DNA from: a virus
IMG/VR virus record: IMGVR_UViG_3300025168_013179
Coordinates: 1-64,000 of that record
Direction: 5' to 3' (one strand)
DNA: 64,000 nt
Positions within the stretch are counted from its first letter, which is position 1, and each line of letters opens with the position of its first letter. Under the pieces are notes generated by a model. That model was not told the origin of the DNA. It worked only from the letters and a program-made list of their open reading frames with translations, and searched no databases. The position numbers and the translations under genes were made by a program. Below, in pieces: positions 1-64,000 of this stretch.

Positions 1-329
1 ATATCATCATGATACTTTCCTACTCCGCCGTCAAAATGCTGTGATAGTGGAAAGCATTCCACTGAATGAGATGCAGGTACTTCGTATGCCGAAGCTACAT
101 TAAGGTCGATACTTGCAGACCATAAGCTAGAGTGGGTAGTTCCTATTTTACTATTAACTACGTTAGCAATTTCAGTATCTTTAAAATGTATTACTGTTCT
201 AGTTGTTTGACCAACTTCCTGTATAGGGTAAGCACCTATCTCTATCATTTCATCGTACCCTGAATTACCGGAAGGTACTTCTGTAAATAAGAATGAATCT
301 TTATCGGGAAATATTTTATATACTGCCAT
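1..329 (-). CDS. Virion-structural candidate, 3' end outside window
   Basis: An open frame starts at an ATG (327-329), 3 nt after the stop of the gp6-like gene, and stays open to the left edge. The N-terminus begins MAVYKIFPDKDSFLF and continues with hydrophilic, beta-rich-looking sequence. I do not recognise the family. Its position as the next gene of the baseplate operon suggests a tail or baseplate structural protein; that is inference from context only. Confidence 0.75.
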   Translation of the reverse strand, partial: MAVYKIFPDKDSFLFTEVPSGNSGYDEMIEIGAYPIQEVGQTTRTVIHFKDTEIANVVNSKIGTTHSSLWSASIDLNVASAYEVPASHSVECFPLSQHFDGGVGKYHDD

Positions 330-332
330 GTC

Positions 333-2141
333 TTATATTATTGATCTACCTTTAATATCTTCGTTAGGAAATTTAACTTCGAATATACAAGGATCTAAAG
401 AAGGATAAACTGTGTTATTCTTAGTAGCTCCTTTTACGTCATACCCGTATGTAGAGTAATTGCCTCCGTTTAGATTAATTATTTCTATTTTTTGTACTGT
501 TTGTACCCCTTTTACTTTGTCTAGCAAAACTGCTATTTCAGATAAGTTTATTGGCTGGTTGATACTTCTTTTGGATATTTTAAAATAATCCTGTAACTCT
601 ACGTTGCAGTTAAAAACTACATCTCTACTAGAGTAATTAGGTCTTATTTTAATATCATAATTTATTCCAATATTTACAACAAAAGCATCTTTTATATTAA
701 TACTATCTGTCACTAACATAAATTCAGCTAAATAGGTTTTAAGGTTTGCTTTTAAGTTACTGGCAGCAGTAATAAGGTTTTGGTTATTATCATAACCTAA
801 TACATAAAGTGATAGCGCTAATGGATTATTATCAACTATACTATCAGTTATATTTGTATTTGTAAGTTGGTCTTGAGCAACATATACTTTTGCTACACTC
901 CCAAACTTACTTGGTAGTGATAAAGCTCTGACTGTATAGTCTTGTAAAGTTACTGCTCTACCTTGTTCGTTGAATGCCCTTAGAGCATTTTCTCTTAGCT
1001 CTTCTACTGTATCTCCATCTCTACCACCTGCTGCTGGATCACTATTATTTATAGTAAAAGTACCGGTTGGTAGTGTATCAATTGCAGTCGTAATAGTGTT
1101 AGCAGGTACGTTAGCTGATATTCCTCCTCCTTTAAGGTATGTAATAGTTAAAGTAGTATTAGATGGTGCTATTCCGTATGATTTACTATAAGTAAAATTA
1201 GTTGGATCATATGTAGTAATAAGAGATCCAGAGCCGTTATAGTTAAGAGACCCTTGATTGGTTACGTTTCCTATAGTAGAAGCGTCAGGTAGTATTACTG
1301 AATCGTCGTCAGATAATGTGCCTGCACCAAATTGTATGTCTAAATTACCATTTGATCTAAACCTCGTAACAAATCTTCTAGGTGCTTTTTTAAGTGCTAA
1401 TACAAAAGGTACTTGATTGGAATCAGAAGAAGTATTTTGTTCATCTAAGAACACTGTGTCTTGACCTAAGAAAGGAACTTCTAAATACTCTTTACCATCT
1501 TCGTCTATTATACTGATTACCTGTACTATATTTTCATCTGATAGAGTAATAGTTTTAAATTTTTCTGCTGATCCTATTACAACCTGTTTGGTTTCTCTTT
1601 TACCAGATATAGCTTTAACTTTCTTAGAGAGAAGATAGCCTGTAGGTTGATTAGAGCCGTCTACTCCGGTGACGGTAATATCGGTAGGATTAAAAGAGCT
1701 ACTGAAGTTAAAATCAACAGCTTCGGGAGAGAAGAATCTAGTTTTAGAGCCATCAGATGATTCATATCTAAAGTTCGCAGGTATAGTTTTAGCTTGAGAA
1801 AAATCAGGTAACCCACCTGTATCGTCTACTGCTTGAGTAATTGTTATATCTACTTCAGATGTTCCTGTGACTTTGGGTCTATACCCCATCATGTAGGCTA
1901 GGTTAAATAAGTTCTTTGGGTCTTTAGCGTGAGTTAAAAATGTTTCTTGTAGCTGTGTATCTTGGTAAAAAGAGAGTACGTCACCTACATAAGAGGCCAT
2001 TTCTATAAACATCATGCCGGGAGAAGTAGGAGAAAAGTCGTTATAAGAGTCAGGAAAGTAATTTTTAGCAAACTCTATAAGTTGACTACGAAAATCGCTA
2101 AACTCTCTACTTACGTATTTTATGTCTCTTGATACTGCCAT
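333..2141 (-). CDS. 6: Baseplate wedge protein, gp6-like
   Basis: A 602-residue protein whose N-terminal 100 residues carry the hallmark of the T4 gp6 / P2 J baseplate family: a helical start, then SPGMMFIEMASYVGD, and a helix ending in MMGYRP. In T4, gp6 dimers build the wedge ring that opens when the sheath contracts. The length is a little under T4 gp6 (about 660). The start overlaps the stop of the gp25-like gene by 1 nt (TAATG type), so the two are likely translationally coupled, and the pair gp25-gp6 is the usual contractile-tail order. Central residues are Thr/Asn/Gly rich and beta-like, as in other gp6 homologues. Confidence 0.92.
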   Translation of the reverse strand: MAVSRDIKYVSREFSDFRSQLIEFAKNYFPDSYNDFSPTSPGMMFIEMASYVGDVLSFYQDTQLQETFLTHAKDPKNLFNLAYMMGYRPKVTGTSEVDITITQAVDDTGGLPDFSQAKTIPANFRYESSDGSKTRFFSPEAVDFNFSSSFNPTDITVTGVDGSNQPTGYLLSKKVKAISGKRETKQVVIGSAEKFKTITLSDENIVQVISIIDEDGKEYLEVPFLGQDTVFLDEQNTSSDSNQVPFVLALKKAPRRFVTRFRSNGNLDIQFGAGTLSDDDSVILPDASTIGNVTNQGSLNYNGSGSLITTYDPTNFTYSKSYGIAPSNTTLTITYLKGGGISANVPANTITTAIDTLPTGTFTINNSDPAAGGRDGDTVEELRENALRAFNEQGRAVTLQDYTVRALSLPSKFGSVAKVYVAQDQLTNTNITDSIVDNNPLALSLYVLGYDNNQNLITAASNLKANLKTYLAEFMLVTDSINIKDAFVVNIGINYDIKIRPNYSSRDVVFNCNVELQDYFKISKRSINQPINLSEIAVLLDKVKGVQTVQKIEIINLNGGNYSTYGYDVKGATKNNTVYPSLDPCIFEVKFPNEDIKGRSII

Positions 2142-2548
2142 TATTGTATGTTAATTAAAATTTCGTCTTCTATGTTCTGATCTGCTATTGCATATCTCAG
2201 AAAGAAAGTAATAAGGTTGCTGTCAGGTTCTGATCCTACTTTCATTACTGTTGGTTTAATGTTTGGAAAAAATCTAGTAATACTTGAGGAAATATTTTCT
2301 TTTATATCGTCTAGTTTATCTTGATCTATATTTTCAAAAAGCATTTCTCTTATGCCTCCTCCAAAATTAGGGTTTAAAGGTCTTTCTCCTCTATTAGTGA
2401 GTAGGAAGTTAATTAAGTTTACCTTCAATGCATCTTTGGTTTGAAACGTAGAATTAAAAACAGCTGGTGCAGAGAACGGAATATCAATACCGACTGCTTT
2501 TCTAGGCTGTCTATCTAACGGGTTTATCTTTTTAGTGCTTATAGCCAT
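2141..2548 (-). CDS. 25: Baseplate wedge protein, gp25-like
   Basis: A 135-residue protein of the GPW/gp25 family: an N-terminal segment with the conserved basic DRQPRKAVGID stretch, then RGERPLNPNFGGGIREMLFE, the family signature, and a C-terminal beta strand region. gp25 is a lysozyme-fold wedge component without lytic function that nucleates sheath assembly. It overlaps both neighbours by 1 nt, in a baseplate operon with gp6. The length is typical for the family (T4 gp25 is 132 residues). Confidence 0.92.
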   Translation of the reverse strand: MAISTKKINPLDRQPRKAVGIDIPFSAPAVFNSTFQTKDALKVNLINFLLTNRGERPLNPNFGGGIREMLFENIDQDKLDDIKENISSSITRFFPNIKPTVMKVGSEPDSNLITFFLRYAIADQNIEDEILINIQ

Positions 2549-2988
2549 TATATTTTAACTTGACCTTTAGCTTTTATTTCGTTTGACTTGTCATATATAG
2601 CTTTTGCTTTATTCACAAAGTCTAATTTACTTATATCTATACCTGGCATTGGTCCTGCGTTTTCACCTAACCCCATATCTCTTGCTACGTTAGAAGCAAA
2701 ATTAGGTTTCTTTACCATAGAAGAATTAGCGTTAATTACGTTTTTATAATCTTCACCTGTCATTTCGTTTTGCGTCATATTAAGCATCTCTTCTAAAGGA
2801 ACTGTGCCTGTATTCATTCTACCTGTAGACCAGGTTCTCTTAAGGTCTTTCTGTTTAACTTGCTTATATTCTTGTGTTGATGGTTTACTTGCTGTCTTAA
2901 CAGCTTCGTTTAACATTTCTTGTAACTCATCCTTTACGGCTGATCTTACCTCTTCGCGGATGATTTTTCTAAGTTGATCTAGTTTCAT
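2548..2988 (-). CDS. Small coiled-coil structural protein, unknown
   Basis: A 146-residue protein with an amphipathic, charged N-terminal helix (KLDQLRKIIREEVRSAVKDE) that looks like a coiled coil, then a Met/Asn-rich middle and a Lys-rich end. Similar charged leader helices recur in small tail proteins of T4-like marine phages, but I cannot name the family. It is the first gene of the gp25-gp6 operon. A candidate late motif ends only 2 nt before its ATG. Confidence 0.8.
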   Translation of the reverse strand: MKLDQLRKIIREEVRSAVKDELQEMLNEAVKTASKPSTQEYKQVKQKDLKRTWSTGRMNTGTVPLEEMLNMTQNEMTGEDYKNVINANSSMVKKPNFASNVARDMGLGENAGPMPGIDISKLDFVNKAKAIYDKSNEIKAKGQVKI

Positions 2989-2990
2989 AT

Positions 2991-3000
2991 TAATAAATAG
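2991..3000 (-). promoter_or_regulatory. Candidate late promoter motif
   Basis: Minus strand reads CTATTTATTA. It ends 2 nt before the ATG of the 146-residue baseplate-operon gene, in an 17-nt gap. The same 10-mer precedes many structural and membrane genes in this window. Confidence 0.55.
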
Positions 3001-3005
3001 TATGT

Positions 3006-3818
3006 TTATGGAAGTTGATTGTCTATTCTAAATTTTAATTCTTTTATTAGTACTTTTGAGTCGCTAGCAAAAGAAAGAGGTCCTGTAAGAACTGCTATTC
3101 CTCTGTTATCAAAAGCTATTGCTTGTCGTTGTGGTGCTATAGAAGGTGATGTTGGGTTTGTTACTACTTTTATAAGGTATACTCTACCGTTGGTTGATAG
3201 GTAGTTTTCTTCTTCAGCAGTAGATATGTTAGAACCTTCTAGAATTGCTTCTCTTTCTTCTGCTGTTAAATTAGGGTCTGCAGCGCATCTATTAAGTAGC
3301 GTTCTTATTAATTGTATTTTAGCTTGTAAGGGAACAAATATAAGTTCAAAGTTTCTTAACAGCTCTTCTATGTTGTCGATCTCGTTTTCTATGTCTTCTA
3401 AAGTTTCAGTAGCCCATTTAAGTTTAGCAGATTGACTTTGAACTACTCCCTGAGGTAAAGAAAATATTACTCCTCCTGCAGGGCCTGGTGGAATACCTAG
3501 TGTTGTAGGGAGAGGGTTGTGAGATAGTAGATCTATAAGTACCCTTAGTATACTAGTAATGATTTTTAAAGATTTTATAAGTCTGTGTAGCTTACCTGCT
3601 CTTCTATTAGCTGAGGATATTAAAGAATCTACTCTGTCTAATGATTTGTTCATTTTATTTAGCACATCAGCGGGAGGGCACTTCTTTCTTAATTCATCTA
3701 GTATTTCTAATATCTTCTTTTCAGCATACCTTCTAGCTATACCTTCGGCATAAGCAAGAGCAACAGCGGCATATTGTGCTAGGTTTAGTTTAATTGATTT
3801 AAGAAATGAATGAGGCAT
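3006..3818 (-). CDS. Helical virion protein, unknown
   Basis: A 270-residue protein, mostly helical, with charged heptad-like stretches (for example residues 135-170), a Pro/Gly-rich hydrophobic loop near residue 110 (GIPPGPAGGVIFSLPQG) and a beta-like C-terminal 60 residues. It sits between the hub/needle gene and the gp25 operon and overlaps the hub gene by 1 nt. Position and composition suggest a baseplate or tail component; no catalytic motif is visible. Confidence 0.75.
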   Translation of the reverse strand: MPHSFLKSIKLNLAQYAAVALAYAEGIARRYAEKKILEILDELRKKCPPADVLNKMNKSLDRVDSLISSANRRAGKLHRLIKSLKIITSILRVLIDLLSHNPLPTTLGIPPGPAGGVIFSLPQGVVQSQSAKLKWATETLEDIENEIDNIEELLRNFELIFVPLQAKIQLIRTLLNRCAADPNLTAEEREAILEGSNISTAEEENYLSTNGRVYLIKVVTNPTSPSIAPQRQAIAFDNRGIAVLTGPLSFASDSKVLIKELKFRIDNQLP

Positions 3819-4978
3819 TATTCAGTAAACGTTTTTCTTGATTTTATAGGTGATTGTCCGTTAGGATTAATATAGGTCTGTAAGATATCGGCTGTAAATT
3901 TAAGGCTTACTCCGTATCCATTTAAGTTTGGGATAGCTTTGAAGTCTACTGTTTTAGCAGAACGTAATTTACCCGATAGAGTTTTAAGTTCATCTACTAA
4001 AATCTGCAGGAAATCTTCTAACCTGTGTCCTAAAATTACCGGCTCTGCTGATCCTAGCTGTGTGTCTTTATTCTTAGACCCTGCTCCTAGGTATATCTTT
4101 TTAGCGTCTAGGCTTATATAATCTTTACCGTCTATTCCTACATCTTTAGCAGATGCAGTAAAACTTTCTTTAGAGGATATAATAATGTCGTCTTTCTTTG
4201 AATTAAATACTAGTCTATTAGAATTTAATAATATCTGAGCTCCTTTATATTTATCCGATATTACTGTTTTATCGACGTTTGATTCTAACTTAGTGCTTGA
4301 TTGTTCTAAAGGTACTATATGATCAGAAGTGATATATATACTAGAATCGTCTTTATTTATATCTTCAGCTGTACCTTTAAGTATATCTCCATTAAATGGT
4401 CTCCCGTTAGATATAACTGTATACGGTTTACCGTCGTTAGTACTATCAGTAAGCACGTTTTTAGATCCTTTATAGCCACCTAGTCTTATAGAGTTACCGC
4501 ATCTACCGTCTATAATGTGGTCCCCAGAGTTGGGAAGCAGTATGTTTATATTATCTAGTTCTTCTACACCTTCTCCTAGGTCTGTAGACTGAGCGTCGTT
4601 AGGGGGTGCAGCATTATGATTAGAGGCGTTCCATATCGATATTACTGATGAATAGTATACTTTTAGTTCTGAGTCATCTCTATCTGCAGACTCTCTTGGG
4701 CCTGCGTTTATTACTACTATTTCGTTTTTAAGAGGGTATGTTCTAGCAGTACTGTCTAGAGGGTATGCTATATACAAATTATCAGGATCTTCTGTAAAAT
4801 TATCGTTATCAAATAAATTGTAGCGAATAGCTCCTATAGTATTAGTTACCTTAAAGCTTGGGTGGTTTTCGTCTAATACAATATCATATACTCTACCTAG
4901 TGTAGGTATTTCTGCTCTACCTGAATCTATAGGGTTATATTCTTGTGCTGAGTTAAACCCTAAACCTAAATTAAGCAT
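3818..4978 (-). CDS. Baseplate hub / needle protein, gp5- or VgrG-like
   Basis: A 386-residue protein. Residues 20-120 look like an OB-fold domain; residues 130-300 carry short polar beta repeats (ILLNSNRLVFNSKKDD, then DYISLDAKKIYLGA) as in the triple-stranded beta-helix of T4 gp5 and VgrG spikes. The C-terminal 80 residues are helical. No lysozyme motif is seen, as in many marine T4-like hub proteins. It overlaps the next upstream gene by 8 nt. Family-level call is fairly safe; equivalence to gp5 is inferred from fold pattern and neighbours. Confidence 0.75.
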   Translation of the reverse strand: MLNLGLGFNSAQEYNPIDSGRAEIPTLGRVYDIVLDENHPSFKVTNTIGAIRYNLFDNDNFTEDPDNLYIAYPLDSTARTYPLKNEIVVINAGPRESADRDDSELKVYYSSVISIWNASNHNAAPPNDAQSTDLGEGVEELDNINILLPNSGDHIIDGRCGNSIRLGGYKGSKNVLTDSTNDGKPYTVISNGRPFNGDILKGTAEDINKDDSSIYITSDHIVPLEQSSTKLESNVDKTVISDKYKGAQILLNSNRLVFNSKKDDIIISSKESFTASAKDVGIDGKDYISLDAKKIYLGAGSKNKDTQLGSAEPVILGHRLEDFLQILVDELKTLSGKLRSAKTVDFKAIPNLNGYGVSLKFTADILQTYINPNGQSPIKSRKTFTE

Positions 4979-5339
4979 CTTGGTCTTCTGATAAATTTTG
5001 TGAGTCGTCTACTTCTTTTTCTAGACGTTCCTGTTCTTCTATAAGATCTTGTAGTTCAGATAAATCGAACTCATCTGTTTCTCCCTTAGCAACTGCTGTT
5101 TCTATCCTCTGTATTACTGTGGCTAATTTAATTAAATGCTCGTCGTTCTTAACTCCTATTTCCATGTATTCTTTTATCATAGGAACAAGCAAAGTAGCAT
5201 CGCCAATGTTTTCTATAAGAGGTTTAAGTTCCCCTATAAGTCCTTTCACTTGACTTTTAGTTTCTTTAGAGTTATCGTATATCTCACCAAAGAGGTCGGA
5301 AAGTGTTTTCCCTTTAAATATTTCTTTGTCTAAGCTCAT
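4971..5339 (-). CDS. Acidic helical protein beside hub gene, unknown
   Basis: A 122-residue protein, predicted almost all helical, with an acidic C-terminal tail (DLIEEQERLEKEVDD). No known motif. It overlaps the hub gene by 8 nt and is preceded by a late motif, so it is probably made late and may assist baseplate assembly. That role is inferred from position alone. Confidence 0.75.
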   Translation of the reverse strand: MSLDKEIFKGKTLSDLFGEIYDNSKETKSQVKGLIGELKPLIENIGDATLLVPMIKEYMEIGVKNDEHLIKLATVIQRIETAVAKGETDEFDLSELQDLIEEQERLEKEVDDSQNLSEDQDA

Positions 5340-5348
5340 ATTGTTTTA

Positions 5349-5358
5349 TAATAAATAG
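5349..5358 (-). promoter_or_regulatory. Candidate late promoter motif
   Basis: Minus strand CTATTTATTA, followed by TAAAACA, ends 9 nt before the ATG of the 122-residue gene that leads the hub operon. Confidence 0.6.
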
Positions 5359-5359
5359 C

Positions 5360-6064
5360 CTAGTCAATTTTATTGTGAAGATACCCAAGATCATATAGGT
5401 GCTGATATTTGTTTTTAAAGTCTTCTTTTAGGACTGTTACTACTTTTGTAAGCTTTGGTGTATCGCAATCAGTCATCTCTCTTATGTATATATAAAGTGC
5501 TTTCTTTCTAAATATATCTAAATCGTGTCTGGTTTTAAATACGGTAAGTACGGCGTCTGCTATTTTTTGATCTTCTAACTTAATAAACATTTCTTCTAAG
5601 TTATCGTAACATTCCACTATCCATTCATCTAAGAAGGTCGATAGAGATTTAGCAGCAGGAGAGTCAAGGTCTAATTTTTCTTCATAAGATTCCTCTATGT
5701 CTGCAAAGCTTCCTATCTGTTTAAGCTTCTTATAATTCTTATTATTGTAGTTTATTAGCCACCTTTTTACTATAGTTCCAAAATAAGAGTAGGCTTTTGC
5801 TCCGTTAGTAGGGTCAAACTTCATTATCTTCTCTTCTAAGAGGACAGATACGATTTCGTGCTTTAAGTCTTCTATTTTATCAACATCAGTATAGTAAAAC
5901 TTAAAAGTGTGTATGATGTTTTCGGCTAACTTGTAAAAGGGTAGGTATATATGGTCAGTAAATATCTGGTTTCGGTATTCCTGATCTGTAGATACGTTGT
6001 ATTTTTTTATGTACTCTTCTGTCTCTTTTGTAAAGTAATTAGCTTTCGCTCTCTTCCTTGCCAT
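5360..6064 (-). CDS. 55: Late-transcription sigma factor, gp55-like
   Basis: A 234-residue protein resembling T4 gp55: a region-2-like helical core (LKHEIVSVLLEEKIMKFDP, then AYSYFGTIVKRWLINYNNKNYK), which in sigma factors binds core RNA polymerase and the -10 element. No region 4 is evident, as in gp55, which needs the sliding clamp and gp33 instead. The length is near that of gp55 (185) plus a C-terminal extension. It overlaps the upstream membrane-protein gene by 26 nt. It is the natural reader of the repeated CTATTTATTA motifs, though that link is inference. Confidence 0.82.
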   Translation of the reverse strand: MARKRAKANYFTKETEEYIKKYNVSTDQEYRNQIFTDHIYLPFYKLAENIIHTFKFYYTDVDKIEDLKHEIVSVLLEEKIMKFDPTNGAKAYSYFGTIVKRWLINYNNKNYKKLKQIGSFADIEESYEEKLDLDSPAAKSLSTFLDEWIVECYDNLEEMFIKLEDQKIADAVLTVFKTRHDLDIFRKKALYIYIREMTDCDTPKLTKVVTVLKEDFKNKYQHLYDLGYLHNKID

Positions 6065-6359
6065 AGTTTTGGGGGAGCATATAGTCGTTTAGTTGCTCCT
6101 GTACTTCTTTCATTTGGTTAAAAAATTCACCAACTTCATCATCTGACTGAAAGACCCCCTTGTCATCGAGATTTTGTAAGTGTCGCTTTGATTCTCCTAT
6201 AGTGTTAGAGATGTTCTGAAGGTATTTTACTTGATCTTGTGTGATATCTTCGTATTTCTCTACCTTTACTAGTAGGTTTCTTATAATGTATGAAGAAATA
6301 ATCAGTAACGCAACTAATATACCGATTATAACGTAAAATAATGTGAGATTAATGTCCAT
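6039..6359 (-). CDS. Membrane-anchored coiled-coil protein, unknown
   Basis: A 106-residue protein with one N-terminal transmembrane helix (about residues 7-28, FYVIIGILVALLIISSYII) followed by a charged coiled-coil-like segment. It overlaps the gp55-like gene by 26 nt in another frame and follows the HD-domain gene with no gap. The function is unknown; an inner-membrane protein with its helical tail in the cytoplasm or periplasm is the simplest reading. Confidence 0.75.
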   Translation of the reverse strand: MDINLTLFYVIIGILVALLIISSYIIRNLLVKVEKYEDITQDQVKYLQNISNTIGESKRHLQNLDDKGVFQSDDEVGEFFNQMKEVQEQLNDYMLPQNYGKEESES

Positions 6360-7094
6360 CTATAGATTTTTAAGCATGTTTTGTAGACCTGGTGAGGAAT
6401 TTACTCGTTTTCCTGTTGAGGCTTGGGTTTTCTTGACTTTTTGAGTGGCTCCACCGGTGTCTTTAAGCCATATATCGTACTCTACCTTGGAGGCCATGAA
6501 GTCTGCCATGTGTAGTACGTATACTATGTTGGTTTTCATCCTAGAATTAGGGTTATGGCTGTAGAAGTAGGCTTCATTAGCTTTATCGAACACTCCATCG
6601 TGGAGTCTAATGCCTAAAAACTCGTTATGGCTTACTTTTATGTCAAACTTCTGGAGTATGTATAGGGAACGGTCTGGGATAAGCATAAAAGGTAGCTCTG
6701 AGTTAAAGGTATACATCTCGTGTAGCTTATCTTGCCTCCATTTATCAGTCTGAGGTATATAGTTATGTGTATCACCATCACCTAGCTTACCTAAGTCGTG
6801 AAATATACCGGCAAACACTAACTCTTCATCACTAAAGTCAATAGTACCTCCCATTTCCTCATAAAGCCTCTTGCATTTAATAGAATACTCTATAACTCTA
6901 TTGACATGGTCAACGTACCCACCGGGAATAGCATTATGATGCCAAGTTTTAGAACTAGCAGGTGCCATAATGTAGGTTTCACCTATGTGTTCTATAAGCT
7001 TCTTTACTTTATCCTTCCTATCACCTATGTAAGTGTCTACTATTTTAAGATGTTTCTCGTAGTTTGTAAGGATTTTATCCGCCGTCAATGTCAT
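6360..7094 (-). CDS. HD-domain phosphohydrolase
   Basis: A 244-residue metal-dependent phosphohydrolase. The HD pattern is clear: H63 (GGYVDHVNR), H99-D100 (IFHDLGK) and a later Asp in HMADFMAS near residue 200. HD proteins cleave phosphate esters of nucleotides or second messengers; the substrate here cannot be told. It has its own TTG-N20 promoter with an 85-nt AU-rich leader and is followed directly by the membrane protein and the gp55-like sigma gene, so it may be co-expressed with them. Confidence 0.85.
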   Translation of the reverse strand: MTLTADKILTNYEKHLKIVDTYIGDRKDKVKKLIEHIGETYIMAPASSKTWHHNAIPGGYVDHVNRVIEYSIKCKRLYEEMGGTIDFSDEELVFAGIFHDLGKLGDGDTHNYIPQTDKWRQDKLHEMYTFNSELPFMLIPDRSLYILQKFDIKVSHNEFLGIRLHDGVFDKANEAYFYSHNPNSRMKTNIVYVLHMADFMASKVEYDIWLKDTGGATQKVKKTQASTGKRVNSSPGLQNMLKNL

Positions 7095-7179
7095 ATTAGA
7101 TTAATTACTATTATTATTATTATATACTATTATCATTAATATTACTATATACTTTAATACTTATATTTTTAATATATAA

Positions 7180-7210
7180 TTAAGATAATGTTTTTAGAGC
7201 AGAATGGCAA
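7180..7210 (-). promoter_or_regulatory. TTG-N20-TATCTTAA promoter for HD gene
   Basis: TTG at 7208-7210, 20-nt spacer, box TATCTTAA at 7180-7187, 85 nt upstream of the ATG. The leader (7095-7179) is nearly pure A/T and contains TTA/ATA runs; no gene is seen in it. Confidence 0.75.
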
Positions 7211-7717
7211 CTATTTCAACATAATCTTTTGAAAATATTTTTTATTCTGGGTATTCTCACCTGCTTCCCACCAAACATCTACCTGTAAATTAAGAGTCTT
7301 ACCTGATTGACTAGCTCTAACTCCTATTATCTGAGTTATTATAACCCTGTCACCCTCTAATCTACCGAAAGTCTCCCTATCCGCCGAGTTAATCTCATCA
7401 AAAGTATACGGAGTCTGTACAAAGTACGTTAAATCCCCGGACCAATAAGCAGAGACTACCGGAACTCCGTTATACCTCCACTCTTGTGACGTAGGACTAG
7501 CATGAACCTCTACCGTAAAGTACTGTATCTTCGAGCTACCCTCATCAATATCAAAGGTATACGTACTATTCTCCACTATAGGCTTTATAACAGCAGTGCA
7601 GTCACCGCCTAAACAAACGGGTGCAATGGAGCTTTCGGGGGAGCACGATAAAAAAAGCGCGAAGCCCGCCGCGCAAAACGCGCGAAGTTGCCACGAAAAA
7701 TTATACATACAGATCAC
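7211..7717 (-). CDS. Phage-encoded lipoprotein
   Basis: A 168-residue secreted protein. The N-terminus has a hydrophobic signal with lipobox LFLSC, so C25 (or C22 if translation starts at the in-frame Met 4) would be lipidated. The mature part is beta-rich with Trp/Tyr (WRYNGVPVVSAYWSGD) and resembles small Bacteroidota surface lipoproteins; I do not recognise a family. The signal-peptide codons fall in a striking GC-rich patch (7656-7695). It overlaps the end of the upstream 91-residue gene by 17 nt. Confidence 0.75.
   Translation of the reverse strand: MICMYNFSWQLRAFCAAGFALFLSCSPESSIAPVCLGGDCTAVIKPIVENSTYTFDIDEGSSKIQYFTVEVHASPTSQEWRYNGVPVVSAYWSGDLTYFVQTPYTFDEINSADRETFGRLEGDRVIITQIIGVRASQSGKTLNLQVDVWWEAGENTQNKKYFQKIMLK
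7656..7695. repeat. GC-rich patch with two GCGCGAAG copies
   Basis: About 40 nt of very GC-rich sequence in an AT-rich genome. GCGCGAAG occurs at two places, each followed by a C-rich tail. On the minus strand it reads GTGGCAACTTCGCGCG, which resembles the hairpin element found on the plus strand at 11115, 11773 and 58055. It lies inside the signal peptide of the lipoprotein. Confidence 0.5.
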
Positions 7718-7976
7718 TTGACGTTATTTCCCTATTCATAGCTCTTCCGAACGTCCCTAACATACTAGTACTGCCATGCTCTATGTAGACCTCTTTTAAT
7801 ATATCCAGTACCTCTCTTTCAGTATATGTGTGTGTTAGGAGGCTGGGTTTCTTATAGTACGTTATCGAATCCCATTTATTGGTAGAATCTGGAATACATG
7901 TGAAGTGTGTGGCATCGGGATGGTCCCCAGTGACTTTGATTAAACCTTTAACTTGATCTTTATTTACCTTTATCAT
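7701..7976 (-). CDS. Small protein, unknown
   Basis: A 91-residue protein (start MIKVNKDQVKGLIKV). No family recognised. It lies 2 nt after the stop of a 46-residue gene and overlaps the lipoprotein gene by 17 nt, so these three small genes probably form one transcript from the TTG-N20 promoter at 8143-8173. Confidence 0.7.
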   Translation of the reverse strand: MIKVNKDQVKGLIKVTGDHPDATHFTCIPDSTNKWDSITYYKKPSLLTHTYTEREVLDILKEVYIEHGSTSMLGTFGRAMNREITSSDLYV

Positions 7977-7978
7977 AA

Positions 7979-8119
7979 CTATTTAGTTTTAGTAACCGTT
8001 ACTCTATCAGCACCAAACAACTCTATAGCTTGATTCTTTCTCTTATACATCTCTACATAGCTAATAGACTTGAATATAGTCTCTGTCCAACCTTCGTTGT
8101 TTACTTTTAAATACATCAT
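7979..8119 (-). CDS. Small protein (46 aa), unknown
   Basis: ATG at 8117-8119, preceded by the leader AAATAAAGGTTATG and a TTG-N20 promoter; stop at 7979-7981. Sequence begins MMYLKVNNEGWTETIF and ends in VTVTKTK. The intact frame, conserved leader and promoter support a real gene; function unknown. Confidence 0.7.
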   Translation of the reverse strand: MMYLKVNNEGWTETIFKSISYVEMYKRKNQAIELFGADRVTVTKTK

Positions 8120-8142
8120 AACCTTTATTTTTTTATTATACC

Positions 8143-8173
8143 TTAAGATAAGAAAAATAACTCGTTAAAGCAA
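8143..8173 (-). promoter_or_regulatory. TTG-N20-TATCTTAA promoter
   Basis: TTG 8171-8173, box TATCTTAA 8143-8150, 23 nt upstream of the 46-residue gene. The TTG overlaps the 3' end of the next upstream gene. Confidence 0.75.
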
Positions 8174-8617
8174 CTGTTTTCTTGAATACTTTTGTCTATA
8201 AGCTACTTCATATGTGAAATCTATTACCCGCTTTATAACAGCACACTTTTCATACTTCTCTAATTCTTCGAAATATGCTCTTAATATATCTAAACCTAAT
8301 ACTATATTCTCTAGATCATAATCTTCTCCTATTCTATATACCATACCATCTATATTATCTACATCTAACCTTTCTAGATACAGATAAATTTTATTAAAGT
8401 ATTTATATTGAACATTAAGCCTTACATTCTTATACGCCTTGCCATGGTTCTTAGTATACATCATATCCATTATATTGTAGTTCTCTACAGCTCTGGAAAC
8501 CATATTAAGGACAACATACGGGTTCTTTAGAGTATCTTCTACTCCATGCTCTTTATATACCTCTTCATCTCCTTGTTCAAAGAGTGAAAATAGTGTATGT
8601 GGATCTAGTTTATTCAA
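8165..8617 (-). CDS. Helical protein with TTG start, unknown
   Basis: A 150-residue, mostly helical acidic protein. The first in-frame start is TTG (8615-8617); an in-frame stop lies two codons upstream and the first internal Met is near residue 48, which would remove a well-formed N-terminal helix, so TTG is chosen. A late-like motif lies 23 nt upstream. No family recognised. Confidence 0.7.
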   Translation of the reverse strand: MNKLDPHTLFSLFEQGDEEVYKEHGVEDTLKNPYVVLNMVSRAVENYNIMDMMYTKNHGKAYKNVRLNVQYKYFNKIYLYLERLDVDNIDGMVYRIGEDYDLENIVLGLDILRAYFEELEKYEKCAVIKRVIDFTYEVAYRQKYSRKQLL

Positions 8618-8640
8618 GTTTTAGTTCGTATATTGTATAT

Positions 8641-8650
8641 ATATAAATAG
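8641..8650 (-). promoter_or_regulatory. Late-like motif, minus strand
   Basis: Minus strand reads CTATTTATAT, close to the late consensus, 23 nt before the TTG start at 8617. It abuts a plus-strand copy at 8651-8660, giving a back-to-back divergent pair. Confidence 0.45.
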
Positions 8651-8660
8651 ATATTTATTA
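8651..8660 (+). promoter_or_regulatory. Candidate late promoter motif, plus strand
   Basis: Plus strand ATATTTATTA followed by TAAAG, 10 nt before the ATG of the SGNH-type gene. The motif keeps its orientation relative to the gene on the opposite strand, which supports a directional signal. Confidence 0.6.
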
Positions 8661-8670
8661 TAAAGTCGTT

Positions 8671-9330
8671 ATGAAAAAACGTATAGTAAGCTTTGGATGT
8701 TCTTTTGTAAGAGGAAGCCATGACCAAGAAAACCCTAAAAGATCTAATATAGGTGATACTCCAACCAACCCAAAGCAACAGTACCATATAACTACATCCG
8801 GGTATAATAGTGGACGAGAAACATGCTTTACCTCTGAGCTAGGTGAACTAGTAGAGACTAGTACTAATAATCTAGGTATAGGAGGAAGCGGTATAAGATC
8901 TGCTGTATATAAAGCTTTAGATTATGTTGAGAACGATAAAAACGCTCTTAATAGTTATATCATTATAGGTATTAGTGAATTAAGCAGGTTTGACTTTATA
9001 AGACCTAGTATCGAAATGAAATGGCCTAAACTACAACCGCTAGATTATGCTAAATACTACGATAAACAAGATGTTGAATTTGAAATAAAGATGCTTTTAA
9101 AGCTTACATATGGGTATTTTAAAGAAATCAACATACCTATTCTGTTTATTAACACTATGAACGTAGATATAAGTACGAAAGATATAGTTCCTACCTTTAT
9201 ATTCCCTGATGGTAGTGAATACTGGAGAAGATACCTGACAGAAGCGGATTCTACCTACACTTATGAACATCCTAATGTAGCAGACCACAAACATCTGGCT
9301 AAATTACTAGCAGATAAGTTGGAATTCTGA
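8671..9330 (+). CDS. SGNH/GDSL-type hydrolase
   Basis: A 219-residue protein with the SGNH pattern: block I FGCSFVRG (nucleophile candidate S11), block II NNLGIGGSG (residues 66-74), block III-like GISELSR (100-106), and a C-terminal HPNVADHKHLA that would provide the catalytic His. These enzymes de-esterify or transfer acyl groups, often acetyl groups on sugars. It is one of few plus-strand genes and could modify surface or virion glycans; that is inference. A second, truncated gene with the same type of C-terminus lies at the right edge. Confidence 0.72.
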   Translation: MKKRIVSFGCSFVRGSHDQENPKRSNIGDTPTNPKQQYHITTSGYNSGRETCFTSELGELVETSTNNLGIGGSGIRSAVYKALDYVENDKNALNSYIIIGISELSRFDFIRPSIEMKWPKLQPLDYAKYYDKQDVEFEIKMLLKLTYGYFKEINIPILFINTMNVDISTKDIVPTFIFPDGSEYWRRYLTEADSTYTYEHPNVADHKHLAKLLADKLEF

Positions 9331-9349
9331 TGTATTATTCGTATATTGT
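9319..9349 (+). promoter_or_regulatory. TTG-N20-TATATTGT promoter, plus strand
   Basis: TTG 9319-9321 (inside the end of the SGNH-type gene), 20-nt spacer, box TATATTGT 9342-9349, then the AAATAAAGGTTATG leader ending at the ATG at 9372. Confidence 0.7.
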
Positions 9350-9371
9350 AGTATAAATATAAATAAAGGTT

Positions 9372-9527
9372 ATGGACGATTTTAAAATTACTGGATTAGG
9401 TGATGGTTTCCTTATAGGATTCTCATATTTCCCAAAAGATGAAAGAGCTGAAGGCTTCGAAGACGAAGATTGGACTGAAGTTAACATGTATCTTGGTTTA
9501 TTTAAGCTTACATGGAGGTATTTCTAG
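9372..9527 (+). CDS. Small acidic protein (51 aa), unknown
   Basis: ATG directly after the conserved AAATAAAGGTT leader; stop at 9525-9527. The protein begins MDDFKITGLGDGFLIGFSY and is acidic. It overlaps the next gene by 16 nt, suggesting coupling. Function unknown. Confidence 0.72.
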   Translation: MDDFKITGLGDGFLIGFSYFPKDERAEGFEDEDWTEVNMYLGLFKLTWRYF

Positions 9528-9976
9528 ATTATACCCTATATAGAAACTTAATTAGTCATGAGTTCTGTGATAGAATAGCTGAAAGCTTTAAGGATAACTA
9601 CATAGGTGTACCTCATGATATTGGTGATTGGCATCGAATAAACAAAGATCCCCTATATACGGAAATTCTTGAAATTTTTTCTCCCGTGATTCCCCATACT
9701 TATACCGTAAAGCAGATACATGTAAGTGAATACAAAAAAGGAGATAACTTAAGCAGCCATATAGACCCTAACTCAAATCTAACCGTAGTATCGGAAATCA
9801 GTAGTGCCGCTAGAGGAGGACGCTTTATAATCAATAAAGACACCTATATAGAGTTAAATAAAGGTGATGTGGTGACACTCAATGGCAGTAAGACAAAACA
9901 CGGTGTGGAGACAATAGAGGAAGGAAGTAGACTATCATTGAACATATGGATGCAATTGAATAGAGGACTATTATAA
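9512..9976 (+). CDS. 2-oxoglutarate/Fe(II) dioxygenase-like protein
   Basis: A 154-residue double-stranded beta-helix oxygenase of the prolyl-hydroxylase type. Iron ligands H83 and D85 (SSHIDPN) and H130 (KTKHGVE), with R140 (SRLSLNIW) to bind 2-oxoglutarate. Such phage enzymes hydroxylate proteins, nucleic acids or small molecules; the target is unknown. Length fits the minimal catalytic domain. It is the last plus-strand gene before a structured intergenic region. Confidence 0.85.
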   Translation: MEVFLDYTLYRNLISHEFCDRIAESFKDNYIGVPHDIGDWHRINKDPLYTEILEIFSPVIPHTYTVKQIHVSEYKKGDNLSSHIDPNSNLTVVSEISSAARGGRFIINKDTYIELNKGDVVTLNGSKTKHGVETIEEGSRLSLNIWMQLNRGLL

Positions 9977-10031
9977 CAATATATAAATATATATTACTAT
10001 ATACTCAAATTCTATAAGATTTATAACCACA

Positions 10032-10123
10032 GGTATAGCATAAATATAGCACGTTACCAACCCGTTAGGGAACTATACCGGCACTGTTACGGCAAGGTGA
10101 GGTCAAGGTGATGTCTACCTGCC
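10032..10123. other. Structured intergenic region between convergent genes
   Basis: The 147-nt gap between convergent genes (9977-10123) is GC-richer than its surroundings. GGTATAG (10032-10038) pairs with CTATACC (10073-10079) around a small CCC-GTTA-GGG hairpin (10061-10070). GGCA-A-GGT (10091-10098) pairs with ACCTGCC (10117-10123), which abuts the minus-strand stop. No long U tract follows. It could be a bidirectional terminator or a small structured RNA. Confidence 0.5.
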
Positions 10124-10315
10124 CTACTTTTTCTTGGATGTAATTTGTATTATAGCTCCTATAGCTACTAATGAGAAGAGAATTGTATGGAAAGGATTAG
10201 CCATTACTAGCCATAGTATGTATACCAGTCCATGTACTATATGTACTGCCATATAGCCTATAAGGCCTACCAGTACTATAGATAGGCCTATTGTTAATAT
10301 GTTCTTATATGCCAT
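10124..10315 (-). CDS. Small two-helix membrane protein
   Basis: A 63-residue protein with two hydrophobic helices (about residues 6-36 and 42-59) and a C-terminal KKK. No family recognised. It follows the 93-residue gene by 9 nt. A membrane modulator is possible, but nothing specific can be claimed. Confidence 0.65.
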   Translation of the reverse strand: MAYKNILTIGLSIVLVGLIGYMAVHIVHGLVYILWLVMANPFHTILFSLVAIGAIIQITSKKK

Positions 10316-10324
10316 AGATAGATA

Positions 10325-10606
10325 TTATATGTCTGATGACAACGTTAGAGGTACTAGTAATGTAGATGGTACTGATACCTTACCCATTGTAGCTGAGTCC
10401 ACTATGGCTTTACTACGATTGATCTTTACCACTCTACATACTTGACCCGATAGCTTCTTATGATCTACCATTACACTATCGCCAACGGCTAAGTCTAATA
10501 ATACATCCTTACCCTTCAAGTCTATGATGTTCGTTATACGTTTCCTTAATACTTTTAAGTCCTGGATAGACATTGCTCTTAACTCTGATGTTGATCTTAC
10601 GCTCAT
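10325..10606 (-). CDS. Small beta-barrel (KOW/SH3-like) protein, unknown
   Basis: A 93-residue protein with a helical N-terminus (SIQDLKVLRKRITNII) and a C-terminal small-barrel pattern (GDSVMVDHKKLSGQVCRVVKI) like KOW/SH3-like domains that bind nucleic acid or proteins. It has a strong TTG-N20 promoter and the standard leader. Function is not known; the barrel is inferred from the strand pattern. Confidence 0.7.
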   Translation of the reverse strand: MSVRSTSELRAMSIQDLKVLRKRITNIIDLKGKDVLLDLAVGDSVMVDHKKLSGQVCRVVKINRSKAIVDSATMGKVSVPSTLLVPLTLSSDI

Positions 10607-10634
10607 AACCTTTATTTGTTTTAATTATTATACC

Positions 10635-10665
10635 TTAATATAAGAAGAATAACTCGGGTAGCCAA
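10635..10665 (-). promoter_or_regulatory. TTG-N20-TATATTAA promoter
   Basis: TTG 10663-10665, box TATATTAA 10635-10642, 28 nt before the ATG at 10606. It has the extra GGCTACCCGAG block directly after TTG seen in a subset of these promoters. Confidence 0.8.
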
Positions 10666-11114
10666 CTTATTTATGCTTATTCCGGTATTCGGACCGTTAC
10701 CCTATATTAGGTACATTCATCGTTACCAACTATTTACATGGTTATTTTCCGGTAAAAAACAGTACATTATTCACATTTCAAGCTTCTATATAGGAAAGAA
10801 ATAAAATAGACACACAGGTCTCTCTACTATTAATTACGTTTCACACACATCACCTATGTCCTATTCTATACATTATATATGTTTATATGTCTATATCTAT
10901 ATATCATTATATACTTATATGTTCTCTTCTATACTTATACCTTATAAGAGGTTAGTACCCCATTGTCTACATTATATAGCTTATCTCTCCTATGTTATCT
11001 ATTGTAAATGGTATCTATGTCTAGCCTCAGCCTTACACTACCTCAGCCACATTGTCATATATGGCCATATGCTATAGGATGGTTGGAAGAATCATATGAA
11101 CGTTAGTGAAATAT
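10666..11114. other. Gene-poor AT-rich region
   Basis: About 450 nt without a gene I can support. The left part has short GC words (CCGGTATTCGG; CGTTACCAAC at 10721-10730, also at 10052-10061). The part from about 10860 is a degenerate run of TATAT-type words, low in complexity. A 73-codon plus-strand frame here is rich in Tyr/Ile only because of that run. An AT-rich unwinding or regulatory region is possible, but I see no clear signal. Confidence 0.5.
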
Positions 11115-11140
11115 GCGCGTGGCACCTTCGGTGGAGAGAG
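11115..11140 (+). repeat. GC-rich hairpin element, copy 1
   Basis: GCGCGTGG, then CACC-TTC-GGTG hairpin, then GAGAGAG. It lies 11 nt beyond the stop of the minus-strand gene ending at 11152. Compared with copies 2 and 3, two stem pairs change on both sides (G-C to A-T, A-T to C-G), so the stem is kept. Confidence 0.7.
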
Positions 11141-11151
11141 ATCACCCCCCC

Positions 11152-11757
11152 TCATTCATAAGCTCTCGGCGAGGGCATGCCTGCATACGAACACCAATCC
11201 GGATCATCATACTGTCCCTTAAACCAATTCTTATACTCGGTAAGGTTCCATTGCTTACCCTCTAGCTTACAATACTGTTCGAAGTCTTGTTGATTAACCT
11301 CATACCCCCAATGTAATAATGATTGTTGTATCCTAGGTGATACATTCCAATTGCCTGTCTCTATCATTCTCTTATAGATCCTCTTCCTCCATCTACCGTT
11401 AACACCACAAAAGTCTTGCCATCGTCTAATCTGCCTATCGTCGTCTGGATGCCTTCTACCACTGGAGTACTTACAATACCATTCAAACCAACCATATGGA
11501 TCATCTTCATGCATCCATTTCATATCGCACCAATACTTATAGTCCATCCCACTCCTTACTTTATACTTATTCTTCTTAGGAGAGTACTTCTCTCCCTCGT
11601 ATAAGCTTCTATCTAACCCATCGAAATGGTATTTGAATAGTTGACAGTATTGAGTATCACCGCTTAGGTTCTCTTCTCCGAAGTAACTTCCTCCGAAAGC
11701 ACCTCTCTCTATCATCTCTCTAGGAGTTAATATAGGATAGAAGTCTAACTTACTCAT
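11152..11757 (-). CDS. Trp/Tyr-rich conserved protein, unknown
   Basis: A 201-residue protein unusually rich in Trp, Tyr, Asp and Arg. The centre has DPYGWFEWYCKYSSGRR followed by DDDRQIRRW and GRWRKRIYK, a pattern I recall from uncharacterised proteins in algae, fungi, bacteria and large viruses; no function is known to me. Its ATG overlaps the stop of the 53-residue gene upstream by 1 nt. Hairpin elements flank it on both sides (copy 1 after the stop, copy 2 before the start). Confidence 0.75.
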   Translation of the reverse strand: MSKLDFYPILTPREMIERGAFGGSYFGEENLSGDTQYCQLFKYHFDGLDRSLYEGEKYSPKKNKYKVRSGMDYKYWCDMKWMHEDDPYGWFEWYCKYSSGRRHPDDDRQIRRWQDFCGVNGRWRKRIYKRMIETGNWNVSPRIQQSLLHWGYEVNQQDFEQYCKLEGKQWNLTEYKNWFKGQYDDPDWCSYAGMPSPRAYE

Positions 11758-11918
11758 TACTTAGTTGAATTTGCGCGTGGCGACTTCGTCGAGAGAGGAG
11801 AAACGCCCTCACTCTCCCTCAAAGCCTCTATATCAAACCCCCACCCTTGCAGAGCTTGATCTAATTTAAATTGTTTATCATCCATCCAATGCCACTCACT
11901 TGTACTGTTTATTATCAT
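11757..11918 (-). CDS. Small protein (53 aa) whose end contains hairpin element
   Basis: ATG at 11916-11918 after the standard AAATAAAGGTT leader; stop TAA at 11757-11759 overlaps the next ATG by 1 nt. The N-terminal half (MIINSTSEWHWMDDKQFKL) looks like an ordinary protein; the last 16 or so residues (VSPLSTKSPRANST region) are encoded by the GC-rich element. The element may have inserted into, and replaced, an older C-terminus. Confidence 0.65.
   Translation of the reverse strand: MIINSTSEWHWMDDKQFKLDQALQGWGFDIEALRESEGVSPLSTKSPRANSTK
11773..11797 (+). repeat. GC-rich hairpin element, copy 2
   Basis: GCGCGTGG, then CGAC-TTC-GTCG hairpin, then AGAGAG, followed by GAGAAACGCCCTC. Identical in its core to copy 3 (58055), 46 kb away. 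Here it is inside coding sequence, just before a translationally coupled start. Confidence 0.75.
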
Positions 11919-11927
11919 AACCTTTAT

Positions 11928-12128
11928 TTATAAATTATACTTCTTTTTATATATCTCTTTAAAGCTCTTACCCACTCCTAGTGCTACTATCTCATCATAG
12001 TAAGCTATTCTACTGGATCGTTTAGTAATAAGTTTATCAGGACAGTTGAGATCTTTAAAGACTCTTAGCTTCATTCTACCTCTTTGTCCTTTAGTTACTA
12101 CATAGATTGGTATGATCTTCTTTACCAT
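11928..12128 (-). CDS. Small basic protein, unknown
   Basis: A 66-residue basic protein (start MVKKIIPIYVVTKGQRG). A longer start exists upstream, but the ATG at 12126-12128 overlaps the end of the preceding small gene by 7 nt and gives a more natural N-terminus. No motif recognised. Confidence 0.68.
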   Translation of the reverse strand: MVKKIIPIYVVTKGQRGRMKLRVFKDLNCPDKLITKRSSRIAYYDEIVALGVGKSFKEIYKKKYNL

Positions 12129-12259
12129 ACCCATTGTATTAGTACAGATACTAATGAACATACAGCAGCTGCAAAAGCTGTTAGCAGAATTAACTTCATT
12201 GAATCGGTTTCTTTTTCCGGAGATCGTCCTTGATTGGACCTATATTGTCTTTTTTTCAT
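12122..12259 (-). CDS. Small single-helix membrane protein (45 aa)
   Basis: ATG at 12257-12259 after the AAATAAAGGTT leader. A basic N-terminal half (MKKRQYRSNQGRSPEKE) is followed by one transmembrane helix (LILLTAFAAAVCSLVSVLI). It overlaps the next gene by 7 nt. Function unknown. Confidence 0.65.
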   Translation of the reverse strand: MKKRQYRSNQGRSPEKETDSMKLILLTAFAAAVCSLVSVLIQWVW

Positions 12260-12283
12260 AACCTTTATTTTTAAACTGTTTAC

Positions 12284-12409
12284 TTATGCAATATACCTAC
12301 TCTTGCTCTTCCATATCACTCTATTGGAGGTACTGAAGAACTTCTTTCTACGGGCATTAGCATAGTCTAATCTTAGACCTTTTTGGTCTGGCATCATATT
12401 ACTGTTCAT
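12284..12409 (-). CDS. Small basic protein (41 aa)
   Basis: Starts in an ATGA overlap with the stop of the 74-residue gene (12406-12409). Sequence is MNSNMMPDQKGLRLDY followed by a Lys/Arg-rich end (RRKKFF, WKSKSRY). The coupling and intact frame support a gene; basic charge suggests nucleic acid binding, which is only a guess. Confidence 0.6.
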   Translation of the reverse strand: MNSNMMPDQKGLRLDYANARRKKFFSTSNRVIWKSKSRYIA

Positions 12410-12630
12410 TTATTCTTAATTAATGTTCTTTGAATCTTTAGATAACTCTTTAAAAGACTAAACTGTTTTAAAATAGTCTTATTGTTACCTATAAATAGGT
12501 CAGAAAACCTATTCTTAACCAAGTCTACATAGGTTTCTGCTTGTTTTAGATGTATCATATTATCGCAGCTAGTAATCACTTTTAAGCTTTTCTCTACTGC
12601 AATAAAGAAGTTAGTTCTCATATTTGTCAT
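12406..12630 (-). CDS. Small helical protein, unknown
   Basis: A 74-residue helical, basic protein (LKQAETYVDLVKNRF, then KQFSLLKSYLKIQRTL). It overlaps both neighbours by a few bases in a five-gene chain running from 13529. No family recognised. Confidence 0.68.
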   Translation of the reverse strand: MTNMRTNFFIAVEKSLKVITSCDNMIHLKQAETYVDLVKNRFSDLFIGNNKTILKQFSLLKSYLKIQRTLIKNK

Positions 12631-13529
12631 TATGCTGAAACTTTATTAGTTACTACATTCCATTTTATGGAAGTATTTGCAACAGAGTCTTCGATATTAC
12701 TAACTCTTACTCTATCTTCATGGTAAGTATGTAAGTATTCTACCATTTCCTCAGTCTTGTTATCCCATCTTCTTAGCACTCTTTCTATAGTAACATTACA
12801 AGACTTACCTGAATAAGACATTTTATCTACCTTCATTTTCTTTATACTACCGAAGCCATAATCATATCTTACCTGTAAATAAGGTAAATCTTTAGAGGTA
12901 AATTCCACTCCTTCTTTAAGATCTCTCATTAAAGTATCGGTTTTAAAGTTCTTTCTATCCTGTATTATCTTATCAACATCCTTTCTAAGTTCAGATAACT
13001 CACTATTTAGTTTATCAAACTTTGCTCTAGTCTTCTCATATATCTTATTGATTGCACCTAATATGTCATCTTGATGATCAATTATCATCATAGCTAATCT
13101 ACCGTTAAACATAAACCTATCTAAAGTAGCTTTATCATAATGCTCTGAGTAAGAAGATGAACCTAAGCCTATCTTAGTAAATCTAGCAGCTCCAGACTCT
13201 TGACCTCTCCAATCATTACCTTCTATGTATACAGTACATAATCTATTTCTAGAGTACTTTTTAACCGTAACATAGTCATTTTTCTTTTCATCCCATTCTT
13301 CTTTCTCAAACTCTTCACCTTTAGCACTTACTTCCATATAAGAAGTAGAGTTACTAAAATGAATATCTTCTAGATCAGTTTCAAGACCTTTAAAGAAAGA
13401 AGTAACCTCTGCTACTATCTCACTATCTCTTTTCTTCTCTAGTTCATTCTTCTTACTGAAGATTATTTCTTTAGCATCTTCTAGCTTAGTTTGTTTTTCG
13501 TTTAACGCATTAAATATTGAATCTGACAT
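12630..13529 (-). CDS. Coiled-coil protein, unknown
   Basis: A 299-residue protein. Residues 8-50 and about 155-200 form charged coiled coils; the middle (VYIEGNDWRGQESGAARFTKIG) and end look like a mixed alpha/beta domain. It has its own TTG-N20 promoter and leader and heads a chain of small genes, so it is likely made with the first genes after infection. No known family. Confidence 0.72.
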   Translation of the reverse strand: MSDSIFNALNEKQTKLEDAKEIIFSKKNELEKKRDSEIVAEVTSFFKGLETDLEDIHFSNSTSYMEVSAKGEEFEKEEWDEKKNDYVTVKKYSRNRLCTVYIEGNDWRGQESGAARFTKIGLGSSSYSEHYDKATLDRFMFNGRLAMMIIDHQDDILGAINKIYEKTRAKFDKLNSELSELRKDVDKIIQDRKNFKTDTLMRDLKEGVEFTSKDLPYLQVRYDYGFGSIKKMKVDKMSYSGKSCNVTIERVLRRWDNKTEEMVEYLHTYHEDRVRVSNIEDSVANTSIKWNVVTNKVSA

Positions 13530-13560
13530 AACCTTTATTTGTTTTAAATTATTTATACTA

Positions 13561-13591
13561 TAAATATAAGAATACTTCTCCGACTTTCCAA
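13561..13591 (-). promoter_or_regulatory. TTG-N20-TATATTTA promoter
   Basis: TTG 13589-13591, box TATATTTA 13561-13568, 31 nt before the ATG at 13529, with the AAATAAAGGTTATG leader. Confidence 0.8.
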
Positions 13592-13622
13592 CTGTTTCAC
13601 TAGTTATTTCCTAAGAAAGTTA

Positions 13623-13859
13623 CTACCTTCTAACTTTATGGAGATTACTACCCCATCCAGTTCTTCTATCCATCGAAGCTATATCCTTAGCTACTTCTGG
13701 ATCTTTAATTACTTCTGTTTCACAATAATCAGTTTTACCTGAAATGATACTCCTAACGTACCACTTACTAGAAGTAGAGCAGCTAACACAAGTTTTAGTA
13801 CCCGGTATAGCTTTAACCCTCAACGGATTTATAGTCTCATTACATTTGATACAGTTCAT
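13623..13859 (-). CDS. DksA/TraR-like zinc-finger protein
   Basis: A 78-residue protein with C3-x2-C6 and C24-x2-C27 (MNCIKCNETINPLRVKAIP, then TCVSCS), the C4 zinc finger of the DksA/TraR family (compare their IPxxRl.A.P...C..C). These proteins can enter the RNA polymerase secondary channel and alter promoter use, although the long coiled coil of DksA is missing here. The layout is similar to the 130-residue protein at 23249-23641, suggesting paralogues. Confidence 0.68.
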   Translation of the reverse strand: MNCIKCNETINPLRVKAIPGTKTCVSCSTSSKWYVRSIISGKTDYCETEVIKDPEVAKDIASMDRRTGWGSNLHKVRR

Positions 13860-13860
13860 A

Positions 13861-14097
13861 CTAAAATGGTAATGGTTCGTCCTTTTTTTCTTTAGGAGTA
13901 AATGTTGGATTATCTAACTTACGATAATATGTTGAAGCAAACGGCTGTTCACCAATCTCTTTAACCTCTACATTCTGAGAGTGTCTTCTATTATCTATTG
14001 ATAATCTTAAATCATTAGCACGTTTCTTAGCCATATAATCATTATCGGCGTAAACATACATTTCCATAGTAACAACGTATCTTTTATTTTCGCTCAT
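13861..14097 (-). CDS. Small protein, unknown
   Basis: A 78-residue protein with a ferredoxin-like strand-helix-strand pattern (RYVVTMEMYVYADNDYMAKKRAND) and a charged tail ending in DEPLPF. It lies 1 nt from the zinc-finger gene. No known family. Confidence 0.68.
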   Translation of the reverse strand: MSENKRYVVTMEMYVYADNDYMAKKRANDLRLSIDNRRHSQNVEVKEIGEQPFASTYYRKLDNPTFTPKEKKDEPLPF

Positions 14098-14107
14098 ATT
14101 TTTAATT

Positions 14108-14305
14108 TTAGTAAAACATTCTATTCCAAGTCAACCAAGATGGTTCACTTACTTTCTGAGTACCTCTTAGAACGATACATCTATTACCATCCTCACTCAC
14201 ATCCACTAATGTATTATCTCCACAGTAGTCAGAACCAATTGCAGCTCTTAACTCATCAATCTTACCTAAACCATCCATCTCATCTTGAATACTTAAATTT
14301 ATCAT
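14108..14305 (-). CDS. Small protein, unknown
   Basis: A 65-residue protein (start MINLSIQDEMDGLGKIDE) containing Trp near the end. It is first in the operon with the 78-residue gene and the zinc finger, downstream of a strong TTG-N20 promoter. Function unknown. Confidence 0.68.
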   Translation of the reverse strand: MINLSIQDEMDGLGKIDELRAAIGSDYCGDNTLVDVSEDGNRCIVLRGTQKVSEPSWLTWNRMFY

Positions 14306-14332
14306 AACCTTTATTGTTTTAATTATTATACC

Positions 14333-14363
14333 TTAATATAAGAATAATACCTCGGGGAGGCAA
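14333..14363 (-). promoter_or_regulatory. TTG-N20-TATATTAA promoter
   Basis: TTG 14361-14363 followed by CCTCCCCGAG, box TATATTAA 14333-14340, 27 nt before the ATG at 14305. Confidence 0.82.
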
Positions 14364-14389
14364 CTAGTTACTAAGTTATTTTTACTTAA

Positions 14390-14605
14390 TTAACTAATGT
14401 ATAGACTATTTGATTCAAACGTATCTTCATGAACCGTAACTTTATCATCCGCATAAGCTATCATTCCAATACCATCAGTATCTATTTGGTATTTATTCAT
14501 ACCTAAATAGGCAATTAGTTTAGCTGGACGATTAACTAGCTCACCATTGTGAGTTAATCCTTCCATGTAGAAAATGTCGTTTACTTTTAAATCTTTAATT
14601 GTCAT
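14390..14605 (-). CDS. Small beta-rich protein, unknown
   Basis: A 71-residue protein with a small-barrel look (LKVNDIFYMEGLTHNGE, then AKLIAYLGMNKYQIDTD). It may be a DNA- or protein-binding barrel like the 93-residue protein at 10325-10606, with which it shares promoter type. No family recognised. Confidence 0.68.
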   Translation of the reverse strand: MTIKDLKVNDIFYMEGLTHNGELVNRPAKLIAYLGMNKYQIDTDGIGMIAYADDKVTVHEDTFESNSLYIS

Positions 14606-14638
14606 AACCTTTATTTTTATTTACTTATTAATTATACC

Positions 14639-14669
14639 TTAATATAAGAAGAATATCTCGGGGAGGCAA
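14639..14669 (-). promoter_or_regulatory. TTG-N20-TATATTAA promoter
   Basis: TTG 14667-14669 followed by CCTCCCCGAG, box TATATTAA 14639-14646, 33 nt before the ATG at 14605. It fills the gap between the A-type carrier gene and this gene. Confidence 0.82.
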
Positions 14670-14673
14670 CTAT

Positions 14674-15003
14674 TTACAGTGAAAAGCTTTCACCACATCC
14701 ACACGTTCTATTTGCATTAGGATTGTTAAATACAAAACCTTTTCCATTTAATCCACCTGAGAATTCAAGGATAGTTCCTATAAGGTATAGAAAACTCTTA
14801 TTATCGACAATGATCTTTATACCATTGTCTTCATATACCTTATCGCTTTCCTCCATTTTACTATCAAAGTTTAAATCATATGAGAGACCAGAGCATCCTC
14901 CACTCTTAACTCCTACTCTAACGTAATCGTTTATGTGGCTAAGTCCATCTGCCTCCATAAGTTTAATTACTTCAGATTTAGCTTGTTCTGAGACTTTAAT
15001 CAT
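14674..15003 (-). CDS. A-type iron-sulfur cluster carrier (IscA/ErpA-like)
   Basis: A 109-residue protein of the HesB/IscA/ErpA family. The three cluster ligands are present: C37 (SGGCSGLSY), C101 and C103 (TCGCGESF), with the usual spacing and length. A-type carriers pass Fe-S clusters to apo-proteins. In this phage, possible clients include the Cas4/AddB-type nuclease at 46522-47439 or host enzymes. It is followed by a 121-residue membrane protein gene 7 nt upstream in the operon. Confidence 0.92.
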   Translation of the reverse strand: MIKVSEQAKSEVIKLMEADGLSHINDYVRVGVKSGGCSGLSYDLNFDSKMEESDKVYEDNGIKIIVDNKSFLYLIGTILEFSGGLNGKGFVFNNPNANRTCGCGESFSL

Positions 15004-15010
15004 TTCTCTA

Positions 15011-15376
15011 TCATTCTTTCCAGTATGCTTGAATAAATATAATAGAAAAGCAAAGAAATAACTGTGCTCCTATCTTCCAAGTAAACGGTTCTTTAAAGTA
15101 GTACTGAATGAGTATGGCATAGCATATCATACCTAATGAAAAGCCTACGAATCTAGCTCCCCATATAGAACCTCCGTAACCTATCATGTTATACTTAGTA
15201 GCAGTCATAAATAAGTACGTAAGGGGAATAGCTAGTACATACCAACCCCACCAAGTCTCATCAAGTTTTGGATATTTAAATTGAAAATTGTGTTGATACC
15301 AAGCACCTACTTGACCTAAGATAGTCATAATAAGCCCTAATCCAATATAATACCAATTTAATTCACCTTTAGGCAT
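15011..15376 (-). CDS. Four-helix membrane protein, unknown
   Basis: A 121-residue inner-membrane protein with about four transmembrane helices (for example LGLIMTILGQVGAW, WYVLAIPLTYLFMTAT, GARFVGFSLGMICYAIL). The layout resembles small multidrug/DMT-type transporters or marine-phage membrane proteins, but no specific family is certain. It overlaps the upstream 62-residue gene by 8 nt. Confidence 0.7.
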   Translation of the reverse strand: MPKGELNWYYIGLGLIMTILGQVGAWYQHNFQFKYPKLDETWWGWYVLAIPLTYLFMTATKYNMIGYGGSIWGARFVGFSLGMICYAILIQYYFKEPFTWKIGAQLFLCFSIIFIQAYWKE

Positions 15377-15557
15377 AACAGGTGATTTTCTCGCTTTTAT
15401 CTAGTTTAATCAGATTTCTAACGATGACTTTACCGTAAGGTTTTTTAGATACCTTTTCATATCTATCTCTATCCAACATAATGTGGTAACCATCTATAAT
15501 GGAATCAGAGATTTTAGATGTAAGCTTAGAAGCTTTAACGTAATAACTATTTTTCAT
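15369..15557 (-). CDS. Small basic protein, unknown
   Basis: A 62-residue Lys-rich protein (MKNSYYVKASKLTSKI). It heads the operon with the membrane protein and A-type carrier, behind a promoter that matches the TTG-N20 type except TAG for TTG. Function unknown. Confidence 0.65.
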   Translation of the reverse strand: MKNSYYVKASKLTSKISDSIIDGYHIMLDRDRYEKVSKKPYGKVIVRNLIKLDKSEKITCYA

Positions 15558-15576
15558 ATCATAACTTTTATTAATT

Positions 15577-15607
15577 ATAATATAAGAAAATAATAGGTAA
15601 GAACCTA
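15577..15607 (-). promoter_or_regulatory. TTG-N20-like promoter, one mismatch
   Basis: Box TATATTAT 15577-15584 with TAG instead of TTG at 15605-15607 after exactly 20 nt, 19 nt before the ATG at 15557. Confidence 0.5.
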
Positions 15608-15622
15608 ATTAAAACGGTAATA

Positions 15623-15778
15623 TTAATGTTTAGCTTTAACTGCTGCTATAAATTGACTAAAGATAGAGTTAATAGTAGATTTCTCACTATCAGAAGCTAC
15701 TCTTTTGGTTCCTGAGTATGCTGCTTCTTTGTTTTCTTTTGATCTATATGTTAGCCCAGCTATATCTGATTTTTGCAT
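15623..15778 (-). CDS. Small protein (51 aa), unknown
   Basis: ATG at 15776-15778, 3 nt after the stop of the Hint gene; stop at 15623-15625. Sequence begins MQKSDIAGLTYRSKENKE and ends in a short amphipathic helix (FSQFIAAVKAKH). Intact and closely spaced; function unknown. Confidence 0.65.
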   Translation of the reverse strand: MQKSDIAGLTYRSKENKEAAYSGTKRVASDSEKSTINSIFSQFIAAVKAKH

Positions 15779-15781
15779 AAT

Positions 15782-16159
15782 TTACTCTTCGTTTCTATTA
15801 ATAATCGAATCTCCATGAGCTCCTATTCCTTCTACATAGAAATGATTAGAAGTTTTAATATTATATAGTTTGTCTACTAATACATACTTACCTGTTATAT
15901 GCACATTATCTTCAGATTTTACCCAAGCTCCCTCCAACCATAAAGGATGGTCTCCAGTTACTTTAAAAACACCATAATCATACATTAGTATAGTATCGTT
16001 AATCTCATATACATGCTTTTCTAGTACTACTGAACCATGCTTTCTATCGTGAGATAAGAGTTTGTCACCTACTTTAACATCTTCTATATTCTTATGTTCC
16101 CTGAAGCCTAATGCAACTTTAGCTCCTGACATAAAACAGTTATAATTTTTAGTTTTCAT
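15782..16159 (-). CDS. Stand-alone Hint (hedgehog/intein) domain protein
   Basis: A 125-residue protein that is almost entirely a Hint domain: C8 near the N-terminus (NCFMSGAKVAL), block A-like IEDVKVGDKLLS, block B VTGDHPLWLEGAWV with its His, and block F-like LYNIKTSNHFYVEGIGAHG. It has no clear C-terminal His-Asn followed by Cys/Ser/Thr and no extein, so it would cleave rather than splice, or act in trans. It lies 1 nt from another Hint gene whose Hint domain is clearly related. Confidence 0.82.
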   Translation of the reverse strand: MKTKNYNCFMSGAKVALGFREHKNIEDVKVGDKLLSHDRKHGSVVLEKHVYEINDTILMYDYGVFKVTGDHPLWLEGAWVKSEDNVHITGKYVLVDKLYNIKTSNHFYVEGIGAHGDSIINRNEE

Positions 16160-16160
16160 A

Positions 16161-17951
16161 TTATATTAAATTTATGTTTCTTTTTTGTTTATTTCCTATT
16201 ATTGTAGTATACCCTTCTATATCTTTAACAACATTAAGTTCATTATGAGTAGTACCTGATGCAGGAATACCTTCTAGAATAAAATTGTCTTTAGTTTTTA
16301 AATTGTATAAACTTTTGACATACATAACTTTAGACTCCCAACCTAACTGCTCAGCATTACTCCATTCTCCATTAATAAATAACGGATGAGAATTGGTAAC
16401 TGTAATTTTACCGTTAGTATACATTTCAGTCATTTGATTAACATTATATATGTAAGTATCTTCTACTAAGCAATTCGTTCCGTTTTTTGTTAATACGTTG
16501 TCTCCTACTACGATATCCTGTATCTCTTTAAAACTTCCATCAGCCATAGTAACTCTACTTCCTGGCATAAAACATTTTCCTTTGTTATTGTGAAAAGCAA
16601 AGAAGAAAGGAGTATTTCCAGTAACAATATTATCAGTAGGTTCCAAGTTAACTGAGTTAAATGATCCTGTAGGAGTACTAAGGACTATCATTTTGTTTTC
16701 TTCTATATTTACTATGTTATTATTAATATCTATTAAGTAAATATCATCTTCTTCAATTTCACTGATAGCTCTAAATTTTATTTTATCTGAACCTGAGTCA
16801 TAAGATAGTACTGAAGTAGTAGGTCCTAAGTAGAACTTTTCATCAACACCTGACATTTTTAAACCGTAAATTATTCCTTCTGAAGCAGGATAAGAATCTA
16901 AATTAGAAACTACTGATGAACCGGTTATTTTTGATCCAGCAGGCCATACACTTCCAGTAATTTCGTATGAACTAAAAACAGTAGCATCATCTGTATCAGG
17001 CATACCTTCTACATGAAAAGATTTTAATACTTTTCCTATTGCTACATCTTCAAAAGCTAAATCTGCTCCAGAAGAAGATATGAAATGCTCTGTGCTGAAT
17101 AATCCTTCTCTTCTTTTAACTGACTTTACTATGCTTGTTGAAAATTCATAATGATGTTTAATACTAAGATCAGTATTAGAAGACATAGCTGTTATATCTA
17201 CCTGACTAGTTGTAGGAAGAGTAAATTTAGCATAACATATGCTTGTGCCTAAATTTAAAATATCTAAGTCAGATCCATAAGCTATAGAATAGTTTCTATA
17301 ACTCCAAGCTACGTTATCTGTAATAGATTCATCACTGATTTCATATGAGGATAGATATGCACTTCCGGTTAAACCTGATTTAGCAGTACTCCAGTTAGAT
17401 ACTTTCTTAAAACTGACATCGCTAGGCCATATTTTATTTTTAATTACTGCGTTAGGAACATTTTCAGAATAAGCATCTGTATTAATAGTATCGTAAGTTG
17501 TAGATCCAGATACTGCATAGAAAGGCACAATAGAACCCGAATGTCCAGCATCATGCATTAACTGTAATGGAGCAAAGGAATCTGCACAGTAAGTAGAATC
17601 TATTATAGCATTTTCGTTATAAGCTAATCTTAAAATAAATCTTTCAGAAGAATCGTCTATAGCATCAGGATAAATGTCGTTTAATCCAACCATAGACTGA
17701 CTAATAGAAACATCGGGTAACTGAACAGTCATTTTATCTACAAGATTACTTATAGATAGAATATGTAGTTCAGGTTTATAAACAAGAGTTAGATTAGTAT
17801 AAGACCCTGAAATAGCATCTACAAGAGGTTGCCAATTAAATTCATTGTCTAATATATCATCGTAAATAACTGTATCGGTATTGGTTTCTATTAACCTAAT
17901 GCTATTATCTCTAGCTTTGACATAGTCACTAGATATTAAAGTTCCTTTCAT
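16161..17951 (-). CDS. Large structural-type protein with C-terminal Hint domain
   Basis: A 596-residue protein. Residues 1 to about 455 are Ser/Thr/Asp-rich and beta-like, as in phage fibre or baseplate-attached proteins. From GKCFMPGSRVTM a complete Hint domain runs to near the C-terminus: catalytic Cys, block A (IQDIVVGDNVLT), block B (TVTNSHPLFINGEW) and block F (LYNLKTKDNFILEGI), then a THN dipeptide followed by Glu. The +1 residue is not Cys, Ser or Thr, so protein cleavage (as in bacterial intein-like domains) is more likely than splicing. A late motif precedes the gene, supporting a virion role. Confidence 0.8.
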   Translation of the reverse strand: MKGTLISSDYVKARDNSIRLIETNTDTVIYDDILDNEFNWQPLVDAISGSYTNLTLVYKPELHILSISNLVDKMTVQLPDVSISQSMVGLNDIYPDAIDDSSERFILRLAYNENAIIDSTYCADSFAPLQLMHDAGHSGSIVPFYAVSGSTTYDTINTDAYSENVPNAVIKNKIWPSDVSFKKVSNWSTAKSGLTGSAYLSSYEISDESITDNVAWSYRNYSIAYGSDLDILNLGTSICYAKFTLPTTSQVDITAMSSNTDLSIKHHYEFSTSIVKSVKRREGLFSTEHFISSSGADLAFEDVAIGKVLKSFHVEGMPDTDDATVFSSYEITGSVWPAGSKITGSSVVSNLDSYPASEGIIYGLKMSGVDEKFYLGPTTSVLSYDSGSDKIKFRAISEIEEDDIYLIDINNNIVNIEENKMIVLSTPTGSFNSVNLEPTDNIVTGNTPFFFAFHNNKGKCFMPGSRVTMADGSFKEIQDIVVGDNVLTKNGTNCLVEDTYIYNVNQMTEMYTNGKITVTNSHPLFINGEWSNAEQLGWESKVMYVKSLYNLKTKDNFILEGIPASGTTHNELNVVKDIEGYTTIIGNKQKRNINLI

Positions 17952-17967
17952 ACTTAAAATGCTTTAT

Positions 17968-17977
17968 TATAAATATC
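17968..17977 (-). promoter_or_regulatory. Candidate late promoter motif
   Basis: Minus strand GATATTTATA followed by ATAAAGC, 16 nt before the ATG of the Hint-fusion gene. Confidence 0.5.
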
Positions 17978-18653
17978 ACTTAAAATAGGTTACAATATAG
18001 CTATCATAGTGTGGCCTTGACTTTACTTTAAACTCTTCGTAAACACGATCAGAATAGTTAAAATTAAATTGTTCTAACTTATCTACCGATGCTATATTCT
18101 TATCTTGAACGAAAACTATTCTACCGTTATCAGTAAGGTGTTTATTGAAATTTTCTAGTAGGTTTTTATGTAGCTTTAACTCTAAGTCCATATATAACCT
18201 TTTATCGTTTTTAATCCTTTTTATATCTGTAATATTATTGTTTTCTATAAATTTATAATATACTTCTTCTGTTGGCATAAAAGGAGTGTTCGATATAATT
18301 AAATCTACCTTAGGTCCATCGTAATTTATAAACCCGTCACTTAAGTAAAAGTTATAATCAGCATTATTATACGACGCTGTTTTTTTGATATCTTCTAGAA
18401 CAGGCTCATGTATGTCTAAAAAGTGAATAGTATCTAATTTAAGTTTGTTGTACAGATACCAGCCGACAAAGCCAGGGCCGCTACAAACTTCTAGAACTGA
18501 TTTGCAATCTTTGTGTTGTTCTAAAAAAGATTTTGAAGAGTAAATACCTTCTATATAATTTGGACCACTGCCGTAGTTTTCTAATTTATAGTAAACTGGG
18601 AATCTACAATCAAGCAATGTGCTATCAGCACAATAAGTTAGCCACCTATCCAT
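17976..18653 (-). CDS. SAM-dependent methyltransferase
   Basis: A 225-residue class I methyltransferase. Motif I is VLEVCSGPGFVG (residues 53-64); the acidic motif II is FLDIHEP (79-84); motif IV is NTPF (122-125), a variant of the N-P-P-Y type used by N-methyltransferases such as PrmC/HemK. PrmC methylates release-factor glutamine; DNA N-methylation is the other option, but there is no target-recognition domain. It overlaps the small upstream gene by 16 nt. Confidence 0.82.
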   Translation of the reverse strand: MDRWLTYCADSTLLDCRFPVYYKLENYGSGPNYIEGIYSSKSFLEQHKDCKSVLEVCSGPGFVGWYLYNKLKLDTIHFLDIHEPVLEDIKKTASYNNADYNFYLSDGFINYDGPKVDLIISNTPFMPTEEVYYKFIENNNITDIKRIKNDKRLYMDLELKLHKNLLENFNKHLTDNGRIVFVQDKNIASVDKLEQFNFNYSDRVYEEFKVKSRPHYDSYIVTYFK

Positions 18654-18742
18654 TCTGTAAGCAAAATAATTAAAAATGATATACCTAACACTATAAATGC
18701 TATTCTATCTATTTTCTCTAAACTATCGATCCAATTTTTCAT
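18638..18742 (-). CDS. Small single-helix membrane protein (34 aa)
   Basis: ATG at 18740-18742, stop at 18638-18640. MKNWIDSLEKIDRIAF precedes one transmembrane helix (IVLGISFLIILLTEW). It overlaps the methyltransferase gene by 16 nt and lies 3 nt from the reductase stop. Small but well placed. Confidence 0.55.
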   Translation of the reverse strand: MKNWIDSLEKIDRIAFIVLGISFLIILLTEWIGG

Positions 18743-18745
18743 TAA

Positions 18746-19462
18746 TTAACCAAATATTTCAACTCTTATGTCTTTCATCATTTGAAATCCTCTTTTATCT
18801 AAATGTAATCTACCTTCAGAGATCATCCTATTCCATCCACAAAAATAAACTAACGGTTTATCAGTAAGTTCATCTACGAGCTTAAGATAGTGGTCATGTA
18901 CGTAGCCTTCCTTTAATCCTGAGTTTTTCTCTTGAGAAAGAGTAGGAACATACTCAAAGTTTTCTAAATTCTTATCTAAAAATTCTAATTCCTTTCTGTA
19001 TACTATATCTTTCTGAGTTCTAGTACCAAAAAATAACTTAATATTCTTAAATGGAACCTTATTTTCATATAAATAGTTTACCATAGATCTAAAGGGAGAT
19101 ATACCTGACCCGGTAGATACAAAGTATATATCCCTATCCATAAGATTATCTGGTAAAGTAAATATACCTAGAGGGCCTTTATAGAGTATTTCATCTCCAG
19201 GTTCTATATAGTTAAAGAGATACTCCGACATAGCTCCGCCACTTAAGTAAGTTACTATTAATTCAAAGCAATTAGAACCATCAGGCCAAGAAGCTACAGA
19301 ATAGTTTCTAACTACTGGTTGATCAAATCCAGGAATATTAGCATGTACCTGTACTAATTGACCAGAGGTATAATTTATATTATCATACAAAGGCGACTCA
19401 AATATGAATCGCCAATTTTTGTCAGTCTCTTTTATTATTTCCTTTAAAATAGCTACTTCCAT
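18746..19462 (-). CDS. Ferredoxin-NAD(P)+ reductase-like flavoprotein
   Basis: A 238-residue FAD/NAD(P)-binding oxidoreductase. FAD-binding RNYSVAS at residues 52-58, the GPLGIF loop at 96-101, NAD(P)-binding STGSGISPFRSM at 116-127 and the FCGW motif at 207-210. There is no [2Fe-2S] domain, so it is the ferredoxin/flavodoxin reductase type. It would move electrons between NAD(P)H and a ferredoxin or other acceptor; possible partners here are the Fe-S and 2OG-Fe(II) enzymes. Such reductases are uncommon in phages. Confidence 0.88.
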   Translation of the reverse strand: MEVAILKEIIKETDKNWRFIFESPLYDNINYTSGQLVQVHANIPGFDQPVVRNYSVASWPDGSNCFELIVTYLSGGAMSEYLFNYIEPGDEILYKGPLGIFTLPDNLMDRDIYFVSTGSGISPFRSMVNYLYENKVPFKNIKLFFGTRTQKDIVYRKELEFLDKNLENFEYVPTLSQEKNSGLKEGYVHDHYLKLVDELTDKPLVYFCGWNRMISEGRLHLDKRGFQMMKDIRVEIFG

Positions 19463-19635
19463 TAATTATAATGTTTATTAGTGCATTCTTTTTTATGTAC
19501 AAACCATCCACCGCACTTACATTTTATATAATGAAAAGCAGTTAAAAATATCGGTGAACCTGCCATTGCAGTCCAAATATTCGGGTGCCAATGATCACCA
19601 CAAATACCTAATACATGTTTTATTAATTCTATCAT
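19462..19635 (-). CDS. Small Cys/His-rich protein (57 aa)
   Basis: ATG at 19633-19635; stop overlaps the reductase ATG by 1 nt. It contains GICGDHWHPNIW and later KCKCGGWFVHKKEC, so His/Cys residues could bind a metal, with a short hydrophobic stretch between. Coupling to the reductase suggests a shared role, which is inference. Confidence 0.65.
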   Translation of the reverse strand: MIELIKHVLGICGDHWHPNIWTAMAGSPIFLTAFHYIKCKCGGWFVHKKECTNKHYN

Positions 19636-19638
19636 ATT

Positions 19639-20076
19639 CTATTCATTACAAAATTTACTTTCATTTGCTAAATCAGCGCTATAATTATAATCTACTCTTT
19701 TATATACTCCATAATCATGGCCGTAATCAGCAGTCCCCTCTTTGTAGGATAAGACTAATATTTGACCATCACAGTACCATTTAGTATCAAAATCGTGAGA
19801 TGAGTTTACGTTACCTTGAACGTCTTTCCAATAAATAGAAGTCTGAGGGTATATATAACTGTAATCTCCTATGTACCTAGTACCGTGTTCGTATGTATTC
19901 TTTTCAGTAAATTTTATAGGAGTTTCGTCCCAGGAATTATCCGTTCCTCTGTTTATCATTTGATTATATTGGCCTTCTATATTTTCTATAGTTAAGACTA
20001 GATCTGAATGGAAATATGTATCACCGCTGCAACTAGTTAAAGTTGCAACGATAAATACTAATAATAATTTTTTCAT
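19639..20076 (-). CDS. Small secreted lipoprotein
   Basis: A 145-residue protein with signal peptide MKKLLLVFIVATLTSC; lipobox LTSC gives lipidated C16, then SGD. The mature part is Tyr/Asp/Asn-rich and beta-like with two late Cys. It probably sits in the outer membrane or periplasm of the host. It could change host surface properties; no family recognised. Confidence 0.78.
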   Translation of the reverse strand: MKKLLLVFIVATLTSCSGDTYFHSDLVLTIENIEGQYNQMINRGTDNSWDETPIKFTEKNTYEHGTRYIGDYSYIYPQTSIYWKDVQGNVNSSHDFDTKWYCDGQILVLSYKEGTADYGHDYGVYKRVDYNYSADLANESKFCNE

Positions 20077-20095
20077 AACTTTATTTAATTTTAAA

Positions 20096-20923
20096 TTAAA
20101 CTAATGCAGTTGCTAATTTAAACAACTCTTTATTTACTTTTAAATCTTTTTCAAAAGACTTAATCTTTCTTACTTTTCTAACTTTAGCTCCAGTTAAAGC
20201 AGCATGAAAGTCTCCTTGAGTAATCTTCTCTTGAACTACATTAAACACTCTCCATAAATCATCTCCAGCATCAGCTTTTCTTTTAGGTTCTAATATATCT
20301 TCTATAGTTTCAGCATCATACTCTAAGTTATCAACTCCAGCTCTAATTAACATAGCATCTAAAGCTAACTTATTTTTCTCTTCTTGAGTTAAGATTCTAT
20401 TTTTCATATCATTCATAACTTCTACTCTCTTAGGTAGATCTTTTACTGCTTGCTTAACAACGTTTCTAAGCTCACCAAAAGAATAACCTTTATGCTTTAT
20501 ACGGAAGTCAGAAAACTCTTCATCAGCTACTACCAAACCATTAGAACAAACTAATCTAAAAATACCAACAGAGAATCTAAATGATTGCATACCATCGTGA
20601 GAGTTAGTTAATAATATTCTAGGATAAGCATCGTCACCGTCTTCAGAAGTAATTTTAATATCAGGATTCTGAAATGAAACCATATGCTTACTAAAGATAG
20701 TACCTTCTTCTTTTCTAGTCTTTCTTTGAGCAACTTCTACTGGAAACCAATTAAGCTTAGCTAAATCGTTAACAATAGTTTCAGTATTAACAAATAGATA
20801 CTTATCAGTAACATTTGGATTAGTAGGAGCCTTAGCGAATACTAGAGGAGCTTGCTCGTTAATTTGTTCTTTAGTAAGGTAAGAACCTAAACCTTTTTCG
20901 AAATTCATAATGATGTCTGCCAT
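20096..20923 (-). CDS. DUF932-family protein
   Basis: A 275-residue protein of the DUF932 phage/plasmid family: N-terminal LNWFPVEVAQRKTR region, central SHDGMQSFRFSVGIFRLVCSNGLVV (here cited as the conserved H-D-G ... V-C-S-N-G-L-V block), then a helical KHKGYSF...L segment and a WRVFNVVQEKITQG region. The function is not established; members are common on phages and plasmids and often expressed early. Its promoter is of the strongest class and its 66-nt leader carries a long inverted repeat. Confidence 0.85.
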   Translation of the reverse strand: MADIIMNFEKGLGSYLTKEQINEQAPLVFAKAPTNPNVTDKYLFVNTETIVNDLAKLNWFPVEVAQRKTRKEEGTIFSKHMVSFQNPDIKITSEDGDDAYPRILLTNSHDGMQSFRFSVGIFRLVCSNGLVVADEEFSDFRIKHKGYSFGELRNVVKQAVKDLPKRVEVMNDMKNRILTQEEKNKLALDAMLIRAGVDNLEYDAETIEDILEPKRKADAGDDLWRVFNVVQEKITQGDFHAALTGAKVRKVRKIKSFEKDLKVNKELFKLATALV

Positions 20924-20937
20924 AACCTTTATTTTTA

Positions 20938-20993
20938 TTTAATGTAAGTTGAATTTTTATAGGCACAACTTTAACCTTTAATCTTACATTAAA
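20938..20993 (-). promoter_or_regulatory. Inverted repeat in leader of DUF932 gene
   Basis: TTTAATGTAAG (20938-20948) is the exact inverse of CTTACATTAAA (20983-20993), 34 nt apart, with a second inverse pair AAGTTG (20946-20951) and CAACTT (20966-20971) that competes with it. The 3' arm begins in the promoter box, so most of the structure would be transcribed. Attenuator, mRNA-stability stem or operator are possible. Confidence 0.6.
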
Positions 20994-21020
20994 GATACGA
21001 AAATTAACTCGGGGAGCCAA
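20990..21020 (-). promoter_or_regulatory. TTG-N20-TATCTTTA promoter
   Basis: TTG 21018-21020 followed by GCTCCCCGAG, box TATCTTTA 20990-20997, 66 nt before the ATG at 20923. It overlaps the end of the SWIM-finger gene. Confidence 0.82.
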
Positions 21021-21189
21021 CTATTTTAGTCACTTCCTTTATATGTTTGCACTTTTTATGAGCAATATAACCCCAGCAATCACAGAATAACCATTTACCT
21101 TGAGTAACTGTATAAGTTTTATCAGAAGTAGCTGATTCAAACGTCCAAGTCTTAGCTTCATCGTTAAATAACTCTTCGAATGGTTCCAT
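21004..21189 (-). CDS. Small SWIM-type zinc-finger protein
   Basis: A 61-residue protein with C-x-C at residues 36 and 38 (LFCDCWGY) and C-K-H-I further on (KKCKHIKEV), the C-x-C ... C-x-H pattern of SWIM domains, which bind DNA or proteins. It overlaps the next gene by 1 nt. Little else of the protein exists beyond the finger. Confidence 0.72.
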   Translation of the reverse strand: MEPFEELFNDEAKTWTFESATSDKTYTVTQGKWLFCDCWGYIAHKKCKHIKEVTKIVGSPS

Positions 21190-21482
21190 TATGCTTTAAC
21201 TGCTTCTAATAGTTTCCAAGTATCTATAGCTTCATCTGCATGATCATTCTCATGATAGAAGTTTAAGCAAGACTCTAGAGCTGTTACCCAAATAGCTTCA
21301 GGAAGTGTAATCTCATAAGCATCATCTGCATCAGCAAAGGTTAATTGAAATAACATAGCTGATTTTCCTCTTTCCATCATTGCTTTTTCGACTCCTATCC
21401 TAATTGCATCAGATACCTCTTTGTTTTTTTCTCTAAATAAGGTTGTAAACTCTTCTAAGTTCTCAAAATGTAAATTGACCAT
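21189..21482 (-). CDS. Small helical protein, unknown
   Basis: A 97-residue acidic helical protein (start MVNLHFENLEEFTTLF). A longer frame runs upstream to 21581 but would overlap the neighbouring gene by about 100 nt; the ATG at 21480-21482, next to that gene's stop, is preferred. No family recognised. Confidence 0.72.
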   Translation of the reverse strand: MVNLHFENLEEFTTLFREKNKEVSDAIRIGVEKAMMERGKSAMLFQLTFADADDAYEITLPEAIWVTALESCLNFYHENDHADEAIDTWKLLEAVKA

Positions 21483-21483
21483 A

Positions 21484-21804
21484 TTATTTTTTACTTTGTG
21501 ATATATTAAATGCTGTGTTATAATAAGGACTGGTAACCATCTTCTCATCAAAGGTCTTATGTACTTCTTTATTAGTAGCATACATATATAAGGGACCAGT
21601 ATAATCCATAGTAATAAACTCTAAGTTCTCTAAATCAGGCATACCGATTCCTGGTTGCTTTTTAGGAACAGAGTACCTTCTATTACTATCAAAAGATCTA
21701 AACTCTCTCGATGTTACTCTAAACCATTTTCCTTTAATTTGTACTTCTAAGACTCCTTCAGTTGGAAAGTCATAGACCATCTTTTCCATTCTATCGTCTG
21801 CCAT
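21484..21804 (-). CDS. Beta-rich protein, unknown
   Basis: A 106-residue protein with several strands (GVLEVQIKGKWFRVTSREF) and a Tyr-rich middle. It is first in the operon with the 97-residue and SWIM proteins and has its own TTG-N20 promoter with the standard leader. Function unknown. Confidence 0.7.
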   Translation of the reverse strand: MADDRMEKMVYDFPTEGVLEVQIKGKWFRVTSREFRSFDSNRRYSVPKKQPGIGMPDLENLEFITMDYTGPLYMYATNKEVHKTFDEKMVTSPYYNTAFNISQSKK

Positions 21805-21828
21805 AACCTTTATTTTTAATTTTATACC

Positions 21829-21859
21829 TTAAGATAAGAATAATTTATTAGATATCCAA
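21829..21859 (-). promoter_or_regulatory. TTG-N20-TATCTTAA promoter
   Basis: TTG 21857-21859, box TATCTTAA 21829-21836, 24 nt before the ATG at 21804. It overlaps the end of the transglycosylase-like gene. Confidence 0.78.
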
Positions 21860-22444
21860 ATAATATCCATTAAATCTCTTTAAATAACTTATTAAAGTTA
21901 CTCCATTCCCATCTTTATATACTTTACCATTTCTAAGCCATTTACGAACGCTTCCTGCTCCAACTAAATGAGCTGCTGCTAGTAAACCAGACTCAGTAAC
22001 TAATACTCCGTTTACCAACTTTCCATCATACTTTTTAATCTGTCTTCTTAGAGTATGTTTATTAGCTTTTAAGAGTTTAAGCATAGCTTCTTCTTGGAGA
22101 GTTGGAGAGTTTAGAAATTCTTTTCTGGTTACTTTGTAGCCTAAATCTTTTAAGGTTTGAGCTCCAAATTGATATGCCCCCATATACCCGTATTGATTAA
22201 CAACGTGGTATCTATTGCTTGACTCTCTTTCAGCCATATCGTATAAAAAAGTAGTTAAATTATATACCTTAATATGTTCTCTAGCTTCTATAACAGGTTC
22301 AGGAAGAGGAGCTATCTCAGCTGCCTTTAATTCGTTTGCTACAATAGTCTCTCTATAAGCCATGTACCCAAATGACGAGAGCATAAATATGAATAGTATC
22401 AAAGCGAACCCTAAAACAAAATCAACTTTATTTAATTTTTTCAT
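21848..22444 (-). CDS. Membrane-anchored transglycosylase-like lysin
   Basis: A 198-residue protein. One N-terminal transmembrane helix (about residues 9-29) is followed by a linker and a lysozyme-like domain: ERESSNRYHVVNQYGYMGAYQFG (shown as E72/E74 ... G-Y-x-G-A-Y-Q-F-G) matches the catalytic start of soluble-transglycosylase-type domains, and AAAHLVGAGSVRKWL matches the later G-x-G helix. It likely cleaves peptidoglycan from the membrane during entry or lysis. A separate amidase is encoded at 49716-50207. Confidence 0.75.
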   Translation of the reverse strand: MKKLNKVDFVLGFALILFIFMLSSFGYMAYRETIVANELKAAEIAPLPEPVIEAREHIKVYNLTTFLYDMAERESSNRYHVVNQYGYMGAYQFGAQTLKDLGYKVTRKEFLNSPTLQEEAMLKLLKANKHTLRRQIKKYDGKLVNGVLVTESGLLAAAHLVGAGSVRKWLRNGKVYKDGNGVTLISYLKRFNGYYLDI

Positions 22445-22453
22445 AATATTAAT

Positions 22454-22603
22454 TTAAAATAAATCGAGGAAAGAAGTATTAATATCTTTCTCTTTTAACT
22501 TCTCATTTCTTTCATGAGTTTTTACAAGACTATCTGCTACTCTTCTTTCAAGAGGTTTACGCTTTTTAAAAGTAGAAAATTTATTTAGAGGTTTTTTTGC
22601 CAT
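22454..22603 (-). CDS. Small basic protein (49 aa)
   Basis: ATG at 22601-22603, stop at 22454-22456. Lys/Arg-rich (MAKKPLNKFSTFKKRKPLE) and ending in FLDLF. A late motif ends 2 nt before the ATG. It is probably a small virion or DNA-associated protein; that is a guess from charge and promoter type. Confidence 0.65.
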   Translation of the reverse strand: MAKKPLNKFSTFKKRKPLERRVADSLVKTHERNEKLKEKDINTSFLDLF

Positions 22604-22605
22604 AT

Positions 22606-22615
22606 TAATAAATAG
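22606..22615 (-). promoter_or_regulatory. Candidate late promoter motif
   Basis: Minus strand CTATTTATTA, 2 nt before the ATG at 22603, in a 13-nt gap between genes. Confidence 0.55.
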
Positions 22616-22616
22616 T

Positions 22617-23249
22617 TTATTGCCTGGAGATATATTCTTCGCCTGGGTTATCTTCTTCGTCGAATAGTCCTAACTCTTTTAAATGCTCTCTATGATGCTC
22701 ATCCATTTCCCAATCAGGTTCATCTGCTTTGGTTTTAACATAATCTTCCATTGCCTCTGCTTCTTTCTCTTGTATTGGAGCTACTCCATACAGAAATGAA
22801 TGATTATAGCATAGAAACTCTATATTATCTAAGTGCCAGTTTTTCTTATTACCGTCTCTAAAGTTAAGAATAAGAGGAACTTTTAAATCTGTTACTCTTC
22901 TTTCTGCCATTCCACACATACTACATTTCTCTTCAATAAGACCTTCGAATATAACTCTTTCTTTTATCTCTCTAGCATTAAAATGTTCGATAGGAACTCT
23001 TCCTTCCAATAGATCCATTAACGGTATTGTAGAAGAGGCTTTTAAAGCAAACTTAGGTATACCTTTACCTTCTTGATTTTTATGAGCTTCCAGAAATGAA
23101 ATACCATCTTCGTTCTTATATAACTTTGCATACTTTTTATAATGGTTATATGAGACGTGAAGATATCTAGCTGCAGCAAAGTTTGAACGAGTCATCTTCA
23201 TTGCTCTAGTTAAATCCTCTTTAGATAATATTTTAGCTGGTTTACCCAT
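22617..23249 (-). CDS. HNH-like zinc protein with helix-turn-helix start
   Basis: A 210-residue protein. Residues 9-42 look like a helix-turn-helix (LTRAMKMTRSNFAAARYLHVS). Residues 108-155 form a zinc-finger/HNH-like unit: C109-x2-C112 (CSMCGMAERR), DGNKKNWHLDNIEFLCYNHSF. The first catalytic His of HNH enzymes is replaced (LILNFRDGN), so activity is doubtful; it may bind DNA only. The C-terminal 60 residues are acidic. It overlaps the zinc-ribbon gene by 1 nt. Confidence 0.65.
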   Translation of the reverse strand: MGKPAKILSKEDLTRAMKMTRSNFAAARYLHVSYNHYKKYAKLYKNEDGISFLEAHKNQEGKGIPKFALKASSTIPLMDLLEGRVPIEHFNAREIKERVIFEGLIEEKCSMCGMAERRVTDLKVPLILNFRDGNKKNWHLDNIEFLCYNHSFLYGVAPIQEKEAEAMEDYVKTKADEPDWEMDEHHREHLKELGLFDEEDNPGEEYISRQ

Positions 23250-23641
23250 TAATAGTCAATACCTTCTATCCCTTCCATTTCTTTATTAGGATCAAACATA
23301 TCTGTATCTTCAGCTTTAAAATCTTCACTCAAAGCTTTAGAGACTTCTTCTTTTACTGATTGAGATACTGCTACTTCGTCTTTATCAAGATCAAGCATTT
23401 CAATGAAAACTGATTTACCAGATAGCTCAGCTTCTTTCTTTTTAATAGCAATATAAGTATCTTGTTCCATAATTATAATATCATTATAAGTATGATCTCC
23501 TGTACCTTCTACAGTAGTAACACCTACTTTAGGTTTAGTAGTCGAACAATTAACACATACATGGAAGCCTAGTTCTTTTCTTAGTACCGGAAGTACGTCC
23601 TCAGAACATGAAGGACAAGTAATCATTTCTAGTTTTTGCAT
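23249..23641 (-). CDS. Zinc-ribbon protein, related to DksA-like protein
   Basis: A 130-residue protein with C9-x2-C12 and C29-x2-C32 (ITCPSCSEDVLPVLRKE, then VCVNCST), arranged as in the small DksA/TraR-like protein at 13623-13859, followed by an acidic helical tail. It has a TTG-N20 promoter and a variant leader. A role in transcription control with the HNH-like partner is plausible but unproven. Confidence 0.62.
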   Translation of the reverse strand: MQKLEMITCPSCSEDVLPVLRKELGFHVCVNCSTTKPKVGVTTVEGTGDHTYNDIIIMEQDTYIAIKKKEAELSGKSVFIEMLDLDKDEVAVSQSVKEEVSKALSEDFKAEDTDMFDPNKEMEGIEGIDY

Positions 23642-23671
23642 ATAATATAACCTTTTTAATTAAACAATACA

Positions 23672-23702
23672 TAAATATAAGAAAATAATCTCAGGGAAGC
23701 AA
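23672..23702 (-). promoter_or_regulatory. TTG-N20-TATATTTA promoter
   Basis: TTG 23700-23702 followed by CTTCCCTGAG, box TATATTTA 23672-23679, 30 nt before the ATG at 23641. The leader has AAAAAGGTTATATT, a spaced version of the common leader. Confidence 0.8.
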
Positions 23703-23719
23703 CTATTTTTTAATGTATT

Positions 23720-24127
23720 TTACTTAACTTTTTGAAGTAATTGCCAAAGTTTCTCAGGTGTTTTTATATCAACTAGTTGTTCTTCTTTACCTTGTAAGTT
23801 AATATTTACAAATCCATCCCATTCTTTATCAGGTTTAAGTGTGTAGATATAGTCCTGTATTAATTCTGTTTGACTTACACTGAATGCAATACTAAATAGG
23901 TTTTCTATTACTCTAAAGAACATATCCTCATGAGCAGTAATATCTATGCCAATTTCTTCTAGCATAAAATCTTTTCTTTCTTCTATTTGTAATAGAGTTT
24001 TGATAGTGTCTATGAATAACCTTCTGTCCATAACATCTGTTGGTATATTAACTTTTTTAATACTATACGATAACGGAAACATCGAGAATAATACTTCTCT
24101 TACTTTACTGTCGGGCTGAACTGTCAT
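23720..24127 (-). CDS. Helical protein, unknown
   Basis: A 135-residue, mostly helical acidic protein (start MTVQPDSKVREVLFSMF). It follows the next gene by 3 nt and shares its late motif. Proteins of this size in this place may be head or tail assembly factors, but no family is recognised. Confidence 0.72.
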   Translation of the reverse strand: MTVQPDSKVREVLFSMFPLSYSIKKVNIPTDVMDRRLFIDTIKTLLQIEERKDFMLEEIGIDITAHEDMFFRVIENLFSIAFSVSQTELIQDYIYTLKPDKEWDGFVNINLQGKEEQLVDIKTPEKLWQLLQKVK

Positions 24128-24130
24128 AGA

Positions 24131-24499
24131 CTAAATCTCTGGTTGAGGTTCGTCGGGTACTTCATTAGGGTTAGCATTTGATAACGCTTTACGAATAATT
24201 TTATCTAAATATTCGATATAAATAAAGAATCCAATAATAGTTTTGTCTTTCAAGTTCCTATCTCTTTCTAATCTTAATTCATATTCAGCTAAGCCGTCTT
24301 CTAATCTAGCTTCTAATTCTATAGCTATATCATTCTGTTCAGTAGGGGAAATAGAACCGAACTCAGTTGGAATGAACTGTACTTTTACTCCTTTCTTTTG
24401 AGGATCTTCGTTGGTATCAACCTTAAGAAGAAATTTATGGCCAGCAAAATTAATTTTGGCAGCCTCTGTAATCTGATTTACTAAGTTTTCTAGTTTCAT
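24131..24499 (-). CDS. Small structural-type protein, unknown
   Basis: A 122-residue protein: N-terminal helix MKLENLVNQITEAAK, a beta segment with KGVKVQFIPTEFGSISP, a long charged helix and a Pro/Glu-rich end. A late motif lies 2 nt before its ATG. No family recognised. Confidence 0.72.
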   Translation of the reverse strand: MKLENLVNQITEAAKINFAGHKFLLKVDTNEDPQKKGVKVQFIPTEFGSISPTEQNDIAIELEARLEDGLAEYELRLERDRNLKDKTIIGFFIYIEYLDKIIRKALSNANPNEVPDEPQPEI

Positions 24500-24501
24500 A
24501 A

Positions 24502-24511
24502 TAATAAATAG
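24502..24511 (-). promoter_or_regulatory. Candidate late promoter motif
   Basis: Minus strand CTATTTATTA, 2 nt before the ATG at 24499 and directly against the stop codon of the 58-residue gene. Confidence 0.55.
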
Positions 24512-24688
24512 TTAGTCTAACAACATTCTTTTAGAAGAAACAGATGATTCTGAGATTAGCTTATCAGATACTACATTTCTATTTCTACTAAATTGATCTA
24601 CGGTCCACTCATAAGAACGATCTGTATCGAATTCTATAACTTCAACTTCTCCATTTCCATGAGTAAATTCTATAATATATTTTTTCAT
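24512..24688 (-). CDS. Small protein (58 aa), unknown
   Basis: ATG at 24686-24688 overlaps the stop of the glycosyltransferase gene by 4 nt (ATGA). Sequence begins MKKYIIEFTHGNGEVEVIEF, with a beta-hairpin look, and ends in a Ser-rich helix. It closes the long glycan operon. Confidence 0.68.
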   Translation of the reverse strand: MKKYIIEFTHGNGEVEVIEFDTDRSYEWTVDQFSRNRNVVSDKLISESSVSSKRMLLD

Positions 24689-25860
24689 AATTTAATTAAT
24701 TTTTCAGTATAAGTACTTAAGTTTCGTATATTAATAAATAGTTTCTCTAGTACGAATTCACCTTCTATTTGATTTGTATCTAAAATTTCAGATAATAATT
24801 GAATATGTCTAAAGGAATTGTTATCTAAACTACTTGCATCTATCTTAACTACTATGTCGTGTTCCTTATGTTGATTAATCTTATCAGCTAAAGGAATTAT
24901 AGTATTTATCTGTTCAGTTTCAATATACCTCTGTATTTCAGATTCAACTAAATCATAAGCATCTATAGCATTACACCAAGGTTCTAAAGTAAACAAAGTA
25001 TCATACGTACAATTTACTACTTCAAATTTAATATCATACTTATTAGGAACGATAGGTTTCATAAAAGTATCATGCTTTACAAAGTGTCCCCATTTACGTA
25101 TAAAATTACGAGTAGATCTTTGATTCTGTGCTAACCATTCAGGACTATCTTCATATATATTCTTAGCTTTATCTTTAACATTTCTTCTACTGCCTCTACA
25201 TGTCATATGGTAAACGAAACCGTCCCATACTTGTTTAAACTTAACTCCATTTAATTGAAACCTATTAAAGATATCTGAGTCTTCTTTAGATTGAGGAGCA
25301 TATAATGGATCATGACCGCCTATTTCTTGAAAGTCTTTTCTATAAAAAGCCCAAGGAGCAAATATACCTTCAGTAACTTTATCAACTAAACCATTCTTTT
25401 CTACCCAGTTTAATACTACCTCCTCATTGAACTCTTCAGGTTCAACTCCACAGTTAAGTAAAACTTTTTCAGGACCGTCTGGATGTAATGGGGGTTCTAT
25501 TCTAGTTAACGATACTATGGTTTTTTCTTCTATCTCTCTTTCAATAGCATCTAAAGCACCAGGACATAAGTACATATCAGCATGATAAATCATAGCAATA
25601 TCATTAGTAGCTACTTCATTAGTAAGAGTATCATATAGTATAGTATGCCCTAATCTATCAGGTCCTTCATTACGATAAGCTTTAAAAAATGGATCCTTGT
25701 CCATCATCTCTAAACACCAATCCCAAGTACCATCAGTTGAAGCATCATCAGCTACACAAATTTCTACTTCATGATCTCCTTGATTCTTTCTAATAGAATC
25801 ATAAGACCATTTTAAGTATTTAAGATTATTTCTTCCCGGTTGTATAAAACTTATTTTCAT
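24685..25860 (-). CDS. Glycosyltransferase family 2
   Basis: A 391-residue GT-A glycosyltransferase. The N-terminal nucleotide-sugar site is ICVADDASTDGTW (34-46); the metal-binding motif is IYHADMYL (about 90-97, H-A-D in place of D-x-D); the acceptor region is SKEDSDIFNRFQ. A C-terminal 120-residue extension is of unknown role. It overlaps the epimerase gene by 35 nt. Confidence 0.88.
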   Translation of the reverse strand: MKISFIQPGRNNLKYLKWSYDSIRKNQGDHEVEICVADDASTDGTWDWCLEMMDKDPFFKAYRNEGPDRLGHTILYDTLTNEVATNDIAMIYHADMYLCPGALDAIEREIEEKTIVSLTRIEPPLHPDGPEKVLLNCGVEPEEFNEEVVLNWVEKNGLVDKVTEGIFAPWAFYRKDFQEIGGHDPLYAPQSKEDSDIFNRFQLNGVKFKQVWDGFVYHMTCRGSRRNVKDKAKNIYEDSPEWLAQNQRSTRNFIRKWGHFVKHDTFMKPIVPNKYDIKFEVVNCTYDTLFTLEPWCNAIDAYDLVESEIQRYIETEQINTIIPLADKINQHKEHDIVVKIDASSLDNNSFRHIQLLSEILDTNQIEGEFVLEKLFINIRNLSTYTEKLIKL

Positions 25861-26686
25861 ATTTTAAGTAATCTATTATATCTATTTTAGCTTCCCATCC
25901 TAATACTTCTTTAGCTGTAGTATCGGTATTAAGAGTAACTCTAGCTTCTCCAGGCCTTTCTGGAACAAACTCTGGTGTAACTTCTAATACATCTATTAAT
26001 TCGTTAAGTGAATAATTCTCTCCTTTACCTAATTCAAACTCATACCCCCATGCATCTGCTTTACCTATTCTCCATAAAGCATCTACTATATCATCTACAT
26101 GAGTAAAATCTCTTCTTTGTTCTCCATCTCCTGTTACTAAAAGAGGTTTATTATCTCTAAGAGCTCTTAACCATATCCCAATAACAGTACAGTAGCCTCC
26201 TTCTTCTAATTGATAAGGACCATAAACATTATAAAATCTAGCAATTGAAGCTTTTAAACCATAGTGCTTTTGATACAATTCGACTATCTCTTCACCAACA
26301 TCTTTAGAAAAAGTATATGGATTTTTAAATTTACCACTATGCTTAGAAGATGATCCAGCATATACAACTGGAATATTATTATTTGCACACCAGTGAATAA
26401 GATTTAAACTACCATTAGCATTAGTAGTAAAATACTCTTTAGGTTCTTTAAATGAAGGTTGTATACGAGCTATAGCTGCTAAATGAAATACTAACTTTAC
26501 ATTTAACCAATCGTAATTATGAATATTTCTTATATCTTTATCAATATATTCACATCCCTCTATATGGTTTTTTTCCTTACCGGTATAATAGTTATCTATA
26601 CTTACTACTTCATGACCTTCTTTAAGTAGTCTAATAATTAAATTTGTTCCTATAAAGCCTGCTCCTCCAGTAACTAATATTCTCAT
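25826..26686 (-). CDS. NAD-dependent sugar-nucleotide epimerase/dehydratase
   Basis: A 286-residue extended short-chain dehydrogenase. NAD-binding GGAGFIG (7-13), LAAIAR region, catalytic Y-x3-K in NPYTFSKDVGEE, the RFYNVYGP motif and RRDFTHVDDI. These residues are typical of UDP-sugar 4-epimerases and related enzymes; a precise substrate cannot be assigned. Slightly short (usual 310-340). It overlaps the genes on both sides. Confidence 0.88.
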   Translation of the reverse strand: MRILVTGGAGFIGTNLIIRLLKEGHEVVSIDNYYTGKEKNHIEGCEYIDKDIRNIHNYDWLNVKLVFHLAAIARIQPSFKEPKEYFTTNANGSLNLIHWCANNNIPVVYAGSSSKHSGKFKNPYTFSKDVGEEIVELYQKHYGLKASIARFYNVYGPYQLEEGGYCTVIGIWLRALRDNKPLLVTGDGEQRRDFTHVDDIVDALWRIGKADAWGYEFELGKGENYSLNELIDVLEVTPEFVPERPGEARVTLNTDTTAKEVLGWEAKIDIIDYLKYENKFYTTGKK

Positions 26687-27573
26687 AGTTTAAAATTAGA
26701 TTCGTGATAGTATTTATTATAATTTTCTTTAGCTTCTGCTGATCTTATATCATAAAGATACGAATTTTCTTTCAGCTCAGCAAGTAATTCTTTAGCTTTT
26801 TTTACGTCTCCAACCTCAACAGTTAAAGAAGGGTGACATATTTCTTGAGTATCTAACCCTCTATAACCTATACAAGGTATACCTAAGTAAGCACAATTTA
26901 GAGCAAATGTTCCTGCAGCATGAGTACGCATAAGATGTACTCCATATTTAAATTCATTTAATTTATGAATCCATTGCTTCCAGGTCATATAGGGTAAATG
27001 CTCTATCAATTGTTCTTCCCCTGGTTGTTTTCTTCCCATTGAAGGTGCGATTATTTTATTGAATTGAGATGAGGCAACTATATAAGAATCAAAACCACCG
27101 TACCAATGAACGAAGTTACCTCCAATTATAATACCTTCTCTGTCTACGTCTTTTACATCCCCAATAGCATCTTCTATCATTAAGGTAGACATTACCCTAA
27201 CATCGGGGTGTTCTGTTATACCTTGATAGTAAATCTTATCAGTTTTGTTGTGAGTAAATATAATATCAGCTTCTCGTAATGTATTATAGTACCATATCTG
27301 TTTGTCTAAACTATAGTCTTGAAAGTACCAATGAGGTCCTTCTTGCATTACTCCAACTTTTTTACAATATTTTTTTATTGAATTTATATCGAAGCTAGGA
27401 TCTTTTTTAGGAATAATAACTATACCGATATCATATTGTTGACTTGGTACTTGCCTATAGTTATAATGATCAGCTTCAAGGGTACACATCCAAGCAAACT
27501 CAGTTCTCATATTTTCATGAGTACGAGATACTTTACCATTAAACCCCATTTCAGTAAAAAAAGCTATAGACAT
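26683..27573 (-). CDS. Glycosyltransferase-like protein (GT-B type)
   Basis: A 296-residue protein with the look of a reduced GT-B enzyme: an N-terminal Rossmann-like half and a C-terminal half with a GTFALNCAYLGIPCIGYRG segment, which resembles the nucleotide-sugar-binding end of GT4-type enzymes. No strong family match by eye. Overlaps of 4 and 10 nt tie it to the operon. Confidence 0.65.
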   Translation of the reverse strand: MSIAFFTEMGFNGKVSRTHENMRTEFAWMCTLEADHYNYRQVPSQQYDIGIVIIPKKDPSFDINSIKKYCKKVGVMQEGPHWYFQDYSLDKQIWYYNTLREADIIFTHNKTDKIYYQGITEHPDVRVMSTLMIEDAIGDVKDVDREGIIIGGNFVHWYGGFDSYIVASSQFNKIIAPSMGRKQPGEEQLIEHLPYMTWKQWIHKLNEFKYGVHLMRTHAAGTFALNCAYLGIPCIGYRGLDTQEICHPSLTVEVGDVKKAKELLAELKENSYLYDIRSAEAKENYNKYYHESNFKL

Positions 27574-28223
27574 TCTGATAACGTTTTATATTCAACTTCC
27601 TTAATAGCTCCTAAAGAAAGTCTCATTTGATTATAATTAGCTTCGTTCCAAACATTGTCATTCCAATCTCCTGCTATATGAGACTGAAACATTATCATAT
27701 TCTCATTGTGAAGACTTATTTCAGTTTCATTAATACCATCGTGTCCAAAAAATGTACTACATTTCCAAGCAAGATTATGATTATGTTCGTAATGTATAGC
27801 TGAATATTTAAATGCTTCACTTAATGAAGTTATTGTAGCCGGATGAGTTAACCAACCAGGATTTCTCCATCCTAAAGGTTTATGATTAACAGCATTCCAT
27901 TCAGTGATACATTTATTTAATCTATCTTCTACTTTTTCTATAGTATCTAATTCAAAGAACTCACACTCTCCTATCCCTTCTCTTTCACATTGATGATAAT
28001 GGCCATGAGCTGCTAATTCAAAATACCCTTTTGATCTAAGCCAGTCAATCCAATCTTTATTCTCTGATAGTTTAGCTTTATGGTGATAGTTGGATGGAAT
28101 AAATAAAGTAAACTTAGCACCGAACTCTTTATTAAGCTCATCTAAGTAGTACATACATTCGTCTCCTTCTACTCCCCATCCTCTCTCAGGATGAATATCA
28201 TCTATGCTTATAGTTACTATCAT
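27564..28223 (-). CDS. Polysaccharide deacetylase-like protein
   Basis: A 219-residue NodB-type protein. Metal site candidates are D8-D9 (ISIDDIHP) and H73-x3-H77 (AAHGHYHQ); a later RNPGW matches the catalytic-Arg motif. It likely removes acetyl groups from amino sugars in the glycan made here. Overlaps the next gene by 10 nt. Confidence 0.82.
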   Translation of the reverse strand: MIVTISIDDIHPERGWGVEGDECMYYLDELNKEFGAKFTLFIPSNYHHKAKLSENKDWIDWLRSKGYFELAAHGHYHQCEREGIGECEFFELDTIEKVEDRLNKCITEWNAVNHKPLGWRNPGWLTHPATITSLSEAFKYSAIHYEHNHNLAWKCSTFFGHDGINETEISLHNENMIMFQSHIAGDWNDNVWNEANYNQMRLSLGAIKEVEYKTLSECL

Positions 28224-29158
28224 TAAAATATTTTATCTGTTAATTCGAATACTTTACTATAATCGTTAGTACCAGTTTCATTAACAGGGTGATGATATGT
28301 ATTACTATTAATAGCTCCTATTACATCAATAGCAGGATGTACATTATTATTAGATAGCTTCTGAAAGTAAGTATTAGGACCAAAATAATTAGGTCTTAAT
28401 TCTTTTCCTTTATGTACGTAGCTTATTACTGGTTTACCGAACATAGAACAGAGTATAGAGTTACCTCCGCAAACAGTAATAAATCCTGAACAGTTAGCCA
28501 TAATTTTAAGTTGGGTTAAATTATAGTTATCATTAGATCTTTCTACATATTCATCGATTAGTTTAACATTACTAAAGTAATTGGTAAGTCCGTAATCATT
28601 TAATATTCCTATTCCTTCTACATTGGCTTCTATATTATGGTAGCCAGCACTAAGAGAGTTCATTTCATTTTGATCTATTGTAAAATCTTTTTCTTTATTA
28701 GTAGCTCTTTTATATATAACGTTATACCCTTTTTCGTTTAATTTAATAAATAAATCATTAAGACATTTTATATCAAAGAAACCAAAAGGTTTTTCTCCAT
28801 GCTCTAAATTAAATTTATTATTAATAAAAATAGTTGGACGGTCAAATTTATATTCATCATTTTTATAATGATCAGCGTAAGGAGGTGCTTCCCATTTAGA
28901 GTAGTCTAATACTCCTGGTTCTTCTTGTGAATTAATACCATGTATCCAGTCGTTAGGCAGTGTCCCTAAGCCAGCAGCAGCGTTATCTATTGTTCTATAT
29001 TCAAACTCTTCTTTAACGTTATTGCAAAAGTAGTAGAAAGGAGACATACCTCTACTAGTAACTACTCCTTCTAATTGATTATTTTTATGTAACCAATAAG
29101 CATAAGGTATTGATAATGCTAATTCTATTCCAAATTCAGGATTTGTTTTTACTATCAT
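28223..29158 (-). CDS. Glycosyltransferase-like protein (GT-B type)
   Basis: A 311-residue protein ending in a nucleotide-sugar-binding-like region (ITVCGGNSILCSMFGKPVIS), in the place where GT-B enzymes hold their donor. The N-terminal half is not recognised. Operon position and overlaps support a role in the same glycan pathway; the exact reaction is unknown. Confidence 0.62.
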   Translation of the reverse strand: MIVKTNPEFGIELALSIPYAYWLHKNNQLEGVVTSRGMSPFYYFCNNVKEEFEYRTIDNAAAGLGTLPNDWIHGINSQEEPGVLDYSKWEAPPYADHYKNDEYKFDRPTIFINNKFNLEHGEKPFGFFDIKCLNDLFIKLNEKGYNVIYKRATNKEKDFTIDQNEMNSLSAGYHNIEANVEGIGILNDYGLTNYFSNVKLIDEYVERSNDNYNLTQLKIMANCSGFITVCGGNSILCSMFGKPVISYVHKGKELRPNYFGPNTYFQKLSNNNVHPAIDVIGAINSNTYHHPVNETGTNDYSKVFELTDKIF

Positions 29159-29805
29159 CCTACTTGTTTTATTACTTGAAATGCTTCAGCATATTTACAT
29201 CTTGCTTGTATACCTCTAAACCTACCTAATGTTCTTAGGTTATCAGGTACATCGAAACCTGCTGCTTTATATTTTACTATTTGACTTTTATGACATTTAG
29301 AAGCTTTTATTTTTTCATCGAATGTATCAGTAATGTCAACATAGAAGTTAGTAGTCATTTGATTAGCTGATTGTCTTGCTACAGGAATTTGCTCATAACA
29401 GTATACGTTAGGAACATATCTAGCTGCAGCCATTGTAGCTTTAAATGTAGCGATATGATCTTGATTAGCATCTCCAGCCCAGTGCGTATACACAGTATCT
29501 ATTTTATATTTTTTTATGTACTTTTCTATTCCGCTTACTGTTTCAAATGTAAAAGGAACTTTTAAATCAGTACATGGTAAAAAAGCTACTGCATCTACTT
29601 TAAGATGATTGGCCGCACATCTTACTTCTTCTTGATTTTCTTCTGCTGTTCTTATAACTCTACCTGTCGTTCCATCTACTGATTCTGTACTAGTCATACA
29701 GAGGTATACAGTATAGTCCCCGTTATTTTTATGCTTGACTAATGTACCTCCTACTCCAAATTCGATATCGTCAGGATGTGCTCCTATTGCTAATACTCTT
29801 TTCAT
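29155..29805 (-). CDS. PIG-L/LmbE-family deacetylase
   Basis: A 216-residue zinc-dependent N-acetyl-sugar deacetylase. Zinc ligands are H10, D13 (AHPDD) and H117 (GDANQDH), with the expected GGT and RxxE regions. The family deacetylates N-acetylglucosaminyl groups. Together with the NodB-type enzyme it points to free amino sugars in the product. Confidence 0.9.
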   Translation of the reverse strand: MKRVLAIGAHPDDIEFGVGGTLVKHKNNGDYTVYLCMTSTESVDGTTGRVIRTAEENQEEVRCAANHLKVDAVAFLPCTDLKVPFTFETVSGIEKYIKKYKIDTVYTHWAGDANQDHIATFKATMAAARYVPNVYCYEQIPVARQSANQMTTNFYVDITDTFDEKIKASKCHKSQIVKYKAAGFDVPDNLRTLGRFRGIQARCKYAEAFQVIKQVG

Positions 29806-30485
29806 ATAATATACTTACTGTTAGGTCCTTCGTTAAATAATAAATCTAATATATTCATATAAGGAATAAACTTTCCGTGTAATTGATTGTATGTAGGATG
29901 AACATAACGTTGCCATGCTAGTTCCATACCTCTGCTAGTAAAATCATCTTCATTAATATACCTCATAGACCCAGGCCCTGAACCTGTAATGTATGTAGTA
30001 GCTTTAAGTTTCTCTAATATAGTCATTATTCTATCTGCACCTGATACTTTGTTACTGACTAAAGAAGAAGATAGAATTACTTCAGTTTCAATATTTAATA
30101 CTTTTAAAAAGTAATTAATTAAATGAATATTGAGACTACTTAAAGTCTTAAAATCATATAAAAGTATATCATTAATCGAATGAAAATATTCTTTAAAAAA
30201 AGGAGCATCTTTATAAAATATCTCTATTAATCTTAAATGTTCATTTCTCCAATCACTATTTTTAAACCCTATCTCATTAAAATTTTTCTTTTCACTTTTA
30301 CCTAGAACTGGTACGCTTAACCATTTACTGTTATCATGAATTTTAATCTTATTCCTATTACCAAAATGATTCTTGCCTCTAGGGTATTGAACGTTATCAA
30401 AAATAACAAACTTATCGCTTTGTTTTATCTTATTAAAAAAACCTAGCCAAGGTAAGTAGTTGGGTTGATGTATACTAATAGTCAT
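29802..30485 (-). CDS. WbqC-like family protein
   Basis: A 227-residue protein with the WbqC signature HQPNYLPWLGFFNKI near the N-terminus, then FDNVQYPRGKNHF and a C-terminal HPTYNQLHGKFIPYM. The family occurs in O-antigen and glycan clusters, often beside DegT aminotransferases as here, and is thought to act in sugar modification; its reaction is not established. It overlaps the aminotransferase by 11 nt. Confidence 0.88.
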   Translation of the reverse strand: MTISIHQPNYLPWLGFFNKIKQSDKFVIFDNVQYPRGKNHFGNRNKIKIHDNSKWLSVPVLGKSEKKNFNEIGFKNSDWRNEHLRLIEIFYKDAPFFKEYFHSINDILLYDFKTLSSLNIHLINYFLKVLNIETEVILSSSLVSNKVSGADRIMTILEKLKATTYITGSGPGSMRYINEDDFTSRGMELAWQRYVHPTYNQLHGKFIPYMNILDLLFNEGPNSKYII

Positions 30486-31635
30486 TCAGTAACTCATTAA
30501 CAGAGTTAGCAACATACTCTACTTGATCTAAATCCATTTCTACATACATTGGTAATGCTAAATGTCTTAAAAGTAACTCATCAGCTACAGGGTATGTTTG
30601 ATCTCCTATAAACTCTTCAAAGGCTGGTTGTTCATGACAAGCAGGCCAGTATGCATTAGCAGTTGGTATGCTATACTTAGTTAGTAAATCCTCACAAAAC
30701 TTTGTTCTTTGCTCTAATGAAGTACCTTTAGGAAGTGCCACAATATATTGCCACCAAGTCATTATAGCGTTGTCCGGTATAGTAGGTACTTCTAATTTGT
30801 CTCCGTTTAATAATTCTTTATATCTGTCTGCTAATAAGTTTCTTTTAGCTACAAATTCATCTGTTCTTTTAATTTGAGTCACTCCAATTGCTGCTGCCAT
30901 CTCAGGCATTCTATAATTAGAAGATGCTACTGTACAAGTAACACCGAAGTCTAAACCTGGAACAGGAGCATCATTACGAACACATCCATGGTTTCTAAGT
31001 ATTCTACATTGCTCAGCTATCTTTTCGTCATTAGTAGTCACCATTCCTCCTTCACCAGATGTAATAATTTTTGTAGCAAATAAAGAAAATGCTCCAGCAT
31101 CTCCTAGGTTACCAGCTGAAATATTATCTATACTAGCTCCTACTGCATGCGAGGCATCTTCTAGTAAAACTAAATCCATCTCATCACAGTATTGTTTTAT
31201 TTCTAAGTAATCAGGAGATAATCTACCTCCCATATGTACCCACATAACTCCTTCAGTATATTCATCTATATTATCTTTTATAATATCTAAATTTAAACAC
31301 TGAGTAACAGGATCTATATCGGTAATAACTGGTATGTTATTTGATCTTTCTATAGCACTAACACTAGCGACAAATGTTTGAGTTGGACATAGAATCTTTT
31401 TACCTACTAAACCAGTAGCTCTAATCATAACTTCTAGAGCAGTAGCTCCAGAGTTAGTAGCAATAGCATACTTTGTTCCACATAACTCTGCAAATAGATC
31501 TTCAAATTGTTTTACATACTTACCTTGTATAAACATTCCTGAATCAAGAATTTCTTTCCATGCTTCTTCAATCCATATTTTATCTTCTTTCGGCAAGAAA
31601 GGTTTAGCTCTATAAAGTTTTTTATTTGTATCCAT
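30475..31635 (-). CDS. DegT/DnrJ/EryC1 sugar aminotransferase
   Basis: A 386-residue PLP enzyme. The Schiff-base lysine is K189 (FATKIITSGEGG), D160 binds the PLP pyridine (LLEDASHA), and NSGATALEV near residue 61 binds phosphate. It would convert a keto-sugar nucleotide to an amino sugar, consistent with the 4,6-dehydratase two genes upstream. Full length for the family. Confidence 0.93.
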   Translation of the reverse strand: MDTNKKLYRAKPFLPKEDKIWIEEAWKEILDSGMFIQGKYVKQFEDLFAELCGTKYAIATNSGATALEVMIRATGLVGKKILCPTQTFVASVSAIERSNNIPVITDIDPVTQCLNLDIIKDNIDEYTEGVMWVHMGGRLSPDYLEIKQYCDEMDLVLLEDASHAVGASIDNISAGNLGDAGAFSLFATKIITSGEGGMVTTNDEKIAEQCRILRNHGCVRNDAPVPGLDFGVTCTVASSNYRMPEMAAAIGVTQIKRTDEFVAKRNLLADRYKELLNGDKLEVPTIPDNAIMTWWQYIVALPKGTSLEQRTKFCEDLLTKYSIPTANAYWPACHEQPAFEEFIGDQTYPVADELLLRHLALPMYVEMDLDQVEYVANSVNELLNDY

Positions 31636-32419
31636 ATTTATCTTTTCCTAAAGTATTATACCAATTCATAAATTTATCTAATTTTAATTTTATAACTCCA
31701 AAGTCATCTGTGTACGCATTATACATCATATCTAAATCATATGCAGGAGCCCAAAAAACTTTACTATTTCGTTCAATAGCATACTCCTCACCAAGGTATT
31801 CAGCTATAAACTCTATATACTCTGTCATTAAGTAATTTTTTGGATTAGATAGTTCTATTATTTCTGGAGTAAAATTACGTTTATCTACTAGATTATATAT
31901 AAAATTAACTACATCATCTACCCAAGTAATATTGATATAGTAATTACCATCACCAGCTACTGTAACTGGTTTGTAATTTTCTATTTGATTTATTATTTGT
32001 GCTGTTCTAGCTCTATGACTATTTTCTCCATCAATATAAGGAGGTCTAATAATTTTATAATTTTTAAACTTTTCTGCTACTAATAATTCACAAGCTTCTT
32101 TATCAGTTCCGTACTCACCCCATTGTTCTCTCCCTACTGATGCTGAACTAATGAAAATATATTTTGTATCCCAAGGAACTAAATCAGCAAATTTACCGAA
32201 TTGTTCTTCTTTAAACAAACAAAAATCTATTATTAAATCATAAGAGTTAAAGTTAATGTGATTAATAGTAGAAGGATCATTTCTATCTCCAGTTATAATC
32301 TTAGCTCCTTCTGGCCCTGTGCCTGTTCTATTAAATAAAGTTACTCTATTATCCGGTATTAACTTTTCTACTAAAGCCTTACCAACAAATCTATTACCAC
32401 CAAATACAAATATCCTCAT
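31622..32419 (-). CDS. Atypical NAD-dependent sugar epimerase/reductase
   Basis: A 265-residue short-chain-type reductase. NAD-binding GGNRFVG (8-14), FISSASV strand and Y-x3-K in EYGTDKEA; HVDDI-like ITWVDDVVNF follows. The substrate is unknown. It overlaps the 4,6-dehydratase by 1 nt and the aminotransferase by 14 nt, so it probably acts in the same route. Confidence 0.82.
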   Translation of the reverse strand: MRIFVFGGNRFVGKALVEKLIPDNRVTLFNRTGTGPEGAKIITGDRNDPSTINHINFNSYDLIIDFCLFKEEQFGKFADLVPWDTKYIFISSASVGREQWGEYGTDKEACELLVAEKFKNYKIIRPPYIDGENSHRARTAQIINQIENYKPVTVAGDGNYYINITWVDDVVNFIYNLVDKRNFTPEIIELSNPKNYLMTEYIEFIAEYLGEEYAIERNSKVFWAPAYDLDMMYNAYTDDFGVIKLKLDKFMNWYNTLGKDKYGYK

Positions 32420-33279
32420 TATATTAAAGGTATTATTTCTTCTACTGAATATTGATCAACTTGACTAGAATCTAATCCATCTTCTAATATTTTCTCATGT
32501 AAATTTTCTCCCGGTTGTAAACCTATAACTTTAATTTTCTTTTTTCCTCCTTCTGGTAAATACTTTTCGTACATAGCATCTAATAGATTCTCTATACTCA
32601 TAGCTTTCATTGTAGGAACATAAGGTTTAGAATCTTTAGCATTAGTTAAACAATCATATATAAGGTCTAATGCTTGGTCTACAGTCCAAAAGAATCTAGT
32701 AGCTTTTGGTTCAGTGACTATTAATTCTTGATTTGCTTCTATTAAATCTTTCCATTTGCATAGTACTGATCCAGTAGAATATAATACATTACCGTATCTA
32801 ACTATTCTATAATCACAAGTAGGATTTATTCTCTCAAACTGAGTAAATAATCTCTCCATTAGTAATTTAGATGCTCCATATACTCCTGCTACTTGAGCAG
32901 CTTTATCAGTACTAATACCAATTACGAACTCTAAATTCTCTTCTAAAGATTGTTCTAATATATTCATAGAACCTATAGTGTTAGATTTAATAGTTTCCCT
33001 CACAGTTATTTCAGCTAACCCAACATGCTTTGAAGCTGCTAAATGAAACACTCCATCTACTCCTTTCATAGCTTGTCTTACTTCGAACTTATCAGATATA
33101 TCTCCGTTAAGTATTTCTATTTGTGGACACTGTTGCTTAAGATCTATTAATTTACCTTCATCTCTTGAGATTACTCTCACATTAGCTCCTTCAGCTAATA
33201 ACCTTTTTACTAGGGGTACTCCTAAAAAGCCACTGCCTCCAGTCACTAGTAGTAATTTGTTTTTAAAATTGTATTTCAT
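32419..33279 (-). CDS. UDP-sugar 4,6-dehydratase-like enzyme (PseB/CapD type)
   Basis: A 286-residue dehydratase. TGGSGFLG binds NAD; HLAASKHV, then STDKAA with YGASK give the catalytic Tyr and Lys; RYGNVLYSTGSV is the hallmark of the PseB/FlaA1/CapD short form. It would make a 4-keto-6-deoxy sugar from UDP-N-acetylglucosamine-type substrate, feeding the DegT enzymes. It heads a section of the operon with its own TTG-N20 promoter. Confidence 0.88.
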   Translation of the reverse strand: MKYNFKNKLLLVTGGSGFLGVPLVKRLLAEGANVRVISRDEGKLIDLKQQCPQIEILNGDISDKFEVRQAMKGVDGVFHLAASKHVGLAEITVRETIKSNTIGSMNILEQSLEENLEFVIGISTDKAAQVAGVYGASKLLMERLFTQFERINPTCDYRIVRYGNVLYSTGSVLCKWKDLIEANQELIVTEPKATRFFWTVDQALDLIYDCLTNAKDSKPYVPTMKAMSIENLLDAMYEKYLPEGGKKKIKVIGLQPGENLHEKILEDGLDSSQVDQYSVEEIIPLI

Positions 33280-33297
33280 TAAGTATTGTATTATATG

Positions 33298-33328
33298 TTA
33301 ATATAAGAATAATATTTGTTATTTGCAA
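33298..33328 (-). promoter_or_regulatory. TTG-N20-TATATTAA promoter inside glycan module
   Basis: TTG 33326-33328, box TATATTAA 33298-33305, 18 nt before the ATG at 33279. It serves the genes from 33279 to 24512. Confidence 0.78.
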
Positions 33329-34272
33329 CTGTCAAATACACTTTTCCATGTATGAGCTTTAAAGTTAGGGTTAAATAAATTATAGCAATTCTCTTCGCAC
33401 ATTTTATTAGCTGGTGTATACCAGTTATGAACCTCTCTTTGAGCACCAGGATTAGTTTTATCTAGATTCTCTTCACCTTCAACAAAAGTTCTCTTATCTG
33501 GATGCTTTCTATTATGCACTACGAGTATGTTTTTAAAATGATACTGAGGTATATCGCCAAGTACTTTGTTAGTCATCATCATAAAGGCTGTGTCTTCATG
33601 GATAAAAAATACTGATTTAGGAATATTTACTCCAGCTTTTATAACTTCAGAACTTATTACTAGTCCGCAACCGTTAAACTTATGCGGAGAAACAATACTA
33701 ACATCTATATCTTCTACTTTATCATTAAAAGTATTCATCTCTGCCTTAGTCATCGTATACCTTAAACTCCACCAGTTTTTAGTATCCATCTCAATAAATG
33801 GCTTATCAGTAAACTCCGGATGTTCTAAAGCTTTCCAACTATCATCCCACATCTTACAAATTGCAAAAGTAGCTAAGTACTTTGGAGTTTTAACATTCTG
33901 ATGTAAGTGATTAAGTGCTACAAATGCTTGCTTAGGAACTAACATATCTGTTTCACCCCAAACTAGTACATCTGCTTTTGTACAGTATGTACTATTAAAC
34001 TCTCTTCTATAATCAGCTATGCTATAGAGAGATTCTTTTACACCCAATCTATTTGGAATACTGTTACAAATTTTTCTAATTTTTGTTATAGCTTTATTAA
34101 AATCTGAATCTGAGGTAGGTTTCTCTAGTGTAGTATCGCTGATGATACAGATATCTATTAGTACTTCGCCATCGTAACTCTCAATAGCATCTTTTAGAGA
34201 GTCTATGTAGTACTCTATGATGCTCGATTCATACCATTGTATTAATACCCCTATTGCAAATTTTGTTTTCAT
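33319..34272 (-). CDS. Glycosyltransferase-like protein (GT-A type)
   Basis: A 317-residue protein with GT-A features: LVWGETDMLVP (E-T-D in place of D-x-D) and FFIHEDTAFMM, a catalytic-base-like H-E-D motif, then HNRKHPDKR. It is likely a glycosyltransferase of a GT2-like family. It is the last gene before an internal promoter. Confidence 0.7.
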   Translation of the reverse strand: MKTKFAIGVLIQWYESSIIEYYIDSLKDAIESYDGEVLIDICIISDTTLEKPTSDSDFNKAITKIRKICNSIPNRLGVKESLYSIADYRREFNSTYCTKADVLVWGETDMLVPKQAFVALNHLHQNVKTPKYLATFAICKMWDDSWKALEHPEFTDKPFIEMDTKNWWSLRYTMTKAEMNTFNDKVEDIDVSIVSPHKFNGCGLVISSEVIKAGVNIPKSVFFIHEDTAFMMMTNKVLGDIPQYHFKNILVVHNRKHPDKRTFVEGEENLDKTNPGAQREVHNWYTPANKMCEENCYNLFNPNFKAHTWKSVFDSCK

Positions 34273-35981
34273 ACTTTACTAGCTATTTCCTCTGCTGCTG
34301 CTACACAGTTACCTATTTTACCGCTAAATAAAACTATAGTATCGTCTTTAAATTCAACTATTGTTGGTCTAGCATCTGTATCATCTTTATTAGGTAGAAC
34401 AGTTCTGACTGTGTACATAGATCCAACATGTATAGCTTTATCTATATCTGGGAAGAACCTCTTGGCAGACTCTATAAATCTTGGTACATTGGTTAGTTTA
34501 GGATCTTTTATAATACCTTTATTAATATAGTCTCTGTATGCAGGAGGAACAATGGCCTCTTCGCCTATGTTAGAACTATGGATAGCGTGGACTACATTAC
34601 CGCCTACATGAAACTTTGTAAAGCCATATGGATCAAAGCACATGAATGGTCCATCCATAACAACTATACTTTTATTTTTATACCTATTAGGGAGAATAAA
34701 TAAAGGCTTTTCGCATAACTCATACTGATAGTTCTTCTTTACTTTATCAAAATCATTTAAAGAACTATAAGTAGATATAACTTTATATTTGTAATCTGAA
34801 AGTTCTTCTAACGTATTTACTTTAGAGTTAAGAAGTAAGTTAATATTACAAGCTTTAATTCTATCCATACATATCTTTCTTAAAGGATCAGGAGCATATA
34901 AACTCTCACTGACTTTAACTGTAAGGTCACAGTTTGGCATAGGGTCCACTATTTCCCAATTTAAATTACATTCATCAAGAGTATGTAAATAATCTCTAGG
35001 AGTAGTCAAACTATCTTCTGACGCTATAGAGTAGTAATGTTCTACGTCATTTATTATAGCAGCGTTATAGTACTTTATAAAACTACTTTCATTATCCTTA
35101 CAGGACATAATAGTATCTTTACTTCTAGGGTAATGGTAACCTCTATGTACTCTGTATTGATTTATACCAGAAGTAGCTGAAAGAATATTATCTTGTTTCT
35201 CAAACAGATCAACATGGTATCCTTTATCAGCTAATTTAATTGCTGCTGTTGTTCCATATATTCCTGCTCCTATTACTGCAACTTTACCGTACAGTAATGG
35301 TTTAAGCTTCTGTACTATTTTTGTAGCAAAGATAGTCCTATAGTAATTACCTGTAAAATCAGCTTCACTGGTAAGTACAGCTGTTAGCATAGTCTCTAAA
35401 GCATCTGTATTTGTTGTAGGTTCTATGTTATGAGTCTTCTTTTTATACCAATCGAAATTGTAATCAAAATGATATAATTCTTTTCCGAATTTCAAAGTAA
35501 ATTCTTTTTCTAACTTTTCATTCTTGATTATATTAAGCTTAAACTTAGTACCTATACCAGCAGTATATATAAGATAAAAATGATGGTATGCTATCCTATC
35601 TAATATATTAGAGTAAGCATAGCCCCATTTTTTATAAGTAAATTTATTAGTATGTGTAATATGTTCATAATTAAGAACATCATCAACATAGAATAAACAG
35701 CTATTATCATTAGCCAACTTATAAAGTTCTTCTACAGCCTCATAATTAAATGCAGCAGGCTTCTCACAAAAAACATTAGTACCTTTTGTAAGGAAATGCT
35801 TTGCTTGTTCATAATGAAACTCACTAGGGCTTGCTATAACTACCCATTCAGATTCATAGTTCCACCATTGGTCTTTTGAACCAAGTACCCATTCTATTTC
35901 TACTCCTTCGATTAACTTTAACTTAGAAAGTATCTTAGAGCCGAATTTACCTTTACCTATCTGACCTACTCTAATGCTCAT
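34269..35981 (-). CDS. Gfo/Idh/MocA oxidoreductase fused to FAD-dependent oxidoreductase
   Basis: A 570-residue two-domain protein. Residues 1-230: Gfo/Idh/MocA-type NAD dehydrogenase, with GQIGKGKFG at the start and the EKP motif at 73-75, but a short C-terminal half. Residues 231-570: DAO-type flavoprotein with VAVIGAGIYGTTAA at 234-247, an FEK acidic end of strand 2, and a late GKIGNCVAA loop. One fused chain suggests sequential redox steps on one sugar or amino-sugar. I do not know this fusion from any characterised pathway. No frameshift is seen. Confidence 0.85.
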   Translation of the reverse strand: MSIRVGQIGKGKFGSKILSKLKLIEGVEIEWVLGSKDQWWNYESEWVVIASPSEFHYEQAKHFLTKGTNVFCEKPAAFNYEAVEELYKLANDNSCLFYVDDVLNYEHITHTNKFTYKKWGYAYSNILDRIAYHHFYLIYTAGIGTKFKLNIIKNEKLEKEFTLKFGKELYHFDYNFDWYKKKTHNIEPTTNTDALETMLTAVLTSEADFTGNYYRTIFATKIVQKLKPLLYGKVAVIGAGIYGTTAAIKLADKGYHVDLFEKQDNILSATSGINQYRVHRGYHYPRSKDTIMSCKDNESSFIKYYNAAIINDVEHYYSIASEDSLTTPRDYLHTLDECNLNWEIVDPMPNCDLTVKVSESLYAPDPLRKICMDRIKACNINLLLNSKVNTLEELSDYKYKVISTYSSLNDFDKVKKNYQYELCEKPLFILPNRYKNKSIVVMDGPFMCFDPYGFTKFHVGGNVVHAIHSSNIGEEAIVPPAYRDYINKGIIKDPKLTNVPRFIESAKRFFPDIDKAIHVGSMYTVRTVLPNKDDTDARPTIVEFKDDTIVLFSGKIGNCVAAAEEIASKV

Positions 35982-36717
35982 ATAAATATTTGTATGTTTT
36001 TTCCATCCAATAAGGAACCGTTTCGTCTTTATTAGGAAGACCGTTAAAGTGCATCACATACCCTGCTTTAGTATGTTGCATCTCTTCGTTTAAACATTCT
36101 TTAGCAGCCATACAACTCATATTATAACTGTAAGGCAGCGCTTTTATTTCTACATTATGTTTCCTTAAAAGATAGTTAAGGGGAGTTTGATCTGTTCCTA
36201 CACCGTATGTCTTTTGACACCAACTAATCATATCTGAATTCTCTGTATAGAACTCTCTCATAATTTTAAAGAAGTCTCTATGTTTATTATTAACAACTTG
36301 AAAGCCGCTGTTAAAGTACTCGTACCAGTTAAAGATAGGTTGGTCAGTAAATAAATGTTTATTATAATTTTCCATAGACCTAATAATCCAATCAAAGTTT
36401 CCATCATCATGAACCATAGTATACTTGTTATCTGTAAGGGTAAAGAAATCAGGTGCATCTGGATGAATTATTGTATCGGCATCTACTATGCATATCTGAT
36501 CAAACTTTAATTCATTAGAATCTAATATATCGAATAGATAATACCTCTGCCATATAACTCCCATATAGCTCATATCAGTAACCGGTTCTTCCATAGTAAG
36601 TATCTCATGGTCATACTTTTTACAGAAGTGCTTCCAGCTATCTATTGATATTTGGTATTCTTTTTTTGTCTTACCGTCTTTCTTTATGTCTATTATAAAA
36701 ACTAAATTTTTACTCAT
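35971..36717 (-). CDS. Glycosyltransferase, GT8-like
   Basis: A 248-residue GT-A protein. D-x-D is in CIVDADTIIHPDAP; further motifs are YFNSGFQVVN and GTDQTPLNYLL, then HFNGLP, the order seen in GT8-like enzymes. It is clearly a paralogue of the adjacent gene (both begin MSKNL), so a tandem duplication has occurred. Confidence 0.8.
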   Translation of the reverse strand: MSKNLVFIIDIKKDGKTKKEYQISIDSWKHFCKKYDHEILTMEEPVTDMSYMGVIWQRYYLFDILDSNELKFDQICIVDADTIIHPDAPDFFTLTDNKYTMVHDDGNFDWIIRSMENYNKHLFTDQPIFNWYEYFNSGFQVVNNKHRDFFKIMREFYTENSDMISWCQKTYGVGTDQTPLNYLLRKHNVEIKALPYSYNMSCMAAKECLNEEMQHTKAGYVMHFNGLPNKDETVPYWMEKTYKYLYEH

Positions 36718-37459
36718 AATGTCCTTTATATTGTTCCCAAACTTGCTTCATTATCTTTATCCTATCTTCAATACCAAATCCAGTAAAATGCCATATGTTA
36801 GCATACTTAATAAAGAACGGGGTCATATCTTCGTTCAATTGCCAGTTATGTTTAAACATATCTTTTTTATGAATTGAAAATAAATTCCATGTAGGAGGAA
36901 TATGTTTTACCTTTATATTATGTTTAGTAAGCATAAAGTTTAATACCGTTTGCTCTTTTCCTACTCCTTCCTTAGAATCTAAACTTGTACTATTTGTTTC
37001 ATAAAATTTTATTAAATCATCATAAAAGTCTTTATGTTTATAAGAAAAGAAACTTACACCTGCATTAATATAGTTTGAAATATCTAATGATGTACCAGGA
37101 AAAAATTCTTTATAAACATTTATTGAATTAAGAATCCATCTTAAAGAGCTTCTATCTACTACTCCACAGTATTCATCATCATATAAATCGAAAGGATTAG
37201 GTGCATCCCATTTGACCATTGTATCAGAATCGACATATATAATCTTATCATACTTATCACCTACTCTTTCAAAGATAGTATGTTTATTCCAAACAGGATA
37301 CTTATACCTAGCTTCATGAGTATCTATAACTAAAAAATCTATATCTTTTTTACCGCACCAAGCTTTCCAACTATTAATACAGTATTGGCTATAATCATTA
37401 TTACGAAACTGAGATGTATTATGATCTATCGCTATGGTATAAATTAGATTTTTGCTCAT
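36710..37459 (-). CDS. Glycosyltransferase, GT8-like, paralogue
   Basis: A 249-residue protein: IIYVDSDTMVKWDAPNPF (D-x-D), YINAGVSFFS, GKEQTVLNFML and WHFTGFG match the neighbouring GT8-like protein. The ATG at 37457-37459 is preferred over an earlier one because it aligns with the paralogue (MSKNL) and forms an ATGA overlap with the upstream gene. Confidence 0.8.
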   Translation of the reverse strand: MSKNLIYTIAIDHNTSQFRNNDYSQYCINSWKAWCGKKDIDFLVIDTHEARYKYPVWNKHTIFERVGDKYDKIIYVDSDTMVKWDAPNPFDLYDDEYCGVVDRSSLRWILNSINVYKEFFPGTSLDISNYINAGVSFFSYKHKDFYDDLIKFYETNSTSLDSKEGVGKEQTVLNFMLTKHNIKVKHIPPTWNLFSIHKKDMFKHNWQLNEDMTPFFIKYANIWHFTGFGIEDRIKIMKQVWEQYKGHYE

Positions 37460-38274
37460 ACTATAGCTCTTCCTTTCATTTGTTCCCAATCTCTTACTTC
37501 TCTTACTTCATCGTTTTTATCTCTAGTAGCTTTCATCATTATAGGATCTACTCCTGCTTCTTCTGCTACCTTAATTAAAGCATTGAGGTCTTTAGGAAGA
37601 CAGTGCCCACCAAAACCACAGTACCCATCAGGTCCTTTTACTGCCCAATGGGAAGTTCCTAATCTATCATCGTGTAATGAATACTCTAATACTTTATCAT
37701 AATCTAATTCTAATGCTTGTGCTAGTTGATACATTTCATTAGCAAAAGATACTTTATTAGCTAAGTAACAGTTAGTAATATACTTAACCATTTCAGCATG
37801 TTTAGAGCCTGTCTTAACAAAGTGTATCTTTTTAAATGCTACTGAATATATTTCTTTTAATCTAGTAGTTGCAGGTCTAGGTCCCCCTAGTATAATTCTA
37901 GTTTGATTCTCAAAGTCTTCAACTGCATTTCTTTCAGTTAAGAATTCTGGGTTAAAAACTACGCTTAAATTACGAAACTTAACGTTTAGTTTTTCTGTAG
38001 TTCCAGGTGGTACAGTAGATTTTATTACAACAATCTTACACTTGCCATGTTTATTTAGATCTTCTATAGTTTTTTCGACTATACCTGTATAGCAAGAACC
38101 GTCTTTATCCATAGGAGTAGGAAGACAAACGAATACTATTTCAGCATCCATTACTTGTTCTTTTGTACTGTTACATTTACTTTCGTCTAAGTCGTATGTG
38201 TACACTTTAAAATATGTTTTGAACTTCTGGTATATAGCATTACCTACAAAACCTTGTCCTATAATTCCTATCAT
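37456..38274 (-). CDS. UDP-glucose/GDP-mannose dehydrogenase, short form
   Basis: A 272-residue enzyme. NAD-binding GQGFVG (6-11), VPPGTT loop (88-93), catalytic K164 and N168 (VKYITN), and catalytic C225 with D229 (GGHCLPKD). Usual length is 390-450; the C-terminal UDP-binding domain is absent, and the stop is a clean ATGA overlap, not a frameshift. It would oxidise a UDP-sugar to a uronic acid, unless the missing domain limits it. Position within a cluster with DegT and epimerases fits. Confidence 0.88.
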   Translation of the reverse strand: MIGIIGQGFVGNAIYQKFKTYFKVYTYDLDESKCNSTKEQVMDAEIVFVCLPTPMDKDGSCYTGIVEKTIEDLNKHGKCKIVVIKSTVPPGTTEKLNVKFRNLSVVFNPEFLTERNAVEDFENQTRIILGGPRPATTRLKEIYSVAFKKIHFVKTGSKHAEMVKYITNCYLANKVSFANEMYQLAQALELDYDKVLEYSLHDDRLGTSHWAVKGPDGYCGFGGHCLPKDLNALIKVAEEAGVDPIMMKATRDKNDEVREVRDWEQMKGRAIV

Positions 38275-38289
38275 AACTTTTCTATAATT

Positions 38290-38997
38290 TTAATTTGGTT
38301 TCTTGTTATTGTTCCTACTTTTTATATTATTCAAAAAAGTATTTAATTTATTAAGATTCATTCTAGTATCAGTAGGTACGTGAGTAGGAGGCTCTACAAC
38401 TTTACTATCAGTAACTAGACTTGATAAGTACTTATTACCTGTTCCTACGTTATAGGTTCCTTCTGCACTATGTTTAATTAGTTTAATGACCAATTCAGCT
38501 ATTTTATTTACTCTGTCTCCAGATGTTTTTGTTTTCCATACTTCTGGGTGATTAAAATCATTAGGTTTATGTAGTAATCTACATATAAGATACGAATTAT
38601 TTCTCAATTTTACATACTCATCAGCTAATAATTTAGTTAGAGCATAATAACTATCGTGAGGAATAGCGTTATCTTTTTCAGTAGGAATATTTCTATTGTT
38701 AGCATATACATACTCTGTAGATATTTGAACTAGTTTTTTATTTAAATCCCTGCAAGCTTCACTTAAATGAGCTACGAATAAATAATTTACATCAAAATGC
38801 TCATCGTAATCATCAGTATAGGTATCTGTGTTAGCTATACAGTTAACTATAATGTCATAATCCTTTATGTAATGTTTTTTAATAAAGTCTATCCCCGTTA
38901 CTGCAAACGTACCAGCTCTTCTTGATATACTATCCCAACCAGTTTGTTTCTTTAATTCAGACCCTAGAATTCCATCACCTAAGATTAAAACTTTCAT
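38290..38997 (-). CDS. RmlD-like dTDP-sugar reductase/epimerase
   Basis: A 235-residue RmlD-type reductase. GDGILGSEL binds NAD(P); VNCIANTDTYTDD and ISTEYVYANN match RmlD; catalytic Y-x3-K is YYALTK. RmlD enzymes reduce 4-keto sugars in the last step of deoxysugar synthesis. It is shorter than usual (about 290) and ends in an Asn/Lys-rich tail. Confidence 0.83.
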   Translation of the reverse strand: MKVLILGDGILGSELKKQTGWDSISRRAGTFAVTGIDFIKKHYIKDYDIIVNCIANTDTYTDDYDEHFDVNYLFVAHLSEACRDLNKKLVQISTEYVYANNRNIPTEKDNAIPHDSYYALTKLLADEYVKLRNNSYLICRLLHKPNDFNHPEVWKTKTSGDRVNKIAELVIKLIKHSAEGTYNVGTGNKYLSSLVTDSKVVEPPTHVPTDTRMNLNKLNTFLNNIKSRNNNKKPN

Positions 38998-40142
38998 TTA
39001 TCGAAAAATTCTTTTACTTTACTACATACATAGTCTACATCGCTTATTGTCATACCGTGATGAGCTCCTAATAAAAATCCATTCTCCATAATAAGATCAG
39101 AATTTTCAAATGGCTGTAAGTACTCTCTATAAACTGGATGTCTAGTTACATTACCGGCAAAAGTTACTCTTGTTTGAATATTATTAGTTTCTAAAAAATG
39201 CAATAATTCAAATCTTTGTTCAGTTTGTAATGGTAAAGCTAACCAATTAGGTTTTATGGTATCATCAGGAAGTATAAGATCTCCTACACCTTTCAAGTTA
39301 CTTAGATATCTTTCTATATTAGCTCTCCTAATATCTTTAAAACCTTCAAATCTTTTTAATTGAACAATACCAAAAGCAGCATTCATTTCACAAGCTTTCA
39401 TATGATAACCTAAAACAGAATACAGAAATTTATGATCATAAGCTATTCCATCTACTTTATGGTTAAATCTATCAGACATAATTTCTGAATCGTCTCCTAA
39501 TCTACCCCAGTCTCTGTACTGAAGACATTTAGTAACATGTTTTTTATCGTTAAACATAACCATTCCTCCGACTCCTCCTGCTGTAATAACATGAGAAGCG
39601 TAAAAACTAGTAGTAGAAACATCAGTTTCTCTTGTTCTTGTAATAGTATCGGCAGAATCTTCTATTAAATAGATATCCTCTCTACCTATATCTTTTAAAT
39701 CATTTTTAAGAGATTTCCATTGTGGTTTATTTCCTATAAGATTTGGCAACATAAGTGCTTTAACATCATCTGTAATAGCATCTAAAATCTGTCCTCCATC
39801 AGCAACGTAATCATTTAATCCTACATCAACAAATACGGGTATAAATCCTAACTGTATAATTGGAGCTAAAGTAGTAGCAAACGTACATGCTGGGGTAATA
39901 ATTTTACTACCTTTAGGTAGATCTAATGCCGCAATAGCAAGTAAGCATGCTGATGATCCTGAGTTAACAAATACTCCATACTTCTTTCCAAATTTATTGG
40001 CTATTTTTCTTTCAAACTCTTGGCTTTTTTCACCTTGGCCTCCTAGCCATCCGCTTCGTAAAGATTCTTCTACTGCTTTAATTTCTTCTTCTCCGTAAGA
40101 TTCGAACTTGTAAGGGGCATACCATATTTTTCTTCTTTTCAT
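38994..40142 (-). CDS. DegT-fold 3-dehydratase-like enzyme, His in place of Lys (ColD/RfbH type)
   Basis: A 382-residue DegT-fold protein. At the usual Schiff-base Lys it has H184 (SFYASHVITAGG), while PLP-binding D162 (IEDSAD) is kept. His at this place marks the 3-dehydratases ColD and RfbH/E1, which remove the 3-hydroxyl of 4-keto-6-deoxy sugars to form 3,6-dideoxy sugars. The NLIGNKPQW and EDSADT stretches also fit that group. Substrate unknown. It starts 4 nt after a -7 box, so its mRNA may be leaderless. Confidence 0.82.
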   Translation of the reverse strand: MKRRKIWYAPYKFESYGEEEIKAVEESLRSGWLGGQGEKSQEFERKIANKFGKKYGVFVNSGSSACLLAIAALDLPKGSKIITPACTFATTLAPIIQLGFIPVFVDVGLNDYVADGGQILDAITDDVKALMLPNLIGNKPQWKSLKNDLKDIGREDIYLIEDSADTITRTRETDVSTTSFYASHVITAGGVGGMVMFNDKKHVTKCLQYRDWGRLGDDSEIMSDRFNHKVDGIAYDHKFLYSVLGYHMKACEMNAAFGIVQLKRFEGFKDIRRANIERYLSNLKGVGDLILPDDTIKPNWLALPLQTEQRFELLHFLETNNIQTRVTFAGNVTRHPVYREYLQPFENSDLIMENGFLLGAHHGMTISDVDYVCSKVKEFFDK

Positions 40143-40146
40143 ATTA

Positions 40147-40177
40147 TTAATATAAGATTATTTTAGTAATTAGACAA
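40147..40177 (-). promoter_or_regulatory. TTG-N20-TATATTAA promoter inside glycan module
   Basis: TTG 40175-40177, box TATATTAA 40147-40154, only 4 nt before the ATG at 40142, so transcripts would begin about at the start codon. Confidence 0.75.
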
Positions 40178-41134
40178 CTTTTTTATTATACTCTGATTAG
40201 GATCAGTCCATAGCTCATGATCTCTAATATGTTTAGGGTGAGGTAATTTACTGAAGAATTTTACCCAGCCATGAGATAAATCTCTTTTACCTTCTCTTAC
40301 ACATAGTTCATCATACTCATATTGGTCACATTTATCCATTTCTTTCTTAAAAAATTCCCAGTAACCTGGAGGGCGAGCTAATTGATCACATCTAAGATCT
40401 CTGTACTTTCCTGGTCTAATCCATGCATAGTGGTAAGTAATTAGGTCGGTAGGAAAAAGCATTCCATAGCCTCCATCTGCATTATGGTAATCTGTAGTCA
40501 TAAAGTTTTTAAGCATATCTTTATACTTTACTCCTCCTTTATCATATCTAAAACAAATACGTCTGGATTGATAATTACCTTCATGGTTATATTTTTTATC
40601 TTTTAAGTATATCTTTAGTCTACTCTTTTCGGCATACCAGAAATTTTGCATATAATCTATCCAAATAGATCTAAATCCTTGACCAGGTTCTAACTGATCG
40701 CAGTATCCTTGTATTTCTTTAGCTGTATTTTCATGATGAAATATATCTCCTTCGTAAGGAAAGACGAAATCTCCTTCTTTAATATCAATATTTAATTCTT
40801 TGAAGTTATTTGTAGCTTTAATATAGCACTCAGTAGAATTATCACAATCTGAGTAATCCATTTTGTTAAGGATAATATTAGTATTAGGATAAATTTTTTG
40901 ATATTTTTCGATAGTCTTTTCTAACTCTAAGTAATCAAATGCTCTTATTCCTTTACCGTCAAGAGTGTACTTATCTCTCCATACTTGATCTATGTTCTTA
41001 TTACCCTCTGTGCCATTAGGAAACATACCTTCGTTGTACACAAGATAGTCTGGATTAACAGTATCTATTATGTTAGGTATTTGATGTTTAATCAAATGAT
41101 GTTCTCCAAATGTAGGTACAAAAACTACTTTCAT
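40163..41134 (-). CDS. Glycosyltransferase-like protein (GT17-like)
   Basis: A 323-residue protein. FVFPYEGDIFHHE could be a metal-binding acidic motif, and YHYAWIRPGKYRD and an N-terminal FVPTFGEHHLIKH resemble GT-A enzymes of the GT17/GT2 type. Family assignment is weak; the operon context supports a glycan role. Confidence 0.6.
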   Translation of the reverse strand: MKVVFVPTFGEHHLIKHQIPNIIDTVNPDYLVYNEGMFPNGTEGNKNIDQVWRDKYTLDGKGIRAFDYLELEKTIEKYQKIYPNTNIILNKMDYSDCDNSTECYIKATNNFKELNIDIKEGDFVFPYEGDIFHHENTAKEIQGYCDQLEPGQGFRSIWIDYMQNFWYAEKSRLKIYLKDKKYNHEGNYQSRRICFRYDKGGVKYKDMLKNFMTTDYHNADGGYGMLFPTDLITYHYAWIRPGKYRDLRCDQLARPPGYWEFFKKEMDKCDQYEYDELCVREGKRDLSHGWVKFFSKLPHPKHIRDHELWTDPNQSIIKKLSNY

Positions 41135-41838
41135 ACTTTCTTATAAATTGTTTTATGCTTATCAGATAATATATTGTTAGGCTTTTCTTTTGAATAGTAA
41201 TAAAGTGCTATTGATTTTCTATATACTCCTTCAGGTGTTTCTAAAGGTATCGGGTGACCGTGGTAAGCGATAGTATCTCCATCAGGTTGAGTATTAAAGA
41301 TAACTATTCTATTGAAAGATGGATAAACTGATTTAACAGCATGAGTAAGTTCTGTGTCCCATAGTTCTAACTGCCCATTATATTCTTCTTTCCATTCTTT
41401 GCTAAGGTAAATAATTATATTTAATCTTCTATGAAGGTCAGGCATTTGGTCTGATATATTAAAATCAGCATGTACATTTAAAAAACCTCCTTTAACTATT
41501 TGGTGTAACCCTCCGCCAGCTAATTCATTATCTCCTATAAGATTAGGTATACCAGTTAAGTCAGATACTTGAGATAAAAATTCATCAGAGTTAAGATACT
41601 TTATAAACTTATCTATAGTTGGTAAATTCTTTTTTATAACTTCAGAATCTTGACACATAAGTTTTTTACTATTTTCATCATTAGATTTCCAATTAAATAA
41701 AGGAGAATCTTGAGAAGGAAATTCTTGATAAACTTTTTCTAACATATCTTCATCAAAGAAGTTATCTAAACTAATATGTTCGAATGGTTCGTTACTCTTA
41801 AACTGAGAGTTAAGTTCTTTTAAGTTATAGTTGATCAT
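41131..41838 (-). CDS. 2-oxoglutarate/Fe(II) dioxygenase-like protein
   Basis: A 235-residue prolyl-hydroxylase-type oxygenase. H123 and D125 (NVHADFN), H193 or H195 (AYHGHPIP), and R207 (YRKSIALYYY). This is the second of three 2OG oxygenases in the window, here within the glycan operon, where it might hydroxylate a sugar or a glycosylated protein. Overlaps of 4 and 14 nt with its neighbours. Confidence 0.88.
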   Translation of the reverse strand: MINYNLKELNSQFKSNEPFEHISLDNFFDEDMLEKVYQEFPSQDSPLFNWKSNDENSKKLMCQDSEVIKKNLPTIDKFIKYLNSDEFLSQVSDLTGIPNLIGDNELAGGGLHQIVKGGFLNVHADFNISDQMPDLHRRLNIIIYLSKEWKEEYNGQLELWDTELTHAVKSVYPSFNRIVIFNTQPDGDTIAYHGHPIPLETPEGVYRKSIALYYYSKEKPNNILSDKHKTIYKKV

Positions 41839-42466
41839 TTTTTAATTGGTTTACTACTTGGTTTACATCAGCAATTAATTTTCCTTCATCAAATGTTCTT
41901 TTTTCCCCTATGTAATTATAACCTCCTTGTAAATTAATTTCATTAAATAATTCTTTTATTTTTTTAAGAACTACTTTTACTACATTTACTTGATGGTATG
42001 CTTCTGTATTCTTATTTTGTTTGAATTTAAAATTATATTCTTTTATTCTTTCTGTAGCCAACCTGTCCATATAGGCACTGAAAGAATCTATATTGGTAAC
42101 TCTTTTATTAGATTCTCCTTCAGGGATACCGGCTATTTGTTCAAGTAACTTATCTATTTCATTTTTCATCTTGCCTCTGCTCTCATTAGCCTGTCTTAAT
42201 CTAGCTTCGTTAATCATAAACTTTTTAAGTGATGGTTCTCCTTCAGTTTTAGTATAGTAAGCATCTCCTACATCTAAGTCGTTTATAACTAGAGTTTCTA
42301 TACATTCAATTAATTTTAATACAGTGTCATGTTTACCGTACATACCGCTGATGGCTTTTATTATTTCTTCTCTGCCAGAAACTTCACAGACTCCTTTACC
42401 GTTCTTATTATAATTGGCTACTATACTTACTATGTAGGTATCTAAATTATTAGTTAAATTTATCAT
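41825..42466 (-). CDS. Helical protein, unknown
   Basis: A 213-residue, mostly helical, charged protein with no motif recognised. It contains GEPSLKKFMINEARLRQ and coiled-coil-like regions. It overlaps the oxygenase and GT2 genes by 14 and 4 nt, so it is made with glycan genes; it could be a scaffold or regulator. Confidence 0.7.
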   Translation of the reverse strand: MINLTNNLDTYIVSIVANYNKNGKGVCEVSGREEIIKAISGMYGKHDTVLKLIECIETLVINDLDVGDAYYTKTEGEPSLKKFMINEARLRQANESRGKMKNEIDKLLEQIAGIPEGESNKRVTNIDSFSAYMDRLATERIKEYNFKFKQNKNTEAYHQVNVVKVVLKKIKELFNEINLQGGYNYIGEKRTFDEGKLIADVNQVVNQLKNDQL

Positions 42467-43089
42467 GTTAATGTATCGTAATAGTTATTTTGATGCTCTT
42501 GTCTTTCTATAGTTTTATGATGATATAAGGAATAATGTTCTTGAGCAGGTAAAGCTGCATAAGTCGAATAACCTTCTAATTTTTCATGAACTTTATTAAC
42601 CCATTTAATTTCTTCTTTATTTTTCCATATACGCCATTGATAATCTGGATAATTAACCCATCCTGTATCGTTAACCGCCCATCTCCATTTTGCTATATGT
42701 TCTTTAGTCAAGCCTTTTACTGTATTTACTCTGGGAACTAAATATACTTCATTATTAGGGTTACCTTTTAAAATTGTAGGAAGATTTTTTATAAGAGCCT
42801 CGTTAGGGATCTCATCAGCATCTATCTGAAATATATAATCACCAGAGCATAAACTTGTAAGTTTATTTTTCCAATCAGCAAAGTGATGAGCAAACTCACC
42901 AGCATGCCAAGCATATTCAGAGTTAACTGATTTAGCTCTAAGGTACTCTTCTACTCCTTTGCTACCGTTTTTACTATCAAATAGAATAACTATTTCATCG
43001 TCCAATCTTTTATTGTCTAAAAGAAAAGTTACTAATGTTTGAATTTCAGTAGCTTCGTTACATACTGTAATAGCATAACTTATTTTCAT
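42463..43089 (-). CDS. Glycosyltransferase family 2 (LPS core type)
   Basis: A 208-residue GT2 with N-terminal ISYAITVCNEATEI, acidic site FQIDADEIP (D-A-D) and WRWAVNDTGW and WRIWKN motifs. It resembles the KdtX/WaaE group that adds glucose to lipid A core. Length is short for the group. Confidence 0.85.
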   Translation of the reverse strand: MKISYAITVCNEATEIQTLVTFLLDNKRLDDEIVILFDSKNGSKGVEEYLRAKSVNSEYAWHAGEFAHHFADWKNKLTSLCSGDYIFQIDADEIPNEALIKNLPTILKGNPNNEVYLVPRVNTVKGLTKEHIAKWRWAVNDTGWVNYPDYQWRIWKNKEEIKWVNKVHEKLEGYSTYAALPAQEHYSLYHHKTIERQEHQNNYYDTLT

Positions 43090-43547
43090 TGCTTATAGAA
43101 ATCTATATATTCCAATGCTGTCATAAAATCATTTTGAGGATATTTCTTTAAATTTGCCATATCCATTTTATGAGTTTGATCTTTAGGAAACTGCTTAATT
43201 TTTCTATCATCTTCTGTAATAGGAACTGCTTTAACAGCAGACCAACCCCATTCTTCTTTATTGCTACCATCCAAAAATACCATACCTTTTTCTGGTATGC
43301 TAATTGTAGCTGGTGCCCATACTCTTTTATCTTTATCGGTATGAAGTAGGTCTTTATATAACTCAGGAGAGGTTGCTAATAAATCATTTACTACTTTAGA
43401 ACCTTCTGTCATAAGGGTCGATGTAGTAAACCCACTACCAAAACATAACCATGTTTTTATTTGGTTACCTTCTTGTTCAAATGATTGTTCATAACAAGCA
43501 TTACTACCGAAAGGACCTTCTACTAATTGATCTTTATTTAATTTCAT
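43086..43547 (-). CDS. Unknown protein in glycan operon
   Basis: A 153-residue protein, Trp/Gly/Lys-rich, with WGWSAVKAVPITE. No family recognised. Small proteins of this type are conserved in marine T4-like phages but unnamed. It overlaps the neighbours by 4 nt. Confidence 0.68.
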   Translation of the reverse strand: MKLNKDQLVEGPFGSNACYEQSFEQEGNQIKTWLCFGSGFTTSTLMTEGSKVVNDLLATSPELYKDLLHTDKDKRVWAPATISIPEKGMVFLDGSNKEEWGWSAVKAVPITEDDRKIKQFPKDQTHKMDMANLKKYPQNDFMTALEYIDFYKQ

Positions 43548-44860
43548 ACTTTTTTAAGTTTAGGAAGTTTAATAGCAGGTGGTGTTGATGCACCTGGTTT
43601 ATTTAATTTAGGAAGTGAAAGCTTTGGAAGAGTAAGCTCTACTTGTTGAGCAAATTCAGGTATGGTACTTTCAAATATCTTTTTTAATTTAAAGACCATG
43701 TTATCGAAACTGAAATTTGTTTTATTTTGATGTCTTAGTTTTTTAGCATAAGTAATATATTTCTTATAATGTTTAAATATATTCTTATATGCTTTTCCAA
43801 CTTCAATAGAGTCAGCTTTAAACCAAGCAGCTTGAGATAACAATACATTTTTTTGAACTGATGATGGGTGAAGTTGTTCTAACTTACCATTAAGAAGAGT
43901 AGCATATTGTTTATCTAAAAAATCTAAATGACCAGACCATCCTGAAGCTATAATTGGTTTACCTATCAAGCTAAATTCAAGCAATGGTCTACCAAAACCT
44001 TCTCCTCTTGTAAGCGATACCATAGCTTTAATCTTAGGGTGATTGTATATATCGTTAATTTCACTATCAGTTAAGTCTCCATGTATCACATATACGTTAG
44101 GTAATTTACCTTTAACAGTATTCTTAATAGATTGGATTTTATTTAACAGAGTAGACTTATCCATTAATGAAGTATTAGCATGAGAAGTTTTTAAAACTAA
44201 AGCTGGTTGGTTGGTCTTATTTTTAAATGTTTCTAAGAAAGACTTAATAGTAAAGCCTATATCTTTTCTATCATGACCATACTCTCCTTTTAACCAATGT
44301 CCAACAACTAAAAAACAAAACGATTCTTTAATCATAGACAAATCAAAACTTGAATTCTTAGGTAAGTACTTATCTAAGTCTGCTCCTTCTAATAATACTT
44401 CAATTGGTTTATTAACCTGTACCTTAGAAGTAATTTGACCAGTTTTATTATCTTTTACTTCCCAAGCTGTTTTTAAAAATACATCTTTACTGTGCTCAGA
44501 AGATGTCAATGTTAGATTCATTCTATTAACTCCTTGAATCCAACTTTGATCTACTAAAGTTGCTTCTATACCTGCTGTTACTCCTATACTATACTCACCT
44601 ACGGGTTGAAATTCATTAGGAACTGTTATCTGTATCCATATTTCAGGTTTCTTATCTACCTGAGGAACTATTAAAGAGGATAGTTCACCCTCGTTATGAT
44701 CGTTCAAATAGCCGAATCTAGTATTACCCCATCGTTGAGATAGTAATTTTACATTATACTTATCTAATTTTAGAACTGCTTTTATAAAATCCCTTGATCT
44801 TGCTCCGTAGCCTGAATAAGTATCTACTGGAGAGCTTATAAACATTGTTGGTTTATTCAT
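43544..44860 (-). CDS. Glycosyltransferase family 4
   Basis: A 438-residue GT-B enzyme: C-terminal TRGEGFGRPLLEFSLIGKP (the E-x7-E sugar-donor motif) and SGWSGHLDFL. The C-terminal tail has LPKL-type repeats (LPKLSLPKLNKP, then KLPKLKKV), perhaps a membrane or partner contact. It lies 1 nt from another GT4 gene. Confidence 0.88.
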   Translation of the reverse strand: MNKPTMFISSPVDTYSGYGARSRDFIKAVLKLDKYNVKLLSQRWGNTRFGYLNDHNEGELSSLIVPQVDKKPEIWIQITVPNEFQPVGEYSIGVTAGIEATLVDQSWIQGVNRMNLTLTSSEHSKDVFLKTAWEVKDNKTGQITSKVQVNKPIEVLLEGADLDKYLPKNSSFDLSMIKESFCFLVVGHWLKGEYGHDRKDIGFTIKSFLETFKNKTNQPALVLKTSHANTSLMDKSTLLNKIQSIKNTVKGKLPNVYVIHGDLTDSEINDIYNHPKIKAMVSLTRGEGFGRPLLEFSLIGKPIIASGWSGHLDFLDKQYATLLNGKLEQLHPSSVQKNVLLSQAAWFKADSIEVGKAYKNIFKHYKKYITYAKKLRHQNKTNFSFDNMVFKLKKIFESTIPEFAQQVELTLPKLSLPKLNKPGASTPPAIKLPKLKKV

Positions 44861-44861
44861 A

Positions 44862-46298
44862 TTAATATCCTGTTAATTTATGAGTTACTTTAAGCGATGG
44901 TGCTTTATCAACATGAAAGACTTCGTGTCTAGGTCTAGGTTTAAAAGTTGCTAAAGTTTCATCTATACTATTAATCATATTTTTACACATATGGTCTGCT
45001 GTCATTTGAGCTTCGTCAGACTGAGCCCATAAACTACCAGCTATCCCTCTTCTATCTCTTTCTTCTTTTGGAATATCATATACCTTTTTTATAGCAGCAG
45101 CTATATCCTCAGGGTTAGACCTATCGTCGTATATATAAGGAGTCATAGGAGACCCTGCTAGAGAAATATTAGAAGGGAAAACAGGTACTGCCCATTCGCC
45201 ACATTTTTTATAAGTACCTCTATGATTAGAAGGAAAGTCAGCATCGAAGTCTATCCAATCACCATTTTCATCTTCAAATCTTAATTGATCTTGCATTCCT
45301 CCTGTTGCTGCTCCTATTATCATCGTACCAGACATCATTGATTCTGTTAAAGATAATCCCCATCCCTCATTAGATGAGATTAAAGTAGTAACATCACACA
45401 TATTATACATAAAGTTCATTTGAGCAGATGATATTTTTGCAGTAGAAAAATAAACATTACCTTCTGGGTACACAGCTTCTTTTACTGCTTTTAAATCTGT
45501 ACCGTGATTATTAGAAACTTCTGTATGCATTATTAATCCACATCTCTTTGCTTTTTCTTCTCCTATCATATCACAGAAGAATTTAAATGATAAGATAATG
45601 TCACCTGGTCTCTTTCTGTGAATATTTCTTGAGTTAAAATAAACTAAGAAATCTACATCTGGATTATTAATAGTCTTTTGTTTAAACTTTACAAGTTCTG
45701 GGTATAGGGGATTTTCTTTTACTATTGGAAAGAAATGCTTATTATTAATTCCATGAGGAACATAATTAATAATTTTATCTATAGCTTCATCACCTAGTAC
45801 TAATTTATTTATATTAACAGTCTGTTTAGATATACCCATTAAACAGTCTACAGAGTTATAATAATCTCTATTATATACTGGAGCAGGATAGTCATCCCAA
45901 ATATTTAACCATACGATTGGAATTTTATTTCTTATTTCTCTTTCAATTTCAAATAACCAAATCCAGTATCTAGGGTCAGTAAAAATAAAAATAGCATCTG
46001 GTTTTTCTTTTTCTAGTAAGCTTCTAATTAAGGTACTATTTCCATAACCTTCAAAAGGCATAATATGCACTTTTGCATCAGTTATACCTGCATTTTTATT
46101 TACGTCATCAGAAATGTCTACAAGTTTTCCATTCTCTGGATGTTTAAGAGCAGCTCCAACTTGGAACCAATTGTATTTATGCGCTGATCCGACCACTAAT
46201 TCCCTAGACATTGTTGCTATCCCAGAGTGCATTCTTAAATCATCACTAAGTAAAAGTATTTTCTTTCTTTTACTCTTTTCAATATAACCTTCTACCAT
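44862..46298 (-). CDS. Glycosyltransferase family 4
   Basis: A 478-residue GT-B enzyme with the EGWGLSLTESMMSGTMIIG donor motif and AATGGMQDQL. N-terminal LLLSDDLRMHSGIATMSREL is GT4-typical. It starts with a 1-nt overlap to the RHH-like gene. Two GT4 enzymes in tandem suggest two sugar additions. Confidence 0.88.
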   Translation of the reverse strand: MVEGYIEKSKRKKILLLSDDLRMHSGIATMSRELVVGSAHKYNWFQVGAALKHPENGKLVDISDDVNKNAGITDAKVHIMPFEGYGNSTLIRSLLEKEKPDAIFIFTDPRYWIWLFEIEREIRNKIPIVWLNIWDDYPAPVYNRDYYNSVDCLMGISKQTVNINKLVLGDEAIDKIINYVPHGINNKHFFPIVKENPLYPELVKFKQKTINNPDVDFLVYFNSRNIHRKRPGDIILSFKFFCDMIGEEKAKRCGLIMHTEVSNNHGTDLKAVKEAVYPEGNVYFSTAKISSAQMNFMYNMCDVTTLISSNEGWGLSLTESMMSGTMIIGAATGGMQDQLRFEDENGDWIDFDADFPSNHRGTYKKCGEWAVPVFPSNISLAGSPMTPYIYDDRSNPEDIAAAIKKVYDIPKEERDRRGIAGSLWAQSDEAQMTADHMCKNMINSIDETLATFKPRPRHEVFHVDKAPSLKVTHKLTGY

Positions 46299-46486
46299 TA
46301 TTTACTGTATTTAATATTATTTTGTTTATGTATCTTATCCTTAAAGGTCTTATCAGTAAGGTATAAATAAATTGCACGATCTGCAAGCTTTTTAAAAGAA
46401 AAATTTTCTTGAAGGCAAGCCATTTTAAAATGATCGAAAAGGGGTTGAGTAATTTTAACCGAAGTTAATTTTTCATTTCTTATCAT
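46298..46486 (-). CDS. Ribbon-helix-helix-like protein
   Basis: A 62-residue protein: a strand TSVKITQ followed by two helices (LFDHFKMACLQENFSF, KLADRAIYLYLTDKTF) fits the ribbon-helix-helix DNA-binding fold. It is first in the operon with the glycan genes and could be a repressor of it; this is inference. Confidence 0.62.
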   Translation of the reverse strand: MIRNEKLTSVKITQPLFDHFKMACLQENFSFKKLADRAIYLYLTDKTFKDKIHKQNNIKYSK

Positions 46487-46510
46487 AACTATATATCTTT
46501 ATATATTTAT

Positions 46511-46520
46511 ATATAAATAG
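46511..46520 (-). promoter_or_regulatory. Late-like motif
   Basis: Minus strand CTATTTATAT followed by ATAAATA, 24 nt before the ATG of the RHH-like gene. Matches the variant at 8641-8650. Confidence 0.4.
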
Positions 46521-46521
46521 G

Positions 46522-47439
46522 CTAAAATCCCGAAAATGGTAAACAGTGATCACACTTACCAAGAGGAGACTTACAGCTATGGTCTATATCTAAATACTTA
46601 CCTTTATCATCTAATACATTAGTTAAAAAATTATTCATAGACTCTATAACTTGTTTAGTTTTTCTAGGGCCTGAGTTAGGTTTAAACTCTTGAACTCTTC
46701 TTTGCATAGATGCAAATTCAGCATCTTTAGGTACTCTTCTTTTAACTATAAAGAACTCTACATTAATCTTACTAGGGTCTATGTTAAATTGCTTAGCAAA
46801 GAACTCTCTATATAAGATAACCTGAGCAGTTAGGTTAGGATTCTTTTTGTAAGTATCATTCCATCCTCTAGTAGAAGTCTTTATATCCATAACTGTCCAA
46901 GTATCAGTATTAGGGTGATAGAAGACTAAGTCAACTAATCCTTTAAATACCACACCTGGTTTAATCTGCTGATATAATAATGTCTCTACTCCTGCAAGCT
47001 TCATAGTCTTAGTACCGAAGTATATAGACCTCTTCTTTTTAATAAAGTCTAATATATGTTTACCGTCTAACCAAAAGCTATTAAGTTCATCTGCATTAGA
47101 GTAGTGCTCATGACCGTTAACTGCCTTACCTGATCTATATGCTTTAATCATATTGTCATATAAAAGGTTATTAATATCTATTTCATTAGCATCTTTAACA
47201 GAGTTATGATACATTACCTCTAAGTAATGCTGTAACGTTTCATGAAATGCTGTACCAAAAGTAGTATAGATATTTTGAGTAAACGGTACTGCTCTCTTTC
47301 TATATTGCATATCCCATAACTTAGGACATTTGTTATAAGTGCTAATAGAACTATACGAAATGTGAGTTAACTTAGAAGGTGTTTGTTTGATTTTACTCTC
47401 CCAAACGACCTTCACAGGTCCTTTTAGTTTTCTTTTCAA
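46522..47439 (-). CDS. PD-(D/E)XK nuclease, RecB/AddB/Cas4 type with Fe-S cysteines
   Basis: A 305-residue nuclease. Core: GTAFHE (62-67), D170 (GLVD), D185-I-K187 (MDIKTS) and Q206-x3-Y210 (AQVILY), the motifs of RecB-type nucleases. C38 (NKCPKLW) plus C289, C296 and C299 (CKSPLGKCDHC) match the one-plus-three cysteine arrangement of 4Fe-4S nucleases (AddB, Cas4). It likely resects DNA ends in phage recombination or degrades host DNA. The A-type carrier at 14674-15003 is a candidate cluster donor. Confidence 0.88.
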   Translation of the reverse strand: MKRKLKGPVKVVWESKIKQTPSKLTHISYSSISTYNKCPKLWDMQYRKRAVPFTQNIYTTFGTAFHETLQHYLEVMYHNSVKDANEIDINNLLYDNMIKAYRSGKAVNGHEHYSNADELNSFWLDGKHILDFIKKKRSIYFGTKTMKLAGVETLLYQQIKPGVVFKGLVDLVFYHPNTDTWTVMDIKTSTRGWNDTYKKNPNLTAQVILYREFFAKQFNIDPSKINVEFFIVKRRVPKDAEFASMQRRVQEFKPNSGPRKTKQVIESMNNFLTNVLDDKGKYLDIDHSCKSPLGKCDHCLPFSGF

Positions 47440-47445
47440 TATATT

Positions 47446-47796
47446 TTATTTAGATTTCTTCCATAAACCCTTTTGTACTATCTGAGATATAATACCATAG
47501 TTACTTAAGTCTTGAAAAGTATCTATTAAAGATTCGTTGTGAGCTTTTCTATTTGATAGAATCATATTCTTCCATCTATTTACTTTATCTGATATTCTAT
47601 ACCAGAGTCCAACTAAAGCGAAGTCAACTTCTTCTTGATTTACTAATTGAGTACCAGCGGCTACATTACCCATACCGTAGTCTAAATGCTTCTTAGCAAA
47701 TAGTTCAAACTGTTCGTCTGATATATCTTTATAGGCTTTGTAAATAAGTGGGTACTCTTTTTTTAGTACCGGGAGGGCTTTTATAGGTTCTTTCAT
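47446..47796 (-). CDS. DUF1599-like (Nmad1-like) protein
   Basis: A 116-residue protein with HLDYGMGNVAAG, then LWYRISDKVNRWKNMI and ESLIDTFQDLSNYGIISQ. These residues match the DUF1599 family, once linked to nucleotide-modification systems, with a MazG-like helical look. Its start is 4 nt after a -7 box, so the mRNA may be leaderless. It sits next to the nuclease. Confidence 0.72.
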   Translation of the reverse strand: MKEPIKALPVLKKEYPLIYKAYKDISDEQFELFAKKHLDYGMGNVAAGTQLVNQEEVDFALVGLWYRISDKVNRWKNMILSNRKAHNESLIDTFQDLSNYGIISQIVQKGLWKKSK

Positions 47797-47800
47797 ATAA

Positions 47801-47831
47801 TTAAGATAAGAAAAATATCTATAAGAACCAA
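47801..47831 (-). promoter_or_regulatory. TTG-N20-TATCTTAA promoter
   Basis: TTG 47829-47831, box TATCTTAA 47801-47808, 4 nt before the ATG at 47796. Confidence 0.75.
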
Positions 47832-48989
47832 CTACATATAGATAATTCTGCTGTCGTCTCCTCTATTAATTTTACCTCTTCGTCCATCAGCAAGAGTAAC
47901 AACAATGCTGTTAGGTTTAGTTTCAAATCTTGGTTTCTTATCTAAAAAAGTTCTAGTACCGTCTTTTTCTATAATCATGTACTTAGCATAATTTTTTGTA
48001 AAGTCTTTAAAATCTCCAGTAGACTCTTCTTCTATTACTTTACTATCTTTATCGTAATGATCTCCATCATTACCATTCTGACCTATAATATTCATTCTGT
48101 TTTCATCATAATCTTCAGGAAAGATTCTGCTCTCTTCTTTAGATACTTCTTTTTCACCGTATATGTTTTTTAATTTCCTAGGGTAAGCTATATCAAAAGC
48201 AAAATTAGCAGCTACAACTAATGAAATTGCTAAAGGATCGAATACAAAAATAATTACTAATAAAAGAATATTAATAATAACATCCATTGGAGTATCTGTT
48301 AAACCGGATAAATATTTTAATGGTCCTAATTCTCCAGCTATCTCTGAATTATTATTTAGGTTAAGTATTTGTAATTTAAATTTTTGTAAGCTATCAGCAG
48401 CTATCTGTCTTTTTTCTTGAACAGCTTTTCTATTCTCTTCTTCAACTTCAATACGTTTCTGCGAAAGCCTAAGTTCGGCAGTAGAGATGGTTGATCTAAC
48501 GCCCCCAGAAACCGTGGTGTCTCGTACCTGGATCGACTGAGCCTTGGCATTAGAAAGAATAGCAATATTACTGCTAATTTGTGTAAGCTCTTTTTCGTAG
48601 CGTTGTATATCGTCTTCATAAAATTGTGCTTTATTATCTAAAAATTCTATTTTATTTTCATTAATTAGTAAGTTAGCATAAGTATCTTGATATGCTGCAC
48701 TTAAAAATCCATAAATACCCATACTAGTAATAACTACTAATACTATAGCAGCCACAATAAGATACGCTCTAAGAGCTTTATTTATAGTATCCCAGTACTG
48801 GTATAAAAGCGATGCTATAACTAACTTAGCTACTTCTAAAGAACCAGCCATTATAATTACTTCAAATTGTGCTCCTGCAAATAGCTTACTTAATCCATAT
48901 ACTGAATAAAATGCTGCTGATGCAGATACTGATAGAGCAGAAAAGGCAATAATAAAAGGAAATAAACCTTTTTTCACATTTTTCCACAT
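47832..48989 (-). CDS. Large membrane protein with coiled coil, unknown
   Basis: A 385-residue protein with about four N-terminal transmembrane helices and one more pair near residues 238-262, a charged coiled coil between them (about 120-215) and a cytoplasmic-looking acidic tail. A patch coding for residues near 150-172 (48480-48545) is markedly GC-richer than the rest. It follows a late motif. A tail-associated or lysis-timing membrane protein is possible. Confidence 0.72.
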   Translation of the reverse strand: MWKNVKKGLFPFIIAFSALSVSASAAFYSVYGLSKLFAGAQFEVIIMAGSLEVAKLVIASLLYQYWDTINKALRAYLIVAAIVLVVITSMGIYGFLSAAYQDTYANLLINENKIEFLDNKAQFYEDDIQRYEKELTQISSNIAILSNAKAQSIQVRDTTVSGGVRSTISTAELRLSQKRIEVEEENRKAVQEKRQIAADSLQKFKLQILNLNNNSEIAGELGPLKYLSGLTDTPMDVIINILLLVIIFVFDPLAISLVVAANFAFDIAYPRKLKNIYGEKEVSKEESRIFPEDYDENRMNIIGQNGNDGDHYDKDSKVIEEESTGDFKDFTKNYAKYMIIEKDGTRTFLDKKPRFETKPNSIVVTLADGRRGKINRGDDSRIIYM

Positions 48990-49000
48990 AATATTGTTTA

Positions 49001-49010
49001 TTATAAATAG
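49001..49010 (-). promoter_or_regulatory. Candidate late promoter motif
   Basis: Minus strand CTATTTATAA followed by TAAACA, 11 nt before the ATG at 48989. Confidence 0.5.
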
Positions 49011-49015
49011 TTAAG

Positions 49016-49456
49016 TTAGTTGCCAATCACTTGAAGGAGTACGGCAGCTAATCCTATTGCAGATCCTATTTGGTAGAGTTTCTTTTGCCTATTAGCTTTT
49101 TTTAAAGCTGATTGTAGATCTTTAGATAAGTCAGCTTGAGTGTCTATTTGACTATCTTTCTGTAGTATAATGCTGTTTAAAGTAGAAGTTTGAGTCTTAA
49201 GATTATTAACTAAATCCGACTGTGTGACTAACTTTTCGTTAGTAACTGATATCAGCTTAAACATAGCATCTAATTCTTTTGAACTAGCATCTCCTTGTAT
49301 TAAATCCTTTATAACTAATTTAGCTATAGGGTTACTTAACTGTATCGTTTTCGTAGAGTCTGCCTTTATATCGTTCTGCGAAAAACTGCTCAAGCATATC
49401 ATCACCGAAATAATCGATAGCATCAAGCTTTTGTTTAGTTTCTTTTTTAATAACAT
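49016..49456 (-). CDS. Secreted coiled-coil protein, spanin-pair candidate
   Basis: A 146-residue protein with signal peptide MLLKKKLNKSLMLSIISVM and FSQ end, then a coiled-coil region (LVNNLKTQTSTLNSIILQ) and a C-terminal hydrophobic helix (YQIGSAIGLAAVLLQVIGN). Its signal region lies in a different frame inside the 3' end of the 118-residue gene (125-nt overlap). There is no canonical lipobox. Confidence 0.65.
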   Translation of the reverse strand: MLLKKKLNKSLMLSIISVMICLSSFSQNDIKADSTKTIQLSNPIAKLVIKDLIQGDASSKELDAMFKLISVTNEKLVTQSDLVNNLKTQTSTLNSIILQKDSQIDTQADLSKDLQSALKKANRQKKLYQIGSAIGLAAVLLQVIGN

Positions 49457-49688
49457 TTATGTTTCTATTTAAATTATCTATTTTAATATCGTAAGCTGCT
49501 ACTGCTTTCTCTAGTTCTTTAGATTCTACCTGTAAGCTATCATTAACTGTTTCTAATGATAAAATTTTTTGTTGAAGAATATTAATTTGAAGTTCATACT
49601 TAGCAATATCTATAGTAGGTTTTTTATCTATTATATAGAAAATAGCTAAAGTAGTAAGACACAGTAATATAACACTTGTTCTGTTCAT
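49332..49688 (-). CDS. Inner-membrane spanin-like (Rz-like) protein
   Basis: A 118-residue protein: N-terminal transmembrane helix (MNRTSVILLCLTTLAIFYII) and a long periplasmic coiled coil (LQINILQQKILSLETVND and on). Beside the amidase gene this fits the Rz inner-membrane spanin, which bridges to the outer membrane at lysis. Its 3' end overlaps the start of the next gene in another frame, as in lambda Rz/Rz1, but the partner is not a classic Rz1. TTG-N20 promoter with near-zero leader. Confidence 0.68.
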   Translation of the reverse strand: MNRTSVILLCLTTLAIFYIIDKKPTIDIAKYELQINILQQKILSLETVNDSLQVESKELEKAVAAYDIKIDNLNRNINVIKKETKQKLDAIDYFGDDMLEQFFAERYKGRLYENDTVK

Positions 49689-49692
49689 TATT

Positions 49693-49723
49693 ATAATATA
49701 AGAAAACTAATTCGATTAAGCAA
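49693..49723 (-). promoter_or_regulatory. TTG-N20-TATATTAT promoter
   Basis: TTG 49721-49723, box TATATTAT 49693-49700, 4 nt before the ATG at 49688. It partly overlaps the 3' end of the amidase gene. Confidence 0.72.
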
Positions 49724-50207
49724 CTAGTGCTGCTTGAAATCTTTCCCATTCAAAGGCTGATCCTGGATCTACCTTACCTTTTCTATCTCCTCTAACGTGA
49801 TCTCCAGAACAATCTGAATGTCTTACAATGTTAGAAGCTGGAATATTATATTGTTTCATCCACCATTTACAAGTAGATAGTGCTGATTCAAATTGAGCTT
49901 CCGAGTAAGTACCTGGTTGTTTAATTGCCTGTGTAAAAGAGTAGTACGACTGTTTGCCTGGCACTAGTAACTCAAAGCCTAAGTAATGAGAGTTTAGGTT
50001 AGATAACCCATCCCATTTTGATTTACCGGCATGAAAAGCTTTACCAGGAGAAGAGATCATTTTCTCATAAGTTCCATCAGGGTGAATAAATCCATGTACG
50101 GATAATTTTAACTCCTTTAAGAAATCGTGGGCTGTTATCCACTCGTCCTTCCATTGAAGGTATTCGCCCATACTATGTATTACTATTCCTTTTGGTATAA
50201 TTGCCAT
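49716..50207 (-). CDS. N-acetylmuramoyl-L-alanine amidase (endolysin)
   Basis: A 163-residue amidase_2/PGRP-type enzyme. Zinc site candidates are H11 (VIHSMG), H130 (VRHSDC) and D147 (KVDPGS), with K145 as catalytic aid; FHAGKSKW and VHGFIHPDG match the family. It cuts the amide between muramic acid and the stem peptide. It has no signal peptide, so it needs a holin, and is next to spanin-like genes and near a holin candidate. Confidence 0.92.
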   Translation of the reverse strand: MAIIPKGIVIHSMGEYLQWKDEWITAHDFLKELKLSVHGFIHPDGTYEKMISSPGKAFHAGKSKWDGLSNLNSHYLGFELLVPGKQSYYSFTQAIKQPGTYSEAQFESALSTCKWWMKQYNIPASNIVRHSDCSGDHVRGDRKGKVDPGSAFEWERFQAALVA

Positions 50208-50221
50208 CTTAACTACATTAT

Positions 50222-50623
50222 TTAAAATTTACTTTCGTTTAATAGTTCATCTATAACTTCTTGAATGTCTTCCCATGAATCCTTTATAGCAAAATCTAAA
50301 CCTGCTTTAAAATGTTTTTCATCGTACCCGTCAAAAAATATAATAATATGTGGAATTGTTCTAACTTTATGGTCTTTTTTAGCTTTAGGTGATTTAGAAA
50401 TATCTACTTTATAGTATTTAATACCTTTTAATTTACCCCAATCACTAAATGAATTAGAATCATTAAATGAGGCCCAAAACTCTACAACTACTATTGAAAT
50501 GTCATCATCTTGAAAAGCTGATCGACCATTTATAGCTTCTTCAAAATTATCATCAGTTAAGATTTGCTGGCTGAAATTGCTCAGTGAAAATAATAATAAT
50601 AATGCAACTATTAAATTTTTCAT
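50222..50623 (-). CDS. Secreted thioredoxin-like protein lacking CxxC
   Basis: A 133-residue protein beginning MKNLIVALLLLFSLSNFSQ, a Bacteroidota-style signal peptide. The mature part has the thioredoxin pattern IVVVEFWASFNDSN ... YYKVDIS ... RTIPHIIIFFDG, including the cis-Pro after Thr-Ile, but FNDSN replaces the redox CxxC. It cannot be an ordinary disulfide enzyme; binding or chaperone roles are possible. An upstream start exists but would add a non-signal extension. Confidence 0.78.
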   Translation of the reverse strand: MKNLIVALLLLFSLSNFSQQILTDDNFEEAINGRSAFQDDDISIVVVEFWASFNDSNSFSDWGKLKGIKYYKVDISKSPKAKKDHKVRTIPHIIIFFDGYDEKHFKAGLDFAIKDSWEDIQEVIDELLNESKF

Positions 50624-50627
50624 GTTA

Positions 50628-50909
50628 TTATCTTTTTTGAAGATCAAACAACCTCTCATCTATCTTCTTAAGTTGTTCTTTTATTTCTTCTACATCATCC
50701 TGAGTATTGATAATTGCATCTCTAATAGCTTCATCTTTCATTTGAAATTCTATTCTTTGAATCTCTGGTGCTGGAAGTTCTTTAGCTTCTTCAATGTCAG
50801 CTTGGAGTGCGAACCACATTCCTATTAAAGATGATAGCCCTACTACTATTAATCCAATTGTTTTAAGGTCTAAGGTAATCTTAGTCTCCTCTCCTATTTG
50901 TTTTGCCAT
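50628..50909 (-). CDS. Single-helix membrane protein, unknown
   Basis: A 93-residue protein: short cytoplasmic head, one transmembrane helix (TIGLIVVGLSSLIGMWFAL), then a charged periplasmic coiled coil (DDVEEIKEQLKKIDERL). It could be another spanin-like or lysis-regulating protein. Gap of 4 nt to the thioredoxin-like gene. Confidence 0.7.
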   Translation of the reverse strand: MAKQIGEETKITLDLKTIGLIVVGLSSLIGMWFALQADIEEAKELPAPEIQRIEFQMKDEAIRDAIINTQDDVEEIKEQLKKIDERLFDLQKR

Positions 50910-50912
50910 TTC

Positions 50913-51488
50913 TTAGTCTAATAAAAACCCATATGGAGTAGATGTTATATCTTGTCCTATTGGAAAGTTTTCTAATCTCATTGATACTGTCATTGTTCTC
51001 TGAATATATGGATTGTAGAACTCTCCTTCAACAGTTAAACAAATTAATGAAGGGTCATAAAAATTATCTTCATCTGGTTTAACAATTTCTCCTACTATTA
51101 CTTCGTTCCAAACTATATACTCATCGTTACCAGGTATTTCTACACCAGCATATTTGTTATCTGGGCTTTCCCAAGTGTAAGTACCTACATCCAATAATGA
51201 ACCATCATCTACTGCATCTGAATCTAATAAGTACATTGCAAAGTGTTGTCTATCTAACCTTGCTTCACCATCATCTATTTGAAGATATAGAATAAATATT
51301 TTTCTTAGTTTACCATTAGCTCCTAATTGTTCTCCTCCAAAAGAAGTTACTATAGAGTATCTTTCATAGGGGTCAAATGAATCTCCATCTAAACTTATTT
51401 CAAATAATAGTTCTCTTTCTTCTGCTACATCATCTTTGGAACATCCAAGGAAAAGTATAAGCGTTAAAAATAGTATTAATTTTTTCAT
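50913..51488 (-). CDS. Surface lipoprotein, Bacteroidota export type
   Basis: A 191-residue lipoprotein: MKKLILFLTLILFLGC, lipidated C16, then S-K-D-D. The C-S-K-D-D start fits the Bacteroidota lipoprotein export signal that sends proteins to the cell surface. The mature part is an acidic beta-rich domain of no known family. It is good evidence for a Flavobacteriia-type host and may alter the infected cell surface. Confidence 0.85.
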   Translation of the reverse strand: MKKLILFLTLILFLGCSKDDVAEERELLFEISLDGDSFDPYERYSIVTSFGGEQLGANGKLRKIFILYLQIDDGEARLDRQHFAMYLLDSDAVDDGSLLDVGTYTWESPDNKYAGVEIPGNDEYIVWNEVIVGEIVKPDEDNFYDPSLICLTVEGEFYNPYIQRTMTVSMRLENFPIGQDITSTPYGFLLD

Positions 51489-51496
51489 TATCTTTC

Positions 51497-52714
51497 TTAT
51501 TTAAAGGTATAATTTAAACCGAATGTAGATTGATATAATTCACTATCCCACATCTTTGTATATTCACCTTCAACAAATATACCTATATTTTTTCCTACTT
51601 TCCAACCAAATGCTATTCCAGCTGAATAATCATCCCATTGTTCTTGATCGTTATCTAGTACTAATCCACCCTTTCCCCAGTTATTTCTATTTAGGTAAGA
51701 AAACTCTTCTTCTCCTTTAAAGTACTTATGGTAAGGAAGTATGTAGTTTGCATAACCATGTAACCAGAAGTCTCTTTTATAATGATAAAAATCAAATCCA
51801 ACGATAGGAGCTACTTCAACCCATGAGTCTAATTCCTCCCAAGCTTCGTTATTATACCTATTCATCAAATCTCCGAATACATTTTCTCTAAAATCAATGT
51901 CAGAATATGCTACTATTTCTCCGTTTTCATTTTTCCAAATCCAATCTTGAGTTGTAGCTCCAGTATTAACATCTGTATAAGTTGTAAAATGGTCTGAATA
52001 ACCATATTCAAATCCTAAAGTGTACCAAGGATTTGCTGGGTATTCAAATTCTTCATCAGTGTTAGGATCTGTGTACATTTTAGTTTCATTTAACCATATT
52101 TCAATTGGATTGTATCCATATGCTCTTTCATGTCCTCTTGCTATTGCTCCAGCTGATATAGAAAACTTCTTACCTATTGGTAGTCTAGCTCTTACTTCTG
52201 CTGAGAAGTACTCTAGGTTTATCTTATCTTCTTCTCTGCTTTCAAGTTTAACAATATGATACTTACCTGTATGTTTTAAAAACAAGTGATGGTTCTGAAA
52301 TTCTTCACCTCTCCATCTTTCTTTTTCAAAATGAATCTGATACTCTAACCCTTTAACTGCTGATGTTGGAGCTGCAAATGTTAGTTGGTTCTCTGTTCCG
52401 TCGTAAAAGTTTTTAGGTTTTCTTTCGTAATCATATCTTGCTAGTTTTCTAATACCAAATCCAAGTCTATAATCGAATGGATATACTGGTGTAACATCTA
52501 TTACATCTGGTATAGAATATAAACTACCATCTTGGTTAGTTCTTACAAAGTAAGATGGTGCTGCTGCTTCAATAGAGTTAGATATATCTCCAGCAACATA
52601 AACTGTACCGTATTTTAAGAAATCGTCGTATATGGATTTAAAAAGGTTAGGTTTATCCTGAGCGTTAGCTGCGGTGCTAAGGCATAACAGGGTGATTAGT
52701 ATTAATTTTTTCAT
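51497..52714 (-). CDS. Outer-membrane beta-barrel-like protein
   Basis: A 405-residue secreted protein. Signal peptide MKKLILITLLCLSTAANAQ ends in NAQ; the mature part has many amphipathic Tyr/Trp/Phe-rich strands and ends in STFGLNYTFK, close to an outer-membrane beta signal. No family recognised. It sits in the lysis/surface region with a lipoprotein and might block further adsorption (superinfection exclusion) or change permeability. Confidence 0.78.
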   Translation of the reverse strand: MKKLILITLLCLSTAANAQDKPNLFKSIYDDFLKYGTVYVAGDISNSIEAAAPSYFVRTNQDGSLYSIPDVIDVTPVYPFDYRLGFGIRKLARYDYERKPKNFYDGTENQLTFAAPTSAVKGLEYQIHFEKERWRGEEFQNHHLFLKHTGKYHIVKLESREEDKINLEYFSAEVRARLPIGKKFSISAGAIARGHERAYGYNPIEIWLNETKMYTDPNTDEEFEYPANPWYTLGFEYGYSDHFTTYTDVNTGATTQDWIWKNENGEIVAYSDIDFRENVFGDLMNRYNNEAWEELDSWVEVAPIVGFDFYHYKRDFWLHGYANYILPYHKYFKGEEEFSYLNRNNWGKGGLVLDNDQEQWDDYSAGIAFGWKVGKNIGIFVEGEYTKMWDSELYQSTFGLNYTFK

Positions 52715-52725
52715 AATAAATATTT

Positions 52726-52980
52726 TTATTTTTTACTGCCAAATATTTTTCCTGCTTCTGCTATACCGAATGAACCAAGAACAATATATACAAAAGAATC
52801 GTATATAAATTCATTGATTACTAAATCTTCACCTACATAACCTGTAACCAGGTCTGCAACTGCAAAAAGTACCATAATAGCGAATGCCATGAAACCAACT
52901 ACTGATTTTTCGTTGATATCATTTTTTTCTTTGAATATGTCTGTAAAAGCCATCCATTTAAGTTTTAAGTTATTAAACAT
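52726..52980 (-). CDS. Holin candidate (two transmembrane helices)
   Basis: An 84-residue protein with two hydrophobic helices (GFMAFAIMVLFAVADLVTGY and FVYIVLGSFGIAEAGKIF), a charged start and a basic end, the shape of many class II holins. It heads the transcript leading through the barrel protein, lipoprotein and amidase genes and has a late motif. No functional proof. Confidence 0.72.
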   Translation of the reverse strand: MFNNLKLKWMAFTDIFKEKNDINEKSVVGFMAFAIMVLFAVADLVTGYVGEDLVINEFIYDSFVYIVLGSFGIAEAGKIFGSKK

Positions 52981-53010
52981 ACGAAAACAAGTTTAGGTGT
53001 AACGGTTTAA

Positions 53011-53020
53011 TAATAAATAG
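53011..53020 (-). promoter_or_regulatory. Candidate late promoter motif
   Basis: Minus strand CTATTTATTA followed by TTAAACC, 30 nt before the holin-candidate ATG. Confidence 0.6.
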
Positions 53021-53034
53021 CTAATATGACTAAT

Positions 53035-53054
53035 AAAAAAGAGGCCGAAGCCTC
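53035..53054 (-). terminator. Rho-independent terminator
   Basis: Minus strand reads GAGGC-TTCG-GCCTC followed by TTTTTT (53035-53040). It ends the transcript of the zinc-ribbon gene, separating it from the holin transcript that begins at the late motif just downstream. Confidence 0.88.
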
Positions 53055-53100
53055 TAATTATTTATCTGAATAAATTTCATCTTGTAATCCGGAGAATAAT

Positions 53101-53325
53101 CTACGAACTGAGATCCTTGATCTCTTTGGGTCTGAACTCTTCATTGACGTGTCCACAGTCTCGGCAGTTAAAGACCGGGATGGGGATGTAGGATGTTTTG
53201 CCTGTTCCTGTAAGGATTCCTGAGGCTTTTCTGAGAATGAGTCCTTGTTCAAAGTAGACTCCTCCGCATTTTTCGCAGGTGACTGATTGGGTTTGGGTGA
53301 TATCGACATTTAACTGGTTGTGCAT
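53101..53325 (-). CDS. Zinc-ribbon protein, GC-richer than neighbours
   Basis: A 74-residue protein with C19-x2-C22 (VTCEKCGGVYF) and C54-x2-C57 (NCRDCGHVNEEF), a zinc ribbon, plus FRPKEIKDL at the end. Similar zinc-ribbon proteins occur in T4-like marine phages as unnamed genes. Codons are clearly GC-richer than nearby genes, suggesting a recent or different origin. Another long frame overlaps but lacks motifs. Confidence 0.78.
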   Translation of the reverse strand: MHNQLNVDITQTQSVTCEKCGGVYFEQGLILRKASGILTGTGKTSYIPIPVFNCRDCGHVNEEFRPKEIKDLSS

Positions 53326-53347
53326 AACTTGTTTTTTTATACTAAGA

Positions 53348-53605
53348 TTATTTCTTAGCTTTAGGCTTGCGACCTCTTCTTTTTCTGCCTTTTACAGCTT
53401 TTACTACGTCTTTAACTTCCGCTTTTACAACCTTTGCTCTAGCTTTAACTTCAGCAACTGTTTCTTTGACGTCTTCTACAGCATCTTCTACTGCATCAGG
53501 GATTAGATCTCCATCGGAGTCTTTAATTTTTCCGGCTTTAACGAAATAGATAGTCACTCCTCCTGAAACGAGCAATATACCTAGAATAATAAAAATAGTG
53601 TTCAT
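53348..53605 (-). CDS. Membrane-anchored Asp-repeat and Lys/Ala-rich protein
   Basis: An 85-residue protein: transmembrane helix (IFIILGILLVSGGVTIYFV), then DSDGDLIPDAVEDAV, a calcium-binding thrombospondin-3-like repeat, and a KVKAEVKD ... RKRRGRKPKAKK basic tail. The histone-like tail and helix suggest a membrane-to-DNA or membrane-to-virion link; function unknown. Confidence 0.72.
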   Translation of the reverse strand: MNTIFIILGILLVSGGVTIYFVKAGKIKDSDGDLIPDAVEDAVEDVKETVAEVKARAKVVKAEVKDVVKAVKGRKRRGRKPKAKK

Positions 53606-53616
53606 AGTAATTGTTT

Positions 53617-54150
53617 TTAATAAATAGATTGTTTAGACATTTTAGTCGGCTGCCAGTAAGTTCCGTATTTTTTTTCCATTCTAAAATAGAAATCAGCTAA
53701 ATCTTTAGCACTAGTATTAAGTACTTCTTTATCGTATTGCTCGCTAGTAATTTTAAACTTAACTAAAAACAGACGTTTAATATCATCTAGTTTTCTATCT
53801 TCTTCTTTTTCGTGATCTTCTAATAGTCTTTTCATTCTAGCTCTATCTATGGAAGTCTCTTGATGATACTTACTATGATCTACTTCCCCTCCTGTAGTAA
53901 TAGCAGATAAGTATTTATCATTCATATTATGCTGTACTAACTCCATCTCCATTAGATAGGGACCTACTTCGAAGTCACCATTGAGAATTCTATCTATAAG
54001 AGGTTTACGTTTATCGAGAGGTTTATTCTTAGGGGTATAGCTTCTCCACCACATAAATCTATCGTAAGGCTTTTTAAAGTAACGTTTAGATAAAGTACGT
54101 TCTATAAAAGACCTAGTAAATTTAGGCTTCATTGGTAAGATATGTTCCAT
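53617..54150 (-). CDS. Helical protein, unknown
   Basis: A 177-residue basic and helical protein (RSFIERTLSKRYFKK, then a Glu/Lys-rich RMKRLLEDHEKEEDRKL). No family recognised. Promoter box ends 3 nt before its ATG. Confidence 0.7.
   Translation of the reverse strand: MEHILPMKPKFTRSFIERTLSKRYFKKPYDRFMWWRSYTPKNKPLDKRKPLIDRILNGDFEVGPYLMEMELVQHNMNDKYLSAITTGGEVDHSKYHQETSIDRARMKRLLEDHEKEEDRKLDDIKRLFLVKFKITSEQYDKEVLNTSAKDLADFYFRMEKKYGTYWQPTKMSKQSIY
53619..53628 (-). promoter_or_regulatory. Candidate late promoter motif
   Basis: Minus strand CTATTTATTA, 13 nt before the ATG at 53605; overlaps the stop of the upstream gene. Confidence 0.55.
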
Positions 54151-54153
54151 AAG

Positions 54154-54184
54154 TAAATATAAGAAAATTTACTCAAATAAACAA
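54154..54184 (-). promoter_or_regulatory. TTG-N20-TATATTTA promoter
   Basis: TTG 54182-54184, box TATATTTA 54154-54161, 3 nt before the ATG at 54150, so a leaderless mRNA is predicted. Confidence 0.75.
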
Positions 54185-54694
54185 CTATAAAAATTTATAT
54201 TCAGTAAAGCCGCATTGTCTACTTAATATAGAAGAAGCTCGATTCCAATCATCGTTATATAGGTACTGAATATCTTTATTATAATAGTCAAAATTATATC
54301 TAATTCCTTGACGATAAAATTTAATAGCTGAAGAAGCTTCAGGTTTTTCTTTCGATAAAAATGCTCCACCTGCGTAAATCGTATTATCTTCTAAAATACA
54401 ATTAGAGGATTTCCAGTCTGTAGTTATATGTTTATCGTTAGTCCAGTGCCACCCTAAAGGTTTTTCTTCAAACATCCATAAATGACATACAGAGCCGAAT
54501 TCAAGTCTTTTTTTAAATTCATCTATATCAGGACAGTCTTTCCATTCCAATTCGTTATTAATTTTCTTTATAACATCAGTAGCATTAAAATACCATTCTC
54601 TATAATGATTTTTAGAAAGAGGTTGAAACCAGTACCTATCGTCGTATTCATAACCACGTTGATCAGATTTATGTAACCTTAATTGTGTTTTCAT
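54185..54694 (-). CDS. Acyltransferase-like (GNAT-type) protein, tentative
   Basis: A 169-residue protein with a GNAT-like pattern (CHLWMFEEKPLGWHWTN, then an AGGAFLSKEKP loop and a C-terminal ILSRQCGFTEYKFL, recalling the GNAT end G-F-x-x-Y). Motif A for acetyl-CoA is not clear, so this is a weak call. It overlaps the oxygenase gene by 1 nt. Confidence 0.5.
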   Translation of the reverse strand: MKTQLRLHKSDQRGYEYDDRYWFQPLSKNHYREWYFNATDVIKKINNELEWKDCPDIDEFKKRLEFGSVCHLWMFEEKPLGWHWTNDKHITTDWKSSNCILEDNTIYAGGAFLSKEKPEASSAIKFYRQGIRYNFDYYNKDIQYLYNDDWNRASSILSRQCGFTEYKFL

Positions 54695-55209
54695 TAGTAA
54701 AGTGTTTTTCGTTCTTTAAATTTTTTAGTATAGAAAACTATAAGTGATTTACGTCTGCCTTTAGTGACTTTACTAACTGAATGTATAGTTTTAGCACCAT
54801 CATAAATAATATAATCACCAGGTTTGTTTAAATCAGCATTCTTATCTCCTATAATAAGGTCTCCTCCTATACTATTTTTTTCTAGGACCAATGATAATGT
54901 AGTTCTAGAATTAGTATCAAGATGAGGTTCACCAAAGTCTCCTTTTGAAAATTCAACTGTGTAGATAGATTGTATATCTCTTGTGTTACCCTTAGTGATA
55001 TCATGTAATAAACTATTTAAGTTTTTATTCTCTATACTGAAGTGAATTAAGTTAACATTTTGAAATCTAAATCCTTTTTCCTCTGTTCTTTTTTTATGAA
55101 ATGGATTAAGAGCATTTCTTCTTTCCATTTCTTCTACACTAGCTAGAGGGGTAATTGATAGTTGATATAAAATACTATCTAATTTTTCTTTAGATAATTC
55201 CTTCTTCAT
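54694..55209 (-). CDS. 2-oxoglutarate/Fe(II) dioxygenase-like protein
   Basis: A 171-residue oxygenase from the ATG at 55207-55209 (MKKELSKEKL); a start 7 codons earlier would double the overlap with the upstream gene. Iron ligands are H-x-D in EPHLDTN and the later H in AKTIHSVS, with R in KGRRKSL for 2-oxoglutarate. This is the third such enzyme in the window. Confidence 0.82.
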   Translation of the reverse strand: MKKELSKEKLDSILYQLSITPLASVEEMERRNALNPFHKKRTEEKGFRFQNVNLIHFSIENKNLNSLLHDITKGNTRDIQSIYTVEFSKGDFGEPHLDTNSRTTLSLVLEKNSIGGDLIIGDKNADLNKPGDYIIYDGAKTIHSVSKVTKGRRKSLIVFYTKKFKERKTLY

Positions 55210-55411
55210 CGCATGCAATTTGAAGTCCAACTAAAAGAGAAGCTCCATTATACTCTTTTTGAACTTCTGCTGCTCTTTCAGTTACTGTAGCTATCTTTCC
55301 GGCACCAACTGCTGATGCTATCAATTCTAATATTTCTTTTTCTCTTTTCTCTTCAGGACATAGTAAATTTGATGTAGGATTTTCTAAGTACTTTTTTACT
55401 GAATCACTCAT
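55190..55411 (-). CDS. Small helical protein, unknown
   Basis: A 73-residue helical protein (ILELIASAVGAGKIATVTE). No family. It overlaps the oxygenase gene by 20 nt and the sulfotransferase-like gene by 1 nt. Confidence 0.68.
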   Translation of the reverse strand: MSDSVKKYLENPTSNLLCPEEKREKEILELIASAVGAGKIATVTERAAEVQKEYNGASLLVGLQIACDEEGII

Positions 55412-56028
55412 TATATAATTGTTTTAGGTTTAATTGGTTTTCTATATTTCTTACTAGGGTGAAGCATATCTCTTAATTTTACTTTATCTAAATCTAAATC
55501 AATTTGATCTACAATGCTATTAAAAACAGTTATATCTTCTGAGTATAAGTCTTCATATAGAATATACGATTTTTTATTCAAATAAGCAACTGCCTTAACT
55601 TCTTCTACACATTTAGTCATATGTTCAACAACCCATTTATCCATAGTGATATTTAATGGATTAAAAGTATAGCTCATATGCCATTTAGACACTGTAGGGT
55701 ATTTCGCATTTTTGAGTTCTTTGTTATTTATAGCCCATTGAAAACTTTCTATAGCAAGCTTAGCATTTTTTCTAGTTAAGTAAATTACTTTATCAAATTT
55801 ACTTATATAGTTCAAATACCATTTACGAGGTCTATGAACACTTAAAACCTTAACAATTTTATTATTCGAAATATTGTTGCCTTTATTATTTATCTGGTCT
55901 TCGGTTAAGCCTTTTATATTTAACGGATTGAAAGGTTCTAAAGAGAATTTAAATTTAAGTAACTTAGCTAAAGCATAAGTAAGTTCGGTAGAACCTGATC
56001 TAGGCGATGCAAAAATTAAGATTTTCAT
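55411..56028 (-). CDS. Sulfotransferase-like protein
   Basis: A 205-residue P-loop-type protein with FASPRSGSTELTYAL at residues 6-20, the 5'-phosphosulfate-binding loop of sulfotransferases, and a later LYEDLYSED and LTRKNAKLAIES region resembling the 3'-phosphate site. It would transfer sulfate from PAPS to a glycan or protein. No PAPS-making gene is seen here. It overlaps the nucleosidase gene by 4 nt. Confidence 0.78.
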   Translation of the reverse strand: MKILIFASPRSGSTELTYALAKLLKFKFSLEPFNPLNIKGLTEDQINNKGNNISNNKIVKVLSVHRPRKWYLNYISKFDKVIYLTRKNAKLAIESFQWAINNKELKNAKYPTVSKWHMSYTFNPLNITMDKWVVEHMTKCVEEVKAVAYLNKKSYILYEDLYSEDITVFNSIVDQIDLDLDKVKLRDMLHPSKKYRKPIKPKTII

Positions 56029-56561
56029 AAAAAAGTATCTTTAAATATGCTCTTAAATTCTTCGTAACCATTAGCAGCATTTTCTTTCCATTTATCAATG
56101 TCACCATCATCACTAACCCATTTGTAACTGTGACAAAAAACTCTAGCTGTTTGACATGCTTTAGCAATACCGTACAACTCCATATCAACAATATCTATAT
56201 CGTCTCTATAATGAAAAGTATTAGATTGTGCTTTTTTACTTTTATCATAGAAATGATCAGTAGTACAGCAAATTATATCTCCTTTGCCTTGTAAAGTTAT
56301 ATCTACATCGTTAGTTAAATTCATTACGTCTAAATCATTAATGACTTTACCTATCTTAAACACCTCTCCTATAGGAATATCTTTAACAGCCCCGCAAGAG
56401 CCAAAGTTTACTACTAATTCTGGTTTATGAATATTAATTAGTCTTGCTGTTTCTACAGCTGCATTGACTTTACCGATACCGGTAATATGTATTTCGTTAT
56501 CAAACAAATAAGAATCGCCATGTTCTAGATCTGTAGCTGATAGTAGTAAAATTCTACTCAT
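56025..56561 (-). CDS. Nucleosidase, MTA/SAH-nucleosidase-like
   Basis: A 178-residue PNP/UDP-fold enzyme: TGIGKVNAAVETA (27-39) binds phosphate or ribose, VNFGSCGAV (51-59) is typical, E128 (VDMELYGIA) binds ribose and D151 (SDDGD) is the catalytic acid that protonates the base. It would free adenine from methylthioadenosine, S-adenosylhomocysteine or adenosine. The next gene makes AMP from adenine. Shorter than bacterial MtnN (about 230). Confidence 0.85.
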   Translation of the reverse strand: MSRILLLSATDLEHGDSYLFDNEIHITGIGKVNAAVETARLINIHKPELVVNFGSCGAVKDIPIGEVFKIGKVINDLDVMNLTNDVDITLQGKGDIICCTTDHFYDKSKKAQSNTFHYRDDIDIVDMELYGIAKACQTARVFCHSYKWVSDDGDIDKWKENAANGYEEFKSIFKDTFL

Positions 56562-57033
56562 ACTTAATTAAAGACTTTACGTTAGAATCTGCTATTCCTA
56601 TATCAATTAAACAGACCTTGCCGATCACATCATAGCCACACGTATACGCAAGCTCTTCCGCTGCCTCCATTGTACCTCCAGTAGCAAATACATCATCGAC
56701 TAGCACTATAGAACCAGAACCAGGGGCCATCTCTAATGAACCAGAAGCATATTCATATTGATAGTCTAAAGTAAATAGATTTTTATCTGGCAGTTTACCA
56801 GGTTTTCTTATTAACTTAACTCCTCCTTGTCTCATAGCAGCTATACCGGCTGCAAATAAAAATCCTCTTGATTCGATTCCTACCCAGTAATCAGGGGATT
56901 CATCCATCGAGCTCATTTGCATGCAAGCATGTGTAAAAGCATCTGAGTTAGCTAATAAAGGTTGAATGTCTCTATATACTATTCCGTCTACAGGATAGTC
57001 GTATATTTTTTTAATGTATTTTTTTAGGTCCAT
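56554..57033 (-). CDS. apt: Adenine phosphoribosyltransferase
   Basis: A 159-residue type I PRTase. PRPP loop VLVDDVFATGGT (110-121), hood region near GIESRGFLFAAGIA (52-65) and KLPDKN flexible loop, all typical of APRT. It makes AMP from adenine and PRPP. It overlaps the nucleosidase by 8 nt, so adenine release and reuse are coupled. A -7 box lies 3 nt before the ATG. Confidence 0.92.
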   Translation of the reverse strand: MDLKKYIKKIYDYPVDGIVYRDIQPLLANSDAFTHACMQMSSMDESPDYWVGIESRGFLFAAGIAAMRQGGVKLIRKPGKLPDKNLFTLDYQYEYASGSLEMAPGSGSIVLVDDVFATGGTMEAAEELAYTCGYDVIGKVCLIDIGIADSNVKSLIKYE

Positions 57034-57036
57034 ACT

Positions 57037-57066
57037 ATAATATATGAAAATATTAAGTTATATCAA
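57037..57066 (-). promoter_or_regulatory. TTG-N19-TATATTAT promoter, relaxed
   Basis: TTG 57064-57066, 19-nt spacer, box TATATTAT 57037-57044, 3 nt before the ATG of the APRT gene. Confidence 0.55.
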
Positions 57067-57741
57067 ACTGTTATTAATAAGTAAATCATAATTATTTTTA
57101 ACTCCTATCATATTTAAGTTATACTCTTTTGCTAATATTGTAACAGCAGTTCCTTCCCCAAACCCTATACCATTCTTAGCATACCTACTTAAATAGGTTC
57201 TAGACCAATCAGCTGTTTCAGAGTTAAAAATGCCTTCAATGTGGGCTTGTAACTCTTTACTACGGCACGCGATCTCTATAGTTTTTGATGAATATGGAAA
57301 AGAAAGAAAAGCTTCGGTTATATAATTGAATGGTTTATCTAATCCATGCTCGGTCATAAATGCAAAATACTCTTTATACGCATTATTCCGTCCTTTAAGT
57401 CTATTTAACTTTGTTAAATGTTTAGGTATAATAACAGATGAGTAAAAAGCAGAGTCGTTCTCTACTATCAGCTTATTAAAATTAACTCTCAGAAAATCAG
57501 CATCAACATAATTTACTCTCTCTTTATACTCCAGCAATAGCTTAAATAAGAACGTTAACTTTGAATAGTAACTAAATTGAGATCTTCCTATTACCTCCTC
57601 ATATTGGTAACTAATACAATTATCGAAATATTGCGGTTGGTCGGTTAGTACGTGAACGGTATCAATTTTACCTACTTTATTAATCTCTTTACCAAACCTT
57701 TTTATAAACTCTGCACCATGACAGACAGTTGCGTATAACAT
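57058..57741 (-). CDS. Glycosyltransferase-like protein (GT8-like)
   Basis: A 227-residue GT-A protein: VNYVDADFLRVN (D-x-D motif) and FGEGTAVTIL, with an N-terminal YATVCHGAEF strand. It sits away from the main glycan module, next to sugar-modifying genes (sulfotransferase-like, oxygenase), and has a late motif. Confidence 0.72.
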   Translation of the reverse strand: MLYATVCHGAEFIKRFGKEINKVGKIDTVHVLTDQPQYFDNCISYQYEEVIGRSQFSYYSKLTFLFKLLLEYKERVNYVDADFLRVNFNKLIVENDSAFYSSVIIPKHLTKLNRLKGRNNAYKEYFAFMTEHGLDKPFNYITEAFLSFPYSSKTIEIACRSKELQAHIEGIFNSETADWSRTYLSRYAKNGIGFGEGTAVTILAKEYNLNMIGVKNNYDLLINNSLI

Positions 57742-57744
57742 ATA

Positions 57745-57754
57745 TAATAAATAG
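57745..57754 (-). promoter_or_regulatory. Candidate late promoter motif
   Basis: Minus strand CTATTTATTA, 3 nt before the ATG of the GT8-like gene. A plus-strand motif 43 nt away serves the divergent gene. Confidence 0.6.
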
Positions 57755-57796
57755 AAAATTTATTGAGACTACCAAACTTTTTAACACTTTTTTTTA

Positions 57797-57806
57797 TATT
57801 TATTAA
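57797..57806 (+). promoter_or_regulatory. Candidate late promoter motif, plus strand
   Basis: Plus strand TATTTATTAA, 3 nt before the ATG at 57810. Confidence 0.55.
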
Positions 57807-57809
57807 AAT

Positions 57810-58040
57810 ATGGGAAGTATTATTGATTTAATAGATTTGTTTAACGAAGATAGAGGTGATTCTATCTTTTACTTCTTTGCTGGTTGTATGGTTGCTATAA
57901 TTATTTCTGCTTGGTGGCTTGCAAAACGCTCTTTTGATAACCCTGAAAATACTTTCCATAGATATTTCGATGAAAATGGAGATGAATTTGTAAAAAATAA
58001 AAAGGGTAAATTAATAAAAAAACCCCACCGATTAGGGTAG
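57810..58040 (+). CDS. Small single-helix membrane protein
   Basis: A 76-residue protein on the plus strand with one transmembrane helix (SIFYFFAGCMVAIIISAWWL) and a basic tail ending in KPHRLG. Late motif. Its 3' end contains the minus-strand terminator of the histone-like gene. Confidence 0.72.
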   Translation: MGSIIDLIDLFNEDRGDSIFYFFAGCMVAIIISAWWLAKRSFDNPENTFHRYFDENGDEFVKNKKGKLIKKPHRLG

Positions 58041-58042
58041 GG
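58016..58042 (-). terminator. Rho-independent terminator
   Basis: Minus strand: CCCTACC - 6-nt loop - GGTGGGG (one G-U pair) followed by TTTTTTT. It lies inside the end of the convergent plus-strand gene and stops transcripts from the chaperone/histone-like side. Confidence 0.82.
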
Positions 58043-58054
58043 TTAGTTCAAAAT

Positions 58055-58079
58055 GCGCGTGGCGACTTCGTCGAGAGAG
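58055..58079 (+). repeat. GC-rich hairpin element, copy 3
   Basis: Same core as copy 2: GCGCGTGG, CGAC-TTC-GTCG hairpin, AGAGAG, then AAAAACGCCCTCC. It sits between convergent gene ends, 13 nt beyond the histone-like gene stop and just before the terminator. Confidence 0.75.
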
Positions 58080-58092
58080 AAAAACGCCCTCC

Positions 58093-58260
58093 CTACGCTT
58101 TAGTAGCCTCCATATTAGCCTTTTTGTAAGGCGTAATTAATTTTTTGATCTCTCCTGCTGCTTTTCTAGCTCTTGCTTGAGATGCTTTAGTAGATCCGGA
58201 GTTGTTCTCCTCTAAGATAGCAAACTGAGTTGCTAATTGTTCAAATAATTCGTCTTTCAT
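58093..58260 (-). CDS. Histone H1-like small protein (Hc1-like)
   Basis: A 55-residue protein: MKDELFEQLATQFAILEEN, then GSTKASQARARKAAGEIKKL and a basic tail. The K-A-x-x-A-R-A-R-K-A-x-x-E-I-K-K-L pattern matches the Bacteroidota histone H1/Hc1-like proteins. It may bind and compact DNA or displace host nucleoid proteins. It follows the GroEL gene in the same direction and ends at a strong terminator. Confidence 0.78.
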   Translation of the reverse strand: MKDELFEQLATQFAILEENNSGSTKASQARARKAAGEIKKLITPYKKANMEATKA

Positions 58261-58282
58261 AATTTAATTTAATTGTGCTAGT

Positions 58283-59926
58283 TTATCCTAATAGCATACT
58301 AGGATCGATACCAGCTGGTTTATCGTCTTTATCTTCAGGGTTTTTAGTTACTACTGCCTCAGTAATAAGTAAGGTTCCTGCCACAGATGCAGCATTTTCT
58401 AATGCCAATCTGGTTACTTTAGTTGGGTCTATAATACCTGCTTCAAACATATTAACTATTTCTTTGATTCTAGGATTATATCCTTCCCATTCGTTACCGT
58501 TATCTTTAATCTCTGCTTCTATATCGTGTATGTCTTCTATCTCTATACCTGCGTTTGTAAGTATCTTTTCAAAAGGTTTCTCACAAGCATTTATAACAAT
58601 ATCATAACCGGTAGAAATATGTTCATTGCTATCCTCTGGAATATTATGTATTATTTGCATTGCTGCGTTTAGTAGAGCAATTCCTCCCCCGGGTAGAATA
58701 CCTTCTTCCAATGCTGCTTTTGTAGCATGTAAAGCATCTTCGACTCTATCCTTTTTCTCTTTCATCTCTATCTCTGTATGACCTCCTACATGAACGATAG
58801 CTACTCCTCCAATGAACTTGGCTAATCTATTTTGTAGATTCTCTTTTTCAAATGGTGATGTAGATTCATCTATTTGAGTTTTTATCTCTTCTACCTTCTG
58901 TGTAATTTTATCTTCTTCTCCTTTAGCGTCTATAATAGTAGTAAATTCTTTAGAAATAGTAGCTTTATTAGCTTTACCCAACCATTTAGTATCAAATTTA
59001 TCTAACCTCATACCTTTCTCAGAAGAAACAACTTGTCCACCAGTTAAAATAGCTATATCCTCCATGATAGCTTTTTTTCTATCACCGAATTCTGGTGCTT
59101 TAACTGCAGCACATGCTAGGATACCTCTCATTTTATTTACTACTAATGTAGATAGTGCTTCTCCATCTATATCGTCAGCAATAATTAATAATGACTTATT
59201 TTGTTGAGAAACAGCCTCCAAGATAGGAAGTAACTCTTTGACCTGATTTAGTCTTTTATCGACTATAAGAACGAAAGGTTCTTTCAGTACTGCTGTCATA
59301 GAGTTATTATCAGTAACAAAATATGGAGACTTATAACCTCTGTCGAACTGCATTCCTTCAACCGTCTCTAAGTACGTTTCTCCGGTTTTCGACTCTTCTA
59401 TCGTAACTACTCCATCTCTTCCTACCTTGTCCATGGCTGTTGAAATTAATTCACCAACTTCTGTGTCATTATTAGCAGATATTGTAGCAATTTGTTTTAA
59501 TTGCGCCTCATCTGTAATTTCTTTTGAATACCCTTCAAGGTACTCTACTACTTTTTTAGTAGCTTCATCAATACCTTTTTTGATTTCTACTGCGTTTGAT
59601 CCTGCTTCCAGTCTCTCTAAACCTTCTGCTAATATAGATTGTGCTAATAATGTAGAGGTAGTAGTACCATCCCCGGCATAATCAGCTGTTTTAATAGCAG
59701 CTTGTTTTACAATTTGAGCTCCTAAGTTTTGTATTTTATCTTCTAAAACAATTGATTTAGCTACTGTAACTCCATCTTTTGTAGATATAGGATTACCCAT
59801 ATCTTGTTCTATAATAACATTACGTCCAGAAGGACCTAAAGTTGCAGTAACTGCATCAGCTAGTTTATTTACCCCGTTAGATAATTCTATCCTTGCAGGG
59901 TTTGCAAATGTAATTTTTTTACTCAT
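58283..59926 (-). CDS. groEL: Chaperonin GroEL
   Basis: A 547-residue full-length chaperonin. GPSGRNVIIEQDMGNP, DGVTVAKSI and AGDGTTTSTLLAQ (nucleotide-binding, with D in AGDGTTT), KAPEFGDRKKAIMEDIA and the GGGIALL region are all intact. The C-terminus ends in DPSMLLG, not the Gly-Gly-Met repeats of many bacterial GroELs. It would refold phage proteins, most likely capsid, with the GroES partner 2 nt upstream in the operon. A full GroEL is rare in phages. Confidence 0.96.
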   Translation of the reverse strand: MSKKITFANPARIELSNGVNKLADAVTATLGPSGRNVIIEQDMGNPISTKDGVTVAKSIVLEDKIQNLGAQIVKQAAIKTADYAGDGTTTSTLLAQSILAEGLERLEAGSNAVEIKKGIDEATKKVVEYLEGYSKEITDEAQLKQIATISANNDTEVGELISTAMDKVGRDGVVTIEESKTGETYLETVEGMQFDRGYKSPYFVTDNNSMTAVLKEPFVLIVDKRLNQVKELLPILEAVSQQNKSLLIIADDIDGEALSTLVVNKMRGILACAAVKAPEFGDRKKAIMEDIAILTGGQVVSSEKGMRLDKFDTKWLGKANKATISKEFTTIIDAKGEEDKITQKVEEIKTQIDESTSPFEKENLQNRLAKFIGGVAIVHVGGHTEIEMKEKKDRVEDALHATKAALEEGILPGGGIALLNAAMQIIHNIPEDSNEHISTGYDIVINACEKPFEKILTNAGIEIEDIHDIEAEIKDNGNEWEGYNPRIKEIVNMFEAGIIDPTKVTRLALENAASVAGTLLITEAVVTKNPEDKDDKPAGIDPSMLLG

Positions 59927-59928
59927 GA

Positions 59929-60249
59929 TTATATGTCGTTATGTTTAGTTTCTTCCCTAATAACAGCTAGTATTTCTCTATCTTGAGCTACTAAATACTC
60001 TTCACCTTCAAAATCTATTCTTAAAGTACCTAATTTAGGAACTAAGACAGTATCTCCTACATGACACGATCTAATAGGAATCATTTTACCGTATTCAGAT
60101 AATCTACCAGACCCGATGGCTACTACTGTACCCATTTCTGGTTTTTCTTTTCCTAAATCTGGTATTACTATGGATCCGTAGGTTTGTTCTCCTTCATCTA
60201 AAGGTTTAATCAGTACTCTATCATTAGAGGGTATTAATTTTTTAGTCAT
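59929..60249 (-). CDS. groES: Co-chaperonin GroES-like
   Basis: A 106-residue GroES: start PSNDRVLIKPLDEGEQ, mobile loop near TYGSIVIPDLGKEK, and EEYLVAQDREILAVI at the end. Slightly longer than host GroES (about 95). T4 uses gp31 in place of GroES with the host GroEL; here both partners are phage-coded. TTG-N20 promoter 17 nt upstream. Confidence 0.94.
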   Translation of the reverse strand: MTKKLIPSNDRVLIKPLDEGEQTYGSIVIPDLGKEKPEMGTVVAIGSGRLSEYGKMIPIRSCHVGDTVLVPKLGTLRIDFEGEEYLVAQDREILAVIREETKHNDI

Positions 60250-60266
60250 AACTTATTTATTTATTA

Positions 60267-60297
60267 TTAATATAAGATTAATTTATTTAAGAGGCAA
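60267..60297 (-). promoter_or_regulatory. TTG-N20-TATATTAA promoter for groES-groEL
   Basis: TTG 60295-60297, box TATATTAA 60267-60274, 17 nt before the groES ATG. One arm of a 10-bp inverted repeat abuts the TTG. Confidence 0.78.
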
Positions 60298-60789
60298 CTC
60301 GAGAGCGGGAAAGTTTAGCTAATTTTCAAAGTTTTTGGTTCTGATCCTTTAGCAAAAGGAATAATAACTTGTAATAGTCCGTTTTTAAATTCAGCTGTAG
60401 CTTTACTTAAGTTAAACTTACTATCTATCTTCCAACCTAAGTTGAATGATCTTTTAGCGATGCCTTTGTGAATATACTTTCCAGTATTATCATCGCCGTC
60501 TGGTTTATCGTAATTTACTCTAATTATATTACCTTCTATTTGAATATCGATATCTTCTTTTGAGATCCCGGTACAAGCTATATCTAAGCCTAAACCTATT
60601 TCTTTTTCGTAAATATCTACTGGGTGAGGTAATTTGGATTCTGCCAACGGTCTGTAAGTGTTGGCGTCTTGGAAAAAATTTCTTACTAAAATGTCGAACG
60701 GATTACGTTCATAAAATAATGTACTCATATCATTGTGTTTTGTGAGTGCCTAAGCTACTCGGTTAATAAAAATTAAAATCGCTCTCGAG
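60298..60789. repeat. 10-bp inverted repeat flanking hsp20
   Basis: CTCGAGAGCG at 60298-60307 is the exact inverse of CGCTCTCGAG at 60780-60789. The two arms bracket the hsp20 gene, one beside the groES promoter and the other beside the hsp20 late motif. A shared regulator site is one possibility. Confidence 0.5.
60315..60728 (-). CDS. Small heat-shock protein, Hsp20-like
   Basis: A 137-residue alpha-crystallin-domain protein: DIACTGISKEDIDIQ, then KYIHKGIAKRSFNLGW, and FKNGLLQVIIP, the A-x-x-x-x-G-L-L-x-V-x-I-P hallmark. It keeps unfolded proteins from aggregating. Hsp20 genes are common in T4-like marine phages. Next to GroES/GroEL, it completes a folding set, but with a late motif instead of an early promoter. 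Confidence 0.93.
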   Translation of the reverse strand: MSTLFYERNPFDILVRNFFQDANTYRPLAESKLPHPVDIYEKEIGLGLDIACTGISKEDIDIQIEGNIIRVNYDKPDGDDNTGKYIHKGIAKRSFNLGWKIDSKFNLSKATAEFKNGLLQVIIPFAKGSEPKTLKIS

Positions 60790-60802
60790 TCGATTCTCTT
60801 TA

Positions 60803-60812
60803 TAATAAATAT
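60803..60812 (-). promoter_or_regulatory. Candidate late promoter motif
   Basis: Minus strand ATATTTATTA followed by TAAAG, 74 nt before the hsp20 ATG, close to one arm of the inverted repeat. Confidence 0.5.
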
Positions 60813-60826
60813 CTCTATTTTTAGTT

Positions 60827-63151
60827 TTAATGTCCATCTCTCCAGTTATCTGATATCTCAGGAGGTGCTTTTAACGTAACGCCAGGTAGTTGAGTAGTAG
60901 TCTCCATAATCTCTTGAACTATAGGAGCAAACATAGCAACATCTTTCTTATCGCAGTTAATAATCAATTGATCATGTACTTGAGCTTGTACAGAAGCATC
61001 TATACCAAGTTCTTTAGCTTTACGGTTAATTACTAAAGCAGCTCTATTCACAACAGCAGCTGCTAAACTCTGTAACTGAAAGTTAAGGCAGTTATTAAGC
61101 CCATTTCTAAAGTCTCTATAAGCTTTGATAACCTTATCTTTACCGTAAGTAGGTTCTAACGACTTTCTAAATCTCCAATCCATTAATTTATTATCGAATT
61201 TTTCATAGTACTGCTTAACTCGAGGCAAATGTCTAATTCTACCGACGTAGTTAGTTATACGTCCATAGGCTTTAACTTCTTCTCTAGATCTCTCTCTCCA
61301 TTCAGCTAACTGAGGAAAACCATCTAGGTATCCTTTGATAAGTCTCTCAGCTTCTTTCTGATCTACACCTAATGTCATTTTAAGAGCATAAGCTTCCATA
61401 CCGTAGGCAATACCTAAAGAATAAGCTTTAGCTTTATTACGTTTAATAGGGTCTAGCTTTTTAAGGTAGTTATCAGCTTTTTTATCAGCAGATACTCCTT
61501 GTAAGTTCTCAGTTTGTATAGCAACAGTAGAGTAGAAGTCCCATCCTTTTCTAAATATCTCCCTTAGGTTCTCATCTCCTGTTACTGATGCAAAGCAATG
61601 AGGCTCTAGTGATTCGTAATCAGCATCGATAACCTTTCTACCATCACCAGCAGTTAAGAAAGCTCTAACTATATTAACATACTTCATAATGATAGGAGCA
61701 TCTTCTCCTTCTTCTAAAGGTTTAGGCAGCTGTTGAGCATCAGATCCATAACGACCAGACACAGTTCCGTTCTGCTTAAAGTAAAAGTAGTATCTACCGT
61801 CCTCATTCCTATCTCTAAATCTATCTACGTAAGTAGACTTAATCTTAAGCAACTTATTATATATACGTAAGTTCTCAGCCCATGCATAAGTCTTAGATAA
61901 CTCCTCAACCATACTCATGTCAAACTTATCTCTACCGGATTTAGTATTAGCTCCTGATACTTTAGGTTTAATGCCCATATACTTAAAGACTATCTCTCCT
62001 AAATGCTTCTTTGACTGTATATTAATGTAGTCTCCATCGTTAGATTCTTTCCATAGCGACATCGATAAACGTGCTTTCTCAACGTCCTCTAGTAGGCTTT
62101 GATCTCCGGTAAGCAAAAACTGCTTAACACTAGAGTCATCTAACTCTTCGATATACTTTTGAGTAAGAGAGTACTTACCAGTCTTTTCGGACTTAGGTAA
62201 TGGTAGAGAGTACCTTTGTACTAGCGTTTGAGCCCAATTACCTTTATGAGAAACTGGATAGTTAGTCATAGAAGTAGCTACTACCCATTCTTTAACCTCT
62301 GGTATAGCAAGTAAAGACTTCATAACAATCTCTTTATTCTCTTTTTGATCTATTACTATCTCGTCATGTATCTTATTAAGTAAGTTCATATCAAGATCGA
62401 CTCCTTGAGCTTCCATAGGTACAGTCACTTCACGGTAGATAGGCATAACCTCTTCTTCAAAGAAAAACTTCTCTAAGCCTTCCTCTTTAAGCTTTTTAAG
62501 GTATAGATTACATATACGAAGAGTAAGATCGGTATCTGCAGAAGCATACTTAGATAATATATCTAAATCAGCTTTATAAATCTCGTATAAAGCCTTTGTA
62601 GTCTGGCCACCGTTCTTTTTAATACTCTCTTTAAGTTCAACTTGCTCTTCGTTAGCGGCTTTCTCTACATCTAAGCCAAGCTCTTTCTGATTCATTATTG
62701 CAATTGACTTTAACCCAAAAGGATTACCGTAACCAAAAGCACCTTCCTCGTAAACTGTATGAACTAGTAAACCAGTATCAACCCAAACGTCAGGAAGTAA
62801 ATCTACACCTAAATAGTTCTTAATAAACTGAACGTCAAACGAAGCATTATGAAATACAAGTTTCTTACCTTTAAGTAACTTAAGTAAGTTCCTAGATATA
62901 GTTTCAGTAGAAGTACCGTCGATAGTCTGTAATTCTAGTTCGTCTTTATCAAAGTTAAATACTAAAGTAGGTAAGTAGAAACCTATTCCTTCGTCACCGG
63001 ATACAGACCATCCTACAATCTTATCCTTTCTAGGATTAAGACCAGTCGTCTCGGTATCAACAGCAATAACTTCTGATTCAGTAATATGTTGATGTAAGAG
63101 TTTTAAGGTCTCCTTATCTTGGACCGTATAGTACTTTTTTTCTAACTGCAT
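60827..63151 (-). CDS. polA: DNA polymerase, family A, with 3'-5' exonuclease
   Basis: A 774-residue replicative-type family A polymerase. Residues 1-200: DnaQ-like proofreading domain (D32 and E34 in VDTETTGL; later FHNASFD and YASADTDLT). Palm: motif A with D511 and steric-gate E516 (DADYESLEP); O-helix R571, K575, Y583 (RNKAKAYSLGIAYG) with Leu579 in the place of E. coli F762; motif C V-H-D-Q at 725-728 with D727, where Gln replaces the usual Glu. No 5'-3' exonuclease domain. T4 itself uses a family B polymerase. Promoter is TTG-N19. Confidence 0.95.
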   Translation of the reverse strand: MQLEKKYYTVQDKETLKLLHQHITESEVIAVDTETTGLNPRKDKIVGWSVSGDEGIGFYLPTLVFNFDKDELELQTIDGTSTETISRNLLKLLKGKKLVFHNASFDVQFIKNYLGVDLLPDVWVDTGLLVHTVYEEGAFGYGNPFGLKSIAIMNQKELGLDVEKAANEEQVELKESIKKNGGQTTKALYEIYKADLDILSKYASADTDLTLRICNLYLKKLKEEGLEKFFFEEEVMPIYREVTVPMEAQGVDLDMNLLNKIHDEIVIDQKENKEIVMKSLLAIPEVKEWVVATSMTNYPVSHKGNWAQTLVQRYSLPLPKSEKTGKYSLTQKYIEELDDSSVKQFLLTGDQSLLEDVEKARLSMSLWKESNDGDYINIQSKKHLGEIVFKYMGIKPKVSGANTKSGRDKFDMSMVEELSKTYAWAENLRIYNKLLKIKSTYVDRFRDRNEDGRYYFYFKQNGTVSGRYGSDAQQLPKPLEEGEDAPIIMKYVNIVRAFLTAGDGRKVIDADYESLEPHCFASVTGDENLREIFRKGWDFYSTVAIQTENLQGVSADKKADNYLKKLDPIKRNKAKAYSLGIAYGMEAYALKMTLGVDQKEAERLIKGYLDGFPQLAEWRERSREEVKAYGRITNYVGRIRHLPRVKQYYEKFDNKLMDWRFRKSLEPTYGKDKVIKAYRDFRNGLNNCLNFQLQSLAAAVVNRAALVINRKAKELGIDASVQAQVHDQLIINCDKKDVAMFAPIVQEIMETTTQLPGVTLKAPPEISDNWRDGH

Positions 63152-63156
63152 ATAAT

Positions 63157-63186
63157 ATAATATAAGAATTTTTTTATAATTTACAA
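63157..63186 (-). promoter_or_regulatory. TTG-N19-TATATTAT promoter, relaxed
   Basis: TTG 63184-63186, 19-nt spacer, box TATATTAT 63157-63164, 5 nt before the DNA polymerase ATG. Confidence 0.5.
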
Positions 63187-63674
63187 ACTAAATAATTATT
63201 AATTAAGGTATTCCAATTATCATTAGTAGGTCTAATAGAACATTTTTTTCTTTGTCCATTAGTCATCCAGTTTATCATTTTTAATTCTCTTCTTTCATTA
63301 ATATAGAAATCCCTATCATTAACAATTTTTTCTCTTGGAACATTAAATACTTCTCCTGTATCACATATAACAGTCAAAAAGTCAAAATTAAGATCAGAAT
63401 GAAGCTGTATAAGATTTCGTTCAGAAGATTTTTTAACATCCATCTTAGGAGTTAAGAATTTTACTGAATAAGTACCTAGATCACCAGTACCGTCTATATT
63501 ATCTTGTCTTGGAGGAGCTGGTTTATAACCTTTATCTATTTTTTCAAGAATAATTTTTTTAGCTTGAGCCTCACCGTATAAGCCAGACACTTGGTCAGGG
63601 TCTAATCCTTCTAGTGGAGCTAACTCTTTAAGTTTATTACAATACTCTAGTATGAGATTTAAATTTTTTGACAT
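63174..63674 (-). CDS. Restriction-endonuclease-like protein (DUF6998-like)
   Basis: A 166-residue protein. DGTGDLGTYSVKFLTP, followed by NLIQLHSDLNFDFLTVICD, gives D-x(n)-(E/D)-x-K-like residues of the PD-(D/E)XK fold found in restriction enzymes and DUF6998 proteins. Activity is uncertain because the acidic residue before the Lys is not clear. It sits directly upstream of the DNA polymerase gene. Confidence 0.55.
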   Translation of the reverse strand: MSKNLNLILEYCNKLKELAPLEGLDPDQVSGLYGEAQAKKIILEKIDKGYKPAPPRQDNIDGTGDLGTYSVKFLTPKMDVKKSSERNLIQLHSDLNFDFLTVICDTGEVFNVPREKIVNDRDFYINERRELKMINWMTNGQRKKCSIRPTNDNWNTLINNYLVCKL

Positions 63675-63696
63675 AATATAACCTTTTTATTTACTA

Positions 63697-63727
63697 TAAA
63701 GATAAGAAAAATATCTCAGGGAGACAA
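63697..63727 (-). promoter_or_regulatory. TTG-N20-TATCTTTA promoter
   Basis: TTG 63725-63727 followed by TCTCCCTGAG, box TATCTTTA 63697-63704, 22 nt before the ATG at 63674. The TTG lies in the end of the edge gene. Confidence 0.78.
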
Positions 63728-64000
63728 GCTTTTTTTATAAAAATCGTAAAGTAAGTCTCCTAGAATCTTATACCCATGTCTATTAGGGTGATTTCTTTGA
63801 CCTGGAGGGCTAAACGCTAGTTCAGTATTTTCAAATACATCTCCTCCTATTTTATTCAAATGATCCCAAGCAGTAGAGGCTCCAAATTTCCAATACTTAG
63901 TCTTGTCTACTAACCCCCATTTTTCATTATTAGAATCAAATGAATTCATCTCTTCAAAACCATCTATAAAGATATATTGACATTTTTTATATTTGAAAAA
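63716..64000 (-). CDS. SGNH-like protein, 5' end outside window
   Basis: The frame is open to the right edge, with FIDGFEEMNSFDSNNEKW before and a C-terminus ending NHPNRHGYKILGDLLYDFYKK. The H-P-N-x-x-G-(Y/H)-K-x-L pattern matches the last block of SGNH-type hydrolases and the C-terminus of the plus-strand gene at 8671-9330. An internal Met at 63949 is not a required start. Only the 3' end is visible, so the call is tentative. Confidence 0.6.
   Translation of the reverse strand, partial: FFKYKKCQYIFIDGFEEMNSFDSNNEKWGLVDKTKYWKFGASTAWDHLNKIGGDVFENTELAFSPPGQRNHPNRHGYKILGDLLYDFYKKSLSP

What the first reader, a model, noticed from the sequence alone, without database searches (positions are those of the whole stretch)
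15782..17951. Two neighbouring Hint domains, one stand-alone and one fused to a structural-type protein
The C-terminal domain of the 596-residue protein has an initial Cys, TNSHP and LYNLK motifs and an H-N followed by Glu, so splicing is unlikely. The next gene is a free Hint domain with the same motif order. They are 1 nt apart and are likely a duplication. A virion protein that cuts itself, or a trans-acting Hint, may be used in maturation or host attack.
Basis: partly seen in the sequence, partly recalled or inferred. Interest (0 to 1): 0.68.

Follow-up and report, generated by a model that had tools for sequence, protein, structure and literature searches.

The report
Phage amide-ligase fused to self-cleaving domains
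The two neighbouring Hint (intein-like) domains are real, but the protein carrying one of them looks like an amide-bond-making enzyme rather than a virus-particle protein, and it belongs to an undescribed phage family in which such an enzyme is fused to one to four intein-like domains, often beside genes that chemically modify peptides or sugars.

Summary
The two Hint domains are present at the stated coordinates and are homologous (36% identity, E 2e-21); the genes are 1 nt apart. Three corrections follow. (1) The fusion partner is not structural-type. AlphaFold (pLDDT 89) and Foldseek place residues 1-270 with circularly permuted, glutathione-synthetase/YgiC-type ATP-grasp amide ligases, and D9, E22-x-N24, K171 and R219 are conserved. 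It lacks Cys1 but keeps its terminal Asn in 68 of 68 relatives. (3) The 'H-N-Glu' of the annotated Hint is probably not the splice motif; its nearest relatives read SGLGD there. I found 68 distinct relatives (142 hits) in uncultivated phages, with 0-3 extra Hints or a Cys/Trp-rich tail after HintA. None was found in named phages, Pfam or PHROGs. Tailoring genes (2OG oxygenase, sulfotransferase, SET, Trp halogenase) come and go with the gene: 22/23 loci with it versus 8/57 without, p = 4e-12. Best reading: a self-processing amide ligase of a phage biosynthetic or modification cassette, HintA cleaving after Asn455 and HintB before Cys460. Cleavage and ligation are inferred, not shown.

The parts
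16161..17951 (-). 596-aa protein: ATP-grasp-like domain + HintA + HintB
   Evidence: ORF; 68 distinct relatives
17127..17951 (-). Residues 1-275: circularly permuted, glutathione-synthetase/YgiC-type ATP-grasp-like domain; D9, E22, R108, D118, K171, R219 invariant, N24 over 90%
   Evidence: AF2 pLDDT 88.9; Foldseek; invariants; hhalign to YgiC
16587..17126 (-). Residues 276-455: HintA, no Cys1, no TxxH, terminal H454-N455 kept
   Evidence: Foldseek of 1-455 to hedgehog and inteins; N 68/68 and H 65/68; no nucleophile at motif A
16575..16586 (-). Linker NKGK between HintA Asn455 and HintB Cys460; corresponds to the variable peptide position of relatives
16254..16574 (-). Residues 460-566: HintB, Cys460, T519-N-S-H522-P, ends PASG (SGLGD class, terminal Asn lost)
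   Evidence: Pfam Vint 37.1 bits; SGLGD-class alignment
16164..16253 (-).
15782..16159 (-). Free-standing Hint (125 aa): MKTKNYN then Cys8, TGDHP, LYNIK, ends AHGD (no terminal Asn)
   Evidence: 36% identity to HintB; Pfam below cut-offs
17976..18653 (-). Upstream neighbour: small-domain (MTS) methyltransferase, possible tailoring enzyme
   Evidence: PF05175 42.2 bits
18746..19462 (-). FAD/NAD oxidoreductase (ferredoxin-reductase type), possible partner
   Evidence: PF00175, PF00970; also near the gene in 5 other loci
54694..55230 (-). 2OG-Fe(II) oxygenase-like gene, same cluster as the neighbours of relatives, here unlinked
   Evidence: cluster HMM E 1e-20; Pfam weak
55411..56028 (-). Sulfotransferase-like gene, same cluster as the neighbours of relatives, here unlinked
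   Evidence: cluster HMM E 1e-32; Pfam E 0.06, below cut-off
9512..9976 (+). Second 2OG-Fe(II) oxygenase
   Evidence: PF13640 27.8 bits vs cut-off 27

Best explanation
The 596-aa protein is a phage-encoded self-processing amide ligase. Residues 1-270 form a circularly permuted ATP-grasp domain of the glutathione-synthetase / peptide-spermidine-ligase structural class, which would phosphorylate a carboxylate and join it to an amine as part of a small modification or biosynthetic cassette (in relatives: 2OG oxygenases, sulfotransferases, SET, halogenase, carbamoyltransferase). HintA (276-455) has lost the N-terminal nucleophile but keeps the His-Asn pair, so it would cleave only at its C-terminal side, by Asn455 cyclisation. 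HintB (460-566) and the free Hint have Cys1 and the TxxH histidine but no terminal Asn, so they would do only the Hedgehog-like step: N-S acyl shift, then attack on the thioester by water or another nucleophile. The net effect is to release the ligase from its C-terminal extension. Shown: domain content, conserved residues, the family, the gene association. Inferred: ATP-grasp chemistry, cleavage at N455 and C460, the cassette's role.
For: AF2 model of 1-455, pLDDT 88.9, pTM 0.83; Foldseek PDB: homoglutathione synthetase E 1.9e-5 and YgiC 4.4e-5, plus hedgehog 1.6e-4 and Prp8 intein 2.4e-4 from a model that lacks HintB. Invariant D9, E22, K171, R219 and N455 in 68 proteins; N24 and H454 over 90%. 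hhalign pairs D9/E22/N24 with YgiC D102/E115/N117, with the motif before the Lys as in the permuted class. HintA Asn 68/68, His 65/68, no nucleophile at position 1 in any. HintB Cys460 and H522 kept. Tailoring genes track the family gene: 22/23 vs 8/57 loci, p 4e-12; PF13640 in 14/16 vs 3/14 whole records. Precedent: Cp1B, no detectable sequence identity to other characterised ATP-grasp enzymes, same nearest structures, amide-forming (PMC12568646).
Against: No sequence-level ATP-grasp match is significant and whole-chain TM-scores are low (about 0.3). Cleavage is not shown; HintA may be inert. In the window the clearest tailoring genes are 37 kb away or more than 6 kb off on the other strand. 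Loci are related, so the association p-values overstate independence.
Confidence: 0.5

Rival explanations
1. The ATP-grasp-type enzyme is real but the Hint modules no longer cleave. They are folded C-terminal appendages, for substrate binding, oligomerisation or docking of partner enzymes, that expand by duplication.
For: HintA has no Cys1 and no TxxH in any member; Hint number varies from one to four; most terminal Hints end HN-K-stop, where cleavage would release only a Lys; the free Hints of L037, L044 and L099 are Cys-less.
Against: Selective retention of the terminal Asn in HintA (68/68) and of Cys1 plus TxxH in HintB and the free Hint is expected for catalysis, not for a scaffold.
Confidence: 0.27
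2. Peptide-releasing reading: HintA, alone or with the next Hint, frees a short peptide that the neighbouring enzymes modify; the ATP-grasp domain acts on that peptide. The window member would be a reduced form.
For: After HintA's Asn comes an about 30-aa Cys/Trp/Tyr-rich tail (type I) or an 8-26-aa insert before the next Cys (type II). All 18 loci with a Trp halogenase in the fetched flanks have such a peptide, one of them cut by a contig end. The peptide diverges faster than the flanking domains.
Against: The halogenase association lies in one clade, so it is one event. The window and most multi-Hint members have only 0-4 aa there. Linkers also diverge fast; a metal-binding tail is equally possible.
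Confidence: 0.13
3. One reading: a virion protein that cuts itself, or a trans-acting Hint, used in particle maturation or host attack.
For: Hint domains exist in phage proteins; cleavage chemistry is plausible.
Against: No structural profile; enzyme fold; accessory locus absent from immuto; tailoring-gene neighbours.
Confidence: 0.06
4. HintB is an ordinary intein, a selfish splicing element that has lost its endonuclease.
For: Intein profiles match weakly (TIGR01445 18.4 bits vs cut-off 24.5).
Against: No +1 Cys/Ser/Thr, no terminal Asn in register, no C-extein to rejoin; relatives end at the Hint.
Confidence: 0.02

Closest known systems
Circularly permuted ATP-grasp ligases: glutathione / homoglutathione synthetase, GspS, E. 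coli YgiC (peptide-spermidine ligase), fungal Cp1B
   Same: Fold by Foldseek; D...E-x-N motif N-terminal to the ATP lysine; conserved Arg
   Different: No significant sequence match; D...ExN sits at residues 9-24, without YgiC's roughly 90-residue leader; C-terminus replaced by Hint domains; substrates unknown
Bacterial intein-like (BIL) domains
   Same: Best profile and fold matches (2lwy, 6y75); no +1 nucleophile, cleavage rather than splicing expected (PMC7664689)
   Different: HintA lacks Cys1; HintB lacks the terminal His-Asn; tandem arrays on an enzyme
Hedgehog autoprocessing (Hog) domain
   Same: HintB keeps Cys1 and TxxH without terminal Asn, the pattern of a thioester-only reaction; HintA model matches 1at0 / 6tyy
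   Different: No sterol-recognition region; partner is an enzyme; nucleophile unknown
Vint (PF14623)
   Same: HintB passes the curated cut-off
   Different: No vWA domain; phage ligase fusion
Predicted cyanophage S-SSM6a halogenase / carbamoyltransferase / 2OG cluster (PMC7824862)
   Same: Carbamoyltransferase, halogenase and several 2OG oxygenases in a phage cluster with predicted biosynthetic role
   Different: The cited passage mentions no ATP-grasp-Hint protein, and no relative was found in named phages; here also sulfotransferase, APS kinase, radical SAM and SET genes

Membership tests
Hint superfamily (HintB and free Hint) | Motif A Cys1 and block B TxxH | tested here: met
   C460/T519-H522 and C8/TGDH
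Hint superfamily (HintB and free Hint) | Profile match above curated cut-off | tested here: inconclusive
   HintB met (Vint 37.1 vs 27); free Hint below cut-offs but homologous to HintB, E 2e-21
Hint superfamily (HintA) | Hint fold | tested here: met
   Foldseek hits of the 1-455 model to hedgehog and inteins, prob 1.00
Class 1 intein | Cys/Ser1, TxxH, terminal Asn and +1 nucleophile in one domain | tested here: not met
   HintA lacks Cys1 and TxxH; HintB lacks terminal Asn in register and +1 nucleophile
Bacterial intein-like (BIL) domain | Cys1, TxxH and terminal His-Asn, no +1 nucleophile | tested here: not met
   Window HintB ends PASG; many relatives' Hints do meet it
Hedgehog Hog domain | Cys1/TxxH without Asn cyclisation | tested here: met
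   Window HintB and free Hint
Hedgehog Hog domain | Sterol-recognition region and hedgehog signalling domain | tested here: not met
   About 30 residues after HintB, no Hedge domain
GS/GSPS-type circularly permuted ATP-grasp | Fold | tested here: met
GS/GSPS-type circularly permuted ATP-grasp | Order D...ExN before ATP Lys and conserved residues | tested here: met
GS/GSPS-type circularly permuted ATP-grasp | Significant sequence-profile match | tested here: not met
   Pfam GSP_synth / RimK only at E 0.05-0.12 in 1-2 of 68 members; PDB Ddl E 2.7
GS/GSPS-type circularly permuted ATP-grasp | ATP-dependent amide formation | not testable with these tools
   needs an assay
Phage virion structural protein | Structural profile match or location in the virion gene module | tested here: not met
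   locus among accessory genes

The most novel reading that the evidence does not exclude
A phage-encoded peptide natural-product cassette whose amide ligase is its own precursor: a C-cleaving Hint, and often a second thioester-forming Hint, cut out a short peptide (Cys/Trp/Tyr-rich in one clade) that the adjacent halogenase, oxygenases, sulfotransferases and radical-SAM enzyme decorate and the ATP-grasp domain caps or cyclises. The window member would be a reduced form with one Hint on a separate gene.
Probability: 0.15. Interest if true: 0.92.

Novelty: new variant of a known kind. Interest (0 to 1): 0.66.

Why it matters
The parts are known, but I found no description of an ATP-grasp amide ligase carrying tandem autoprocessing Hint domains. 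The family is common in uncultivated phages (142 encoding stretches in IMG/VR), covered by no Pfam or PHROG family, not found in named phages, and tied to oxygenases, sulfotransferases, halogenases and carbamoyltransferases whose job in phages has long been unclear. It gives those orphan 'auxiliary' genes a concrete partner and a testable question: what amide does the ligase make, and does a peptide come off the Hint array?

Tried and rejected
Direct searches with the two window proteins in IMG/VR and (for the fused one) named phages found nothing useful; the family appeared only after anchoring on the conserved neighbour DUF932. The Hint domain against named phages gave only distant inteins in helicases, terminases and similar genes. 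A bacterial-genome scan with the N-domain found none, but it used one degenerate pattern, so absence from bacteria is weakly tested. Sequence-only search for the ATP-grasp relation was inconclusive (best ATP-grasp hit D-Ala-D-Ala ligase, E 2.7, at exactly the D...ExN motif); the claim rests on fold and motif order. A frameshift splitting one protein into the fused and free genes was considered and rejected: the free ORF has its own ATG and both Hints are complete. Independent origins of the halogenase / Cys-rich-tail association were tested with a tree and not supported: it is one clade. Literature searches for ATP-grasp + Hint in phages gave no description; the library holds open-licence papers only.

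Full report
CONTEXT. The window is the first 64 kb of a 97,786-base IMG/VR record. Baseplate (58%) and DNA polymerase (69%) proteins match Flavobacterium phage immuto NC_055915 best, and gene order is shared. Between the DUF932 gene (window 20096-20923; immuto gp159) and the HD phosphohydrolase gene (window 6360-7094; immuto gp120), immuto has no counterpart of the finding, and the whole immuto record has no match to the N-domain profile (G010).

OBSERVATION. Both carry Hint domains: 36% identity over 109 residues, E 2e-21; Vint 37.1 bits against a cut-off of 27 for the fused one. The two are each other's best match among the Hint sequences of the family that were compared.

THE FAMILY. Anchoring on DUF932 fetched 80 loci. 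23 of them carry a relative of the 596-aa protein in the fetched stretch, and three more genomes carry one elsewhere. A scan with the N-domain found 142 encoding stretches in IMG/VR, of which 80 were kept. 68 distinct proteins remained, the window's included. Architectures: type 0, 466-469 aa (N-domain + HintA, a few residues after HN); type I, about 490-560 aa (plus a Cys-rich tail such as SCWCPWNYCGHWCNSWYCPSC); type II, 607-648 aa (plus one Hint); type III, 720-790 aa (two Hints); type IV, 904-913 aa (three Hints). Most Hint-bearing members end at V-HN-K-stop, some in SGLGDNELLN. On the N-domain tree the window groups with type 0 (99/96 support) on a long branch. Two members tried by tblastn had no match in named phages, and no Pfam or PHROG family covers the N-domain.

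DOMAIN IDENTITY. AF2 on residues 1-455 with 68 sequences gave pLDDT 88.9, pTM 0.83. Foldseek against PDB gave homoglutathione synthetase (1.9e-5), YgiC (4.4e-5), hedgehog (1.6e-4) and Prp8 intein (2.4e-4), all prob 1.00. Since HintB is not in that model, the hedgehog/intein matches must come from within residues 1-455; by elimination and alignment length (about 180 columns) that is residues 276-455 (HintA). Invariant residues are M1, K2, D9, E22, T25, R108, A115, D118, Y121, K171, R219 and N455; N24 and H454 exceed 90%. hhalign against YgiC pairs D9, E22, N24 with D102, E115, N117, residues shared by YgiC and Gss (P 0.003 for the single comparison, probability only 10%). In both, the D...ExN motif precedes the Lys (K171 here; K302 in YgiC, my assignment from the VVKP motif), the order of the permuted class. 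The best sequence-only ATP-grasp hit is D-Ala-D-Ala ligase at the same motif, but near its C-terminus (E 2.7, not significant alone). Precedent: Cp1B, an enzyme with no detectable sequence identity to other characterised ATP-grasp proteins, had the same nearest structures and proved to be an amide-forming ATP-grasp enzyme (PMC12568646).

HINT CHEMISTRY. HintA has no nucleophile at motif A in any of 68 members but keeps Asn in 68/68 and His in 65/68. This pattern fits C-terminal, Asn-cyclisation cleavage only (inference). HintB and the free Hint keep Cys1 and TxxH but lack the terminal Asn, the Hedgehog-like pattern of an N-S acyl shift only (established chemistry of that family; here inferred). 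BIL domains, the closest profile matches, lack a +1 nucleophile and mostly cleave rather than splice (PMC7664689). The stretch between HintA's Asn and the next Cys is NKGK in the window, 0-3 aa in most multi-Hint members, 8-26 aa and aromatic/Gly/Cys-rich in type II, and an about 30-aa Cys/Trp-rich tail in type I. It diverges faster than the domains around it, as a linker or a processed peptide would.

NEIGHBOURHOOD. Around 68 members the commonest same-strand neighbours are 2OG-Fe(II) oxygenase-like genes (62 loci), sulfotransferase-like genes (40 and 25), a second 2OG type (33), SGNH (32), a 95-aa Cys protein (30), radical SAM (20), SET (18), Trp halogenase (18), NodU carbamoyltransferase (10) and APS kinase (10) (the sulfotransferase call is from the motif, Pfam is below cut-off). 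Type I loci share an order: halogenase - 2OG - sulfotransferase - C95 - family gene - SGNH - 2OG - sulfotransferase - radical SAM. Control: among DUF932-anchored loci of the same phage group, 22/23 with the gene and 8/57 without have a tailoring gene (p 4e-12). In whole records, PF13640 occurs in 14/16 with and 3/14 without. The window genome carries 2OG (two), sulfotransferase, SGNH, NodU, APS-kinase and NMNAT-like homologues, but dispersed; its immediate upstream neighbours are an MTS methyltransferase and an FAD/NAD reductase. Close kinship of many loci means these p-values overstate independence, and the halogenase/Cys-rich association is a single clade. A phage cluster with halogenase, carbamoyltransferases and 2OG enzymes has been predicted before, in cyanophage S-SSM6a, as capsule decoration or a secondary metabolite (PMC7824862), without this protein being mentioned in the passages read.

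VERDICT. Real, and richer than reported: a Hint-bearing amide-ligase-like family of uncultivated phages. Domain content is well supported (about 0.85). Self-processing is likely but unshown (about 0.5-0.6). The virion reading is unlikely. A peptide-product reading is open and testable.

Noticed in passing
L140:3428-9482 and other type I loci (L134-L160): Conserved phage operon: Trp halogenase, two 2OG oxygenases, two sulfotransferase-like genes, APS kinase, NMNAT-like, SGNH, radical SAM around the ATP-grasp-Hint gene.
   Followed up: partly
L136:1784-2068: 95-aa Cys-rich (zinc-ribbon-like) protein directly upstream of the family gene in about 30 loci; no Pfam match.
   Followed up: no
L037:13439-13927, L044:14067-14567, L099:13669-14172: Other free-standing Hint-like ORFs downstream of the family gene (about 1.6 kb or less in L037/L044; further off in L099); these lack Cys1, unlike the window's.
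   Followed up: partly
window 14674-15003: HesB/IscA-type Fe-S cluster protein (PF01521) carried by the phage.
   Followed up: no
window 58283-60728: Phage-encoded GroEL with a GroES-like ORF (59929-60249) and a small-heat-shock-like ORF (60315-60728; by eye); GroEL/GroES also in immuto.
   Followed up: no
window 24685-46298: About 22-kb block with glycosyltransferases, an aminotransferase and an oxidoreductase, suggesting surface glycan synthesis or modification.
   Followed up: no
G014:C1:84620-85018 (record of L078): A Hint domain in an unrelated 1407-aa ORF of a related phage that lacks the ATP-grasp-Hint gene.
   Followed up: no
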